Notes under the pieces: model-generated
What the model saw: the letters and a program-made list of their open reading frames with translations, nothing else
Told to the model about the DNA's origin: nothing
Database searches by the model: none
Part shown: one piece after another, positions 1 through 64,000 of the stretch
Layout: each line of letters begins with the position of its first letter
How positions within the stretch are numbered: position 1 is the first letter of the stretch
Translations under genes and position numbers: made by a program
Source of the DNA: Henricia sp. BOLD:AAB3569
Lineage: Eukaryota; Echinodermata; Asteroidea; Spinulosida; Echinasteridae
Assembly: GCA_037783545.1 (NCBI GenBank)
Contig: JBBELK010001000.1
Span: forward strand, 620,001-684,000
Direction of reading: 5' to 3'
Length of the DNA: 64,000 nt

Positions 1-431
1 TCAACCAACAGAACAATACATAACATTACGCGTGTGAGCAGATTGTACGCATACATTAAATACCTCCTCGACCAAGAGTGACTAACCAGTACGCGCACGT
101 TATAAGTTCTTAAAATGCACATGTGAGAGCAATTGCGTACCAGTAATGCGGGCTTTAGAAACTTGGTTTTAGAAACTTGCTCAAACAAAGCTAAAAACCA
201 GGACCACATACTGTACAGACTTGTTTTTGCACGCTGTGTGAGAAAGCCAAACAATTCACTAAAGTATAGGTAACATACGGTACATGTAGGTACACTGTAG
301 GTTGTGCAATGACTCAAATCCGACTCGAGTTGCAATTTTTACAACGTGGCTCCAGTCACTGTGCAAATTAATTTACATTTACTTGACTTACAATGTAAGT
401 CTTGCACCAAAAGACCGAATTTGAGCTTACA

Positions 432-1040
432 AGGGAGGATTCACACTAAGCTTAAATGCGATGCGCGTCGCTTTAAGAAAAAGCGGTGTGGAAGGAATTT
501 AGAGTGATACGATGGACTGAAAATCACAGAATCACAAACACTTTCCCCAAGTTAAAGGAAGGGACAACACTTGCAAAGGGTTGCCTAATTCTGTACGCTT
601 TATGTTCATGCAAGTCGTCATCTTTTGCAATTCGGCGTTCAGACTTGAGAGGGCGCGAGTCAGGACACAACAGATTTTTACATACTTCACGGCGTATGGG
701 AGTCGGGAAACAAGACGTCAAATCATGACGTCATCCATGCAATGGTTGCATGGTTGACGTCATCATCCCTTTCAAAATTTCAAATATGGCGTAGCACATA
801 GTTGCAGAGTTTATCATCAAAATTAATTGCGTTGCCGACTTTAGTTTCTCTGATTCTCATTAAGGTTTATGCAGCAGGCAATACATCGGTAATATTTTTG
901 ATTAAATTCGTAGATAACTTCAGATTTAATTTTATGATTTTCAGTGCTTCGTTTCACTCCAATTTTCCCCCAGACCGCTTTTTTCTCGAAGCGACGCGCA
1001 TCACATTTACGCGCGAAAAGGCCCAGTGTGAATCCACCCT
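432..1040. mobile_element. Inverted-repeat element, 609 bp
   Basis: Starts AGGGAGGATTCACACT and ends AGTGTGAATCCACCCT. Homology of the arms continues inward through the shared GATGCGCGTCGCTT and the AAAAAGCGG block, giving roughly 60-bp imperfect terminal inverted repeats. A smaller palindrome around TGACGTCATC lies at about 715-768. No transposase frame was seen. The target duplication is not clear. A decayed relative (GATTTACGCGCGAAAAAGCTCAGT) occurs near 10857. Confidence 0.6.
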
Positions 1041-1081
1041 AATGAATCAACTGAGTGCATTTGGGTTTTAATAATGACTCT

Positions 1082-1484
1082 TGGGCCCTTTTCCAAATCT
1101 CTACTCCGTCTTCAGGCTCTGGCTTTATGCGGCTCAGGCTCCAACCATCTCCGGCTTCACTTTAGCGAAGCCTAGTAGACCTACCACTCCTTTTCACCTG
1201 CTTTTTTGGGGCGCTAGCAGACGAGTTTTGTCGGCGGCAAAGTTTAGCAAACCTGCAAAAGTTCAAAGTTTTTGTTGCTGTCACGTGATTTTCAAGTTGA
1301 TGACGACACGAAGCCGGCCGAAGTCACCTCTTTAGTTGACTTCATTTTGGAGCCTTATTTGGGCCAAAACGAAGCCTCAAAATGAAGCCTGAAGTGGAAC
1401 CGAAGTTTGGTATGCGGCTTCAAGATGGCGGAATGGAGATGGAGCCGGAGACAGAGACGAAGCCGAGATTTGGAAAAAGGCCTA
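1082..1484. mobile_element. Inverted-repeat element, about 400 bp
   Basis: The left end TGGGCCCTTTTCCAAATCTC and the right end GAGATTTGGAAAAAGGCCTA are inverted copies. Both arms are rich in AGGCTC/GAGCC and GCTTCA motifs, so the whole can fold back. It is non-coding. Confidence 0.55.
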
Positions 1485-2304
1485 AACTTAAAATTGAGAT
1501 TTAGTCGGCTTGATTTGAGAATAATAATTATAGTCTTCTATAGTGCACAACCAAGCAAAGTGTTCATGGTGCATTACAAGCCCCATCAAGCATGCACACC
1601 AAGATTCCCACAATCTTGTAAGACACTTTAAATTTTAGATGGCTGTAAAGTAGACATTTTGGCATCATCTAAAGACGATGAATAATATCTCCTCGCTAAT
1701 TTTCCCTTGCCTGCAGATGTTTTTACAAATTTGATAAATGATGGAGCCTGTTTGTAAAATCAACATGCATCCTGATTATTTAATGTCATGTACCTCGTGA
1801 GTTATGGCTTGTTTGTGGATATAGGGACCAGGCCCTGTTACCTTTGCAGTCCCCAAGTCTTCTTGCATCAATAAACTCACGTTACCTGGCTGGTCGGCAT
1901 GCTTAGTATCATATACAGGGGAATGCCGACATAATGTACACCTGGGCGAGCATTTTTGTTGCAGGACAGAGGTCGTTTGTTATAATGATCAAAGAAGCGT
2001 ATACTTTGATATTTTAAAAACTGGGAACCCAAATTGGTATATTCATTACCACACACTGTTATTGATTGCTCTATTTTTTACAGCCATGCTGAAATTTACC
2101 CTTTACTCCTTGGTGTTTAAAATGCATTTTCACGCAACCACACTTAAAGCCTGTAGGCCCAATACAGGATTTGCAATGTCCCACAATTTTAATCAAACAT
2201 TTAACCAGACAATTCTTACTCAGATGGAAGATACATGTAGAAGTGATTCTAACATTTCAACGCAATGATTCTGCCCGAGATGATCTTCTATAATGTTAAA
2301 AAAC

Positions 2305-3091
2305 CAGGGTTGTAATGACTCGGAGTCGAGTCGACTAGAGTCCTGATTTTTACCGACTTGACTTGACTGGAGACTCGAACCTCAAATGACTAGAGACTCG
2401 AACCTCAAATGACTAGAGACTCGAACCTCAAATGACTAGAGACTCGAACCTCAAATGACTAGAGACTCGAACCTCAAATGACTAGAGACTCGAACCTCAA
2501 ATGACTAGAGACTCGAACCTCAAATGACTAGAGACTCGAACCTCAAATGACTAGAGACTCGAACCTCAAATGACTAGAGACTCGAACCTCAAATGACTAG
2601 AGACTCGAACCTCAAATGACTAGAGACTCGAACCTCAAATGACTAGAGACTCGAACCTCAAATGACTAGAGACTCGAACCTCAAATGACTAGAGACTCGA
2701 ACCTCAAATGACTAGAGACTCGAACCTCAAATGACTAGAGACTCGAACCTCAAATGACTAGAGACTCGAACCTCAAATAACTTGACTAGAGACTCGAACC
2801 TCAAATGACTTGACTTGACTTGAGACTCGAACCTCAAATGACTAGAGACTCGAACCTCAAATGACTTGACTTGACTCAAACTTGTACATTTTTGACTTGA
2901 GTCTGCCAAAAGTAAAGTTGAACTTATGTAAGTTTCAGGGTTTAGACTCATTTTGAAATTGGCTTCAACAAATACTACTTGACTTGAACTGACTTGACCA
3001 ACATGCTCGACTTGAGTTGACTTGGGACTCGAGGGCAGTTTGATTTGACTTGACTTGGGACTTGAGCAGAGGGAGATTCGTTACAACCCTG
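2305..3091. mobile_element. hAT-like non-autonomous element with 23-bp satellite core
   Basis: The ends CAGGGTTGTAA and TTACAACCCTG are inverted. Most of the interior is a tandem array of a 23-bp unit (GACTAGAGACTCGAACC plus CTCAAAT with a two-base overlap). There are 17 units at constant spacing from 2388 to 2778, then variants carrying GACTTGACTT. The same ends and the same ACTCGAACCTCAAATGACT motif occur in the element at 21295. A clear 8-bp target duplication is not seen here, unlike its relatives. Confidence 0.75.
2388..2778 (+). repeat. 23-bp minisatellite, 17 units
   Basis: A head-to-tail array of a 23-bp unit containing GACTAGAGACTCGAAC. It spans exactly 391 bp with units that look identical, so expansion must be recent. 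It forms the core of the surrounding hAT-like element. Confidence 0.9.
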
Positions 3092-3135
3092 AAGATGACA
3101 TACTGTGGTGTTATGGCTCTATTGTCCATGCAGTA

Positions 3136-3267
3136 TAGACTGTATCGCACATCCGCCATTTCGTGGGGCACCTTTTGTTACTTAAACTGTTCAACAATGG
3201 AAGCACAATATGTGCTCAAGAAACAAACAAACTGCCCCACAAAATGGCAGCTGTTCAATACGGTCTA
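3136..3267. mobile_element. TA-flanked fold-back MITE, copy 1
   Basis: The inverted ends TAGACTGTATCG and CAATACGGTCTA continue into the arms CGCCATTTCGTGGGGCA / TGCCCCACAAAATGGC. It is bounded by TA on both sides. A second copy lies at 25634-25778. TA duplication suggests mariner/Tc1-type mobilisation. Confidence 0.7.
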
Positions 3268-3399
3268 TAACCATGGAACCACCCTAAATAGGACAGCAAC
3301 TTTGCATGGACACAGGGAAACTTAACCCTAATGGTACCAAATCCTCCAATTTGTACATGATTTTCCACAGGACCAAGGGATATTATTGGAGTATACATG

Positions 3400-3510
3400 T
3401 ACCACTGTGCTTCATATCTCTGCTGGTAGAGCAGGGTAGAGCAAAATCACTTCTCACATCCCACGTTTTGTTGATTCATTCAAATGGTGATTAGGCACCA
3501 TACCAAATTG
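3400..3510 (+). repeat. tRNA-SINE fragment
   Basis: Contains CTGGTAGAGCAG (tRNA D-arm-like A box) and downstream CAAATGGTGATTAGGCACCATACC. The latter is also found in the SINE copies at 34140-34380 and, inverted, at 16020-16900. The B box is lost. Confidence 0.5.
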
Positions 3511-4379
3511 CTCAACGAAAATAATGAGCCGCTGAAAATTTACTATTTATCACAAAAGCAGGATAATTCAGAAAAAAAATGTCATTTACATGTAAATCTT
3601 TAAAAAACAAATCATTCCTAGAAATAGTTTACATGTACATGTATGTAATGTTCTCTGTAAATGGATGAAATCTTACAGTAACCTGGAATGGCTATGCAAA
3701 TGCATTACATGTATTACGTGCTGTAGTGGTAGCGTACAGATTGACTGAAATAATTTAGCCAAAAGGCTTATCACTGAATTATGTACATACCCAACATGTT
3801 ACAACCCATTCTATGGGTACTTTGCAATCCACTTCCGACATATAATTCCAGACCAGACCCGTACCCGCTCATTGTCAGGCAATTCTTCTGATTATTATTA
3901 GCCAGTGCTGAAGCCAAAATGACTGAATCATCACTGCATAGAGCAGTGCCAACTGTGTGTATAGCAGTAGCTGTGAAACAAGACCACCTATTAACAAACA
4001 TGAATGCAATCAACCCACCAATAAGATTTCAATGTCACTGATTCCACTTCATTGATATGCATTTATGCTAATGTATGGGTGGGGCTTGTGTATTATTACA
4101 TGTCTGTATGACTGGCAAATGGCCTACTACCAGTTACATGTAATTGCAGATTAGGCTAATGTGATTTAATCAGTAAATTGTAAAATGTCTTTTGAATGGT
4201 AAACTCGAGTGCCCCAGGAAATACTTGCATGTTCGAAATTGTGTGCTTAATAGACCAGACAGTGTATTGTGATGTCGCTTGATTTTTCAAAGACCACAAA
4301 AGCCCGTGCAGTCAAAGAGTGTCTGGCCATATTTCTACCCCCAGGAATATTCTAATAAAAAAAATCAATCTCCCATCAA

Positions 4380-4860
4380 GTCTCGCAGATGACTCGAAGG
4401 CCCAAAAACTATAAAGTGAACTACCAACGTATTAAAAAACTCGTGCTTATGGTAAATACAATACCTCCATGTAACAGCAGCCTAAAACTCTACCCGCCCC
4501 GCAGACGTAATTCAAAACGGCTTGGATTAATACGGCCCTGCACTCTGGCTCACACACGGGCCGGGCAAGCTCTTTTTCGTTCTTTAAGACTCTCCCCAGC
4601 GCTTGCTCCGAGCCGCCTTGTTATTAAATCTCATCCCTTGCAGAAGTGTCAGTGTCGGAGCATGTAACGAGATCTTGGCAGATGAAAGAGGCGATTTGGG
4701 GCCTGTTCAATGCATGGTCGTGGCGTGGTGCGGTAAAAAAAAAGATGACGACAATCAATACTTTCAAATGTCACAGCCAAATGCTGGCCTCGTGGCTATT
4801 TTCAAAATAACGTTGCTCTTCTGTGTTCCCGACATGAATGCGGTGTAAAGCTGATCCATT
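4380..4860. other. Repeat-poor block, function unknown
   Basis: No relatives of this stretch were noticed elsewhere in the window. It is more GC-balanced than its flanks and carries short overlapping open frames on the plus strand with no recognisable product. It may be a conserved regulatory element or merely unique DNA. Confidence 0.25.
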
Positions 4861-5202
4861 GGCAATTATTAAACCACAACAAGCAAGAATGACCTGTGTA
4901 TGTTGTGGGTTTGTATAATGGGTAACATTTGCCTCAATGACCTGTTTACATGTAACATTTCATGCCCTCTTCTTGTGAAATTGATACATTTCAAGTTATT
5001 GTGTGGTAATTGTCTAAGTGCAATCTTCCCTGTTCACATGTACACATTTTCTGACATCTTCTGACAGGTAAACATAAACAAATACTCAACCCACATAAAG
5101 GCCACTTCAAAGAGCTAACAAATTGATATTTAAAAAAATATGTACCTGCGTGTGATTTCGACATACTGTAGGTCATTCCAATCTGAATTCACAATAATCA
5201 GT

Positions 5203-5671
5203 GGCTGCGTTCGGGCGTGTACTCGTGTTAACACTAGTTATACTCCTGCGCGCGCGAACGGCAAGAATAATGACACTCGGGTCAGTGAGAGTATGCTCTC
5301 GCTACTCCCCAACAAATGGGGAGTGTGCTCTTACTCCCAACGAGAGTCATGTAATTTGTACGAAGACGGCGAAATATGGGTGGGATTTTAGGTGAATTTG
5401 CTCAACGTGTCAACTGGATAACTGAAACAACAACTCACTAAGGTTTGTTTTGGACGGCATCAAAGGTTCTCGCGACTTACGGCCTGTATTTCCTTAGTTT
5501 CTTGTGAGCATTTAAACGGCGTTTCTTGTGCAGTGATGGCAAGAGACGGCCATCTTCACTGATTACCATTCGCGCATGCGGACTGCGGACTTGCCGTTCG
5601 CGTGATGTGACCCGAGTGCAATGCGCGCGCATTGCTCCCGAGTAACGAGAACTGCACGCCCGAACGCAGCC
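5203..5671. mobile_element. Harbinger-like element, 469 bp, AGT duplication
   Basis: Starts GGCTGCGTTCGGGCGTG and ends CGCCCGAACGCAGCC. It is flanked on both sides by AGT (5200-5202 and 5672-5674). A 3-bp duplication and GGC-starting termini fit PIF/Harbinger-type transposition. The interior has GCGCGCG runs and the palindrome ACTCCCCAACAAATGGGGAGT. No transposase was seen. The element at 51078-51498 has similar ends. Confidence 0.65.
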
Positions 5672-5860
5672 AGTATGTTTTGACGTGTGTTATAGAGAAA
5701 TTATTTTGTAAAGAAATCTGCAAAAGACGCGAGACGTAATACAATGAAACGAGGCTGCCAGTGCTAATTTTAAATTTGTCAATGGAATTTACCATTTCAC
5801 ACAAGGACTAAAGGCCTACCGGGTACATATATACAGATGGGAATGAAGCATAGAGCATAT

Positions 5861-6678
5861 TTAAAGGCCCTACATGTATCATTCGCAAGATACAACTTTT
5901 TGCAGATTCGTGGAATAAGAGTGTAAAATATCCAAGGAAAAATGTTGGTAAACTAGCCTGAAGAAATTTTACAATGTAGCTACATACATGTAGATGCATC
6001 AGTGCTTCAGAAAACCTTGAAAATCTATGTCTGTTTTCAATACTGGAGAGAATTTTTCACCAGGATCATAACTCTGTGCAAAACCAGTTATCTTCTCTCA
6101 AAACAAAAGAAATATCTTAAGACAGATCTAAGGAGATAACTTTAAAGCAACAAATAGTGCAACAACATACCTTTCTGAAAACCCCGTGTACAAATTTCCT
6201 ATTTAACGTAGGTTTAGGACATACATGTGACTTTTTTGGTGTCCTTGTTACATACGGTATATTGGAAATTTGCACATAGGGCTTTCAGGAAGGTATGTTG
6301 TGGCACTATTCGTTGCAATTCTTTAGCTGAAGTTATCTACATGTACTTAGACCTATCTTAAGATATTTCTTTTGTTTTGAGAGAAGATGAATGACATTGT
6401 ACAGAGATATAATCCTGGAGGAAAGGTCTCTCTAGTATTGAAAACAGACATATGGATTTTGTGTACAAGTAAAAGGTAAAAAAGTCCTGTGCACAGGACT
6501 TTTTTAGAAACCCACCTTCGGTTGTCAATTTCCAACATGAAATAACATTTTTTACGGAAATACATTCATTTGTTGTTTGTTACCATTGCTATCAACACTT
6601 TGAGTAAGGTTTTTCTTGTCAACTCAAGAAAAACAAAATTGGGTCATTGCAAATGATACATGTACAATGGGCCTTTAA
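5861..6678. mobile_element. Large fold-back TTAA element, 818 bp
   Basis: Begins TTAAAGGCCCTACATGTATC and ends in GATACATGTACAATGGGCCTTTAA. Inner arms 6020-6190 and 6280-6445 are inverted copies of each other (for example TCTCAAAACAAAAGAAATAT against its reverse complement), so nearly the whole element can form a hairpin. The ends match the elements at 29416-29947, 42139-42618 and about 55029-55414. TTAA at each end is consistent with a Kolobok- or piggyBac-type target; the termini lack the CCC of piggyBac. Confidence 0.7.
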
Positions 6679-8085
6679 AAGTACTATGTCACAGTTTGCA
6701 CTTATGCCAAATCGTGCAAGAAATCAAAATACTGTGCATGTTTGGAAATTATAGTACTATTTCAATATACAACTTCAGTAAAAGTGAACAAAATTCTCCA
6801 CATCCTACTTTAAATTGTCACACTTAAATGCCTCTCAAGAACTCCAAACTGCATCACATACAAAATCTTATAGACGAGTGTAGTTTGTGTGGGTAGTATA
6901 CATTGCAGTGATTAAAATGAGCCAAAATACTGCTCACAACGCGAGCCATTTGCACAGCTTTCGCTGGGCAAATACATTTACGCCCCTGTCTAAGTCGGAC
7001 TGTACCCCGCGACTTGAACAACCCAGTTATATTGATGGCTGGAGCGGGGAGCTTGCAGAATCATGTTTGTTAGAATACAAACTGCTATCAATTCCCATCA
7101 AAGGCAAAACAGAGATGGACTAGCATCTCTTTTGTCGTGGCTTTTTATAAATTATGATCATTACTGCTGGTACAAATTGGCGTTTTTGTCGAATTACTGG
7201 CATGAGTTACTTTTAGGAAACTTTAAAAAAAAAATAATAATTCATACGAACAATGGTTTCCCCCCCTTAGGGACCTAATACAATTACTTTTTAAATATCT
7301 AATCACTCCTACAATTTTCCTGATAAATATAGTTTTATCTATGAAAGTTAATAAAAAGAATACTGAGTTTTTTGTTAATATTCAGTCTTACCTGACGAGG
7401 AGCGGGTTACGCTCAAATATTTGTAAGAAATAAAAACTTTCACACAGGATGATGGCTTTCAGAAGAATATTCAACTTATCTGGAGAAACCCTGTGTCAGG
7501 TCAAAAACATCATAAAGAATGTCGAGTTTTTTTTCTCCTATGAATAACAGGGTACTGAAAGAACTGCTGTAATGTCAAACCAACTACATGTAGTACCAGA
7601 AATTTTAGAACAGAGTTGTAGATGAACTCTATATCCGGCAATAAATGAAATCTCAGTGTTATTTTCAGTTGTCTGTGATAATATAATTACAATTTAATTT
7701 TCAAAACAATTCTATAAAAAACCTCCTGAAACCCCACACCTAAAATACAAGGCTTTCATTATACAGAATATTCCCTTTAGTATTATGCCGTTTAAGAGTG
7801 ACTGCAGACTTTATATTACTTTGTAAATGATTGTTTATGCGACATTTAAAGACTTTGTACCAAATTATTGAGACCAATGTAATTAACAGTTTAGCCATGC
7901 TTTTCACAAAGTAATTAAAATGTTAATGTGCGGATTACAATATGTATACATAATCTCACACTGCTTTAACGATAGTATACATGATTGGTAAACTGTTACA
8001 AATCCCTGTGTGATTGAAGATATGCATGATTAAAACCAGCTCCGTACTTTGTCTAACTTTTGAGAAAACAGTCAAAAAAGGGTTT
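6679..8085. other. No gene recognised; AT-rich sequence
   Basis: Small overlapping frames around 6887-7278 have no recognisable product. No repeat family was identified, and long A/T runs are frequent. Confidence 0.4.
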
Positions 8086-8089
8086 GCAG

Positions 8090-8300
8090 TCATTTCGCCC
8101 CAAAACCACTTCGACCTGAACCATTTCGCCCTGAACCACGGCCTGTGCACGAAGTGGTTTTGTGGCGAAGTAGCATTTGGGCGATGTAGTGTTTGGACGA
8201 TGTGATCTGGGGCGAAATGTGGCACTTGGGCAAAGTGTTTGTGGGCGAAATGCCACTTACATGTATGCGAAATTGTTTTAGGGCGAATTGAAATTTCGTC
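8090..8300. repeat. Degenerate GGCGAAAT/ATTTCGCCC repeats
   Basis: Short motifs such as TTTCGCCC, CACTTCG, GGCGAAG and GGGCGAAAT recur irregularly in both orientations, giving a partly palindromic block. No end structure was identified. Confidence 0.4.
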
Positions 8301-8605
8301 TCATGAGACTAAAACTAATTGTTTTACTCATTTCTCAAAGACTATAGCACTTCAGACAAAACCATTTCAGGGGAAGTTTATATATATGTTTATATTGTGT
8401 AAGCTAGGTGTAAATCTGTGAATATTTCTGATTTTCGAGATACCAAATATGTATACTGCTTTTAATGACAAGCCTTATTCTTCACAGAGTAATAAAAAGT
8501 AATATTTTCTCATCCAGAATTTGCTGGAGGGAAGAAAAAAACAATTTCTAAGTGGGCGTACTACATTGTACCGGTACGTATTCATGCAAAAGTGCTTTGG
8601 AAAAC

Positions 8606-8748
8606 TTAAAAAGGCACAGACTCGTCAGCAATGCGCGCGCGCCAAATTCGTGCCACGACATACGCAGCTCCATAGCAAAGGCATGGAGCTGCATTTTTCG
8701 TGGCACGAATTTGGCGTGCGCGCATTGCTGATGAGCCTGTGCCTTTAA
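8606..8748. mobile_element. TTAA palindromic MITE (GCGCGC type), copy 1
   Basis: An almost perfect palindrome of about 140 bp with arms CGTCAGCAATGCGCGCGCGCC / GCGTGCGCGCATTGCTGA (shown in part), meeting at CTCCATAGCAAAGGCATGGAG. It is flanked by TTAA at 8606-8609 and 8745-8748. Copies occur at 16218-16358, 38457-38597, 47637-47741 and 63285-63425. It is non-coding and probably mobilised in trans by a Kolobok-like transposase (inference from TTAA). Confidence 0.8.
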
Positions 8749-9013
8749 AGGACCGTGTCAATATCACATTTTGAGAACAAAACAAGGACATTTCTTTAAT
8801 TCTGAGATAAACTAAAGACATCTGAAAGGAATTATTGACTTACTTTTCAAATGTACCCCATACTGTGGACAGACCCAAATTGGAAACAGTAAATTTCCCG
8901 TTTTCTCTCCATGGATAGTATTTTGGGGATGTACGGTACATAGTGTATTTTATATGATTGTTAGGTTAGAACGAAATTCATTTTCGGAGAAAAATCTGGA
9001 CAAGCTCCTTTAA
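8745..9013. mobile_element. TTAA element (AAAGGAGCGTGTCC family), copy 1
   Basis: Starts TTAAAGGACCGTGTCAATAT and ends GGACAAGCTCCTTTAA. The inner part GGATAGTATTTTGGGGATGTA and GTTAGAACGAAATTCATTTT recurs inverted or direct at 11861-12214, about 12520-12950 and 42714-43195. It shares its left TTAA with the neighbouring palindromic MITE. Confidence 0.65.
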
Positions 9014-9410
9014 TTTAAAGCTGTAAAACGTGATAAGAAAAAAACTAATTTAAGTTGAGCAAATGTTGAAATTGTACATTTAATTAGGCACCTGTAAGGA
9101 AACCCTTAGGGCACAAACATCGATTTCAAGACTACTAGGATGCATGGGGCTTTTTTAATTGGACTAATTAATCCTAATGAGGCACAGGGCATTGTTTACT
9201 CATGGAGTAACCCCCTGGTGTGATAGGGAAAAAACTTAAGACACACATAGACCCTTAAAGGAAGGATATCATTGGTTGTGACCTTAATCAGTCAATATAA
9301 TGACTTACTTGTTTCAATATCTACAGCGTAATCACTGCCAATCAAATTTACAAGGTTATAGGTCAAAGGTATGGGTAAACAAACTGTAAATGATAGAATA
9401 TCACCGGGTT

Positions 9411-10135
9411 TTCACTGGTCCCGAGCTCGGGATCAAGATTGGTCCCCTGATAAGATTGCGTCAGTGTTAACCGCAATGATCCTGAGTGCCGCGTTTACAT
9501 TCTGTAGTTGATCTCGAGCGCAGTGCCAGACGTTGCAGTAAAATGTCATGCTCTGTGTGTGCATGTACTGATCAATGTGTGCATGGGTTGTGAGTGTACA
9601 GTGTACAAGGCCACTTGAATTTCGCGGGCTTTTCCCCAGCTAGGGCTATGGAGCGGATGTGGCAGTCTTATATACACATTGTTTACACTCGAACCAGCAA
9701 AGGTGGATACATACCCAGCATTTTTATTGCGACCACAAAACTAAACATTTTGCCGCGTTTACACTACACCTCGATCCGGCTTCAACTCGCCTTCAGAAAC
9801 CGCAAAAGTCACCACTAGTTGTAACTGCAGCGCATGCGTGAGTTGTTAGGTGTTGGGGAACTGGTGCCAGATTGGTCAATTAAATCTACCATACGGCGGG
9901 CACTGGCCCAAGGACACTCAAATTGCCGAATCTGTATTCGGGTAGCGTTTACACTACAAGCGATCTTGACAATTGCGGGGTTCAACCCTACCCCAAAGGT
10001 GACTTGAAAAGGGCGAATCAGACCTGCCTTTTTGAATTCACCTTTTGCATTTACACTTAGTGCCTACCCGGCTTGAACTCCCCTTTTTTGAAATAGCAGA
10101 GTTCGATTCGGCAAAGGCGAATCGAGTGTAAACAT
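9411..10135. mobile_element. Composite fold-back element (GAGCTC family joined to CCCGGG family)
   Basis: The left part (about 9411-9665) matches 13788-14170 and, inverted, 27058-27490 (CACTGGTCCCGAGCTCGGGA, TTGATCTCGAGCGC). The right part (about 9680-10135) matches the family at 11051-11544 (TTTACACTACACC, TTCACCTTTTGC, GAGTGTAAAC). The left end CACCGGGTTTTCAC and right end GTGTAAACATG both resemble the family ends CACCGNGTTTACAC. It is either a recombinant or an old nested insertion. Confidence 0.5.
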
Positions 10136-10689
10136 GCCTAAAGAATGGGTTTCATTCCATGACCGGCTTCCAGCTGTAAGCGACTAATTCAACTTTCAAT
10201 GTTAAAGCTAACGAGGCATCTGAACATCGCCCATGTTGTCAGATTCAAAGTCCATAACACTGAACGTAGAGCGAGTTACATGATTACCGCCCCCTACTGC
10301 CAACCAAATTTAAACATTTCACCACTGCACAACATCATGGGTCTATACTAGTACTGTACATGCATGTACCAACAGATTTATCAAACATAACTTTCTGCAA
10401 AAACATTTACTGCATACACAAGTACTGTAGCAAACTATAATATTGCAATTATAGTTAAGTGGGTGGTCTAACAGCAATTACTGGTCATGTTAACCCCTAA
10501 CCTTTTTGTACATGAAACTGAGAAGAGCCACATGCCACTCAGTACAAATTATTGCAATCCAAAAATGAGCAAATTCCACTGGTAATTTACTTGTCACTTT
10601 CATCACCTCGCCTGAATGAAAATTATGAAAGATCTGCCACATATGCTCCATTTAGTTGGTGAATGTTTGGATTAACATTGCAGGCCCAT

Positions 10690-10880
10690 TTACACTCATC
10701 ATAGCTTTGCAGAACCCAACCCTACATTTTCAAAAAAGCGAGTTGAAGCCAGGTAGGCGCTAAGTGTAAACACAAAAGGTGGATTGGAAAAGGTGGATCA
10801 GATTTGATCCGATTTGCCTTTTGCAATTCACCTTTTGGTTAGGGTTGAACACGTCCGATTTACGCGCGAAAAAGCTCAGT
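10690..10880. repeat. Fragment of TTTACAC/CCCGGG Harbinger-like family
   Basis: Contains AAGCGAGTTGAAGCCAGGTA, GGCGCTAAGTGTAAACAC and AAGGTGGATCAGATTTGATCC, all shared with the full copies at 25029 and 44386. Both termini are lost. Confidence 0.5.
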
Positions 10881-11050
10881 ATGAAGTGTTGAAGCCAACA
10901 ATAAATGATACAGAGAAATCATAACGTCGGCACCATTATTCTGCACACATGTAGTTGATAGTCCACATTTAAATTACACGTACCTCAGTTGAGACAAAGT
11001 ACACCCTTTGTTTGATTTTGATACATGTAGTAAGGATTTTGGGTGAATTA

Positions 11051-11544
11051 CACCGCGTTTACACTCGAATCGGCAAAGGTGGATACAGATCCAGCATTTT
11101 TATTGCGACCACAAAACTGAACATTTGCCGCGTTTACACTACACCCCAAATCGCTTTAACTCGCTTCAGAAACCGCAAAAGTCACCACTAAATGTAACTG
11201 CAGCGCATGCGTGAGCTGTTAGGTGTTGCTGCACTAGTGCCAGATTGGTCAATTAAATCTACTACACTGCGGGCACCGCCCCAAGGACACTCAAATTGCC
11301 GAATCTGTATTCGGGTAGCGTTTACACTACAAGCGACCTTGACGATTGCAGGGTTCAACCCTGCAATTGCGGGGTTCAACCCTACCCCAAAGGTGACTTG
11401 AAAAAGGCGGATCAGACCCGGGTCTGATCCGCCTTTTTCAATTCACCTTTTGCGTTTACACTTAGTGCATACCCGGCTTCAACTCCCCTTTTTGGAAATT
11501 GCGGAGTTCGATTCGGCAAAGGCGAATCGAGTGTAAACGGGGTG
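11051..11544. mobile_element. Harbinger-like MITE with TTA duplication, 494 bp
   Basis: Ends are CACCGCGTTTACACTCG and CGAGTGTAAACGGGGTG, with TTA on both sides (11048-11050, 11545-11547). The interior holds a perfect central palindrome, GATCAGACCCGGGTCTGATC, inside AAGGCGGATC...GATCCGCCTT arms. A second copy of identical length (35264-35757) also has TTA on both sides. No coding capacity was seen. Confidence 0.75.
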
Positions 11545-11860
11545 TTACAATTTCTACAAGAACATACACTGTAGTCTGTACACCGACTCCTACATATGCA
11601 TGCCCCCATTGTGTACACAGGCTTTCAACATTCAATAAAGTCAGCCAAGGGACCTTCCCTGGGGATGAGTCAATCCCATGCAAGACATAAATCTGACTGG
11701 AATCCTGATTTCATTACACAGTCCAGGAAAAGTTGATAATAAGTTAGACACTAGCAATTGAAATGCCCGTTTGTTATTCAAATAGAAACGTAAGGTGTGG
11801 GGAAGTAGGGAGGGAGGGAGGGGTGGGAATGTGTGCTGACTAATGCATATTGTATGATGG

Positions 11861-12214
11861 TTAAAGGATAGAGCTGTTCAGATTTTTCCAGAAAATGGAT
11901 TTCGTTCTAACCTAACAATATAAAATACCTCCCTGAAATACTATCCATGGGAAGAAAACAGGATATTTTCTATTTCCAATTTGGATGTGGAAGCAAAACG
12001 GTTGGTGTGATCACTGTACTGCTTTATGGAACGGATAAATTGGTTCACATAACACCGGCGTTTTTAAAAATGATATTCTTAAAAATATACAGATTGAGAG
12101 CGCGAAATTTTAGAATGGTAATGACAAAAAATATGAGAATGATATGAAATCAAAATCTCAACACCCATGGAAAAAATGGGGGCTTAAAAATGTGACCTGG
12201 ACACGCTCCTTTAA
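11861..12214. mobile_element. TTAA element (AAAGGAGCGTGTCC family), copy 2
   Basis: Bounded by TTAA at 11861-11864 and 12211-12214. Its right end CCTGGACACGCTCCTTTAA is the inverted form of the left end of the copy at 42714. It contains an inverted version of the GGATAGTATTT and GAAATCCATTTTC blocks and an internal 66-codon frame that is not recognised. Confidence 0.6.
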
Positions 12215-12519
12215 GACTGCCATTGAGTGCTGGGGGAGCGACATGTATACGGTACTGTGGGCTGCCATTTCATGGTGAATGCAACACACTGCACATATTG
12301 ATTAGCCACATTATGAGCTGCTCACTAAATCGGCACGTAGGGACCAATTATCACTGCATAAAGTGATGCATAATAGGGACTATTATGCATTGAATAGCCA
12401 GAAGCAACATCGATCTCGAAAATTCAATTTTTATGAAGCACACAGATTTGTGACTAAGTTGCATTGCATTCCTCGGAGGTAAAATGATTTTTGCTCTGAA
12501 TATTGGACGATTATAGAGT

Positions 12520-12955
12520 CCCGGGTCCGTTTTTATAAAAGTTAAAAACAATTCTTAAGTGGATTTAGAAACAATAAAATCAAATTTTTCCTATCATTAA
12601 AACATGAGTTAAGAATGTTTATTTAGGAATGTTTCCAAGTGGGCTTTATGAAATAGGACCCAGATCATATTTTTGACACCCCTCCCCCACACTTTCCCCC
12701 AAAGTCATATTCTTCTCATTACCATTCATAAATTTTGCACTTTCAAGGATATCATCAAAAAACCACCAACGTTTTGCAAATTAATTTATCCAGATACATA
12801 AGCAACTACACCAACCATTTTGCTTCACAACAAACTTGTAGATTGCACATTTCCTGTTTTCTTCCTATATGGATAGTATTTTGAGAATGTATTACACATG
12901 ATTGTTAAGTTAAAACGAAATCCATTTTCTGAAGAAAAAAAAAATATCAAACTTA
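12520..12955. repeat. Partial copy of the AAAGGAGCGTGTCC family
   Basis: GGGTCCGTTTTTATAAAAGT, GAATGTTTATTTAGGAATGT and GGGCTTTATGAAATAGGACC align in order with 42730-42890 of the full copy. Both TTAA ends are missing or mutated. Confidence 0.5.
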
Positions 12956-13483
12956 ATTATCAATGAGTAATGAACATACACATTGTGATTATGTTATACT
13001 GTTAATATCAAATGCAACATTTTTAATGTGTTATATAATTTTTAATGTGTTACACGCTGAAATTTTCCCACTCATTAAAAATTACATAAATTTCACATTA
13101 ATTTACAAATGGTGTTCCTTTGCGCCGTAAACCTACACTTAATTACAGAATACTAATAAAGGCCGGATGTAATTACCAACGTGGCTTATTAGAACAATAC
13201 ACAAGCATACATAATTGCCATCAAAATACAAAAAATGATAATGCGGCATTTAATTGAACCATTATGTAGTCCGAGCTGCCTGTACTTTCTAATTAGGGGT
13301 CATGAAATGCCAAATGACTTTTCCAAATGTCTTCTTGTCACCGATACAAGTCGGTCTGTTTGTTTGAGTGCACAGCAACGGACTGGCTGCTTATGGAGGA
13401 AAAATTGGCATGTTTACATTGAAAATGGTAAAGGTGGACACAAACATTATTATTTGTGTTGCGAAACTACAAAATGTAGGGGA

Positions 13484-13620
13484 TTGGGGGGTGGGGGGGG
13501 GGGGGAGGGGGTTGGGGGGGGGGGGGGGGGTGGTGTGGGTGTGCGGGGGTGTGTGTGGGGGGGTGGGGGGGGGTGTAGGGGGGCGGGGGGGGGGGGTGTA
13601 GGGGGGCGGGGTGGGGTTGT
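13484..13620 (+). repeat. G-rich low-complexity tract
   Basis: About 130 bases of G runs broken by T, such as GGGGGTGGGG and GTGTGGGGG, able in principle to form G-quadruplexes. Similar but shorter homopolymer tracts lie at 38853-38882 (C), 51518-51560 (G) and 27146-27166 (C). The open frame through it, which would encode poly-glycine, is an artefact of composition. Confidence 0.85.
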
Positions 13621-13787
13621 CGAGGGCCGCGTACTACTTCACATGCACTGTAAAATGCTGAAATTTCAGTAATATTTCGGGGGGAGGGAGGTGGTCTTGA
13701 AAGATACGGCCCCTAACAGAAAACTGGTTTTGACCAAACAAAACTAAAACTACTTTGTACACACAGACACAGGTCTTTAACACCGTG

Positions 13788-14170
13788 TTTATACTGGTCC
13801 CGAGCTCGGGATCATGATTGGTCCCCTAATAAGAATGCGTCAGTGTTAACCACAATGAAATTGAGTACCGCATTTACATTCTGTAGTTGATCTCAAGCGC
13901 GGTGCCAGAAGTTGCAGTCAAAGGTCGTGCTCTTTGTGTATGTACTGATCAATGTGTGCATGTGTTGTGCATATATAGAGTACGAGGCCACTTGAATTTC
14001 GCGGGCTTTCCCCCGCTGCGGCTGTGGAGCGGATGTGGTAGGATGCGGTAAAGATTAATTGCTTATCTAACCGCAAACTGATCCCGAGCTCAGGATCGAA
14101 CCCTCCGCCAACGCGAGACCTAAATCTCCTGGTCTGATCCGGGGCCAATTTGGTTTCGAGAGCGTTTACA
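13788..14170. mobile_element. GAGCTC-family element
   Basis: Left end CACCGTGTTTATACTGGTCC followed by CGAGCTCGGGATCATGATTG. The inner blocks TGTAGTTGATCTCAAGCGC and GAGCGGATGTGGTA, and the right half GATCCCGAGCTCAGGATCGA, all recur at 9411 and 27058. The right terminus near GCGTTTACACTCAGTTG is eroded. Confidence 0.5.
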
Positions 14171-16019
14171 CTCAGTTGTGTAACTCTAAATTACCGCACA
14201 AAATACCACTTGCCTATTATTCAATCAGAGTACATGTAAATCAAGATTAGAGTGCACAGGTCTGTGGACCCTGTCTGATTTAATTACTTCATAAAATTTT
14301 AGAGGGTGCTGAATGTTTATTGAAGATGGTTTTACATTCATTGTAGGCCTATGGTACACTGTATATTTTCATCTCAGTGCATGAATGCATGAGGGATGCA
14401 ATTAAATGTGCGCATTTGGTCCATTAAAACTAAGTGTGATTCAGCACAAACTGCAGTTTTAATACATGGAACAACATTGTTTTGAGATATTTGGGCCAAC
14501 ATACCGGTACGTTCATGGTACATGTAGGGATGGAAATTTATGGTTCATTCAGAAACCAGTTTGCAATTGTTTTAAGTGTCGGTTAACCGGTTAACCGTTC
14601 GGCTGACACCAAAGATTACTGCTGGTGTTTATAGATGCAACAAAATGGCAGAATGTTTCCCCGTAGTCGTATTCCAGTCCCATCTTTTTGAAGACAAGCC
14701 CCCTGGCACCCGTGCACACAGTCCGTGGCGCTCTCACGAGTAGGCTAGGGGGCGAGTCAGGGGGAGAGTCAGTCAGAGGACGACATGGCAAGGGGCGAGT
14801 CGGTCAGGAGGCGAGTCGGTCAGGGGGCGAGTATAGGTAAGGGGGCGAATCGGCACAGGGGGCAAGTTGACCTGATTCACATGTGGTCATGTGTGTGCGG
14901 GCATCGTTGCTGTAGGTGTACCGTATGTCACGTGGTAGAGAATGGTACCCGATGTTCATCTGGTACATGTAGGTCTACCGTGCCAGTGCCATTGCCAGCT
15001 GCGGCGCCAGCCTGACGACCATTTACAGCACATTCTGCACACAGTTTAGAAAATGTATTTACTGCTGGAATACATCTACGTCTTGCGGGTCAGGTCAGCG
15101 GCAAATTCTTGTTTTTTTAATCATTAATCTCTAATTACAACACATTACAAGTGTTCTAATGCACGAACAACTCTTCAAAGGTATAAGGAACATTTCTAAA
15201 CTGCAAATTCTTGGGGAAATTGAGGGCAATGTGTACCTTTAAATATGACGATAATTCCCAAAAAGTTTTTTTCTGTACTTTCTTTCTTGTTCAGAAAAAA
15301 ACAAACAGTTGGCACTAATAAATCAACTGAACTAACAATTATACTACTGTTCACTTGTTTTTTGTTGCATGTAGGGTACACTGTGACCTGCCATGGCAAA
15401 ATGAGGAATGTTGCCTAATGTCCAAACCATGTTATCGGCGCCCGATGTGAAATGCACAAGAATAATTACTGCAAATATTCATTTATATATTTTTTTCAAT
15501 TTTGGATAGTTCAGTTGTCAAAGATTTACCCTCGTTTGTTCAACAAAGCATTTTTGCATTGCAAGCATCAAATTTATATACATTATTTTAAAACAGTTTG
15601 AATATCGTGATGCCATCTTGTGAAACGTGCAATTCACAATAAATACCAAACAACAAATTATAGAATAATTTATCATAATTTGTCATATTACATGCATGCA
15701 CCTCACCAATTCTTCAAGCGCTGAACTGATTAAAAAAAACATTGATGCGTGAAATAACTATAAAACATCACTGAGCATGCTTTTTTGGGTAGTACTGTAA
15801 TGCATGAGTGAGCACAGACAGGCCCGGGATAGATGCCATTCAAACGTTGAATGAATATAAAGTTCATCTGGATTACATTGATGAAGTATATTTAATAGTG
15901 AGAAGATTGAAGTCACGACCCGAGGGAGGTTACGCATGAACAAACTCACGTTCAGTGGCAGGATAGTAATGTCGGTGTCCTTGAGAGAGAAAAAATAGTG
16001 AGAAAAAAAGTGGGAAAAT
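14171..16019. other. No gene recognised; AT-rich unique sequence
   Basis: Apart from the degenerate repeat at 14745-14870, nothing with family relatives or coding signature was found. Short open frames (76 codons at 14785-15015) arise from the repeat composition. Confidence 0.4.
14745..14870 (+). repeat. Degenerate GGGGCGAGTCGGTCA repeats
   Basis: About seven imperfect repeats of a 14-16 base motif (GGGCGAGTCGGTCAGG and variants). It is a short decayed minisatellite in GC-rich sequence. Confidence 0.55.
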
Positions 16020-16900
16020 TATTTTCCTTGAGCAGGAGATTGTATCCGATCAGGATTTGAACCCGGGACTTCAGACACATTGTGCAGATGCTCTACCAGC
16101 TACCGTATATGAGGCACAGTGGTATACTCCCTTAGGTTTCCCTACGAACCCTATTTTTTCTCTTGGTACATTGCATGAGTGTACAAGTGAGCAAAGCAAC
16201 AGCATTTGGTATGGTGCTTAAAGGCACAGGCTCGTCAGCAATGCGCGCGCGCTAAATTCGTGCCACGAAATACGCAGCTCTGTGCCTTTGCTATGGAGCT
16301 GCGTATTTCGTGGCACGAATTTGGCGTGCGCGCATTGCCGACGAGCCTGTGCTTTTAATCACAAATGAAAAAGCCAAACATGGGTTGAGAGAAAAATCAT
16401 GTATGAGCCTCATCGGTTTCGGGATTTGAAGCCAAGACCTCCGACAGAAAGACCTCCGACACTCGAGACAGATGCCCTACCAGCTGTGCTATGAGGCATA
16501 GTAGTGGTATATTACATGTACCTTAGGTTTTCCCTACCAACCTATTTTTATCTCAATGTTGCATGGGAACGCAACTGAGCAAAGTAACACACTATTTTGG
16601 TATCGTGCCTAACCACAGATAAAACAGCCAAACATTGGATTGAGAGAAAAATTGTTATGGGCCTCATTGGGATTTGAACCCGAGATCTCCGACTCTCCAG
16701 GCAGATGCTCTGCTAGCTGAGCTATGGGGCACAGTGGTACATGGTCTCGGGTTTCCCCCAAGACTTCAAACATCCCAGGCAGATGTTCTACCAGCTGAGC
16801 TATAAGGCACAGTGCTATACTCCTTCATATTTTCCTCAAGACCTCCGACATGCTGGGCACATGCTCTACTGGCTTAGCTACACATATTACTATTAGACAA
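16020..16900 (-). repeat. Tandem tRNA-derived SINE units
   Basis: At least four tRNA-like heads in the same minus orientation. The best one (16654-16735) reads, on the minus strand, GCCCCATAGCTCAGCTAGCA (A box), then a GGGTTCAAATCCC B box. Heads are followed by a shared tail (GAGAAAAATC, CAAACATTGG, and GGTATNGTGC at the far end). Repetition of the head-tail unit at roughly 230 bp suggests a tandem multimer rather than independent insertions. A TTAA MITE (16218-16358) is inserted in one unit. Eroded arms and acceptor stem argue against functional tRNA genes. Confidence 0.7.
16218..16358. mobile_element. TTAA palindromic MITE (GCGCGC type), copy 2
   Basis: Same palindrome as 8606-8748, with TTAA at both ends (16218-16221, 16355-16358). 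It is nested in a SINE unit at the sequence GGTGC/TTAA. Confidence 0.8.
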
Positions 16901-17039
16901 ATTTTCCATTTCAACTGGTACAGCATCGGCTCAAATTGGGTTCAAATCCCAATGAGGACAATACAAATGTTCCCATCCCATATCACACTACTGTAAAAGT
17001 TATTCATGACATGAATGGGTAAACATCGGCGACTTCAGC

Positions 17040-17410
17040 CAAAGCCGTATTCGCATTGGACTAACTTTAGTAACAAATTATTGCAAGTCACTGTTTACAT
17101 TCCATTGTGGTAATTCTTTCCTGTGTCCTCACCTGGATTTATTTTCGGCCCACAGAATGTCCTTCACCGCGTAAAATCTTGGTAAAACTTAGCGATGTGT
17201 CATCTCATCATTCAGGTCTACACGGAAGTTACATTACGTTGCTCGTCCACACGGAACTTTCCAGCGATGTAAAATTGATAATGTAATTCTTCCACGATCC
17301 AGCTCACCATTGAGATAGTACAATCTATGGTATATCCAATTTTGGGCGTTTACCATCCCTCCGCATTGGACTAAATTTGGTAAATACCCAGTGAGTTTTA
17401 CCAAAGTTGT
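17040..17410. mobile_element. CATTGGACT-family fold-back element (decayed)
   Basis: Inverted or direct copies of CGCATTGGACTAA with TTTGGTAA are found at 17051 and 17361. Inner blocks TCCACACGGAAC and TCTACACGGAAG are also repeated. It is related to 18909-19560, 20690-21240 and 38025-38115 by the TTCCCATTGGACT/GTCCAATGGGAACG motif. Confidence 0.4.
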
Positions 17411-17859
17411 TTAATCATGGAGCTATTTTATAGCTCCATGGTTCAATGTACCGGTAGAAACGACTTAACTCAAACTCTGGATAACTCAAACTCTTTGATG
17501 TTTAAACTTCCACACAAGAGATGAGCCAGTTACCTCTAATGTGTATAGAGGTACCATACTCCTAAGAATAGCACTGGGCACATCAGGGGATGATCTTCAC
17601 CTGACTAGAATGGACAAGTGGTTTCCAACTGTTATCCAATTTGTTTGGCTGACAGCTTTTAGCCCAGTCTGTCAACTTGTACACAATACCAATTGTCAGA
17701 AACAGTTATTTCCAAAACTCGGAAGCCATTGAAAGCTAAAATCTCTGGATTAGGAATCTCTCAAAAGGAGCATTTTATTTACTGACAAGACAAACTGTCA
17801 GAAAATATCAGACTCAGGAAAATCTCATACATTACCACAAATTGAACCCCGCATTTTTC

Positions 17860-18005
17860 AGAACTTCAGGCGAGTTGGAGCTAGTCAAGTACAAAAGGTG
17901 GATTAAGAAAAGCAAATAAGAACTGGGTCTGATTTGCCTTTTTCAATTCACCTTTTGGGTAGGGTTGAACCCCAAAATTGTCAAGGTTGCTTGTACAGTA
18001 TGTAT
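17860..18005. repeat. Fragment of TTTACAC/CCCGGG Harbinger-like family
   Basis: AGGCGAGTTGGAGC, GGGTCTGATTTGCCTTTTTC and CACCTTTTGGGTAGGGTTGA match the central part of the full copies. The ends are missing. Confidence 0.5.
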
Positions 18006-18018
18006 ATACTGTGTAAAT

Positions 18019-18269
18019 GGGTCTTTCTATAAATTAGGGGTCCAAAAGTGTGACATTTAGTGTCCCCCGTTACACCCGATATGTGTTATTTTTCGTACAA
18101 AAATCATTAAAATGGCTTTTAAAACATTTTTAATGAATTGCACTTTATGTACTCACTCTTTGAGATGGAAAGTATTTAAAGAATGTGTCCTGAATTTACA
18201 AAAACGATATGTAAAATGTAACGGGGCACACCAACATTGGACCCCTAATTTATACTTATAGAAAGACCC
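18019..18269. mobile_element. GGGTCTTTCTATAAA MITE, 251 bp, AAAT duplication, copy 1
   Basis: Begins GGGTCTTTCTATAAATTAGG and ends with the inverted version ...TATAGAAAGACCC. It is flanked by AAAT on both sides (18015-18018, 18270-18273). Internal arms GTGTCCCCCGTTACA / TGTAACGGGGCACAC add to the fold-back. Copies are at 49821 (AAAT) and 54029 (TTTT). No coding sequence was seen. Confidence 0.8.
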
Positions 18270-18908
18270 AAATGCTACCCCATATGAATACGGCATTTCA
18301 AGTGGGAAACCAGGCTTATTTTCACCTCTGCGCTGCCCCGGGCCCACCCTGGAGATTTGGTCTAGTGGGAAAAGGCCTTATGAGATGCATGCACGTGCTA
18401 CATGTAATTTCCCTCTAAAATACCGGTAGTCCAGTTGCAAGTCTACAAAAGTTATAGAAAATTGTTTTGGATTTCACCGAGACAAACCGTCATTTTATTT
18501 GCTATAAATAAATGAGATAGAAGAGTACAAACCTTTATGCGAATTGCAGAGCTACCAACCCTCCCGGATTTTGGGGAATACATATGGGAAAACAGGTTCA
18601 TTCCGGGACTCCAAACAAATCTAAAAATCCCCAAGGTTGTTAATTGACAATCCAGGAGGGTTTTTCTCCATGCCAGGACTCACAAAATTAGTCATTTTCT
18701 GAAGAATCTGTTGCAAAATCCGGGAGGGTTGGCAGTTCTGGAATTGACGCTAACAGACCATAAATTTGTACTTTAGATTAAAACACTTGTTTTAATATAA
18801 CATCATTTGAGGCATAGGCTGGTTAGTGATCCATAGTTAATGAATGCCACTTGTTCATACATTTACATGTACGTGTGTAATCATACACGACGCCATTCTG
18901 GCAGTAAA

Positions 18909-19560
18909 AAGTGGTGTTCCCATTGGACTATTTTTGGTTAAACTCCCGTGGTTGTGCGGGAGAGTAGCAAAATTTAGTCCAATGGGGACGCACGGAGAAT
19001 TAGCGTCCCTGTAAAGTTACCGCGACCACGATGTAAAACTTACAGGGTAAAAGAGTCCGCGGAAACTTTCCGCTCAGCCGCGGGAGTTTTACAGGGCCCT
19101 CGAAAAGTCCAATGGGAACAGCGCCGCCCTGCAGAACTACCGCTACCGCTGTGTAAAATGCCAAATGGATGACGTCACTTCCTGCATTGTGCAATCCCAC
19201 CACACATTGCGTGAAAATTCTTGTTCCGTTATTATGTACTGTACATGCCATGTACGTACGTACGCACGTGTTTTTTTCATGCTCATTTCTTCGCAAATAT
19301 AATGGCAAGTTTAATAGAAGTTGTTCGAAATTTGATTGGGTTTCCTGAAAACGAAACTCCTGTTAGGTCAAAGGTTATGTAAACTACGCCCTCAATTGAC
19401 CACATATGGCCAGCCAAATAGCTAAATTTTCCGCTCGCGTCGTGTAAAATATATGGTAGTAGGAACGCACGGGAGATTTACAGGAAGGAATGTTTACAGG
19501 GAGTCGCGGAAAGTTCCCGCGAGGGCGCGTAAAAAGAAGTCCAATGGGAACGCGCCTTAA
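18909..19560. mobile_element. CATTGGACT-family fold-back element
   Basis: Left GTGTTCCCATTGGACTA, right AGTCCAATGGGAACGCGCC. The interior contains several repeated, mutually inverted blocks (CCGCGGGAGTTTTACAGGG, GTAAAACTTACAGGG). A 102-codon minus-strand frame (19000-19308) lies within these repeats and looks like chance. Confidence 0.5.
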
Positions 19561-19735
19561 GACAAGACTTTCGGGGATTGCTTCAAATGCCATATGAAAT
19601 ATGAATTTTATAACAAAGGCAGTGCTACGGTAGGACTCATGTTCCATGCACATGTTCTTATCAATTTCAGTTTTTAATTGGTTGTTCCAAACTTTATTTG
19701 CCAGCTTTTCTATTTGTCACAGTATGTTCAGTAAT

Positions 19736-19955
19736 TCAGTTATTTTATTTTATTTTATTTTTTTTTTTAATTTAAAATATACCACATCCAACAGTGGAGG
19801 GACCGCCAATTACAGGAATGGGAGCAAGTGTGGTTGAGTGCCTTGCTCAAGGGCACAGGTGCCACAACCCGTCACGGCCAGGAATCGAACCTACATTCTA
19901 GTACTAGCACAGGAACTTAAGTTCGACGCACTAGACCGCTCGGCCATAACACCCC
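19736..19955 (-). repeat. tRNA-derived SINE, second family
   Basis: On the minus strand a tRNA-like head (GAGCGGTCTAGTGCG, then AGGTTCGATTCCTGG B box) is followed by GCACCTGTGCCCTTGAGCAA and a tail GTGGTATATTTTAAATTAAA with AAAATA repeats at 19736-19765. The same family is on the plus strand at 31480-31810 and partly at 26130-26240. Confidence 0.65.
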
Positions 19956-19959
19956 ACAT

Positions 19960-20689
19960 CATGAACCTACAATACTATCACAACTTGTTTTCCCACCAAA
20001 AATCGACAGCCTTTTGATTAAACCGCAAAGCAGTTCCGACCCTCTTCACCCGAGATTCTGAAACGCTCGAGGTCACTTGGTTTGTTGATAAACAGGGTTT
20101 TGACGTCATCCTGAGAAAAACACAATACGGCCTGTGTAGTATTGAATGGAAAATACACGGAGTGAATGTTCATCATGCCCGTTTTGTCCTTGTAATTCAA
20201 AATACAAACCCGAAAAACACTCGATGTAATATGACGGTAGTCTACCATTACCTTTTTTGTGAAAAAAATTGTGGCTCGCAGTGAAGCTCTTTTGAAGTAA
20301 ATACTGGTGCATTGCGACCGGTGGTTTTGTCTGCTCTTTTTTTCTTCATGGTGTCTGGTGAATCATACAAACACACAACTACTGGGCACATCTCTGGCTT
20401 TTTGCACGAGAAAAATTCTTTAAAAAACACCATTGAACAGAGACGGTTTTTGGAGTTTTTGCATGTAAACATATGGAACTGCCGACCGTGTTTACTCGTG
20501 TTTCTCAGGATTGCGTCACGGTGTCACGCACATATCATTAATATCTAAGAAGCGTTTGAGAAATCGTGAAAATTTCATTTATGAAAACCGCACTTTGACA
20601 TAAACTGCGATATAAGTCAGCTAGAGGGATATGTGGACTATCAAAAAAGGTGCAAATGCTGGATTTGTCGCGAGGGGGATACTAGCTCT
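19960..20689. other. Unclassified stretch
   Basis: No gene recognised. Weak inverted similarity links 20090-20130 (TGACGTCATCCTGAGAAAAAC) and 20495-20525 (TTTCTCAGGATTGCGTCA), suggesting an old fold-back element whose ends cannot be defined. Confidence 0.3.
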
Positions 20690-21240
20690 TTAAGAGATGT
20701 TCCCATTTTACTGTTTTGGTTAAGCCACCGTGTTTGCGAGTAAGAATTACAAAATTAAGTCCAATGGGGACGAATCCCGGTGATTCCAAGTTGTTTTTCA
20801 CTGCATCCAGATTTCCCAAACCCAGGGACATTTGTCCACATTTGTATCCAATGGGGACGCACAGAGAATTAGCATCCCTTACAAGCTACATGTACCGTGG
20901 CCACAATGTAAAATTTACAAGCCAGAAATGTTCCGCTCAGCCACGGTAGTTTTACAGTTGATTTTAGTCTAGTGAGAAATGTTTCGTCATGTAAAAATAA
21001 CATAACCCTGCAGTAAATAATGAGCTTGGACAGGGAAAGTTTACGGTAACTTTCCGCATCCATGGGCACTAAAAACAAATGCATCCATGGGCACTAAAAA
21101 CAAATGCATCCATGGGCACTAAAAACAAATGGAAAATTTATGGGAATGCACGGTAAGATTACATGGAGGAACATTACACGGAGGTCACGGTAACTTAGCG
21201 CAAGGTAATGGAAAAGCAAGTCCAATGAAACACGCCTTAA
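20690..21240. mobile_element. CATTGGACT-family element with TTAA ends
   Basis: TTAAGAGATGTTCCCATTTT on the left and AGTCCAATGAAACACGCCTTAA on the right (partly decayed) are inverted copies. TTAA lies at 20690-20693 and 21237-21240. The interior shares TCCAATGGGGACGCA and GTAAAATTTACA blocks with 18909-19560. Confidence 0.5.
21056..21130 (+). repeat. 25-bp tandem repeat, three units
   Basis: Three identical consecutive 25-bp units beginning GCATCCATGGGCACTAAAAA. It is a local amplification inside the element at 20690-21240. Confidence 0.85.
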
Positions 21241-21294
21241 TACCTTTCCACAGAAAATATTTAATAGTTTTGCGACAATATGATGTGTATGTTG

Positions 21295-21952
21295 CAGGAG
21301 GGTTGTAATGACTCGGACTCGAGACTCGGACTTGAGACACGAACCTCAAATGACTTGACTTGACTTTCGAACCTCAAATGACTTGACTTGACTTTCGAAC
21401 CTCAAATGACTTGACTTGACTCTCGAACCTCAAATGACTTGACTTGACTTGAGCCTCGAACCTCAAATGACTTGACTTGACTTGAGCCTCGAACCTCAAA
21501 TGACTTGACTTGACTTGAGCCTCGAACCTCAAATGACTTGAGCCTCGAACCTCAAATGACTTGACTTGACTTGAGCCTCGAACCTCAAATGACTTGACTT
21601 GAGCCTCAAACCTCAAATGACTTGACCTGGACATGTTTTACTGGGGTCTGCCAAAAATAGAACTTGTATGCATTTTTTGTCATTTTGAGGACCGAACTGT
21701 ACCGTATTTCAGCACTAAGCTTTCTTTTAACATGGAGCATTCTCGGCCATAGCAACAAAAATACTGTACACGAATGCAAGTTTCGACTCAATTTGAAATT
21801 AGCATGAACAGATTTATTGTTGTGACTACTTGACTTGAACCGACTTGACCAACATGCCTGACTTGACTTGCCTTGCCTTGCCTTGCCTCGAGACTCGAAG
21901 GCAGTTTGACTTGACTTGAGACTCGAGCAGAGGGAGACTCGTTACAACCCTA
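21295..21952. mobile_element. hAT-like element with CTCGAACCTCAAATGACTTG array
   Basis: Ends are CAGGAGGGTTGTAATG and CGTTACAACCCTA. The flanks GTATGTTG (21287-21294) and GTATGTTA (21953-21960) are a 7-of-8 match, the size expected of hAT. The interior is about ten irregular units of TCGAACCTCAAATGACTTGA with variable GACTTGACTT fill, then a non-repetitive segment and a closing GACTTGACTTGAGACTCGAG block. It is the same family as 2305-3091. Confidence 0.78.
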
Positions 21953-21960
21953 GTATGTTA

Positions 21961-24800
21961 TTAAGCATATCTTGTATGTCAATAAAGAATTCTAGTAAAT
22001 GTCTAGTCCAGATGTTTAACATTTTTACCTCTGCCATGACCTTTCTAAACTTTTAAAAGATTGTTGGGTTAAAATACTGGGTCAGGGTTCTCCCCAGGTT
22101 GTTTGAAAATGTGTGGGGGCCCAATGCTGTAATGACTTGATAACCCGCGAAGCGACGGCGTGGAGCCCCGGGAAAATTTGTGACTTTACAAGCTTTCTGG
22201 TGCATTTTAGAGCTATTCTGGGGTCTTGAAGGGCTTGTTATGAATTCTTTAAGATTCGGTGATCGGCATGAGTTGGACTGGTTACCGCTCCACTAAAGTC
22301 AGGAATCTTTTGGTCTGGAAAATAGACTATAGGCACAAGTTGGCCTCTTATCAAGCCGCTCACTCGGATTTACTGTGTTCACGCCTATTGCTCTTCATAG
22401 GCTTTTTGTGTGGTTGCACAGAGAATGTATTGGAACAACTTATACAAGGCTAGCTACAGAACCGCGCTGTAGCGATATGACAGCATGAACAAGTGGCTCA
22501 CTCTTGTATATTTGCTATGTTTTAATGTGCAAGTGGTAAACAAAATACTTGCTGAAAAAACTTAAGCAAAATAAAAAGATACATGTATTTCCCACCTACC
22601 CACCCTGAATATTTTTTTTAATGTAATAGGAAAAACAGGTATTTTTTTCTTGGCCTAATAAGATCTTTGGTAAAATACGATATTAAAATTACCTCGGTAG
22701 TTGTCGAAAAGTGGACGAATTGAGCATCAAAGCTAAGTTTAGTGGCGTTTATTATACCGTACATTTGTACATGTAGCAAGTTTTCACTGTATTGTGTTCA
22801 TTTAAAATTTGCCTATTTTCCCACAGTTTGTTTACCAAGATTTAGCACGAGTAAATTGATTAAATAATTATCAAAAATTCTGACAATTGAATTTATGAGC
22901 TTGCTAAATAAATTGACAATAATAAAGTGTGTTTTTGGTAGTGGTTGTGTTATGTAACATTACAATAAGCTCTGCATTTAGCTTTATCACTCTAGACCAA
23001 AGCACACAGTGGTGGATGGATCGTCTATGAATTAATAATGTAAGCTTTAGTTATGACAATTTTCACAGGGCTAATTAACTAAAAACCACCCTGTGGAAAA
23101 ACATCAAGCGCGTTTTCAAGCAGGCTGCATGCAGTCATGTCAAGGTGGCTCAGTAAACATCATCACAGCTAAATTTGACGACGCGACACCGTGGCAGTTC
23201 CCCATCATACATGTAACACGTACAATCTCAGAACTCGTGGGGGTCTTCAAGTGCCGGCCCATCTACGGGCCAGTGGAGTGTATAAGGCCGCTCGAGTCGG
23301 CCCGCGCCAGTCCGCGCACACCACCATTATCCCTCGTGCATAATTGAACACTGATCAAGTTCCGTCATCCGTAAGCCTTCGTACACATCAATAAGCAACG
23401 GCAATAATTCAACTCGTCATTTCACTCTTCGGCGTGGAATATTCCCTCGTAAATTTCTGATGACTAGGGAGGGGGAAGGGGGGAAGAGTAGAGATCCTTG
23501 AAATTTTGCAAACGTGCCGGGAATGAATTGGCTGCGAAAAAACTATTAAAATGCAAAATGGTCGGCGAGGTAATGAGACTTGAACTTGGAAAGTGCATTG
23601 GATAGCCTCTCAATGCCACACTTCTGATATTATTTAATATTTTAAGCGATAAGTGGCTACTCCACATATCAATTAGATTTAACACCTAGCGCCGGCTTAT
23701 CATAGGAGTGGGAGCTCCTATGATATGCAGTACGGGATCTGGAGGCAATCATGAATGTTTGGTGATTAAATGAGACTGGATGGAGCCCTTTTACTGGAAG
23801 GGGAGGGGAGCGGAAAGGGTGATGTTGGGTTTTAGCACGCATCCATGCACAAGTTGACTCTCGAGGCAAAAGCCATCCCAATGTTAATGAGCCATAAACG
23901 TAGACAATGCTTACTCGAGTCTTAACTGAGTTTCAGTTGTTTGTTCTTGGTAGGGCGAGAAAGTCATTTAATTTTTATGAATGCAGAGGCATTCAATTTT
24001 TATGTGATAATTCCTTCTCTTTTTTGTTTGGCATGGGGGGTGGGGGAGGCGGGAATTTTAGCAGTCACAAATTGCCAAATCTTGAGCAGGATCTACATTT
24101 AAAATAATTTTATTACTTCTGTTTTATCAACAAAATCATTTGAACTAGTGCCAACGTAATTCAATTTCAATTTTTAGGAATTCCACATCCTGTTTGGGAA
24201 GGACATTCAGTTCTTTTACCACGTATATCTGTGTGCAGACAGCATTTTTAAATCCAATTATTTTTGACAAGCCAGTGTACAAAACACTAACATTGATACT
24301 GGGAAAAATGTACATGTATTATCAGAAATGGCCAATTAAATTCATTTCAAGAAACAAGCTCTAAAAATACATTGCACGCACGACCGGCAAAACAAACTGT
24401 GCAACTGCAATTCTAAAAAAAAAAAAATGACTTCAAAGGCAACTGATCATTAGGAAATATCAACATCTCCACATGGAAACCCCTCCAAACCGTGAGACGA
24501 CTACTTGAAAACTGGTTAAGCATGCGAGGGCGTCAGGGGGCAAGGTTCACTTTAGAGATTTCAGATTTACCAGGCCTGTGATTACTTTTGCCAACCGAAA
24601 TGGGGACAGTGTCATTTATTCTACTGTAATCCGATACCTGAAGATGGCTTTGGCAGGGTGGGTAGGATTGGAGTGCTCCCGACACTTCATAAGCCATTTC
24701 CCATGAAATTCTGACCCTCGAGATTACACTGGTAACAGAAGAATCCAACTCCGAGATTTCTTGAATTCATTTTCTAAGCCAAATTTCGAGGTTACGAATT
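21961..24800. other. Repeat-poor region without recognised genes
   Basis: No copies of the window's repeat families were noticed here. Two blocks stand out as complex sequence: 23080-23460 and 23660-23900. Several short open frames (84 codons at 23093-23347, 70 codons at 23669-23881 minus) have no recognisable product or splice context. Possible regulatory DNA. Confidence 0.3.
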
Positions 24801-24811
24801 ACTCGGGTTAA

Positions 24812-24970
24812 CTGGTCATGGTGGAGTGGTCTTGTGGATCATATTCAAAACCTTGGTTAGTTCTAGAGATTGTGGGTTCGAATCCGGCCAGGTCCGTCAT
24901 TGTATGTGCGCCGTTGCGCAAGGCACTTTGCCACGCAATGCTTCTTTCCACCCAGGAGTAAAAATGGATA
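24812..24970 (+). repeat. tRNA-derived SINE, third family
   Basis: A decayed head GGTGGAGTGGTCTTGTGGAT, B box GGGTTCGAATCC at about 24873, then GGCCAGGTCCGTCATTG and CGCAAGGCACTTTGCCACG. This is the usual order of a Pol III SINE with a tRNA-like 5' end. Confidence 0.65.
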
Positions 24971-25028
24971 CTTGAGAGGGCAGTAAATGTTGATGTGTTT
25001 GATTAGCCTTAACAGCACCTACAGGTAA

Positions 25029-25497
25029 AGGCCCGTTTACACTTGAATCTCCTTTGCCGAATCGAATTTCCAAAAAGTGGAGTTGAAGCCAGGTAGGCAC
25101 TAAGTGTAAACGCAAAAGGTAAAAAAGGCGGATCAGACCCGGGTCTGATTCGCATTTTTGAAGTTGCCTTTGGGGTAGGATTGAACCCCGCAATTGTCAA
25201 GGTCGCTTGTAGTGTAAACGCTACCCGAATACAGATTCAGCAATTTGAGTGTCCTTGGGGCAGTGCCCGCCGTGTAGTAGATTTAATTGACCAATCTGGC
25301 ACTAGTGCCATAACACCCACATGTAACAGCTCACGCATGCGCTGCAGTTACAAATTAGTGGTGACTTTTGTGGTTTCTGAAGGCGAGTTGAAGCCGAATC
25401 AAGGTGAAGTGTAAACGCGACAAATGTTCAGTTTTGCGATCGCAATAAAAATGCTGGGTCTGTATCCACCTTTGCCTGTTCGAGTGTAATCACAGTG
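25029..25497. mobile_element. Harbinger-like MITE with TAA duplication, 469 bp
   Basis: Ends AGGCCCGTTTACAC and GTGTAATCACAGTG are imperfect inverted repeats. TAA flanks both sides (25026-25028 and 25498-25500). The central palindrome GATCAGACCCGGGTCTGATT is shared with the family. It is inverted relative to 11051-11544. Confidence 0.65.
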
Positions 25498-25633
25498 TAA
25501 TACATGTAGGCAGCCAGGGCTGTATACTCCCCAGGGAGCTGAGATGGTATGGAATGATTTAATGCAGCCCTATGATCAGAAGTAATGATAATGTGCAGCC
25601 CTGATTGGGCTTTCCCTGGATAAGTGCGAGGTA

Positions 25634-25778
25634 TGGACCGTATCGAATAGCTGCTATTTCGTGGGGCACCTTTTGTTACTTAAACCGTTAACAATGGAAG
25701 CACAATATGTGTAACCATGCACGTCCTCAAGGAACAAAGAAACTGCCCCACGAAATGGCGGCTAATCGATACGGTCTA
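25634..25778. mobile_element. TA-flanked fold-back MITE, copy 2
   Basis: The ends TGGACCGTATCGAATAGC and TAATCGATACGGTCTA, with arms TTTCGTGGGGCACCTTTTGT, match the copy at 3136-3267. TA is on both sides. Confidence 0.7.
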
Positions 25779-26129
25779 TAAGTCCATATTATTACATGTA
25801 AATTGGCACTTAACCTGGGTAACTTTTAGCCCTGGTCAGGAGGTGGGTTAACCCACCAATCTTGGAGTTAACGGCAGCAGACGATTTTCCAGCATGATTA
25901 AATTTCGAAGGTTTTCTGAAACAATGCTGCATATAGTTTAGCAATATTCTTTTTTATGCAAGTCGTCCATTACAAGGCCCACAGGGCACTCAATGTATGG
26001 GCTACCAAAGTCAACTACATGTATGGAGAAACCAGTCACTCACATTGAAACAAGACCGGATTAACCAGTGTCTTTACGCTACGAGTGTTGCAGTGGGGTA
26101 ACTACATGTAGTCCGCATCGAGACAACCA

Positions 26130-26240
26130 ATTTGCCTCTGCCCCTATTATAAGCAAGCATGGTAAAGTGCCTTGCTCAAGGCCACAAGTGTCACAACCTG
26201 TCATGGCCAGTATTCGAACCCATACTCTAGCCACTGTTTT
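26130..26240 (-). repeat. tRNA-derived SINE fragment, second family
   Basis: GTGCCTTGCTCAAGGCCACA and GGCCAGTATTCGAACCCATA match the SINE at 19736-19955 in the same orientation. The head and tail are lost. Confidence 0.55.
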
Positions 26241-27057
26241 CATAAACAGAATTTTTTCCCCAAAATGTGAGGCCATAATTCCTTTGCAAATACGGATGTT
26301 TTTACTGAAACATGTTTCTAGAGCAAATGTACATGTACGATATTTTCAAATGATGAAACAAAATACCAATGTATTAAATTGAAGTACATGTACTGTACAT
26401 GTACACAGGCCAAATAGTAAATAATTCCAATTGATTAAATAATTCTGCACATTAACATGGTGCACCTACATGTACGCATATCCATATCAAATCCCACAGT
26501 GAAATAACCCAGGTCATCAACCACACAACATCTACTGTAATGTAAACCGCAGACTATGCTAGTACTGCCAGTATCAATGCACCAGGCCTAATTCTCCTGG
26601 AAAAAAAAAAGAGTACATTACAAAAGCACTGACCTTTTAAGCACACGTAAATGCTCCACAGGAAAAATATACAGTAATGTACATCCACGGTTCATAAATT
26701 GTAAACAATAAAAGTACAGTTTAAAGTACATGTATATGTACCGTAGACCTTGAAGCAACAAAAGAAACGCATATTTTTTTTAGTTTGAAAAAAAATTGAA
26801 ATTCTCTTTTGTAATTAAGTTGACATGGAATGTTCAGGTACATGTACCATAGCAGCTTCATTATGCAGGACTGTGTTCTGAAAATTTTGACTGCTTTTTC
26901 ATTTAAAAAATTTAGAATTTTTTTGCGTTTCTTTTGTAGCTTGGTATACATCAGCGTATAATTTATTACTTGGAAGCATAACCGGGAATTATAGGAATTT
27001 ACGTTGCCAAACAAAAGGGCCCCTGAATGACGAATTACAACGATGTGTGCGGTACAT

Positions 27058-27490
27058 TCAGCCTGTTTACACTTGGTCCCGAGCTCGTTGTTCGACACCT
27101 CCGGATCACAAACTGAGTGTAAATGCTCTCGAGACCAAAATGGGCCCCCCCCCCCCACCCCCCGGATCAGACCCCGAGATTTTGGTCTCGTGTCGGCGGA
27201 GGGTCGAACCACGAGCTCGGGATCAGTTTGCGGTTAGATAAGCAATTAATCTTTACCGCATCCGCTCCACAACCGTTGCGGGGGAAAAGCCCGCATATTG
27301 TACATGCACACATACGAATTGTTCTGTACACTGCAACTTCTGGCGCCGTATTCGAGATCAACTACAGAATGTAAACGTGGCTCTCGGAAATATTGCAGTT
27401 AACACTACCGGTAACACATTCTTATCAGGGGATCATTCTTATCAGGGGATCAATCTTGATCCTGAGCTCGGGACCAGTGTAAACACGGTC
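27058..27490. mobile_element. GAGCTC-family element, inverted copy
   Basis: Left CCTGTTTACACTTGGTCCCG with CGAGCTCG; right TCCTGAGCTCGGGACCAGTG followed by TAAACACGG. The middle (GAGCTCGGGATCAGTTTGCGG, GCATCCGCTCCACAACC) matches 13788-14170 inverted. A short duplication of TTCTTATCAGGGGATCA lies near 27420-27452. A polyC run interrupts 27146-27166. Confidence 0.55.
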
Positions 27491-28149
27491 AATGATTGTA
27501 GTGTGCTCTCTTAATTATTGGTGAAGAGCCCATGCTAGTATCAATTTCCCAATTTTTGTGGCAATTTGGGGCCGTTCCGAGTTTCAATTTTTATGGTGTG
27601 TGTAATAAGATATGTTACCGGAATTGCCTTGATTTCCTGGTATACTATCTACTGTATTCTGTGTGTATATATGCGCTTGTTCTCCCAAACAATCGTGGAC
27701 GTTTTAGGGAGGTCTAACAAAGAGAACAATATCGTCCGCGATTGGCAAGCGAACGTCCGTGATTCACTCCTGTACAAAACCAACGAGAGTAAGGAAAAAT
27801 AGACTATGTCCAAACAAAAGAGGAACAAAGGGACGTCCGCGATTGTCAGTGAGTTCACACCTGCGTGTACATTCTGTGTGTATAATTGTGTTTATATGGC
27901 AATTTTTTTGGGGGGGAAAGCAATTTCAGGGTATTTTTATTCAGAATAACATACATCATATACAGTAATGTAGTACGGTATATTACATTTTGTGAAGACA
28001 GTGGAATATTTTGGGATTGTATATAGTCACTATACATGTCCACAAACAACAGTGCATGCTTTCACTGCCCCCAAGCAAAATGGTAAATGTACCCAATGAC
28101 CGTGAATTTGCTACCCAGGCAGTTACAGCACCAAGGGACCAAAAATGAA

Positions 28150-28740
28150 GACGGGTAGGCGCTAAGTGGAAACACAAATGGTGAATTGAAAAAGGCAAAT
28201 CAGACCCGGGTCTGATTTGCCTTTTTCAATAGACCCTTTGCACGGGCGGCCATTACAGGGGACAGTCACATTGTCACTGTATTTCATGCATGTGTAGGCA
28301 CTTTGTGGATTTATTGTCACATCATTTAAATATGAAAACCTGCCCCCTGTCATTGACGCTGGTGCAAAAGTTCTATTCACCTTTTGGGTAGGGTTGAACT
28401 ATCCCCCAACCCCCACTTCCCCCATTGTCAAGGTCGCTCGTAGTGTAGATGCAACCTGAATACAGATTCAGCAATTTGAGCATCATTGGGACAGACCTTG
28501 TGCAGTGTGCACTGTGTGGTAGATAGATTTAACTGGGGAATCCAGTGCCAATTCCTCATTGCAAAACAGCCCACACATGCACTGCATGCATGCATGCATA
28601 ATTACATGTACATGTAGAAGTGACTTGTGCGGTTGCAAAGGTGGCTTGAAGCCGAATCGAGATGCAGTGTAAACATAGCAAATTTTCAGATTTGCGGTCG
28701 CAATAAAAATGCCGAGTATGTCCACCTTTGCCGTTTCGAA
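28150..28740. mobile_element. TTTACAC/CCCGGG Harbinger-like element, interrupted
   Basis: Carries the family blocks GGCGCTAAGTGGAAACAC, CAGACCCGGGTCTG, CACCTTTTGGGTAGGGTTGA and TTGCGGTCGCAATAAAAATG. It is split after CTTTTTCAA by a nested 142-bp MITE at 28232-28373. Confidence 0.6.
28232..28373. mobile_element. GACCCTTTGCAC MITE, nested copy
   Basis: Starts GACCCTTTGCACGGGCGGCC and ends GCTGGTGCAAAAGTTC, between TA at 28230-28231 and TA at 28374-28375. It interrupts a Harbinger-like element, whose sequence resumes as TTCACCTTTTGGG. Related copies are at 48898-49036 and 62333-62414. Confidence 0.7.
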
Positions 28741-29276
28741 TTCTAATGGAATTACATTTCAGAATGAAAAAAAAACTACAGACCGAACAGTTATAACTGC
28801 CATGCAGTTTTCAAAACGAATCCATTGCACAGTGTGTGCACAGTTCATACAGCTCATTTAAGATGAGTATTCACAGGCTAAAATGAAACTAATTGCTTAG
28901 AGCATGGAGCTTGGTGTACCACATAAGATTCCTGTCATTCCTTGCATAGGTTCGTCACTTAGGGGAGCAGGCAATGTAATGTAGGTTTTAGCGAGTGAAC
29001 AAAATAACTAACTATTAAAAGGTACTGTTTTATCGTAAGACAAAACAAAAAAACAGGACTGTAATTTTGATTTTTTTTTTAAACTTACGATCTGATTTGA
29101 AGACTTTTTCCTAATACAATCTGTGTACTACATGTACTCGCAATAAATAAGGGATATTAGGCCTTTAATTCCCAGTAGGCAAAATCTCTGGGGTGGCTCC
29201 GGGTGAAAATACGGCCCGATTCCCACTTGAAAGTTTCTCAATGCATGGAAAAATTATAGGGAAAACTGAGGGAATT

Positions 29277-29415
29277 ACCAACTAGCCTCATACATGTAGC
29301 TAAAGCTAGGGCATCTGCATATGTGCAGCGTGTCAGAGGTCTCGGGTTCAAATCCCGATGAGGACCATGAGATTTTTCTCAACCCATATTTGGTTATTCC
29401 ATGTGTTCACTATGA
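29277..29415 (+). repeat. tRNA-SINE, first family
   Basis: GTAGCTAAAGCTAGGGCATC (A-box region), TCTCGGGTTCAAATCCCGA (B box) and GAGATTTTTCTCAACCCATA tail, matching the minus-strand units at 16020-16900. Confidence 0.6.
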
Positions 29416-29947
29416 TTAAAAGCCCTGTAGATGATCTGTTTTTGAGCGATTCTGCAAATAAAACCTTTATAAATCAAAAGAAAGACATCAACAAACTCAT
29501 CGGAAGAAACTTCAGCTTTGTCAAATGTACCACGTTTAAAAAACCCTGAATATCCATATGCATTTTCCTGGTCTTGGCGGGGTGTTTCAAATATTCGTTC
29601 TCAGTTGATCGGGTACTATGTGGCTTGCGTCATGCACTCTGTAGCGCACATCCATTAGCGATCCATAAAAATGCATCGTGTTGGAACACGCACACGCAGT
29701 ACATAGCGCCCATGCATTTTGGACCGCGTAGATGCGAACCCAAAATAAGTAAATCGTTTGCAAACGATCTATAAAATAATTTCATCTTTACGGATTATTT
29801 TGTAATAAAATTATATTATTTTGAGCGGAAACCTTTCATTGGGTAGTTGCTATTAATTCAATCTTTACTTTCAGAACTTTTCCCCTGTAAACTCGTCGAT
29901 TACTTTTTGGGGTGACGGTCATTGCAAATGATACACTGGGCCTTTAA
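29416..29947. mobile_element. TTAA element (AAAGGCCCANTGTATC family)
   Basis: Left TTAAAAGCCCTGTAGATGAT, right AAATGATACACTGGGCCTTTAA. The inner blocks GAGCGATTCTGCAAATAAA, CATCGGAAGAAACTTCAGC and AAGTAAATCGTTTGCAAACG run in the same order as 42139-42618. The 63- and 66-codon frames inside are not recognised. Confidence 0.65.
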
Positions 29948-30039
29948 GAATGTAGTTATGTTATGAAGCTTACCATAAGTTAATTTGTCATTTTGGAAAC
30001 TGTACATGCACATACCCGTAATGCACTGTATCTTGTGCT

Positions 30040-31270
30040 ATCTAAAAAGATTCCTTAGTGCCAATGCTTTATCTCAGCCAAATCAAAGTGCATTTGGAGG
30101 GTTCAAATCAATTGGTTTTCTATTCCGTTATACTTTTATGAAGAAGCCGTGAATTATCTAATAAGTAAATCCTATCAAAAATTGATCTAGCGGCCTGAAA
30201 TAATAGCGAGCTCTATGGACTAGAGACAAGCAAAACAGCACAGTGCCACTTCAGTCTTCCGCGGCAATTTCAACTCCGAAACATTATCTAATATCTTGTC
30301 TATCAGGACTTAACCCCGCCGAGGAACTGGGAGCCTTTCATTATCCCATCAAGTCCCAGCAAATTCTGACCAGGGAAAATCGCAAAACTAACACTTAAGC
30401 AGCCATTGATGTTTTCTCAAGAGAACATGGCCCGGAGGCTTGAGATCCCCGGTGTAGCGGCTCGGTGCCATTATCACTTCCACTCTATCAATGTCCATTC
30501 AATCCCCTCATCTTTACATCTCAGAACAAAATTTGAACATTAGATGAAATATGATTTATCAGAAAGGCATAATTATGATACAATCTTACTTAAACAATTA
30601 GAGAATTTACTAAGTTGATGTTAAGTGTGAAAATGTCATTTTTCTCCGATTTTAATAACGTGTGCCGGCGCAATACTCGTCTGTAACTCTAGATTTGTCA
30701 CTTTTTAGGCTGTGAACTCAAAATGACGAGATTTGATATTCAGTAAAGTGCTCCCTCGTCCCTTTACAGCGGCTGATGCATATTGTAAAGCTGCCTAAAT
30801 GACTGGATGGAGCGTTCTAGCGTGGGATCTCACGTGCAACACACGGCCTCGGGGTCCAGATGTTTAAAATGCGGTGGTGGAAGCAGAGAGAGACAGTGTG
30901 CTGGCTGCGACGTCGACTTTTATCAGGTAAAATGAAAAATTCGGGTAGAAGAAAGACCCCCGGCGGCGGTTTCAAGACGGTTTCAATAGAAGCAGGGAGG
31001 AAGACGATCGGAGAGCCGAAAAACGCGCGGCCAGAAAATTCAGTCCATAATTAAAAAACTGGAAAAGTGTTCACTTGATATTTCTGTGGAGGGATGACAA
31101 GCCCCGAGCTATGACGAACTGGCAACAAAGAGAGATTTCTCACGGGGGCACAAGTCACACAAATAACTTGAATAGTGCCCGAAGAAAGCATCTTCTAAAA
31201 CAATTACCTCGGCCACTCAATAGTCATCTACTCGTCGCGGGAGAGGAAAATGCCTGAAAAAGCCCCAGGA
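30040..31270. other. Long repeat-free block, candidate conserved non-coding region
   Basis: A 1.2 kb stretch with no internal repeats, no family relatives in the window and locally high sequence complexity. It includes ATGCATATTGTAAAG, TAATTATGATACAATC and CACGTG-like words. Two adjacent plus-strand frames (30860-31054, 31075-31257) are rich in Arg/Lys but show no domain or splice support. Regulatory function is a guess from context inside the E-protein locus. Confidence 0.28.
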
Positions 31271-31479
31271 TTGTTACAGCCAACCTAAATGAGAAAAAAT
31301 GATTACAGGGCCATCCCTAAAAATGTGTTTTGATTATAAAAAGCATATGTGGGAATCACATACAGGCTCTTAAATGCAAGCATGTACCTACACAAATCTA
31401 ATGCCGTTTTTGAAAAATTTGGCATTTAACAAAAACTGGTGCAAAAGGCTACAGACTGCTCAAGATTGAAGAATTCATA

Positions 31480-31810
31480 ATGCGTCGAACTCAAGTTCCT
31501 GTGCCAGTACTATAATGTGGGTTCGATTCCGGGCCGTGACAGGTTGTGGCACTTTGTGGCTATTGAGCAAGGCACTTAATCACACTTGTTCCGTCCTTCG
31601 GAAGGGATGTAAAGCTGTTGGTCCAGTGTGTTAGGTTTCGGTAACGCACTTTAAAGATCCTAGAGCTTTCGTGAAGAGCAAGGGGAGGGATTCCCCGGTG
31701 TCTCTGGCCGTTTCTAATTCAACTAAGAAGTTGTTGGTTATTTAAATATCTATGTTAATTGATCCCATTCCTGTAATTAGCGGTCCTTCCGCTGTTGAAT
31801 GTGGTGAATA
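31480..31810 (+). repeat. tRNA-derived SINE, second family, long copy
   Basis: B box GTGGGTTCGATTCCGG at about 31517, then GACAGGTTGTGGCACTTTGT, GAGCAAGGCACTTAATCACA, CGGTCCTTCCGCTGTTGAAT and an AATAAATAAATAAAC tail. It is the best-preserved copy of the family at 19736-19955. Confidence 0.7.
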
Positions 31811-33067
31811 AATAAATAAACAAAGCAAACTGTTGATGGTTCCTTTGCACCTTTTGTCCTATTGATTTTACAAAGTGACCTCAAAATGGCTTCATGTAGG
31901 CCTACATATGAACCTGAAATACCGAGGGCCATGCTTGACACTTTTCAGTACCAAGTACCAAACATCTGACCAAAATTAGACTGAAAACGTTGTCCTAGCA
32001 TAATCAATTTTCTTTTGTCATTAACAGCTTTTGATCTGCTATTTACTGGGGTCATATGAAGAAAAAAAAATCATTATGAATGATACATTAAAAATATAAA
32101 TAAAAGCAGAAAAAATAAAAATGCTTATTTACAATAAATGAAGGTTTATTTTGACAATTTCACATTCTTTCAATGTTCAGCGATTTTGTATGAGAACCTT
32201 TGCAGTTGGTCAGACAAATGCAGTACGGTACCGTAAGTATTCAGAAAATATCCAGTATCCGACCGTAATTTCACACACTGAATATGGTCACACTAGATTA
32301 AATTATAAAATAAAATGTGCAGTAAAAACATCTCCTTTTCATACTTAAAACTGAGGGTGTTGAATTTTTTTTTTTTTTAATATTAACAAAAAATGTGGGG
32401 CACAATTTTTAATGATTTCAAGCTTAGCAAAGAAAATTTGGGATGAATCAAACAATTGAATCCCAATTTACACTTGTAAATTTTCTTTAATTTATTTTCA
32501 AAATTCACTGACAATGTTTATTATCAGTTTTACAAAAACCAGACACCAAGCGACATGATCCAACCATATATGGTTACAGGTGTTGCAATGGCGGTCCGGG
32601 CTTCATACGAAGCAGCGAGGATTAACTTGACTACGTTGTGACTATGACGATAAGAACGTATCGATCCACCTTTTTATAACTGGCGCAGTGCAAAACAAAG
32701 CCGAGGCCTTGACCCTAGTATTATTGATTGGGGAGTGCTTAGCCTGCAAATAGACTATCGGGCTGGGGTTTGCTGCTTGCAGAATGGTCGGTAAATCTGG
32801 CCGGGATTTAAATAGAGAACACTGTAGGCCTACATGTACATGCAGGGAAGTGCATGACATTGCCATTACTCTATGCAATGTTGTATGCCTACATTGTAGA
32901 TTCCGTGTGTATAAACCATGGTGTTATGACATTAAAACAGCAGACAAAGCTTTGTTTCATTGGGAGAAGCAAGAGCGCACATGTTGTGCTTGCTTTATTG
33001 GCAAATTTATGACAAAATGTACAATACTGGTACACATGGTCAAATTTACACAGATTTATGTATATAA

Positions 33068-33916
33068 AGCCCTTTTCACACGAGGCCAAAAAACTCGCAA
33101 GGCTTGAGATATTTTCTCATGCTTGAGAAAATTTTACAAAAGTGCCATCGTGTGAAAGGACACCATGCTTGACACTCTCAAGCATTCCTTGAGAAATTTT
33201 CTCAATGCTAGAGATATTTTGTCGGAGGTCCGGACCTACGACAAAATCTTCCGCTAGCGGAAGATTTCTCAAGGTATGCTTGAGAACGATCGTGTGAAAG
33301 GAAATGTACAACGTCCTTTGCGACAGCTAACGCAATGCGCATGTGTGGGGACCTCAACGCACGAACTTTGTTATAGCGCGCGCGCGCGCGCCCTAGCCAC
33401 GTGTGTGCACTCTGCACTGCAGACAGATCCGGCCGATGATCGAAACTCCGATCTAAGCTTCCCCGCGCGAATTGTATAGCGATGGCCAACTCCAACATGA
33501 TTTTACTGCTATTTTGGCTCCACTCTGTATATTTAATTAACCAACACCGCCGATCACAACAACTGCGAATCCAACGGAGAAGAAGGTTTGCAACACGGGA
33601 AAGACATATGCGTCATCGAAGGAGAGCACGTGCGAAGTTTTTTCGTTGACATGTTGTTGTCGGCCATTTTGTCTGTGTTAACCCTTGACCTCGAAGAGCC
33701 GCTGGTACTAGCAACATTTACGCGCATACTTTATTGGTCTGCTGGCGACCAGCGAAAAAAGCATACTCGTCTCAAGGAACGCTAGCGAAACGTTTTCCTG
33801 TGCCGTGTGAAAGTATGCGAAATCGCCCAACCGCGTAATTGTAAAGTAAACAATCGCCGCTCGTAAAATTTCTCTCAAGCCTTGCGAGTTTTTTTTGATG
33901 TCGTGTGAAAAGGGCT
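33068..33916. mobile_element. AGCCCTTTTCACACGA inverted-repeat element, 849 bp
   Basis: Begins AGCCCTTTTCACACGA and ends with its exact complement. The arms continue as AAAAAACTCGCAAGGCTTGAG against CTCAAGCCTTGCGAG. Subterminal GTGTGAAAGGA and CTTGAGAAA words repeat at about 33150, 33180 and 33290. The middle contains a CGCGCGCGCG run and a 96-codon minus frame (33208-33498) with no recognised product. The target duplication is unclear. Confidence 0.65.
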
Positions 33917-34129
33917 CAAGCTTCAAGGTAAATTGTACGCAAGGACGAAGTCAACTTGAAATAATTTGAGTAATATGAGATATATACCTCTCTCGGTTAT
34001 CAGATTTTAAATGATAAAAAAACATCCATCAATGGTGAGTTTTGGAGCAAAATGTACAATTTATCAAACTTTGGCAGGACGTAAATGTTTCTTAAATCGA
34101 ATCTCGATAAGGCCCTTATGATTTCTCTC

Positions 34130-34385
34130 TCATCCCAACTTTGTTTGTTTCATTTCAATGGTGATCAGGCACCATACCAGATTTTGCGTTTGTTACTTTG
34201 CCCAGTTGCGCTACCATGCAACACCGAGAGAACAATTGGGTCTATAGGGAAAACCTGAGGGAGTATACTAACTGTGCTTTATAGCTCAGCTGGTAGAGCG
34301 TCTGCCAGGTGAGCCAGATGTCTTGGGTTCGAATCTTGATAAGGCCCTTGCGATTTTTCTCTCATCTCATCTTTGGTTAACTCAC
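34130..34385 (+). repeat. tRNA-SINE, first family, plus-strand copy
   Basis: GGTGATCAGGCACCATACCA, then GCAACACCGAGAGAACAATT, the head TTATAGCTCAGCTGGTAGAG, B box GGGTTCGAATC and tail CGATTTTTCTCTCATC. The order equals the unit repeated in reverse at 16020-16900. Confidence 0.65.
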
Positions 34386-34430
34386 TTTTTTAAACAGTCT
34401 CCGAGCACAGAGTATACACCGGTCGGCTAC

Positions 34431-34524
34431 CGGGTACCCGGTACATGTATCTAAACGGGTACCCGGTACATGTATCTAAACGGGTACCCGGTACATGTAT
34501 CTAAACGGGTACCCGGTACATGTA
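34431..34524 (+). repeat. 25-bp minisatellite, 3.8 units
   Basis: Units begin CGGGTACCCGGTACATGTAT and end CTAAA. The unit itself contains the palindromes GGGTACCC and TACATGTA. Units appear identical. Confidence 0.9.
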
Positions 34525-35059
34525 CTGTACTCTAAAGCATTCCAGAAAATGCATGTATGTAAATTATAATGTTGACTTTACTTGTGACTTAATCATAAAT
34601 TATAAATTAAAAAAATACCAAAAATATTTCCTCACATTTAGTACGTGTTTAGGTTATTTAATAATAGTATGTGCTTTGCAAGAACCCTTGCAAATGAAGA
34701 TTTAGTGAGCTACTGGTCCCCTTTAATTAAGACGTATTTGCTTTGTCTTTGTGGGTTCCCTCTACAATTTCTATAAAGGCTTAAAAAGGTAATTTCTGTG
34801 TGAAATAAAAAAAAGTTAGATTTGACATTTTGTTTATAGTAGCAAGCTCCTTTGATTTTTTTGCATAAAATTGGTACAGTGTTCATTCATTTTAATAAAC
34901 CTGTAAGCCAATGGAACTGTTTTTTACCGTAAACAGCCCTGCAGGAAACAATGGATATCCACAGGTATGTTTGCAGCAGAGTTAGGGGCCGTCCATAAAG
35001 TACGTATGCATGAAATGCCCACTTTTTAGAATCCCCCTCCTCCCTGTACGCATGTCGTA

Positions 35060-35262
35060 CACAGTGGCTCCCTTTTCAAGTCACCTTTTGGGTAGGGTTA
35101 AACCCCGCAATTGTCAAGGTCACTTGTAGTGTAAATGCTACCCGAACACGGATTCGGCAATTTGAGAGTCCTTGAGGCGGTGCCCGCAGTGTGGTAGACT
35201 TGAAAAATCCAGCTTTAGTTCTGTAACAAGACACAGTCCAAGCATGTGCTGCAGTCACAATT
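35060..35262. repeat. Fragment of TTTACAC/CCCGGG Harbinger-like family
   Basis: CACCTTTTGGGTAGGGTTAA, TTGTCAAGGTCACTTGTAGT and CGGATTCGGCAATTTGAG match the family's second half. It directly abuts the full copy at 35264. Confidence 0.6.
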
Positions 35263-35263
35263 A

Positions 35264-35757
35264 CACCGCGTTTACACTCGAATCGGCAAAGGTGGATACA
35301 GATCCAGCATTTTTATTGCGACCACAAAACTGAACATTTGCCGCGTTTACACTACACCCCAAATCGCTTCAACTCGCTTCAGAAACTGCAAAAGTCACCA
35401 CTAAATTTAACTGCAGCGCATGCGTGAGCTGTTAGGTGTTGCTGCACTAGTGCCAGATTGGTCAATTAAATCTACTACACTGCGGGCACCGCCCCAAGGA
35501 CACTTAAATTGCCGAATCTGTATTCGGGTAGCGTTTACACTACAAGCGACCTTGACGATTGCGGGGTTGAACCCCGCAATTGCGGGGTTCAACCCTACCC
35601 CAAAGGTGACTTGAAAAAGGCGAATCAGACCCGGGTCTGATCCGCCTTTTTCAATTCGCCTTTTGCGTTTACACTTAGTGCCTACCCGGCTTCAACTCCC
35701 CTTTTTGGAAATTGCGGAGTTCGATTCGCCTTTGCCGAATCGAGTGTAAACGGGGTG
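35264..35757. mobile_element. Harbinger-like MITE with TTA duplication, 494 bp, second full copy
   Basis: Same ends (CACCGCGTTTACACTCG / CGAGTGTAAACGGGGTG) and the same length as 11051-11544, but different outer flanks. TTA is at 35261-35263 and 35758-35760. The internal palindrome TTGCGGGGTTGAACCCCGCAA is better preserved here than in the other copy. Confidence 0.75.
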
Positions 35758-36540
35758 TTAGAGGGGACTTTTGCAGTTTGCAAAGGCGAGTTGAAGCGAG
35801 TTTGCACGAATTCACAATAAAAATGCTGGGTCTTTAAACACTGCATTAGGCTAATGAAACTCGATGTTATGTTTCCCGTAACCCGCCCGCGTTTGGATTT
35901 TTCGGCCGCGTTTGAGATGCCAAAATCCTAAAACAATTCATTATTTTGTATTTTCCCAAAAATATCAAGTTTTTTATTTTTTTCTCCTGCCATTTTGGTT
36001 GGATTTTTAAAATCAGCGCTCGAATTTCACATTGCTCATTCTCGTCCTCCCGCCAAAAAATTGTTAACGTCATTTTCTTCCCCCAAAAAAATATACCCCA
36101 GTAGCAGAGTACGTACTAGTATTAAGCGCGGCTGGCCGCCGGCACGTGAACAGTGATTTACAATAAATTCCTGGAGAAGACAGCGCTGCCATTTTTTTGC
36201 ATGTTCCCGGTGTGCAAAACCCTGCACGTACGTACGCGCAAGCCCGGCGCGCTGCTGTACAAACACGACTGTCCACTCCATCGTAGTTATTAGATCGGTG
36301 GTTTGCAGCTGCGAGTGCTAGCCTAGAACTACACAAACTACAAATGGGCGATTGTATTTATCGTTAGCGAGCGGCGCGGACCACAAATGGGCCATCGTAC
36401 GTAGGCCTGCTGACACTTAAGTTGACTGCGGCTAGCTTTATACTACTGTCGACGCATCAGAATCGTAAATCGCACATGTCGCATCGTTCGTCGTGTTTTG
36501 GAGAGATCTCAAGAAGGTTAAATCATGCGAGACAGATAAA

Positions 36541-36750
36541 ATGTTTGTGTCAGTGAAGATACAGGAAGGGGGTGTAACCAAGATGCCATGGACTATCACG
36601 ACTGTGTCTCAAACGTGCACTTTGTTGCAGTTATTTGAGTCAATTGTTGAACTCGGTAACGACAGTGTAAATCATCATGTTGTACCAATATCTGTCTATG
36701 TTGGATCTTCACAACAGTCCTACATGTCCAAAGCAGCTGTTGATCCGGGG
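36541..36750 (+). pseudogene. Exon-like open frame, first part, interrupted
   Basis: From the ATG at 36541 the frame reads MFVSVKIQEGGVTKMPW and on to SSQQSYMSKAAVD, where a 300-bp palindromic insert begins. The frame is open upstream to a GTG at 36493. The alternating hydrophobic pattern (VSVKI, TLLQLFESIV, VPISVYV) suggests a small alpha/beta fold, but no family is recognised. The segment continues in phase at 37069. Confidence 0.45.
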
Positions 36751-36753
36751 GCG

Positions 36754-37053
36754 GTCAGACAAGTCGACCGTTGAGACAACTCGACTTGAGACAAGTCGAC
36801 CGTTGAGACAACTCGACCGTTGAGACAACTCGAAAGACAAGTCGACCGTTGAGACAAGTCGACCGTTGAGACAAGTAAAAGGGGGGAGGTGATGGTGCTT
36901 ACCCATTCAGTGACACGGCCGTTCTGGTCGACATGTTTTTATTGTTTGAAAATAAAATGTTATTTTAATTTCAAAATTTAAGTGTGTCCGCTGAGTTGTC
37001 TCAGCGGTCGACTTGTCTCGAGTCGAGTTGTCTCAACGGTCGACTTGTCTGAC
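36754..37053. mobile_element. 300-bp palindromic insert splitting the open frame
   Basis: Ends GTCAGACAAGTCGACCGTTG and CAACGGTCGACTTGTCTGAC are perfect inverted repeats. Subterminal AGACAAGTCGACCGTTG / GAGACAACTCGA motifs repeat several times on the left, and an AT-rich centre holds AATAAAAT. The insert is flanked by a 26-bp direct duplication (36718-36743 and 37063-37088). Confidence 0.75.
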
Positions 37054-37068
37054 ATCCGTTGATCCTAC

Positions 37069-37259
37069 ATGTCCAAAGCAGCTGTTGACCTGGCCAAATG
37101 CTTGGCTCACGAAATTTGTCAAGTTTTTGGCAATTTTGTGTGCTTTGAAGTACAAACAACTGAAGAGATATGTAACCGTTTTAGTAACACCTGGTACAAT
37201 CACAACAACTTGTGTATTTATAGTGCATTAAAAACCATACCTCCTGTTGATGAGAATGT
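37069..37259 (+). pseudogene. Exon-like open frame, second part, with donor site
   Basis: Repeats MSKAAVD from the duplicated target and then continues LAKCLAHEICQVFGNFVCFE. The frame stops two codons after GAGAAT/GTAAGT, a consensus splice donor at 37260, so the coding part plausibly ended there as an exon. Two Cys and the aromatic-rich stretch VFGNFVCF are the only notable features. No function can be assigned. Confidence 0.45.
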
Positions 37260-38024
37260 AAGTTAAATAAAGGTAGAAAAGCATGGTTTGCAATTCCCTT
37301 TTGAAATGTGTGGACTGTTATAAATGTGTTTTGTTATTTAAATATATCTTGATCCTTAAATAAATAATAAATACCTGGGAAATGGTGAAGGATATTTTAA
37401 TAAATACAAATTTGTGTCTAAATTGATCAGGGTTGTGTTTTAACACACTATCAGAGGGTATAGAGCGCGCTAAGTTTTGATCAAAAAGCCGTTACTTTGC
37501 AAATAATGAAATGCTGAAAAATAATGAATAATGAATAATGAAATAGTTGCCTCATTTGGGCTTGACAAAAATGTTACGGGAAACATAACATCGAGTTTCA
37601 TTAGCCTAAGTGCAACAGCAAAATATCCCCTAGTTGCATGGTTTCTAGCTCACTGCCCACTTCACTACAGCAGGGAGCAGGATTAATACCATCATTCTAA
37701 TTACCAAGTCTGCACACAGAAAATTCCATTGTAGGTGTGTCTTCTAATTGAAAGCTTATAGTCAGTGTGGAGTTGCCAATTGTCTGATTACAGTGTTTGT
37801 TGTGGTTAACACCTTCGACTGCCAATCAAAATAACCAAGGTAGTCTTTCCATAGTAAAGTGTGTGGGATTAACACACCTTTGTGGTTTCTTCAACTTAAT
37901 TTAATCTTGAGAAGTGCTTATGGGCAGCAGGTTGCCATAAGATTCCATTGGAGAATCAAATTAGGAAAAGCAGTCTTACCTGTACATGTACCCACGTACG
38001 TGTCTATTGCATAGGCCTAAGCCG

Positions 38025-38400
38025 TGTCCGCATTGGATTTGTTTTTTGGGAGGTCTTACCGAGACGATGGTAAAATGAAAAATTGCTAAATTTTACAGCT
38101 GTCCGCATTTGGACTTTTTGACACAGTAATGCAACTATCAATTGTTTCCCTCCCCCTTCCCCTGCGCTGCCCCACCCCCTAGATGGGGGTTTGGTCACGT
38201 TTTTTATGCCCCAGGGTGGGGCATTTGACCCTTTTAAATAAAATTTTCTGTGCATTTGTATACAAGACGCGCATGTTTTGCACCCGAGGGTGGGGATTTT
38301 GGTCACCTAAATGTTGTCCCAGGGGTGGGGATTTTGTCACGCAAAAAGGGGGGGTGGGGGAACAATTGATAGGTGCATAACATTTTACTGAGAACGTGGG
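38025..38400. repeat. CATTGGACT-family and GGTGGGGATTTTG repeat cluster
   Basis: GTGTCCGCATTGGATTTG and TGTCCGCATTTGGACTTTT are inverted, with TTTACCATC/GTAAAATG inside. They are followed by GACGCGCATGTTTTGCACCC and GAGGGTGGGGATTTTGGTCA, which recur at 38960-39015. The second copy is preceded by a long C run (38853-38882). Confidence 0.5.
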
Positions 38401-38456
38401 AGAGCATGCGCAGTGTCCCTTCGCAGTTTGACCTTCACGGCAAATGGGAACGCACG

Positions 38457-38597
38457 TTAAAGGCAGATGCTTACCAATGCGTGCGTGAGGCCAACTTCGT
38501 GCCACGAAATACGCAGCTCCATGCCTTTGCTATGGAGCTGCGTATTTCGTGGTACAAATTTGGCCTCACGCGCGCATTGACGAGCCTGTGCCTTTAA
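38457..38597. mobile_element. TTAA palindromic MITE, copy 3
   Basis: TTAA at 38457-38460 and 38594-38597 encloses AGGCAGATGCTTACCAATGC ... GACGAGCCTGTGCCTT. The arms CCACGAAATACGCAGCTCCA / TGGAGCTGCGTATTTCGTGG are a perfect inverted repeat at the centre. Confidence 0.78.
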
Positions 38598-38809
38598 GAT
38601 TACACAGAGAAATGTTACCACCGCGGGTCAAAGTAATTTTCCTGTAAGATAGCTGAAGAGAAAGTCCAATGCCTTTAGTCAAGTAAAGAATTATTTGGCT
38701 ATTTCCATAGGGGTTAACCACATTGAGTTCAGCAGGTCAGATGGCAAGAGTGCTGGCAGGTTAAAACCAGATGTCGCAGACTCAAACTATGCTTAAATTT
38801 TTTTTCTTT

Positions 38810-39015
38810 TCTAAAACATAATGCACCTATAAATTGCTTCCCATTGCTTCCCACCCCCCCCCCCCCCCCACCCCCCCCACCCCCTACATGTAGGCGGTGG
38901 GGGTTTGGTCGCATTTTTCATGCCCCAGGGTAAGGCCCTTTGAAATAAAATTGTATGTGCATTTGTATACAAGACGCGCATGTTTTGCACCCGAGGGTGG
39001 GGATTTTTGTCACCT
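38810..39015. repeat. Second copy of the GGTGGGGATTTTG repeat
   Basis: Shares ATGCACCTATAAATTG (inverted relative to 38358-38380), GGGGGTTTGGTC, ATGCCCCAGGG and GTATACAAGACGCGCATGTT with 38160-38380. It contains a long poly-C tract. Confidence 0.55.
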
Positions 39016-39604
39016 AAAATGTGACAAAAAGTTGTCAACATTTTCACAGTTCTACAGAGAGTAGTAATATTTTTCAAGACCCCCTCCCTCCCCCAAAACA
39101 TTTTTCTGGCAGTACCTAGAAATGACAATGTTGTACATGGCATCAAAAGTCCTACGCGGCCTTCGACTCCCCCTCCCACCTCTTTGTAGAACCGTGAAAA
39201 TGTTGACAACTTTGGACGGCCCCTAAGGGAATAAACGTGATGAAGAAATTTGAAAGTTGCCCTTTAAAACTAGATTTCCCAACCAGATGGAATGCGGGGC
39301 CAATTTCATGGTGCTGCTTTAACAGCCGATTTTCTGCTTACTGCCTCCTGTTATTTCATGGTACTTGTAACTGATTGTAAGCAAAAATGTCCCAGCCATG
39401 TAATAGTGCTAAAGTTTGCACACCTTTTCTGTTACAGTAAGCGTATTTTTTGTGCTAGTAATTTATAGACAGCGCAACAGAACTTCATTAAAAGCCAGAA
39501 CTGAATACTGCCCCAGAACGAATGTGACTGCATATTCAATACTGGATACAGTAGCCTATAGCGCAGTGGTTTAGTGGTTAAGACATCTGCTATGTTTTGT
39601 AGTA

Positions 39605-40245
39605 GTGTGCAACCTGGGAACAAGTAGTGCGCAACCTGGGAACCATACTAAATTCAGCCATGTCATACAGCGACTATATCTCGTCAGTCTGCAGGATTTC
39701 TTCACTTCACCTCCGCAACATAGGGCTTATAAGGAAATACCTTACCCTGGATGCTACAGAGAAACTCATTCACGCCTATGTCACCAGCCGCCTCGATATG
39801 GGGAATTCTCTCATGTACCGTCTTCCAGATAACCAGTTGGTTCGTTTGACTCGCCTCCAGAATGTGGCTGCCCGAATCGTTACGAGGACTAAAGCTAGGA
39901 ACACATCACACCAGTTTTGAGAAAACTTCATTGGTTGCCAATAAAGGACAGGATTTCCTTCAAAATTCTTATGTATGTATACCGCTCGTTTAATGGCAGA
40001 CTACCACCGTATCTATCAGAGTTACTACAATTACATCATACAAACCGGGACTCCATGCGATCAAACAACAAACTTCTTCTCAAGAAAGTCCGGTCTAGGA
40101 GATCCTGGGGTGACAGGACATTTGCATCAGCAGCCGCAACATTATGGAACAAGATACCGGAACACATCAAACCTGCATCAAACTCTCAACATCTATGGCC
40201 TCCTTTAAATCATCACTTAAAACATATTTTATGAAATTGCATTAA
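39605..40245 (+). pseudogene. Non-LTR retrotransposon (CR1/L2-like) ORF2 C-terminal remnant
   Basis: Encodes the end of a reverse-transcriptase polyprotein. Conserved landmarks in order are RNLGTILNS, EKLIHAYVTSRLDMGNSLMY, RLTRLQNVAARIVTRT, then LRKLHWLPIKDRISFKIL, NGRLPPYLSELL and LWNKIPEHIK. The frame breaks once near 39905 (HxITPVL is read only after a one-base shift) and again near 40173, after which a third frame ends at 40245. A short (ATT)n tail at 40362-40380 is typical of CR1/L2 3' ends. The 5' part, including the polymerase and endonuclease domains, is absent (5' truncation). Not functional. Confidence 0.85.
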
Positions 40246-40382
40246 CTTAATATTTTAGTACCGGTACCTTGGTTGTGATATTTACATGTGTTTTTCATAC
40301 TTGTGTGTTGCTGCGCCCTGAGCATCTTTCTGATGGATACCGGCACATTACAAATATTCATTATTATTATTATTATTAGGAG

Positions 40383-40777
40383 CAGCGTTCTCCACTACCG
40401 GTTTTGTCCGGGTGCGCCACATGGACAAAATCATCAGAGGTACCGTTAGTGCCCGGACAAAAACTTGCAGCCCGGACAAAAAACTTGGCCGCCCGGACAA
40501 AAATAATCCATTTCCCTCTCTAAAACACTTCGGAAGTACAGCCAAGTCATTCCAAAATTAGGTGTAAAGTCACCAAACATGATTCGCTAGCCACTGGTGT
40601 CATTACTTACCACACATATTTATCGCATCGGCGACCCAACCCGCGGTCGATAACGGCCATGGCAGTTGCATGCATGCATTTGTTTTGAACAGCGCCCTCA
40701 TGCGGTGAACCAGTGTTCACCACGTGAGGGCGCTGCTAGGCACGCCCGGACGAAATATTTTGCAGTGGAGAACACTG
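40383..40777. mobile_element. hAT-like element with GCCCGGACAAAA subterminal repeats
   Basis: CAGCGTTCTCCACT and AGTGGAGAACACTG are inverted ends. GCCCGGACAAAAACTTG is repeated three to four times near the left end, and one GCCCGGACGAAAT lies near the right. A perfect-looking palindrome around GCGCCCTCATGCGGTGAACC is internal. It lies directly after the (ATT)n tail of the LINE remnant. The 8-bp duplication is not clear (ATTAGGAG / AGGAGGTT). Confidence 0.6.
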
Positions 40778-42138
40778 AGGAGGTTGTGTGTTTGAGTCTC
40801 ACCCAAGAATTTTCAGTATGTAGGACTATCTCAGGAAAAGCACATTGTATACAAATAAGTTCTAAGATGTAATAATCACTTTAAAAATGATAAAAATCAT
40901 TAAATAGCCAGAAAATACAAAGTAATAGTTTTTCTTTTGCCAAAACCTTGATTACATAATTTCATGTCAATGATAAAAATGCAATTTATCACATTGAATC
41001 GTCCCGTCAGAAAAAAACTTTTTAACCCTTCCGCGCTCGACGGGACTTTAGAAAGTCCCTGCTCGGATATAGTATGCATTATTAAAATTTAAAAACAAAT
41101 CCCTTTCAGTCCATTCCTGTCATTTTGGGCTTGAAAGGGTTAAACTAGCCTTTTAAATTCCAACTTCTACATTTGATGAGCCATGTAGAGCATTTTAAAA
41201 AACACATAAAGGGCAACGTTCCATAAAAATATTCAAATTGCCTGAAGTCTTTATACACAAATTCCAAAATTGTACAAGAAATCACTGGCAAGGTATGTAA
41301 GAAAAATGTGTTTATTGATTTACATGCACGCACACACAAAATTTGATTCAGATAAATTTGTGACGCTGAGACACAAGCAACAATTATACAAGTTACATTA
41401 TTGGCATCATTTGCAATAAATGCCGGACTTGTTCCCAGTCTACTGGGCAATGCCACATACACACTGCATGGAATAATCCACTGCAGAGCACAAGGCCGAT
41501 TTGATTTTAATACACAGCGCGGACTCTGACCCCATGCTCACGCAAGCACAGGCAATTTGGGTCACACACATTCTCCTCTGCCTACGACCAACAAAAGAAT
41601 TCACTGCTCATTTGCATACAGCTGCCTGCAAGCCAAAAGGGGGAAAAATAAAGAGTCCAGACAGACGATTGATGACATCAACTCCAACAAAATAAGAAGA
41701 AAAAAAATTCTAAGAAAAAATGTGCTAAATATGGATCAGCGTATTCACCCCAGCTTGTTGTATTTACATGTTAACCATGGGCCATAGTGCGCAACAGGTT
41801 GTTCACATGTGGCAATTGCTACAAATCTCTCTCGGGACCAGCATCATTGTTTGCATAAATTGAATAATCTCATTTTCCCACGTCATAATTTGTTAGATGA
41901 TTTGTAAATGAAGGCTAGCAAGGTACGGCCTGTACCTGATAAAGAAATTTAACAAATGGAACTTTTCGTGGAGGTTAATGGCGCAGGTTGTAATCTGTTT
42001 ACAAAATAAAACAATAACCATCATAATATTTATTTATTCCTAATATTTTTTTGGTCCTAATTATTATTATTTTATTTTTGATCAACCAGAATGTGGAAAC
42101 TGCGGTACACACATGTACGTACAGTGATTACATATAGT
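40778..42138. other. No gene recognised; AT-rich sequence
   Basis: Contains a 105-codon minus frame (41145-41462) that begins with ordinary AT-rich DNA composition and shows no domain. No mobile-element ends were found. Confidence 0.35.
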
Positions 42139-42618
42139 TTAAAGGACCTATTGATCGATTTTTAGCGATTCTGAAAAATAAAAAAAAAATATAAATAAAA
42201 AAAAAGACAAACAAACTCATCCGAAGAAATTTCACCTCTGTCAAAATATACGTTTTCCAAAAACATGAAAATCCAAATGCGCTTTGCCGGTCTTGGCGGG
42301 GTGTTTCAATTATTCAGTCGGTCACGTACTCTCGGGCACGCATCATGCGCTTTGAGGCGCGTGTCTATGTGCGTGTGCACGCAACCCAGTTAAAAATGCA
42401 CGTTGGAACAGCGCCAATTTCAGAACACCCAGATGAAAAGTAAATCGTTTGCAAACGATCTAAATAATTTCATCTTTATGGATTATTTTCTTGTAAAATA
42501 AATTTCATTGGATACATGTAGTTGCTACCGATTCAATCTTTACTTTGAGGAAGGTTTTCCCCTGTCAACTCGTTGATTAACTTTTGGGGTCATTGCAAAT
42601 GATACAGTGGACCATTAA
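42139..42618. mobile_element. TTAA element (AAAGGCCCANTGTATC family)
   Basis: TTAAAGGACCTATTGATCGA on the left and ATGATACAGTGGACCATTAA on the right. The inner order of conserved blocks equals 29416-29947 (CATCCGAAGAAATTTCACC, GTCTTGGCGGGGTGTTTCAA, AAGTAAATCGTTTGCAAACG). Confidence 0.65.
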
Positions 42619-42713
42619 TCTTGAATAGTCAAAAGCAGCTACAGTACACTAAACCTGTGGCAGTCAGATTCCCTATAACCATTCTTAAACATTAACAATA
42701 ATACCAAGTATGT

Positions 42714-43195
42714 TTAAAGGAGCGTGTCCAGGGTCCTTTTTCATAAAAGTTAAAAACATTCTTTAGGAACAATAAAATGGATTTAGGAACAATAAAATCA
42801 AATTTTTCCTATTTTTAAAAATATGAATTAAGAATGTTTATTTAGGAATGTTTCTAAGTGGGCTTTATGAAATAGGACCCAGATCACATTTTTGAGCCTC
42901 CCATTTTTCCCATGGGTGTGGATACCATATCATTTGTCATATTTTTCTCATTCATTACCATTCTGAGTTTCGCATTCTCAATCCGTATATTTTCACGGAT
43001 ATTGTCAAAACTAATGTTTTGTAAATTAATATATGGTATCTGGTTCTAGCAGTGCAGTAATTACACCAACATTTTTTTGCTTCCACGTCAAAATTGGAGA
43101 TTGCAAATTTCCTGTTTTTTTCCCACGGATAGTATTTTGAGGAGTTATTTTATATGATTCATAGGTTTCTGGAAAAATCTGAACATGCTCCTTTG
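42714..43195. mobile_element. TTAA element (AAAGGAGCGTGTCC family), long copy
   Basis: Left TTAAAGGAGCGTGTCCAGGG, right AAATCTGAACATGCTCCTTT with the last TTAA mutated to TTGC. It contains GGATTTAGGAACAATAAAAT in tandem (two units) and the GATAGTATTTTGAGG block. Confidence 0.6.
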
Positions 43196-43304
43196 CTCAA
43201 ACTTTGAGCTTATTTCCTTGAGACGCGATTTATTAAGATTTGTGCAGACAAATGCCCTGAGATCATTTTTAATAAGCTGAGCCTAGACAAAAGTAAATTA
43301 AATG

Positions 43305-43985
43305 TTTACACTCGATCTTGAGCTCAAGATCAAACACCGACTTCGGGAGCAGCTCTGGATCACAAACTGAAAGTACATTTATGCTCTCAGAAACAAAAAT
43401 TGGCCCCAGATCAGACTTCAAAATGATCCTTCTTCCGAAAAGGATTGAACCTCGAGCATGGGATCAGTTGTGGTTAGATAAGTAATTAATCCTTACTACA
43501 TCAACATCCGGTGGACAAACGTAGCAAGAAAGCAGGCAAAATTCCACGGGCTTCTTCTAATATACTACATACTAAAAATAGACTGACATTGAAGCAGATA
43601 AGTGCCAAGTCTAAACACAAATTATGGCAGATTGAAAAGACCCAGGTCTACAGGTAATTTGCCTTTTTCAATCCACCTTTTGGGTAGGGTTGAACCTTTT
43701 ATAGCTCCATGGTTGAACCCTGCAATTGTAAAAATGTTGAACCGGTAGCAAAAAACAAATACTACCCAAATACAGATTTGGCAATTTTAGCATTCTAGGG
43801 GCAGACCTTGTGCCGTGCTTGTGTGCCGTGCGCTGGATTTAACTAAAAAATCCAGCACCAGCTTCACAATGTGTATAAAAGTAAAACAACCCACACATGC
43901 ACTGCGTGCACAATTAGTGGTGATTTTTGTGGCTGGAAAGGCGGATTGAACCCAAATGGAGATATTGTGTAAACGTGCCAAGAGT
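43305..43985. repeat. Decayed GAGCTC- and CCCGGG-family fragments
   Basis: 43310-43560 resembles the GAGCTC family (TTTACACTCGATCTTGAGCT, GGATCACAAACTGAAAGTAC, GGGATCAGTTGTGGTTAGAT). 43640-43980 resembles the CCCGGG family (TTTTTCAATCCACCTTTTGG, GTAGGGTTGAACC). Both are strongly mutated. Confidence 0.45.
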
Positions 43986-44385
43986 CATTAAAAAAATACA
44001 AGTTCAACCCCTCAGGTTACTCACAAAATCTCTCTTTTAAAACATGCACCAATCATACGCCAAGTCATAAAGCCTGTTAAATAAATTTTTTGACTGATCT
44101 AAGGAGTCAACGTCCATTATGCATTCTATAATTAAATGAGTGTGTGTATTTTATTATAATTAAATGAGCACAGACTTGGATAATGCATACTGTACTCTAC
44201 GGTAGTACACAACAATGAGTAAGTGGCGAGTCTGTACACATATACTGGTACAAAGCTTTGTTTTGGGTGATGTGTACAGGTACATGTACACATTTTATGG
44301 CAACAATTATCTTCAAAGAAGGTTGAATCTGGTTATAAAGACGTTTCCCAATGACTCCCAACGTGTGGTGCTCCTACATGACATA

Positions 44386-44860
44386 AGACCCGTTTACACT
44401 CGATTCGCCTTTGCCAATTCGAACTCCGCAATTTCCAAAAAGGGGAGTTCAAGCCGGGTAGGCACTAAGTGTAAACGCAAAAGGTGAATTGAAAAAGGCG
44501 GATCAGACCCGGGTCTGATTCGCCTTTTTCAAGTCAACTTTGGGGTAGGGTTGAACCCCGCAATTGTCAAGGTCGCTTGTAGTGTAAACGCTACCCGAAT
44601 ACAGATTCGACAATTTGAGTGTCCTTGGGGCAGTGCCCTCTGTGTGGTAGATTTAATTGACCAATCTGGCACCAGTTCCGCAACACCTAACAACTCACGC
44701 ACGCGCTGCAGTTACAACTAGTGGTGACTTTTGCGGTTTCTAAAGGCGAGTTGAAGCCGGATCGAGGTGTAGTGTAAACGCGGCAAATGTTCAGTTTTGT
44801 GGTCGCAATAAAAATGCTGGGTCTGTATCCACCTTTGCTGGTACGAGTGTAAACACGGTG
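44386..44860. mobile_element. Harbinger-like MITE with ATA duplication, 475 bp
   Basis: Ends AGACCCGTTTACAC and GTGTAAACACGGTG; ATA at 44383-44385 and 44861-44863. The central GATCAGACCCGGGTCTGATT palindrome is intact. It has the same orientation as 25029-25497. Confidence 0.65.
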
Positions 44861-45460
44861 ATAATATCATCACTATCAGAATGGGTATTTAACCAGCATT
44901 TAACAATTACCGATATAAAACACATTACTATTACTATATTAGTGTCTACCAAATCTGGGCAAGTCGTTACATTGTAATAAGCTAAATCTTGTTAATAACC
45001 TCTCATTGTCAATTGAGAAATGTGACAGAACACACAAGATATATTGTAGAGAGAAAAAGACAGAGAGAGAATGAGGAAAAAAGCACACATCCCAGCTGGT
45101 AAATTGGCCCAGTAAAAGACGACTGCAGCTGGGCAAACAAAAGACCTGGCTTCTTCAACTACACAGCCAGCCCAGCCAATGTAGCTAAGCAGTGATTTAG
45201 TAATATATTACACACAAACCAAGGCTGGTTGTGTGTATAATGTCATGTGTGTGTTCATAGTCCCTTCATGGTTACTACATGCAGTCTATATCTATATGGA
45301 GAAATCTGCCTTTGGTGTAATTAACATATAACGACTTCATTATCCAGGTCACTTTGGGGACAGGTGGGGTCAGGTCGGGGTCAATCACATTAACAGATCG
45401 ATGATAAATTTGTGTTACTTCAGAGTAGCAGAATTACTACTCTGTAGGCAGACACTCACC

Positions 45461-46488
45461 TAATGCTGTAACCGAACATACGAACCGAACGGGATTTTAC
45501 TGAACTTGGCACTTCCGAACCGAACCGGACCGCACCGAACATTACACTCAGTTCGGCTGTTCGAGAGTGTTTCACTTTGAATTTCACATCTTATGTATTT
45601 TAATAGTAAATGTGAAAGGCAGCTGGATTCCTGAATGTCAAAAACCCACTCGAAATGACTTCTTATGCTTGCAAAAGCGCTTCGTGTTTAACTGTCGAAC
45701 GTCATATGCACTGTACAAAGCAATTTTTGTGCCAATTCAGATCCAACATTTTGAGCCCGGCGCCCACAGTACCGACATGCATGACTCCATACCAAGCATG
45801 ACTTCACAATCGATATCTACACGGACGTCGCTCGATCGGTGCCAATCAAATATTGTATTGGCTCCATCGCAGCAACGTGCCAAAGCCATAGAGTTACCGC
45901 AAAGTATGTATCTGCACGATGTGCTGATAATAACTGTCGATTGATCGGAACGGTTTGATTGAAAACGCCCTCTAGCGGCGTGGCATACATTTGCATTGTG
46001 AAAATAGCATATCGGGACAGAATTTTCTTGGACATAATTCTTCGCACAGCATTGTGAAAAGCATTTTGAGGGAAATCTATAAGCCCTCTTACAGAAACAC
46101 AGCGATACTTGCGAGTACTACCGGTACAAACAATCGTCAGAAAATAAACACCAAAGACTAGGAAAAAATACCATCCCACGCAGTCTCACGATGGTTTGCA
46201 CGTGGTACAAATCACAAAATGCATGCACACCGCAAGTTCCGACAGTAGCGCCGTGCTCCAGCCGCGGATTCCATTTAGTTTCCCGGGTCAATTTCATCCC
46301 ACCATAGCCGTTATCTTGTTCATTACGACGAATAAATCGTGTAAAAGAGCTGGTTTGAAGATAACAAAATACATAGGCCGACAATACTTGCCGAACCCGA
46401 ACCGAACAAATGTTCGGGAAGAAATTACCGAACTTTTGCCGAACCGAACCGAACCAAACCCGAACTTGCGGACTTAGTTACAGCATTA
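45461..46488. mobile_element. hAT-like element with perfect 8-bp duplication, 1,028 bp
   Basis: Terminal repeats TAATGCTGTAAC / GTTACAGCATTA are perfect. The target duplication CACTCACC is exact at 45453-45460 and 46489-46496. Both subterminal regions are packed with CCGAAC/GAACCGAAC motifs (about 45472-45555 and 46380-46475), a hallmark of hAT transposase binding regions. Unrelated middle sequence carries a 125-codon plus frame (45567-45944) and 120- and 88-codon minus frames with no DDE or zinc-finger signature recognised. Probably non-autonomous. Confidence 0.85.
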
Positions 46489-47136
46489 CACTCACCACTT
46501 GCATGGTGTTCAAAACGAGGTTTTCCGGGCATACATGTAAATCCTATTTTACAATGGACAAAAGTCAACGTCACAACAACGGACATGGTAATGCCGCGAG
46601 AGGGGTGATTGTTCAAACAAGTACATGTACATGTATATACAGCCTCGCCAATATGGCAGTTCCGTGCAAGCAGTGCTTTATAATGTAATGTCAAAAAGAC
46701 AATATAAAGGCAATGATAAAATGTCTCGCTAAAATGCATCACTGAACTACACATACATCCATGTGTACATGTGTACATGTAACATCAGGTTGAAGGTGTC
46801 TCATAATACCGTAAGTAAACCCAGTAATATCACTGGTAATAATTCTGTAACAATGTCAAACTTTCTCACATGACTAATCATTCATGAAAAGCCGCTGTGG
46901 AAGACTGCAGTATGGAGTGCCGAAGTGTGATGTATGTTGCCATGGTACAAATGTAACTGGCTCCAAACATCACAGCTGCTGGATAAAACACCATTGCAAA
47001 AGCACAGGGACTCAGTTCAGTGCTTTTTAGTGTAGAGCCATTGCCTAGGCAATGAACAAAGGGGTGCCGTATTCGCTTCGGCAGTCTACAATACAGTGTG
47101 TCCCAAAAAAATGTTCCCCTCTTGGACCGCTGAATA

Positions 47137-47584
47137 ATGCATAGTTCCGACCTGTCAATCAAGCCGAACCCGCGACAAATCACAACAGAGCTAGCAGACG
47201 GCGCCCACAAAGGTCAAAGTGATGCAATCATCGATCACAATCACGCAATGTTTTTGCCCATACAGTTTGTATGTTGTATGCGCCAGTGACCGGGTGAATT
47301 TTGGTTTCAATGTCGGGCGATTCGCTATTCAAAGGTAGGAAAGCGCATTTTTATAAATTTATATATGTCATCCCTGCATTACTAGCCTTTCGCTCAGTGT
47401 GTGCTACGGCAACTGTCGACCCTAAAACATAAATACCTTTGAGTTTTCTCCAATGAATCTGTGCTTTCCATGCCGAGTCCCGTTGCTTTGTACGTACATG
47501 TCGCCATTTTTGTCGATGGCTTGTGAGCACATAGCAACAATATCTAAGGGGCGGGGTTAACTGGGCAATCTCGGAACTATGCAT
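47137..47584. mobile_element. Nested TA-flanked inverted-repeat insert
   Basis: ATGCATAGTTCCGA and TCGGAACTATGCAT are perfect inverted ends, flanked by TA at 47135-47136 and 47585-47586. The corresponding place in the right arm of the host element lacks it. The interior is non-coding. Confidence 0.65.
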
Positions 47585-47636
47585 TACCAAAATCAAGTAT
47601 TGTTCTCAATTTGGTGTCCAAATATGGAAAGCTCAC

Positions 47637-47741
47637 TTAAAGGCAGAGGCTCGTCAATGCACGCGCGAGGCCATGCCTTTGCTATGGAGCTGTGTATTTC
47701 GTGGCACGAATTTGGCCTCACGCACGAGCCTGTGCCTTTAA
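47637..47741. mobile_element. TTAA palindromic MITE, copy 4 (short)
   Basis: TTAA at 47637-47640 and 47738-47741 encloses AGGCAGAGGCTCGTCAATGC ... ACGAGCCTGTGCCT. It is shorter than its relatives because part of the left inner arm is deleted. The opposite arm of the surrounding element (around 48084-48096) shows the same flanks with a single TTAA. Confidence 0.85.
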
Positions 47742-48192
47742 TTTTGTAACTCCAGTGAAAATTGTATTGGTCTCGCTTCATTGGTTTCGAATACAACTTG
47801 GAGTAATGCTTTTCCGGCCATTCCCAGTTTGATAACAAGGACGTTTACACCTCACAATATTGGTTTTTCCTCTGTTGTTTATTTTCAACTTGAGCTTTCC
47901 TGGCTGTTCATGTAATAATAAATGAAAAAGCAAGAACAGTTGAAAATAAAAGTGCAAAGCACTGGATGAGGTATGTTGCGCAGTGTGTATATTCCTTATT
48001 ATCAAACTTGGAAACTACACTAACATAATAGCCTGTGTTTTCAAAACCAATGAAGCGAGAGGGATGACATTTTTACTCGAGTTACAAAATTAAGTGAGCT
48101 TTCCATATATTTTGACACCAAATTGAGAACAATTCTCGATTTTGGTAAATATTGAGCAGTCCATGAGAGGGGACATTTCTTGGGACACACTG

Positions 48193-48897
48193 TGTATGTA
48201 GGCTTATTTCTGACTTGTTTCGTGAGTTAGTTTTTGTCTCTGCCCCTAAAATGGCGAACAACTCTGAAAGGTGAATGTCTGCCAAAAGACAAAGTGCAGG
48301 TAATTGGTCAAGAGTTCACTCATCTGCAGGAAACGGGACCCTGGTGGACTGAGTGGCATACAGCCTGGAGGTACACATTGGAGTCACTGACATCAACATG
48401 GGGCTCGGAGTTTGACCTAGTGCGGTTGGAAATCGCCAGAAATATCATCTAACAAAATTTACATGTGTCTCTCTTCGGGCCAGGTAGCGCAAGAGTGGGT
48501 CTAAACATAGCTACACGTTTTGGGCTGCGCAGTGGGGTTTCCGAAGCCAATATTTCCATGTGCAGCCAATTTTTTTTTTTACATTTTCGAATGCCACAAT
48601 GAATCAGTGTTTCTACAAGAAAACTGACAAAGCGTAGTGGTGAAATGTAGCGGTTATGCAGAATGAGATGTACATTGTATATTCTGACCATGGTCTGTTT
48701 ACATTCACCATCCAATACTGTGGTACTGCCATGATACAAACAGTGTATTTCTGAAGAGTTTCAATTTTATTTGTTGTATAACTGTCACTTTACTGTCTTT
48801 TTGTATCAATTTTAATGTTTGAGTTAGCAAAAAGCTATTTTCTCCAACAATATTGTTGGAAACTCTCAAAATGAAAGAGTAGTGGCTGATTGCTATA
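48193..48897. other. No gene recognised
   Basis: A 72-codon plus frame (48234-48452) and a 96-codon minus frame (48449-48739) were examined. Neither shows a family signature or consensus splice sites at both ends. Confidence 0.35.
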
Positions 48898-49036
48898 GAC
48901 TCTTTGCACCAGCGGCCATGACAGGGGGCAGGCTTTCATATTAAAATGATGTGACAATAGATCCACAAAGTGCCTACTCCTGCATGACGCACGGTGACGA
49001 TGTGACTGCCCCCGTCATGGCCGCCGGTGCAAAGGG
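48898..49036. mobile_element. GACCCTTTGCAC MITE, full copy
   Basis: GACTCTTTGCACCAGCGGCC at the left and GGCCGCCGGTGCAAAGGG at the right, with TA on both sides. GGCAGGCTTTCATATTAAAA and GATCCACAAAGTGCCTAC are shared with the nested copy at 28232. Confidence 0.7.
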
Positions 49037-49820
49037 TATATTCATGCAAGGTCACAAGACATAGCAAAATAAGGCAAATTTATTTTTAAGCAGTCAATTA
49101 CTTTGGTTAACCTTAATCATTTTGCAATTGATTTTTATTAAACAGAAGACAAAATGCACAAAAACAATGTTGTTTAAAATGCTTTGTACACTTGTCATTT
49201 TTAGGAATGCAAACTTCGTATCTTCAAATACCACAATCCACACAAGCAATGAAAGCAGAAATGTGATTCTACGAAGAGAGATTTTTAAAGTGCAAACCAT
49301 CCCATTAATGAATTCCTGGACTGGAGTATGTACTCCTGATGCTAGCGTGATGAGTAAAATGGGAAAATAGAGCTCTTGAGTCACAATATGCAACCTTGGA
49401 ATGCAGTTGATGATTCCATCGTCCATTAAGACTAATTAGCATGACAATGGGGACCAATGAAAGCTGATCTACGGAGCTGAAACCTCCAAGTAGGTTGTGT
49501 CAGTACTCTGGTCTCTTGAGATTGGTAAAGAAGGCTAATTTAGAGAGGCTACTGCAAGAACGCTGGGTGGATTGCAATAAAGAAAGTTAGTACATGCCAA
49601 TTCCAGAGCAGAACTGTCAAACCTTCCTGATTTTGCAACATATTCCCTGGGAAAAAAACTACCGATACGGATAAATATTATCCTGGATTGTCAATTGACA
49701 ACCTCGGTGATTTTTAGACGTGTCTGAAGTCAGGAGAGCAACCTATTCTTTGGGTGTTTATTCCAAAATTAGGGAAAGTTGGCAGCTCTTAAGACGTCTT
49801 AAATCGAACATCACTCAAAT

Positions 49821-50065
49821 GGGTCTTTCTATAAATTAGGGGTCCAGCTTTGGTGTCCCCCGTTACATTTTACATCTTGTTTTTGTAAATTCAGGACACA
49901 TTCTTTAAATACTTTCCATCTCAAAAAGTGTGTGTATAAAGTACAATTCATACAAAATGGTTTCAAAGCCATATTAATGATTTTTGTACGAAAAATAACA
50001 CATATTAGGTGTAACGGGGGACACCAAATGTCACACTTTTGGACCCCTAATTTATAGAAAGACCC
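49821..50065. mobile_element. GGGTCTTTCTATAAA MITE, 245 bp, AAAT duplication, copy 2
   Basis: Inverted relative to 18019-18269. AAAT is at 49817-49820 and 50066-50069. Ends GGGTCTTTCTATAAATTAGG / TATAGAAAGACCC are intact. Confidence 0.8.
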
Positions 50066-50639
50066 AAATATCAGTTATTTTGTCTTGCAAAAAAAATGTG
50101 TCATAACTTATGTCCTAAGACACACAATTTAAGACACCTAATAAGTGTCGTACGTTATGTCTTTAGAAGATTGTTTCATCTTTCCTGCACTCCATTCCAG
50201 AAAAAGAATATCAAACATTTACTTTTGATAAAATGTTTTTTTTACAAGCAGTTTTCACTGGAAGTTTACTACAATTCAAGCCTGGGTTAATTAAAAAATG
50301 TTTTCGAAGTTGTTTACGCCACGGTCACCTACGTACATGCATGCGCACGGCAGTTAACTACCGGCAAGTACTATAATGCGCATGCGACTGAAATGCCGTC
50401 TAAAACAGTGAGGACATACAAACCTTTTTATATTAGCCAAGACATCCTAATGTTTGGATATTGCAAGACATTTTTTACTGTGTCGTAGGTAACCAAGATG
50501 TCCTAAATTCAGTTAGGACATGTCTCAAACCAAACACGGTTTTATCGCAATCTACCCCAGGGCTTTAGTGAATGGGTAGCAGGGTTGAGATCGAGTCCAT
50601 CACAAGTCCAGTAAGAAGAAGAAGCAAAGGTGAACACGC

Positions 50640-51000
50640 ACAAAAGAATGCTTTTGTTAATAATGATAATGGTGGATTCTTATATAGCGCACATGTCCAC
50701 CCTGTGGGATGCTCCTGGCGTTGTTGCCATTATTACCGCTGCCATCATAAAATCACCAGAACCATTTCGCTTTAACTACATGTAGGTGGCTGCTGGCCAA
50801 GCGCTCAACCCTATCAGCAGTTAGATTGTGGCATTCCCCCTAACAGCTTCCCAAATATCGCTTGGGTTGACAAGGCAACTGGGATTAAGTGCCTTGCCCA
50901 GGGACACCGACAAGTTGGTCGAAGTTGGGCTTGAACCCACAACCTCTGATTGGGAGTCTCGCTTCATACCCACTACATGTAGACCACACGTTTTGTTGGA
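50640..51000 (-). repeat. tRNA-derived SINE, fourth family
   Basis: On the minus strand: head near GTCTACATGTAGTGGGTATG, B box GTGGGTTCAAGCCC, GTGTCCCTGGGCAAGGCACT, then a long body ending GCGCTATATAAGAATCC and ATTATCATTATT. The CGCTATATAAG ending with ATTATT tail is common in marine invertebrate SINEs. Confidence 0.65.
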
Positions 51001-51077
51001 GTTCATTTGAATAGCTTGTGACTTGAATTACATGTATGTAAGACCCAGGGACTTGTGGTGGACTCGACTACAACCCT

Positions 51078-51498
51078 GGCTGCTTTCGAGCGCGGCACCA
51101 GGGATCCCTGGTGCTCCGTGGTGCTCGCCCGAAAGCGTGTTGGCACACCAGATGGTTGCACCAACTGCTCCCGACCTCCGAGTCGTCGGGACAACTGGAA
51201 GACATGCGCAGATGCGCGTACTCATGCATGAATCGGCAATTTTTGGGTTGATATTTTGTATGTTCAAGCTTCCACATCGAATGCAAATGTTGTAAATATT
51301 TTCATGATTTATTTTCATCAGATACCTGTGATTAATTTTGTGGAAAACTAAGCTTTTATTAGCGAGGATGTAATTTTAAATGACCGTGGTGCACCAGGGA
51401 TCCCGATAACGCTTTCGAGCGCGATTGTGTGTACGAATGTGTGTGACGTAACGTTCCCAACGCCAAGGTGCACCAGAGACGAGCGCTCGAAAGCAGCC
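51078..51498. mobile_element. Harbinger-like element, CCT duplication, 421 bp
   Basis: GGCTGCTTTCGAGCGC and GCGCTCGAAAGCAGCC are perfect inverted ends, flanked by CCT on both sides (51075-51077, 51499-51501). Inner inverted motifs are CACCAGGGATCCCTGGTGC and GCACCAGGGATCCCG. The ends resemble those of 5203-5671. Confidence 0.68.
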
Positions 51499-52429
51499 CC
51501 TGATGGGTAGGAAGGAAGGGGGGGGGGGGGGGGGCAATGTTGGGGGGGGAGGGGGGGCGGTGTAGGGAGGACACTCTTCACTCTTCACTAAAACATATCT
51601 AACAGGAAACAATAGCAGCCAGGAAATAGGCTAGTTGACTAATAAAAACTAACTTAATCTGATAGGGCTATAACGAAATCCACTTCCTTCCTATATGTTT
51701 TTATCATTACTCGACTCGAACAAAAAATCATTTTACAAGGACAAAACTCACAGAAAGTAGTCTTATTGTTCCAGATTTTGTCCCGGAACAAAGAAACCAT
51801 ATATGGAAAGCAAAGCGGAACAAATGAGGAAACGGTGCAAATATTAATACAGGAAGTTTAAATTTTCATCACAAACCGGGGCCTCAGTGCTTTCTTTTGT
51901 GACAAAATTTCCAAATAAAAAAGCGTGTGAAGTACCGGGTAATCTAAAACGAGGCTGCCAGTCCGAGTGTTAATTTGGAACTTAATATATAATGCTTGAA
52001 AGCTGGGTTCGGATTATACCGGGTACATGTACAGTAGTTTAACTGCCCGCTTGTCTTACATGTAATTGTGCAATATGATAAAAGGAATCTTAACATGTAC
52101 ATTTATATCCAAGCAAACTTGAATCTGTGGTTCTAATTGGTGGATCCATGGCAACCAACAGTGTGATAATGTTTCATAATACTCTTCCGATTCTCATATT
52201 GCACTCTGCGTAATGCGCCATGGTATTCCAAAATAATTGCGTCCCTACGCTGCAGAACTGTATAATACACTACTGCCAATTCAAACTTGACGCGTGTGCG
52301 TCCAATGCAGCTTGTTATGCACGTGATTCTCTGCACTGTGTCTCGCATGTGTATTGCAGCCTGCGCAGAGTACGTGCATTATTTACTAGTGCGTCAAGTT
52401 TGCTTGAAGATAAATTCGTAATCCCACTC

Positions 52430-52492
52430 GTGCGTCTGCGTCCCATATCCCACTCGGGCTTCAGCCTTGTGGGATATGGGACGCAGACGCAC
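52430..52492. repeat. Perfect 24-bp inverted repeat with 15-base loop
   Basis: GTGCGTCTGCGTCCCATATC at the left is answered exactly by GATATGGGACGCAGACGCAC at the right (20 of the 24 bases of each arm shown). The loop is 52454-52468. A transcript here would form a strong hairpin. It may be a microRNA-like hairpin or the core of an unrecognised MITE. Confidence 0.85.
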
Positions 52493-53059
52493 TACATTAT
52501 GTCGTATTCCACTCGCGCTCCTGGGATAACAAATAGTATCATGTACATGTACCGTATGTAGGTCTGATATACATGTACTGCGTGTTGGGTGGATTGTAGT
52601 AGAAAGGGGGCAGGAGAAATGGCAGATGTACCATATCACTAGTGACTCAATGTTCCCAAAGGCCTTTCCTTCTCCGAAATATCAAATTGTTTGGTTTAAA
52701 AGAATATATGCCGATCAAACTACATGTACGTATGTGAATCATTGCAGACATACTATGTAACTTCATTCACGTAAAATGTCTATGTATACAGCTGAGATAA
52801 TCGTTACAAGGCAAAAGCAGCTTTGCAGCACCAAAGAACAGTCGGCTGGCTTTATAGAACTAAGCTGCACCAGAGCTACGCCCATCAGCAACAAATTAGT
52901 CGACGATTGTTTTTGAGTCCTGTGTGTGTACAATGTAACGTAGCTCTGACGACATTATAGCAATCTGCATCAGACGATGCTAAAAAATAAAAATCAACAA
53001 TCGCAATAGTAGAGCAAGTTCGGGTTTAGCGATGTGATCCCGACAAGTAGGGATCAATT

Positions 53060-53145
53060 GCAGCCAACCTCAATGGAGTTGTGTACGACATGCGCACGAC
53101 ACGTGGAGGACACGCGCAGGACATGCACACGACACGCGCAATCTA
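53060..53145 (+). repeat. Degenerate ACACGCGC/GACATGC repeats
   Basis: GACATGCGCACGACACG, GGACACGCGCAGGACATGC and ACACGACACGCGC form an imperfect tandem array of roughly 12-base units. Confidence 0.55.
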
Positions 53146-53391
53146 CATGCAGCATAAGTAGGAAAATACACTACTCACAATAAGTTACATGTAGGGATAT
53201 TGGTATGTTGTCAATTTTGGATTTTTTTTTCAAGTGAATGTTTTGACAGGGTGTCTGTCATGCAGATACAATTGTCTAATCATATACAAAATCATGCAAG
53301 CGTTATGCATACCCTCAAAATATCTATTTACTGTACACTCCACAATATCCCCAACTTATTGTGAGTAATGTAGGTGAAAGTAGGGTCTTAC

Positions 53392-53578
53392 CAGCTTTGT
53401 AGGAACCCGGTTGGCCTGCAACTCCTGTTGGACTCGGCGATATTCCAGTTCCTGTCGGCCGTACAGGTTCCGTAGCCCGGACTCCACGAACGGCACTGCC
53501 TGGCGCCCCACTTGGGCCCATAGATACTGCATTATTACCTCCCGGTTTACCAATGGCTCCAGTTGGTGGAGAAAACAT
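53392..53578 (-). CDS. E-protein bHLH transcription factor, second coding exon
   Basis: This continues the E-protein exon at 55578-55666 in the same frame. It starts MFSPPTGAIGKPGG directly after an AG acceptor (53580-53579), matching the family junction LLDFSA/MFSPP. It encodes 62 full codons plus one base and ends at a GTAAG donor starting at 53391. The sequence is rich in Gly, Pro, Ser and Thr with no folded domain, as expected for the low-complexity linker between AD1 and AD2. The same interval is also open in another frame with a coiled-coil look (LRNLYGRQELEYRRVQQELQ). Phase and the LDFSA/MFSPP junction favour the frame given here. Later exons, including the bHLH domain, were not recognised at lower coordinates in this window. 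Confidence 0.85.
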
Positions 53579-54028
53579 CTGTGGTGTGAGATGGATTTAA
53601 AAAGGTCAATTGATGCAGATTAAGCAAATGGGTCATATGACTTGATTAGGGTCATGTGACTTGCAAAGGTCATGTGACTTGCTATTAAAAAGGCTAGTGT
53701 TGATGAGGGTCCGCTAAAATCTTTTTTATCTTTTTACCCTTTTGCACCTCATAACAGTTATTACCACATTCCAGCATTGTATAGCATTTAAAATATCTTA
53801 ATTTAAAAGCAGGTGATTGTGAATAAAAACACACAAGAGTGAGCTATGTTTTCTAGCTCTGAAGGGGTAAAAAAAAAAAAGAGTTGAAAACAAAATTTGT
53901 TTTCAGATGGGTACAGGAAGTTTTTGCTTATTGATGCAAGTTCTGCATGATTTTGTAGGCGGGTACACTGATTTTGGATTTCTGCGTGTTTTTAAAACTG
54001 ACTGCTAAAATACAGTACACTGGCTTTT

Positions 54029-54263
54029 GGGTCCAAATTAGGGGTCCAAAAGTGTGACATTTAGTTTCCCCCGTTACACCATGTGTTATTTCTTGTACAA
54101 AAATCATTAAAATGGCCTTTAAACCATTTTGTATGAATTATACTTTATGTACTCACTCTTTGAGATGGAAAGTATTTAAAGAATGTGTCCTGAATTTACA
54201 AAAACATGATGTAAAATGTAACGGGGGACACCAACATTGGACCCCTAATTTATAGAAAGACCC
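54029..54263. mobile_element. GGGTCTTTCTATAAA MITE, copy 3, TTTT duplication
   Basis: Same orientation as 18019-18269. The left end is shortened to GGGTCCAAATTAGGGG by a small deletion; the right end TATAGAAAGACCC is intact. TTTT is on both sides (54025-54028, 54264-54267). It lies inside the E-protein intron. Confidence 0.75.
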
Positions 54264-55028
54264 TTTTGCATGTTAAAAAAAGCAAAACTGTAAAACTTCT
54301 AAAATGCGGACACATTTACTCCTGCACCAATATTTCAAAGGTGGGAAAGACAGAAAAGAAACAAATAATTTATTTTGGGTTAAGAAAACATTCTCCGGTA
54401 GGCCTATCTAGTTATCAAATTTTGCGGTGGCTGCAAATTTCCAGTCACAAATTATGAATTGTTCATTTTGTCTTGAACCGAATGCCGCAGACAGGTACGT
54501 TTACCTGGGCTTAAATTTCATACCACCCAGTCAAATCAGACTTCAATTTTGTTTCAGGATCAATCGAGTTTAATATGTATCCTTCCATTGCTTCCCCTTT
54601 TGGGGCCGCACCATAAACCGCCTTCAGCCATAAATGAGTTGGTATGGCGATATGAACTCCCCTGACCCCGCGCTCGGGCTCATTTCTGGGGCTTGTGACC
54701 TGGTAAGAGGAATGCACGAGAGGTACCCGCGTTGCCTGCAGCACTTTCATATGCCGGTCGTTCCTGCACTGTGTTTTTGTAAGGGTAATTGGTATGAAAT
54801 GAAAGTTGACATTGACTCAGACATTGGAATGATCATAGTCAGAAAAAGCTTCCTCTAAACCGGGCACGCTATGGGAACTTAATACGATACGGTATACATG
54901 TAACTGTGGAGAGAGCGATTTTCAATATGAAAATAATTCGTGCATTTATTTTGGGGACTCCTCATTTCATATTTCCTAAAACTATATTTAAGTGAGCATA
55001 AGGGACCCTTTTTTTAGGCAAAATGGAA

Positions 55029-55414
55029 CTAAAGGCCCAATGTACCGTATCATTTGCAGAATGAAACTTACATTTTTATTTTTTTTACAGATTCCAGGGG
55101 AAAAAAACGGCACAAGATATCCAAAGAAGAATGTTGATTATCTAGTCTGCAGACATTTTAGCTACATAAATGAATGATTGAATCAATGCTTCAGAAACCT
55201 TCAAACCCAAAGTAAATGGTAAAAAAATGTGTGCGCACACACATTTTAAAAAACCACCTTTGTTTTTTTCTTACAGAACATACCGTGTTGGGCAAAACGA
55301 AATTCATGCATGCAGTGTTGGTTACCACTGTTTTTAACATTCTGAGTAAGTTTTTTTTGGTCAACTCTTAAAGTAAAATTTTGGGTCATTGCAAATAATA
55401 CAATAACCCTTTAA
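55029..55414. mobile_element. TTAA element (AAAGGCCCANTGTATC family), intronic
   Basis: CTAAAGGCCCAATGTACCGT at the left and CAAATAATACAATAACCCTTTAA at the right (in part) match the family ends; the left TTAA is mutated. It lies in the E-protein intron, about 160 bp from the start-codon exon. Confidence 0.5.
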
Positions 55415-55577
55415 ACAAAATACCCTAATCGCCAAATTATTTCACAAAATAAATGTTCAGTACATATAGGCCTATTACCAAAATTGTTTTCAATATATCA
55501 AATAAAAATTTGTTTTAAATTAAAACACAAATTTAAAGAAAAGTATTTGCACAGTACGTTTGTAAAAATGAACTTAC

Positions 55578-55666
55578 AGCACTGAAATCTAATAAGTCGT
55601 TGAGTTCTTTGTCAGATGGTCCCACACCAGGCATCCTTGGTACCGAATTCTGCATCTTATGCCAGT
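55578..55666 (-). CDS. E-protein bHLH transcription factor, start-codon exon (AD1 motif)
   Basis: This exon encodes the N-terminus of a class I bHLH E-protein (daughterless/TCF3/TCF4/TCF12 family), a nuclear partner of tissue-specific bHLH factors. Read on the minus strand it follows a pyrimidine-rich tract and an AG acceptor (55668-55667) and ends at GTAAGT (from 55577). The ATG at 55655-55653 opens 26 codons, with a second Met at codon 8, as in vertebrate family members. Residues 15-26 (SDKELNDLLDFSA after Pro13) carry the LxDLLDFS helix of activation domain 1, which in the family binds the CBP/p300 KIX domain and ETO TAFH domain. The 11 bases before the ATG are probably 5' UTR, although they are open in frame and could extend a longer isoform. 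The splice is phase 0 into the exon at 53578. Paralogue identity (tcf3, 4 or 12) does not apply if this is an invertebrate with one E-protein gene. Confidence 0.88.
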
Positions 55667-56193
55667 CTAGAATGAAAAAAAAAAAATCAGAGAGTTTGAA
55701 AAAAAAATTAGAACATTCCGGTCATGCTGCAAGTTTGTTGCGTGCATTATAAATTTTGTTTTAAAAATGAAGAAAAAACGCACTGCAAGGATACAATTTT
55801 ACAATGTACTCTGCACTTGCTTTACGTAGCAATATAAAGACCATAAGACGTAATGTGAACTAACAAACATAGCTCAAATTTTGAGTTAAGCTTACATTTT
55901 TAATTAAGCTCAATTTTTTTTAGTTTGAGCTGAACACACCCCTTTGTAAACCCGGTTGCCATACTTTTGTTGAGAATAGATTCTTGCATAAAAATGTATA
56001 CCCAGCACGATTCTTGGCTGATTTCCCTCCGCCCCTCCTACTGTCCATAGTATACATGCACATCACCACCCCTCCCCCACCTCTCCCCACACCCACCACC
56101 CCCTGACAGAAAGAGAGGTAGCTAAGGTGCATCTCCCAATCAAAATCGGCGAACACCTATTTTTTTTCTTAAAATGTGTTGTACATGTACTCT

Positions 56194-56866
56194 ATTTTAT
56201 CGTCCTGCTGGATTCCTTAGTCATCTGTCGTATCTCCAGTAGACAATCATGAAGAAGAAACCATGTGCAAATGACATTTTAAGCAAAATGAACCTCATGA
56301 GTTTAACCAAACGAAAGATTCCGTCCCACTGTATAACCCACCCAAAAAGCGCCCAAAAATCACTCGAATATGGGGAGGCTTTAGGCAAGTTCCTGTCCCC
56401 GTCCCTCATTTTCCACACCAGACGAATGAAAAGTCGGAATCTTTAGGTCTGGGAACCAGACTAGAGCAGCGTGGCCTACTGCGCCACCACACGTCCATGG
56501 AGGGTTAGCCAATTTAAGTGTGATCTTTACCCATTTTCAGATGGGCCTGATCTGTGACCGGTCATGGGCATATTACAAACTCGGTCAGCATCGTGAACTA
56601 CACGTTTTCAATATGCCTAGATGACCCTTCACAGATGAGGCCCATCTGAAAATGGACTAACCCTCCGCGGACGTATGATGGCGCAGTCTAGTCATGCCCA
56701 GCAGCCACGCATTTCGATCGTGGGACAAAATCTTTGGGCTGGGTAGGCCTTAAGAGCTTTATTTTGCGTGCATGGTATCATTTGCACGTGGTTCCTTCTT
56801 CATTATTGACTACTGGAGATACGATAGACGACTAAGGAATCCAGCAGGATGATAAAATAAAGTGAG
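56194..56866. repeat. 670-bp palindromic element
   Basis: The outer arms ATTTTATCGTCCTGCTGG / CCAGCAGGATGATAAAAT continue through GGATTCCTTAGTC and ATCTCCAGTAG. An inner pair (CCATGGAGGGTTAG, CCCATTTTCAGATGGGCC and their inverses near 56640-56690) extends the fold-back to the centre. A 65-codon frame in each direction is explained by the palindrome. Confidence 0.65.
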
Positions 56867-57239
56867 TACCATGCATTTTATGAAGAAAAAAATAGGCATT
56901 CGCCAAATTCGATTGGAAGATGTTTCCTGTCGCTTAGTCAAGATAATTATAGATCGCTACAGATCTCCAGACAGAAAAACCCATCCATCTTTTACACATT
57001 GCACTTTAAGTGGTTGGAAGAGGAGTGTTGCAGTTTCTAATTGCCATTTTTTTAAAACACCGACGGACCACCCAACTTTCAGGAGGACTAGAACAATTCT
57101 CTAAACTGCTGTTTCTGTTAACCATATATCTAAGCGCGATAAATTTGAGATCATTCCAGTTATGCATTGCTATGTTATTGTTAGTATGTACAAAGGAATT
57201 TAATATGTGTCACAAAAGTGCCAGGATGTCCAACTGACC

Positions 57240-57680
57240 ACACTGCATTCCCCTCCGTGTAACCAACTGGCGCCCCCTAGGTTTCTTGAGCGTAGGCACA
57301 CATGCTGACATAACAGTGATCGGTCAAAGCAAAACAGGCAGCTCAATTTCAGAATACCCCGCGACTCCCGATCCCAGTAGCATTCGGCAGACTTCGTCAT
57401 CAGATCGACGCGTACTATTTGGAATATTGATACGTTTGGGTAAGAGAGTACCTACATGTATGGGCGAGGGCGGACATCGGCGAACTCTCAGCAGTGCATC
57501 ATCTTGTTCCCAGCATCATTCGCTTAAAAGTAAATACATGTAGGCCACAACTTTAGAGCGCAGACTCGGCGCGCCATTCTGGAAAAACAATGAATCTTTT
57601 CAACGGCTGACGTCACTCCGCCCTCGCCCATAAAGTAGCACCGTCACGAAGATCCGGGAACATCCCGATACAGCAGTATT
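57240..57680. other. CpG-rich stretch with partial similarity to the 58193 palindrome
   Basis: CATCAGATCGACGCGTACTA and GGAATATTGATACG resemble 58340-58370 and, inverted, the right arm near 58620-58660. CpG and GC content are higher than the surroundings. No promoter motif could be fixed. Confidence 0.3.
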
Positions 57681-58192
57681 CCCATCTTTATTGACATTAA
57701 AGTGAACAGCTCATTGAGCATGGAGCCCAACTTTCATTTTTACGTTGCGACGCGTTACTAGGTGGGAAATAAAACACGTTTACACCGGTCACCGGATGAC
57801 ATTGCTTCGCCCAAATATCAGGTCCAAGGGACAAATTTGATTTTGGGAGATTGCCACAGATTTTTAGTACATACGACGTGATGTACATCATGTAGATGTA
57901 GGTTTACCAACGCCCCATTTACAGGTTTAACATAAGTTACTTCTTTACTTATCCTCCACTTCATCATCTCCCATTTTTTGGGTGACTTTGCAGGACTTTG
58001 TGATTAATATAATACTTTGCGAACGCAAAAACCTCCTGTAACCCCGCATCGTGCAACATTTTTCACGGTTTTTTTTCAGCTATTCTGCCACAAGTTTCAC
58101 AGCGTGCCAGAATTTTGATGGCTGTTAAAAAAAAAACTTTCACACTTATGATATTATCGATGCCATGTTGTTCACAGGACAGTTTGAACTAG

Positions 58193-58793
58193 ACCCGTGA
58201 ACAGGGCGTCGTATTCTCCGCCATGTTGCTGTTTGTAACCCCAAATCTGTGACAAACTCACGCAAATAAAAATTTGTCCCTTGGCTCTGATATTTGCTCA
58301 ATAGCTGCACTCACCCAAGCGTGTACAAATTCCGAAGAGTACGCGTCGATCTGATGTCTAGCTTCGGTGAAATCGTGGGGCAAACTTGAGACCCTCCGTG
58401 CGATAAAATACAGACTGTTTGCCCAAAAAATAAAATATGCGCATGCGCAAGAGCGTAGAGGTCAACACTAGACTGGTTTCATATCCTCATATTTACTTCC
58501 CTTCGTCGTATAAGATAAAGGGAAGTAAATATGAGAACAGCGAACCAGTCTAGCTTGTGTTGACCTCTTCGCTCTTGCGCACGAAGGGTCTCAAGTTTGC
58601 CCCACGATTTCACCGAAACTAGACATCGGATCGATGCGTACTCTTCGGAATATTTACACGCTTGAGACGGGCGAGTGCAGCTATTGAGCAAATCTCAGAG
58701 CCAAGAGACAAATTTCATTTGCGTGAGTTTGCCACAGATTTGGGGTTGGAAACGGCAACAGGGCGGAGAATACGACGCCCTGTTCACGAGTCT
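58193..58793. repeat. 600-bp near-perfect palindrome
   Basis: The left arm begins CGTGAACAGGGCGTCGTATT and the right arm ends AATACGACGCCCTGTTCACG. The match continues through CTCAAGTTTGCCCCACGATT / AATCGTGGGGCAAACTTGAG to a centre at about 58505, between TTTACTTCCCTT and AAGGGAAGTAAA. Each arm is roughly 300 bp. It is non-coding and either a fold-back transposon or an inverted duplication. Confidence 0.75.
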
Positions 58794-59360
58794 AATTTCG
58801 AACATGCGTTGCTGAGTGCACAGTGACCAAACAACACAAACATTTTTCAGCGAACACACGATCGAGTATAGATAGAAACACATTTTTTTTTTTTCCTGTG
58901 AGCAAATATGGCATAAATAATCGTGTAAGGGTTTATTTATTGGACCGACTTGAAAAAGGTGTCCTTTTCACAGTTTTGTTTTTCGAATTAACTTAGGGCC
59001 TATGGCTATGTGCAAGACTGAAATTTGAAATTTGGAACAACTAGGCTTATTTTAAATGATTGCAAAAAAAGCCTTGATGTTTGGCCTCTCAAAAAAACAA
59101 AACAAAACAAGGACGGCAGGCACATTCATTATTTATGCAGTCAAAAGTTAAACATGAACCCGACTACCGGTATCACAACCATGCCCGCGGTGGCATGTCA
59201 TTCAGATATGTCAGCCGCCATTGCTTTTGTGTACACTCCAGACCAGTCAATGCCAGACGGTCGCGGTCCCTGTTCGTAGGGTGTCCACCCGGCCGTACCC
59301 AGTCCGCACCGCCGTCGTCCTGCGTCAAATGTCGATCACAAAATGATACATTCCTTGCGC

Positions 59361-59400
59361 TCAATACTCACCTGTAATTGTTACAGCCACGGTACGCAGA
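59361..59400 (-). promoter_or_regulatory. Candidate splice donor of an upstream (non-coding) E-protein exon
   Basis: On the minus strand, ACAG followed by GTGAGTATTG (junction between 59372 and 59371) is a near-consensus donor. It lies 3.7 kb upstream of the start-codon exon, and E-protein genes usually have non-coding 5' exons. No reading frame supports it, so it is a lead only. Confidence 0.2.
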
Positions 59401-59887
59401 CGTCAAGAATGAAACATAACTTTGAACAACACCTAGTTTCCAATAATACGTTGCCTTGGTTATTCTTCAAAACCCCATTAATTCCTGGAGAAACGTGCAT
59501 ATGGACTCCGATACACATTCACCCACAATGTGTAAAGCACCATGCCTAAATACACATAAACCACAACAAGCAGGCAGACATCTTTATTCTTCAACACGGC
59601 TTTTGTTGAGATTTCTTGTACATCATATTCTTCCGCTGGTGTGACCTTTCGCCAATGACTGTTTGAGATGGATTTTATGAAGTTTTGCCGTCATATTTTT
59701 ACAATTAACGACATTTCTGAAAATCAGCTAGCTGAATTTGGGGTGTAGTTTGTTCTGATTTTGATATGGTAGTGAAAAATGTAACTTTTAAGAACTATTT
59801 TTTCAGTCGGCCCAGCTAGAACTGTGACATCTCCGCTGGCGAACTGTAGAGGTCGCTTCGGTCATTTTAAAGGTGTGGTCGTGATCG

Positions 59888-59940
59888 GTTGGGGCGGGGA
59901 CCAGGGGAATGGGCGGGGCGGGGATGGGCGTGGTGGTAGA
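59888..59940. promoter_or_regulatory. GC-box cluster, possible promoter
   Basis: Several GGGGCGGGG/GGGCGGGGC motifs (Sp1-type) sit in about 50 bases in an otherwise AT-rich region, upstream of the E-protein exons on the minus strand. No TATA box or initiator was identified. It could also be a fragment of an unrecognised repeat. Confidence 0.22.
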
Positions 59941-60213
59941 AATGAGGGATTGCTATCCTGAAATCGAAACTTCAGAAAATAGAACATTCGTCAGCAATCT
60001 AACGCGTCGATATATTTTAAAAAGAAAAAAATACACAAAATGTGCTCCAAAAAATTACGTTTTATATATTTATTTCCTTAGTTTCTCTTAGACAAGGGAT
60101 GATTTGAAGGAATTTTTTTATGTTTACTTGCATTCGGAGATAATTAAGTAGGGCACTGGAGATTTACAATGTAGTGAGCAGAACAATAGTTCATCATGAG
60201 GCCTAGCTTGTGC

Positions 60214-60638
60214 CAGTGTTGTAGTACTCGAATCCAGGACTCGTACTCGAGTCACAATTTCCGTGACTCGGACTCGACTCGAGTCACATTGGAAAATGAC
60301 TTGGTCTCGGACTCGACCATAAATGACTCGGACTCGAATACGGTGACTCGTGACTCACGAGTCACATATTTCAAAAAAAGAAAAACGATATATATTTGCC
60401 CGCTTAATGCAAGATTCTTAGGGGAAAAACAGTCCGATGCGTGAATATGTACACTGCTTCACCAAGCCGGCAAGGAGCGCATCGAGTACATCATCATTTC
60501 ACATTGTGTGAACGAAATATAGCAGATTCAGTTTCATTAATTTAGCTAACAAGTAACTCGTGACTCGGACTCGGACTCGAGGCTAGTGACTCGAGACTCG
60601 GACTCGGACTCGATATTGGTGACTCGACTACAACACTG
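60214..60638. mobile_element. hAT-like element with GACTCGGACTCGA arrays, 425 bp
   Basis: Ends CAGTGTTGTAG and CTACAACACTG are perfect inverted repeats. The 8-bp target duplication GCTTGTGC is exact (60206-60213, 60639-60646). Both ends carry clusters of GACTCG/CGAGTC motifs (60238-60365 and 60555-60628), separated by unrelated sequence. It is related in ends and motif to 2305 and 21295. Confidence 0.88.
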
Positions 60639-61504
60639 GCTTGTGCATACACTTATCAATTCATTTACGGTCATAAAAACCCTTTTGGAAATTGTTTTGG
60701 TCAAGGATTACAATTACAAATACATATGCATGTCATATGAACAAAGTTGTGATGTCACATTTATAGGCAAACACAGAATAAATCCCAGTCAACTGTGCAA
60801 CAAAGGATTCTACTATTTCAGTAATTTCCCCAACTTGCTGAAACTTTTGTAACCTCTGTCTTTTGGGGTTTGTTGTACACCAAGGCAACTTAAACGGGGA
60901 CTCAAAAGTGCAAAAAAAAAAGGTTTTTCTTTACTTGTGTGCTTCGCTTCTGAAGTGATGTGCCCAAACAGCGCCCTCTTTCTGTGAGTTTTTGTGATGT
61001 GCCGGGCCATTCACCCCGTCGGTCTCTGTGCCTATCCCTGAAAAGAAATAACTTATTCATACAATAATTGGGGCAAGCTGGGCGGGGGTTTGGGTCGTAT
61101 CTTAAGTGACCTCTGGGAGGGTTGATTATCTCATTGAAGGGTTTATCTATATCTCTCTGCGCTTAGCACGTGATAGTCAAATAATCCCAATCAGTGAGGC
61201 CTATGAAATTGAAACAACATTTTCCACCAACAGAAAGTTGCTGGATATAAGTTTCATTGGTCGAGTTCGGGCGATCCCGAACGACGGGAACAAGACCCGA
61301 GAACACCCGAACACCGCACTCGGAACAGGATTTATGGCCAGTGCAAAATGAAATATTAATCATCGGTGTATTTTCCGAATAATAGTACTCCAGCCACGGA
61401 TTTTAGTCAAGCAACTGGTCAGTTTCGGGTTTTGAACTTGCGATAGGCGCAGCCTATTCAGTTTTTTTTATCAAAAATAAATCCCTTTTGGTTGCCTAAG
61501 CAGC

Positions 61505-61858
61505 GTGCGACAACACACCCGTCTCGTCACATTGTTTAAGATCTTCAGAATTGAGTTGGCTATTGACATAAACAACTACTGCAAACCGAAACCATCTAGG
61601 TCAAGAAAAGGCCATAATAGACAAGTGATGCTTCATGATTCAGTTAAAACAATAATTATATGTAACAATCATTTTCCGAATCAATTGATAATTATGTGGA
61701 ATGTTTTCCCTATCAACCGTCTTTGCAACATCTACATCAAATCAGAGGAAATAAATCCCAATAGACAGCACATCACCCTCCCCAAACCTCCAGTTATACT
61801 TATACATGAGGATGTTTTTTTTTGTATTTTCTACAACTTCAAACAAGGTATAAGGTAA
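61505..61858 (+). pseudogene. Non-LTR retrotransposon (jockey-like) RT C-terminal remnant
   Basis: An open frame of 117 codons with the C-terminal signature of LINE ORF2: TRLVTLFKIF, AIDINNYCKPKPSRSRKGHN, then a NHFPNQLIIMWNVFPINRL segment corresponding to the usual FFPRTIxxWNxLP. It has no natural start (GTG in frame) and no upstream polymerase domain, so it is a truncated tail. The frame is intact over this short part. It differs from the LINE at 39605, so two LINE lineages are present. Confidence 0.65.
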
Positions 61859-61973
61859 AAACAGAGGGGAGGGGTAAGGGGCGTATTTCACGCCAATCGT
61901 TCGGGCGGCAAACCCTCAAATTGTTGTTCTGACCAGTTGTTCCAGTTGTACCGCCCGAACTCAGGGCGACCGA

Positions 61974-62157
61974 TTGGTCGAGTTCGGGCGGTTTGTTTTT
62001 GACACGGGTAACTTGTTCTTTGATTGATAGGTGGTGCGATCCTGTTTCGAATGCATATGCACTTATGCAGTGTTCTCGACCCGTGTTCCCGTCGTTCGGG
62101 CGCGAGGGGAAGTTTTAAAACCCGTGTCAGGAACAGACCACCCGAACTCGACCCATG
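61974..62157. mobile_element. GGTCGAGTTCGGGCGGT inverted-repeat element
   Basis: TTGGTCGAGTTCGGGCGG and, at the right, CCACCCGAACTCGACCC are inverted; TTGACACGGGT and CCCGTGTCA extend the arms. Related GGTCGAGTTCGGGCGATCCC occurs at 61259 and CGGGCGGCAAACCC at 61902, so more than one copy or a larger composite is present. Confidence 0.5.
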
Positions 62158-62332
62158 GGTACCAGAAGTACGCCACCAACGTTAGAGTTCCTTCATATGT
62201 TGCGTTCGCCTAGCTCACACGTGTTACGCAAACTTTCACAAGCGTGTTCGATTTGCTAGGCGTGATACTCGTGTCTGGCCCGCGAGCGGGTCTCTGGGCG
62301 AAATGCTCAGTGTGTAATGAGCCGAGATGCAC

Positions 62333-62414
62333 GAGTAGGCACGTTGTGGATTTATTGTCACATCGTTTAAATAAGAAAACCTGCCCCCTGTCATGGCTGC
62401 CGGTGTAAAGGGTC
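62333..62414. repeat. GACCCTTTGCAC MITE, left-truncated copy
   Basis: GGATTTATTGTCACATCGTT, AAAACCTGCCCCCTGTCATG and GGTGTAAAGGGTC are shared with 28290-28373. The left end is missing. Confidence 0.55.
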
Positions 62415-63284
62415 TATTGTAACTGAGTGTATCGATTCCGACGGTATTGTTTTCGTTTCTGACTTCCACATACGCACAGGAAATTAATGTGCACTCATCT
62501 TACTGTTTTCGCGATCATGACCAGAATCATGTTTGTGACGTTTAATTAATTTAACCAATGACAGCGTTGATAGCTAATAAACAAGCCGACCATTTTCTGG
62601 TTATGGTCGCGAAAACATCGATCTGGCATGCCCTGAACCATGCAGAACTTCATTATAATGAACATTTGTAAGTGTGCCCTGAACGCAGATATCTTCATGA
62701 GGCTGTTTAGCAGAGAATGACTGCTTAGGACAGAAAAATATGCCAAGGGAAAAATGGGGAAAAATGTTTGCTGAGAACAAACACTTTCAAGCTGTACTTT
62801 CTGCTGAACAGTTTCATCATTGTCTCTGTGGGTTTTGAGCACCGCGGTGTTCGTTTAGCTTACACGTCTGATACCAACTTACACTTTAGTGCGTTCGATT
62901 TGCCATCACGTGAGGCCACTACCCCAGCTCGCGAGCGAGTCTCCGGTGCAATGTTTGGTGTAATGACGTCACTAGTAACCGTACGGAAGTTGCAAGCAAC
63001 GAAACATGTCGGTCGCGATTTGAGTATTAAAATAAGGACATATTTATGCAAAAAATGGGAAAGAAATGGCTGCTTAAAAGTCACGCTTCCGATTTTTCCC
63101 CTGCAGTACACATTGTCAATGGAAGAAAAACTAACCAATCATATTGCACGTTTCCCAGCATTATTATGCAAATGGTGAATATTTATGTTCTCTATATAGC
63201 GCCCTAGATAATAAATGTAAGACAATTTATGGGGTTGCCTAGTTCCTAGGTAGTCTAGTGTTGAAGACATAGGACGAAGGACTG

Positions 63285-63425
63285 TTAAAGGCAGAGGATC
63301 GTCAGCAATGCGCGCGCGCCAAATTCGTGCCACGAAATGCGCAGCTCCATGCCTTTGCTATGGAGCTGCATATTTCGTGGCACGAATTTGGCGCGCGCGC
63401 ATTGCTGACGAGCCTCTGCCTTTAA
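63285..63425. mobile_element. TTAA palindromic MITE, copy 5
   Basis: TTAA at 63285-63288 and 63422-63425. The arms GCCAAATTCGTGCCACGAAA / TTTCGTGGCACGAATTTGGC are perfect for this stretch, so this is one of the best preserved copies. Confidence 0.82.
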
Positions 63426-63948
63426 GGTAAAAGTTATCGACAAAACGTACATGTATAAGTATGCTCTGCCATTGACGTTGTGTACTGCAGAAAAAAATCG
63501 CGTCCCGCTTGACAACAATCTCCTGTTTTCCCATCAAAAGCGAAACTTCGTGGCGTTCGTTTTGCATCTTCTGGAGGCTTCAACAAAATAATTCGGGACA
63601 GAGACGGGTATCGCGTGATGACAAATCGAACGCGCTGGCATAAATATGTTCCAAGTGTATGCTAAACGAACGCAACTATTGGCATTGACCCAGTCTTTTA
63701 TTGTATTCGGCACCCATTCAATTCAGCGCGGTAAGGGAATGAGATAGGTCTGGGAGCTAGACTAATTACCTGTTAAATTCATTTCGCCCCCAATTATGTT
63801 TTTGTTAAAAAGACTTGCGTGAGTAATTTTGAGGGCGAGTTGGCGTCCATATACCAATTAGTTCCATCAGCTGCGTCGGTATAATATTGCGGTTTTGGCA
63901 AAACATTTGCGGTTTTGCAAACGGGTTTCCCCAAACAACAATGACAGG

Positions 63949-64000
63949 ATGGCGGAATCCCTGGACGAAGACTCGGCTGCTGATGTGACTTTCAAAATCC
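63949..64000 (+). CDS. Possible first coding exon of a gene running off the window
   Basis: An ATG in a good Kozak context (gacaggATGG) opens the frame MAESLDEDSAADVTFKI, which is still open at the window edge. Another ATG eight bases upstream is in a different frame. The acidic start followed by ADVTFKI resembles the beginning of a BTB domain (typical SDVTFxV), but 17 residues are too few to assign it. The 200 bases before it are free of recognised repeats. It points away from the E-protein gene on the other strand. It could equally be a chance open frame. Confidence 0.35.
   Translation, partial: MAESLDEDSAADVTFKI

Follow-up and report, generated by a model that had tools for sequence, protein, structure and literature searches.

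A probable non-autonomous or decayed DNA transposon copy with 37-bp terminal inverted repeats, an interrupted reading frame and a nested 311-bp insertion in Henricia sp.

Non-autonomous elements with terminal inverted repeats (TIRs) comprise MITE-like elements and internally deleted derivatives. The PHIS superfamily comprises PIF/Harbinger, ISL2EU, Spy, Pangu and Nuwa, and the ISL2EU elements duplicate 2 bp at a 4-bp palindromic target, A/AT/T (PMC4482050). Kolobok elements duplicate a full TTAA target, and several lineages carry accessory proteins (PMC9587614). The locus analysed here lies in a window of 64,000 nucleotides (64 kb), which is the whole stretch of DNA under analysis, and possesses, in the form of a 37-bp pair, the terminal inverted repeats expected of a class II TIR transposon. 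The locus probably represents a cut-and-paste DNA transposon, in a non-autonomous or decayed copy whose 37-bp TIRs enclose a damaged possible gene relic. The coordinates of its features are collected in Table 1.

The outer repeats had been described in the first-pass annotation as perfect over 37 bp, and inspection confirmed this at the exact positions given. They delimit a unit of 1764 bp, with the arms 1.69 kb apart. When 30 sequences of 64 kb were simulated under a second-order Markov model, perfect inverted arms within 6 kb of each other reached maximal lengths of 13–17 bp, so that a chance origin of the 37-bp arms is excluded. Further perfect inverted pairs of 48, 40 and 33 bp were found elsewhere in the window, and the 37-bp pair is thus not exceptional there.

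Table 1. Features of the element and its immediate flanks (positions refer to the window; element ends are those of the 37-bp repeats).
Feature	Position	Strand	Remark
Left terminal inverted repeat, 37 bp	35846..35882	+	perfect complement of 37573-37609
Right terminal inverted repeat, 37 bp	37573..37609	-	perfect complement of 35846-35882
Flank CTGCA on the left, weak candidate for a 5-bp target duplication (one mismatch)	35841..35845	.	4/5 match to 37610-37614
Right flank GTGCA, partner of CTGCA 35841-35845	37610..37614	.	4/5 match
CpG-rich zone upstream of the frame, putative promoter or 5' region	35883..36468	+	
First piece, possible coding frame	36541..36743	+	ATG to end of first 26-bp repeat copy
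26-bp direct repeat, first copy	36718..36743	+	identical to 37063-37088
GTTGATCC, 8-bp target duplication of nested element, left	36739..36746	+	
Nested 311-bp element, inverted and internally repeated ends (fold-back-like)	36747..37057	.	
GTTGATCC, 8-bp target duplication of nested element, right	37058..37065	+	
26-bp direct repeat, second copy	37063..37088	+	identical to 36718-36743
Second piece, possible coding frame	37063..37257	+	starts with second 26-bp repeat copy
GTAAGT, possible splice donor	37258..37263	+	in frame V-S, then TAA (37264-37266)
Four of the six AATAAA of the element, candidate poly(A) signals within AT-rich sequence	37266, 37359, 37366, 37399 (37266..37404)	+	

Inside the element, a frame is open from position 36469, with an ATG at 36541. 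It had been taken for a single coding segment, a view that had to be abandoned, as the frame falls into two pieces separated by a direct repeat of 26 bp and by the nested 311-bp element, the latter of which contains several in-frame stops. The inverted arms of the nested element (36754-36814 and 36993-37053) are 97% complementary over 61 bp and show 17-bp tandem units, and the exact 8-bp duplication GTTGATCC borders the element on both sides. No other copy of it was found in the 64-kb window. We infer two events, namely a tandem duplication of 26 bp, which would have shifted the frame because 26 is not divisible by three, and the subsequent arrival of the 311-bp element within the duplicated sequence. 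Duplication and insertion together add 345 bp, a length divisible by three, so that both pieces share one window frame. One insertion alone, accompanied by a target duplication of 26 bp, was disfavoured because the presence of GTTGATCC at both ends would then be unexplained. The 345-bp insert was likewise disfavoured as an intron: of the four GT/AG pairings located inside the two 26-bp copies, the sites considered here, none keeps the frame, and the 8-bp target duplication better explains the insert ends.

The second piece runs into the only GTAAGT on either strand of the element, where the frame reads GAG AAT GTA AGT TAA, with an AATAAA beginning at 37266. A splice donor had been proposed at this point; the hexamer is indeed present on the plus strand, whereas its status as a donor is called into question by the in-frame TAA directly after it. 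The plus strand of the 64-kb window contains eight GTAAGT hexamers, equivalent to about 0.2 expected by chance in 1764 bases. From its sequence context, GTAAGT may mark the frame end or a spliced donor, and is a candidate only. The two AATAAA hexamers of the element beyond those in Table 1 are found at 36162 and 36951.

Evidence for coding was mixed, with mildly protein-like composition set against chance-level ORF length. The longest ORF of the element, at 101 codons, was reached or exceeded in 278 of 500 shuffles. When stop-free segments were scored by their best sub-segment, the ORFs holding the first and second pieces ranked 246th and 77th of 1062, respectively. Whole-piece composition, in turn, was matched by 18 of 252 stop-free window stretches of equal length for the first piece (36541-36741) and by 23 of 346 for the second (37075-37257). 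For the first piece, the RNY score was 0.27 in its own frame and 0.38 in another; for the second, it was 0.38 in its own frame compared with 0.18 and 0.22 in the others. Single-sequence modelling of the first piece with AlphaFold2 returned a beta-beta-alpha-beta-beta arrangement (pLDDT 66, pTM 0.49) as the best of five models, the others having pLDDT values of 52–54. In this low-confidence model, the order of secondary-structure elements resembles that of the beta-grasp (ubiquitin-like) fold. For the second piece, a pLDDT of 45 was too low to interpret.

These data bear directly on the foremost alternative, according to which the frame arose by chance inside a TIR element that is both non-autonomous and non-coding, its open stretch and its GTAAGT being fortuitous. 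We consider this quite possible, at somewhat less than even weight, and it is compatible with a genuine element, since the confidences attached to the readings overlap and are not exclusive. It agrees with the ORF length attained in more than half of the shuffles, with the hexamer frequency expected for one strand of the element, with the modest ranks of both ORFs and with the RNY preference of the first piece for another frame. Against it, the two same-frame pieces flank a later insertion and, for either of them, only about 7% of comparable stretches attain an equal composition score, and the first piece yields a mixed fold from a single sequence. The favoured reading covers two forms, one in which the element holds the relic of a gene of its own and one in which the frame is fortuitous.

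Database searches with the frame pieces were consistent with the earlier statement that the protein fragment resembled no transposase motif. For none of the three frame stretches submitted did Pfam return a family at E ≤ 10, NCBIfam gave a single match for the second piece, far below its cut-off, and comparison of the frame pieces with PDB sequences gave a best E of 0.096, with the rest worse. Among viral contigs, three pattern-matching stretches were obtained for the first piece and 44 for the second, none of which was confirmed. Eight phage records matched the second piece at E 0.09–0.5 (three DNA polymerases, four hypothetical proteins and one unannotated) and were judged to be chance matches. 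For the first piece, one of 41 stretches from prokaryotic genome contigs was confirmed, from Colwellia psychrerythraea (match L001; query residues 32–60, best segment 55% identical, with an E of 4e-6 computed among candidates only). It was rejected as a relative, as the stretch lies in a penicillin amidase (PF01804, E 1.5e-11) and mainly ELGNDSVNH is shared.

The ends of the element were compared with their flanks over nine lengths and eight offsets, and no clean target-site duplication was found around the outer TIRs. The best flank pair at the 37-bp ends, CTGCA/GTGCA, agrees at four of five positions, a level of at least 4/5 that is reached by 1.9% of random pairs and is weakened by the number of lengths and offsets taken in. 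Exact 2-bp matches occurred at two of the eight offsets into the TIR, TA at offset 3 and GC at offset 6; the TA match is weak because a self-complementary dinucleotide always matches inside an inverted repeat. The TIR ends read TTA.../...TAA, and with TA as the target the repeat begins GGCTAATG. No third copy of the 37-bp TIR was detected in the 64-kb window at up to three mismatches. The 21-bp TIR core had no match in the collections of viral contigs and prokaryotic genome contigs, and a text search of a library of papers with the TIR strings gave no match. These contig collections and the phage records cover viral and prokaryotic DNA, so that the absence of relatives from them carries little weight where the element is from an animal.

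The lack of a clean outer target duplication and of a second copy in the 64-kb window counts against the preferred reading of a transposon copy. Both observations would suit a 37-bp sequence that was simply duplicated in inverted orientation with no transposon involved, an origin that we nevertheless regard as unlikely, since perfect 37-bp arms in a window rich in TIR and fold-back structures look like element ends. The setting is likewise consistent with a TIR transposon, the window being rich in similar short elements, among them the inverted-end family of about 480 bp described below. The nested element with its exact 8-bp duplication and the composition of the two frame pieces also speak for the preferred reading.

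Upstream of the frame, the CpG-rich zone reported in the first-pass annotation was recovered: consecutive 200-bp bins across 35800-36599 had observed/expected ratios of 1.37, 1.30, 1.33 and 1.08, compared with 0.79 for the window. The enrichment is not confined to the element, as values above 1 were also obtained outside it (1.15 at 35600-35799 and 1.12 at 38400-38599), and the ratio fell to zero in bins 37200-37399 and 37600-37799. On base composition, the zone is a possible promoter. Such a 5' region, along with a possible exon-like piece within TIRs that has no Pfam match, is also what might be seen if a host exon had been captured by the TIR element as cargo in Pack-type fashion. This origin is distinctly unlikely in our estimation: the same lack of a Pfam match argues against a well-known host domain, and ORF length gives no clear coding signal.

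In the preferred reading of a non-autonomous or decayed transposon copy, a transposase supplied from elsewhere would bind both ends, excise the element and insert it at a new site, and the outer unit would have moved as a transposon. The interior would comprise the CpG-rich 5' region together with what is possibly the relic of an element gene and may once have coded. The 26-bp tandem duplication would then have shifted the frame, and the fold-back-like element would have inserted there, copying 8 bp of target. As the frame cannot be read through the 26-bp repeat and the nested element, the copy would be a passenger, mobile at most via its ends. The absence of any Pfam family from the frame pieces is as expected for a copy without its own transposase.

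It is very improbable, in our assessment, that the frame represents exon 1 of an element-encoded accessory protein, so far undescribed, whose N-terminal domain is beta-grasp-like, in a TIR family that has the unusual target TA inside TTAA and fits none of the superfamily definitions compared. If this were true, intact long sister copies would define a new transposon lineage. Should sister copies hold an intact gene of greater length, the frame could point the way to an accessory protein, as yet undescribed, of a DNA transposon in animals. At present, the locus is one damaged copy, mainly valuable as a record of nested insertion.

The surrounding window holds several other repeats. A family of about 480 bp with inverted ends (GTTTACACTCGAATC.../...GATTCGAGTGTAAAC-like) is represented by five long copies in 64 kb (~35268-35751, 11046-11547, 44389-44865, 25028-25502 and 9657-10133), of which the other four are 83–97% identical to the copy at ~35268-35751, plus partial matches. 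Alignment of the five copies placed the end of the nearest one at ~35751, 94 bp to the left of the element, and this left neighbour thus provides no empty site, as the family end falls short of the element by that distance. A repeat of about 250 bp with inverted-repeat ends (GGGTCTTTCTATAAATTAGGGGTCCA) occurs at 18018-18270, 49820-50066 and 54035-54263, the copies being about 90% alike and two of them inverted 4 kb apart. Related tandem arrays with a unit of about 23 bp, such as TGACTAGAGACTCGAACCTCAAA, span 2364-2881 and 21307-21659, and a tandem array with a GACTCGAG flavour spans 60552-60627. Four copies of a near-palindromic repeat of about 140 bp were located at 8610-8748, 16218-16358, 38457-38597 and 63285-63425, with a partial one at 47636-47741, and long imperfect palindromes at 58187-58797 and 6020-6460 are about 76% self-complementary over roughly 610 and 440 bp, respectively.

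Matches to tRNA were found in repeated DNA at 16659-16731 (minus strand) and 34275-34347 (plus strand), with 35.1 and 32.9 bits compared with an Rfam gathering threshold of 29; ARAGORN called only the former, as tRNA-Ser. The two are perhaps tRNA-derived SINEs. A 111-codon frame on the plus strand at 39899-40231 presumably resembles the terminal part of a CR1-type LINE reverse transcriptase, and matched no Pfam family at E ≤ 1. This frame and the tRNA-like repeats are in keeping with an animal genome. Pfam was run on ten of the 12 window ORFs of at least 120 codons (one of them trimmed; 38814-39263 and 45740-46117 were left out) and gave three matches at E 0.018–0.083, all below the cut-offs.

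When the element is set against the PHIS superfamily (PMC4482050), several likenesses emerge: with the outer TTA...TAA taken as the target, the TIR starts with GG, the usual start in ISL2EU and a common one in Pangu; the target pattern would be T/TA/A, comparable to the A/AT/T of ISL2EU; and the TIR length of 34–37 bp falls within the published ranges. The dinucleotide of the element is TA rather than AT, and its flanks, TTA and TAA, do not fit the AT duplication within A/AT/T that defines ISL2EU (PMC4482050). Kolobok is resembled in the purine-purine start (GG) beside TTA/TAA; the TTA and TAA at the two ends form no direct repeat, however, and do not fit the TTAA target duplication by which Kolobok is defined (PMC9587614). 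Judged by Pfam, the frame pieces further differ from PHIS in that transposase, THAP, Myb/SANT and YqaJ domains were not found in them, and from Kolobok in that they match no nuclease or transposase family.

The flanks fit none of Transib, piggyBac, mariner, hAT and P by the TIR and target-duplication rules of these groups, which were applied informally. The nested insert resembles fold-back or MULE-like non-autonomous elements in its inverted ends of short tandem units and its 8-bp duplication, and differs from them in being only 311 bp long. The outer element is longer than a typical MITE and carries a possible gene relic, whereas its short perfect TIRs, its length of 1.76 kb and the finding of no transposase are shared with non-autonomous TIR elements. 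It is probably an ordinary element, which most likely belongs to a known kind.
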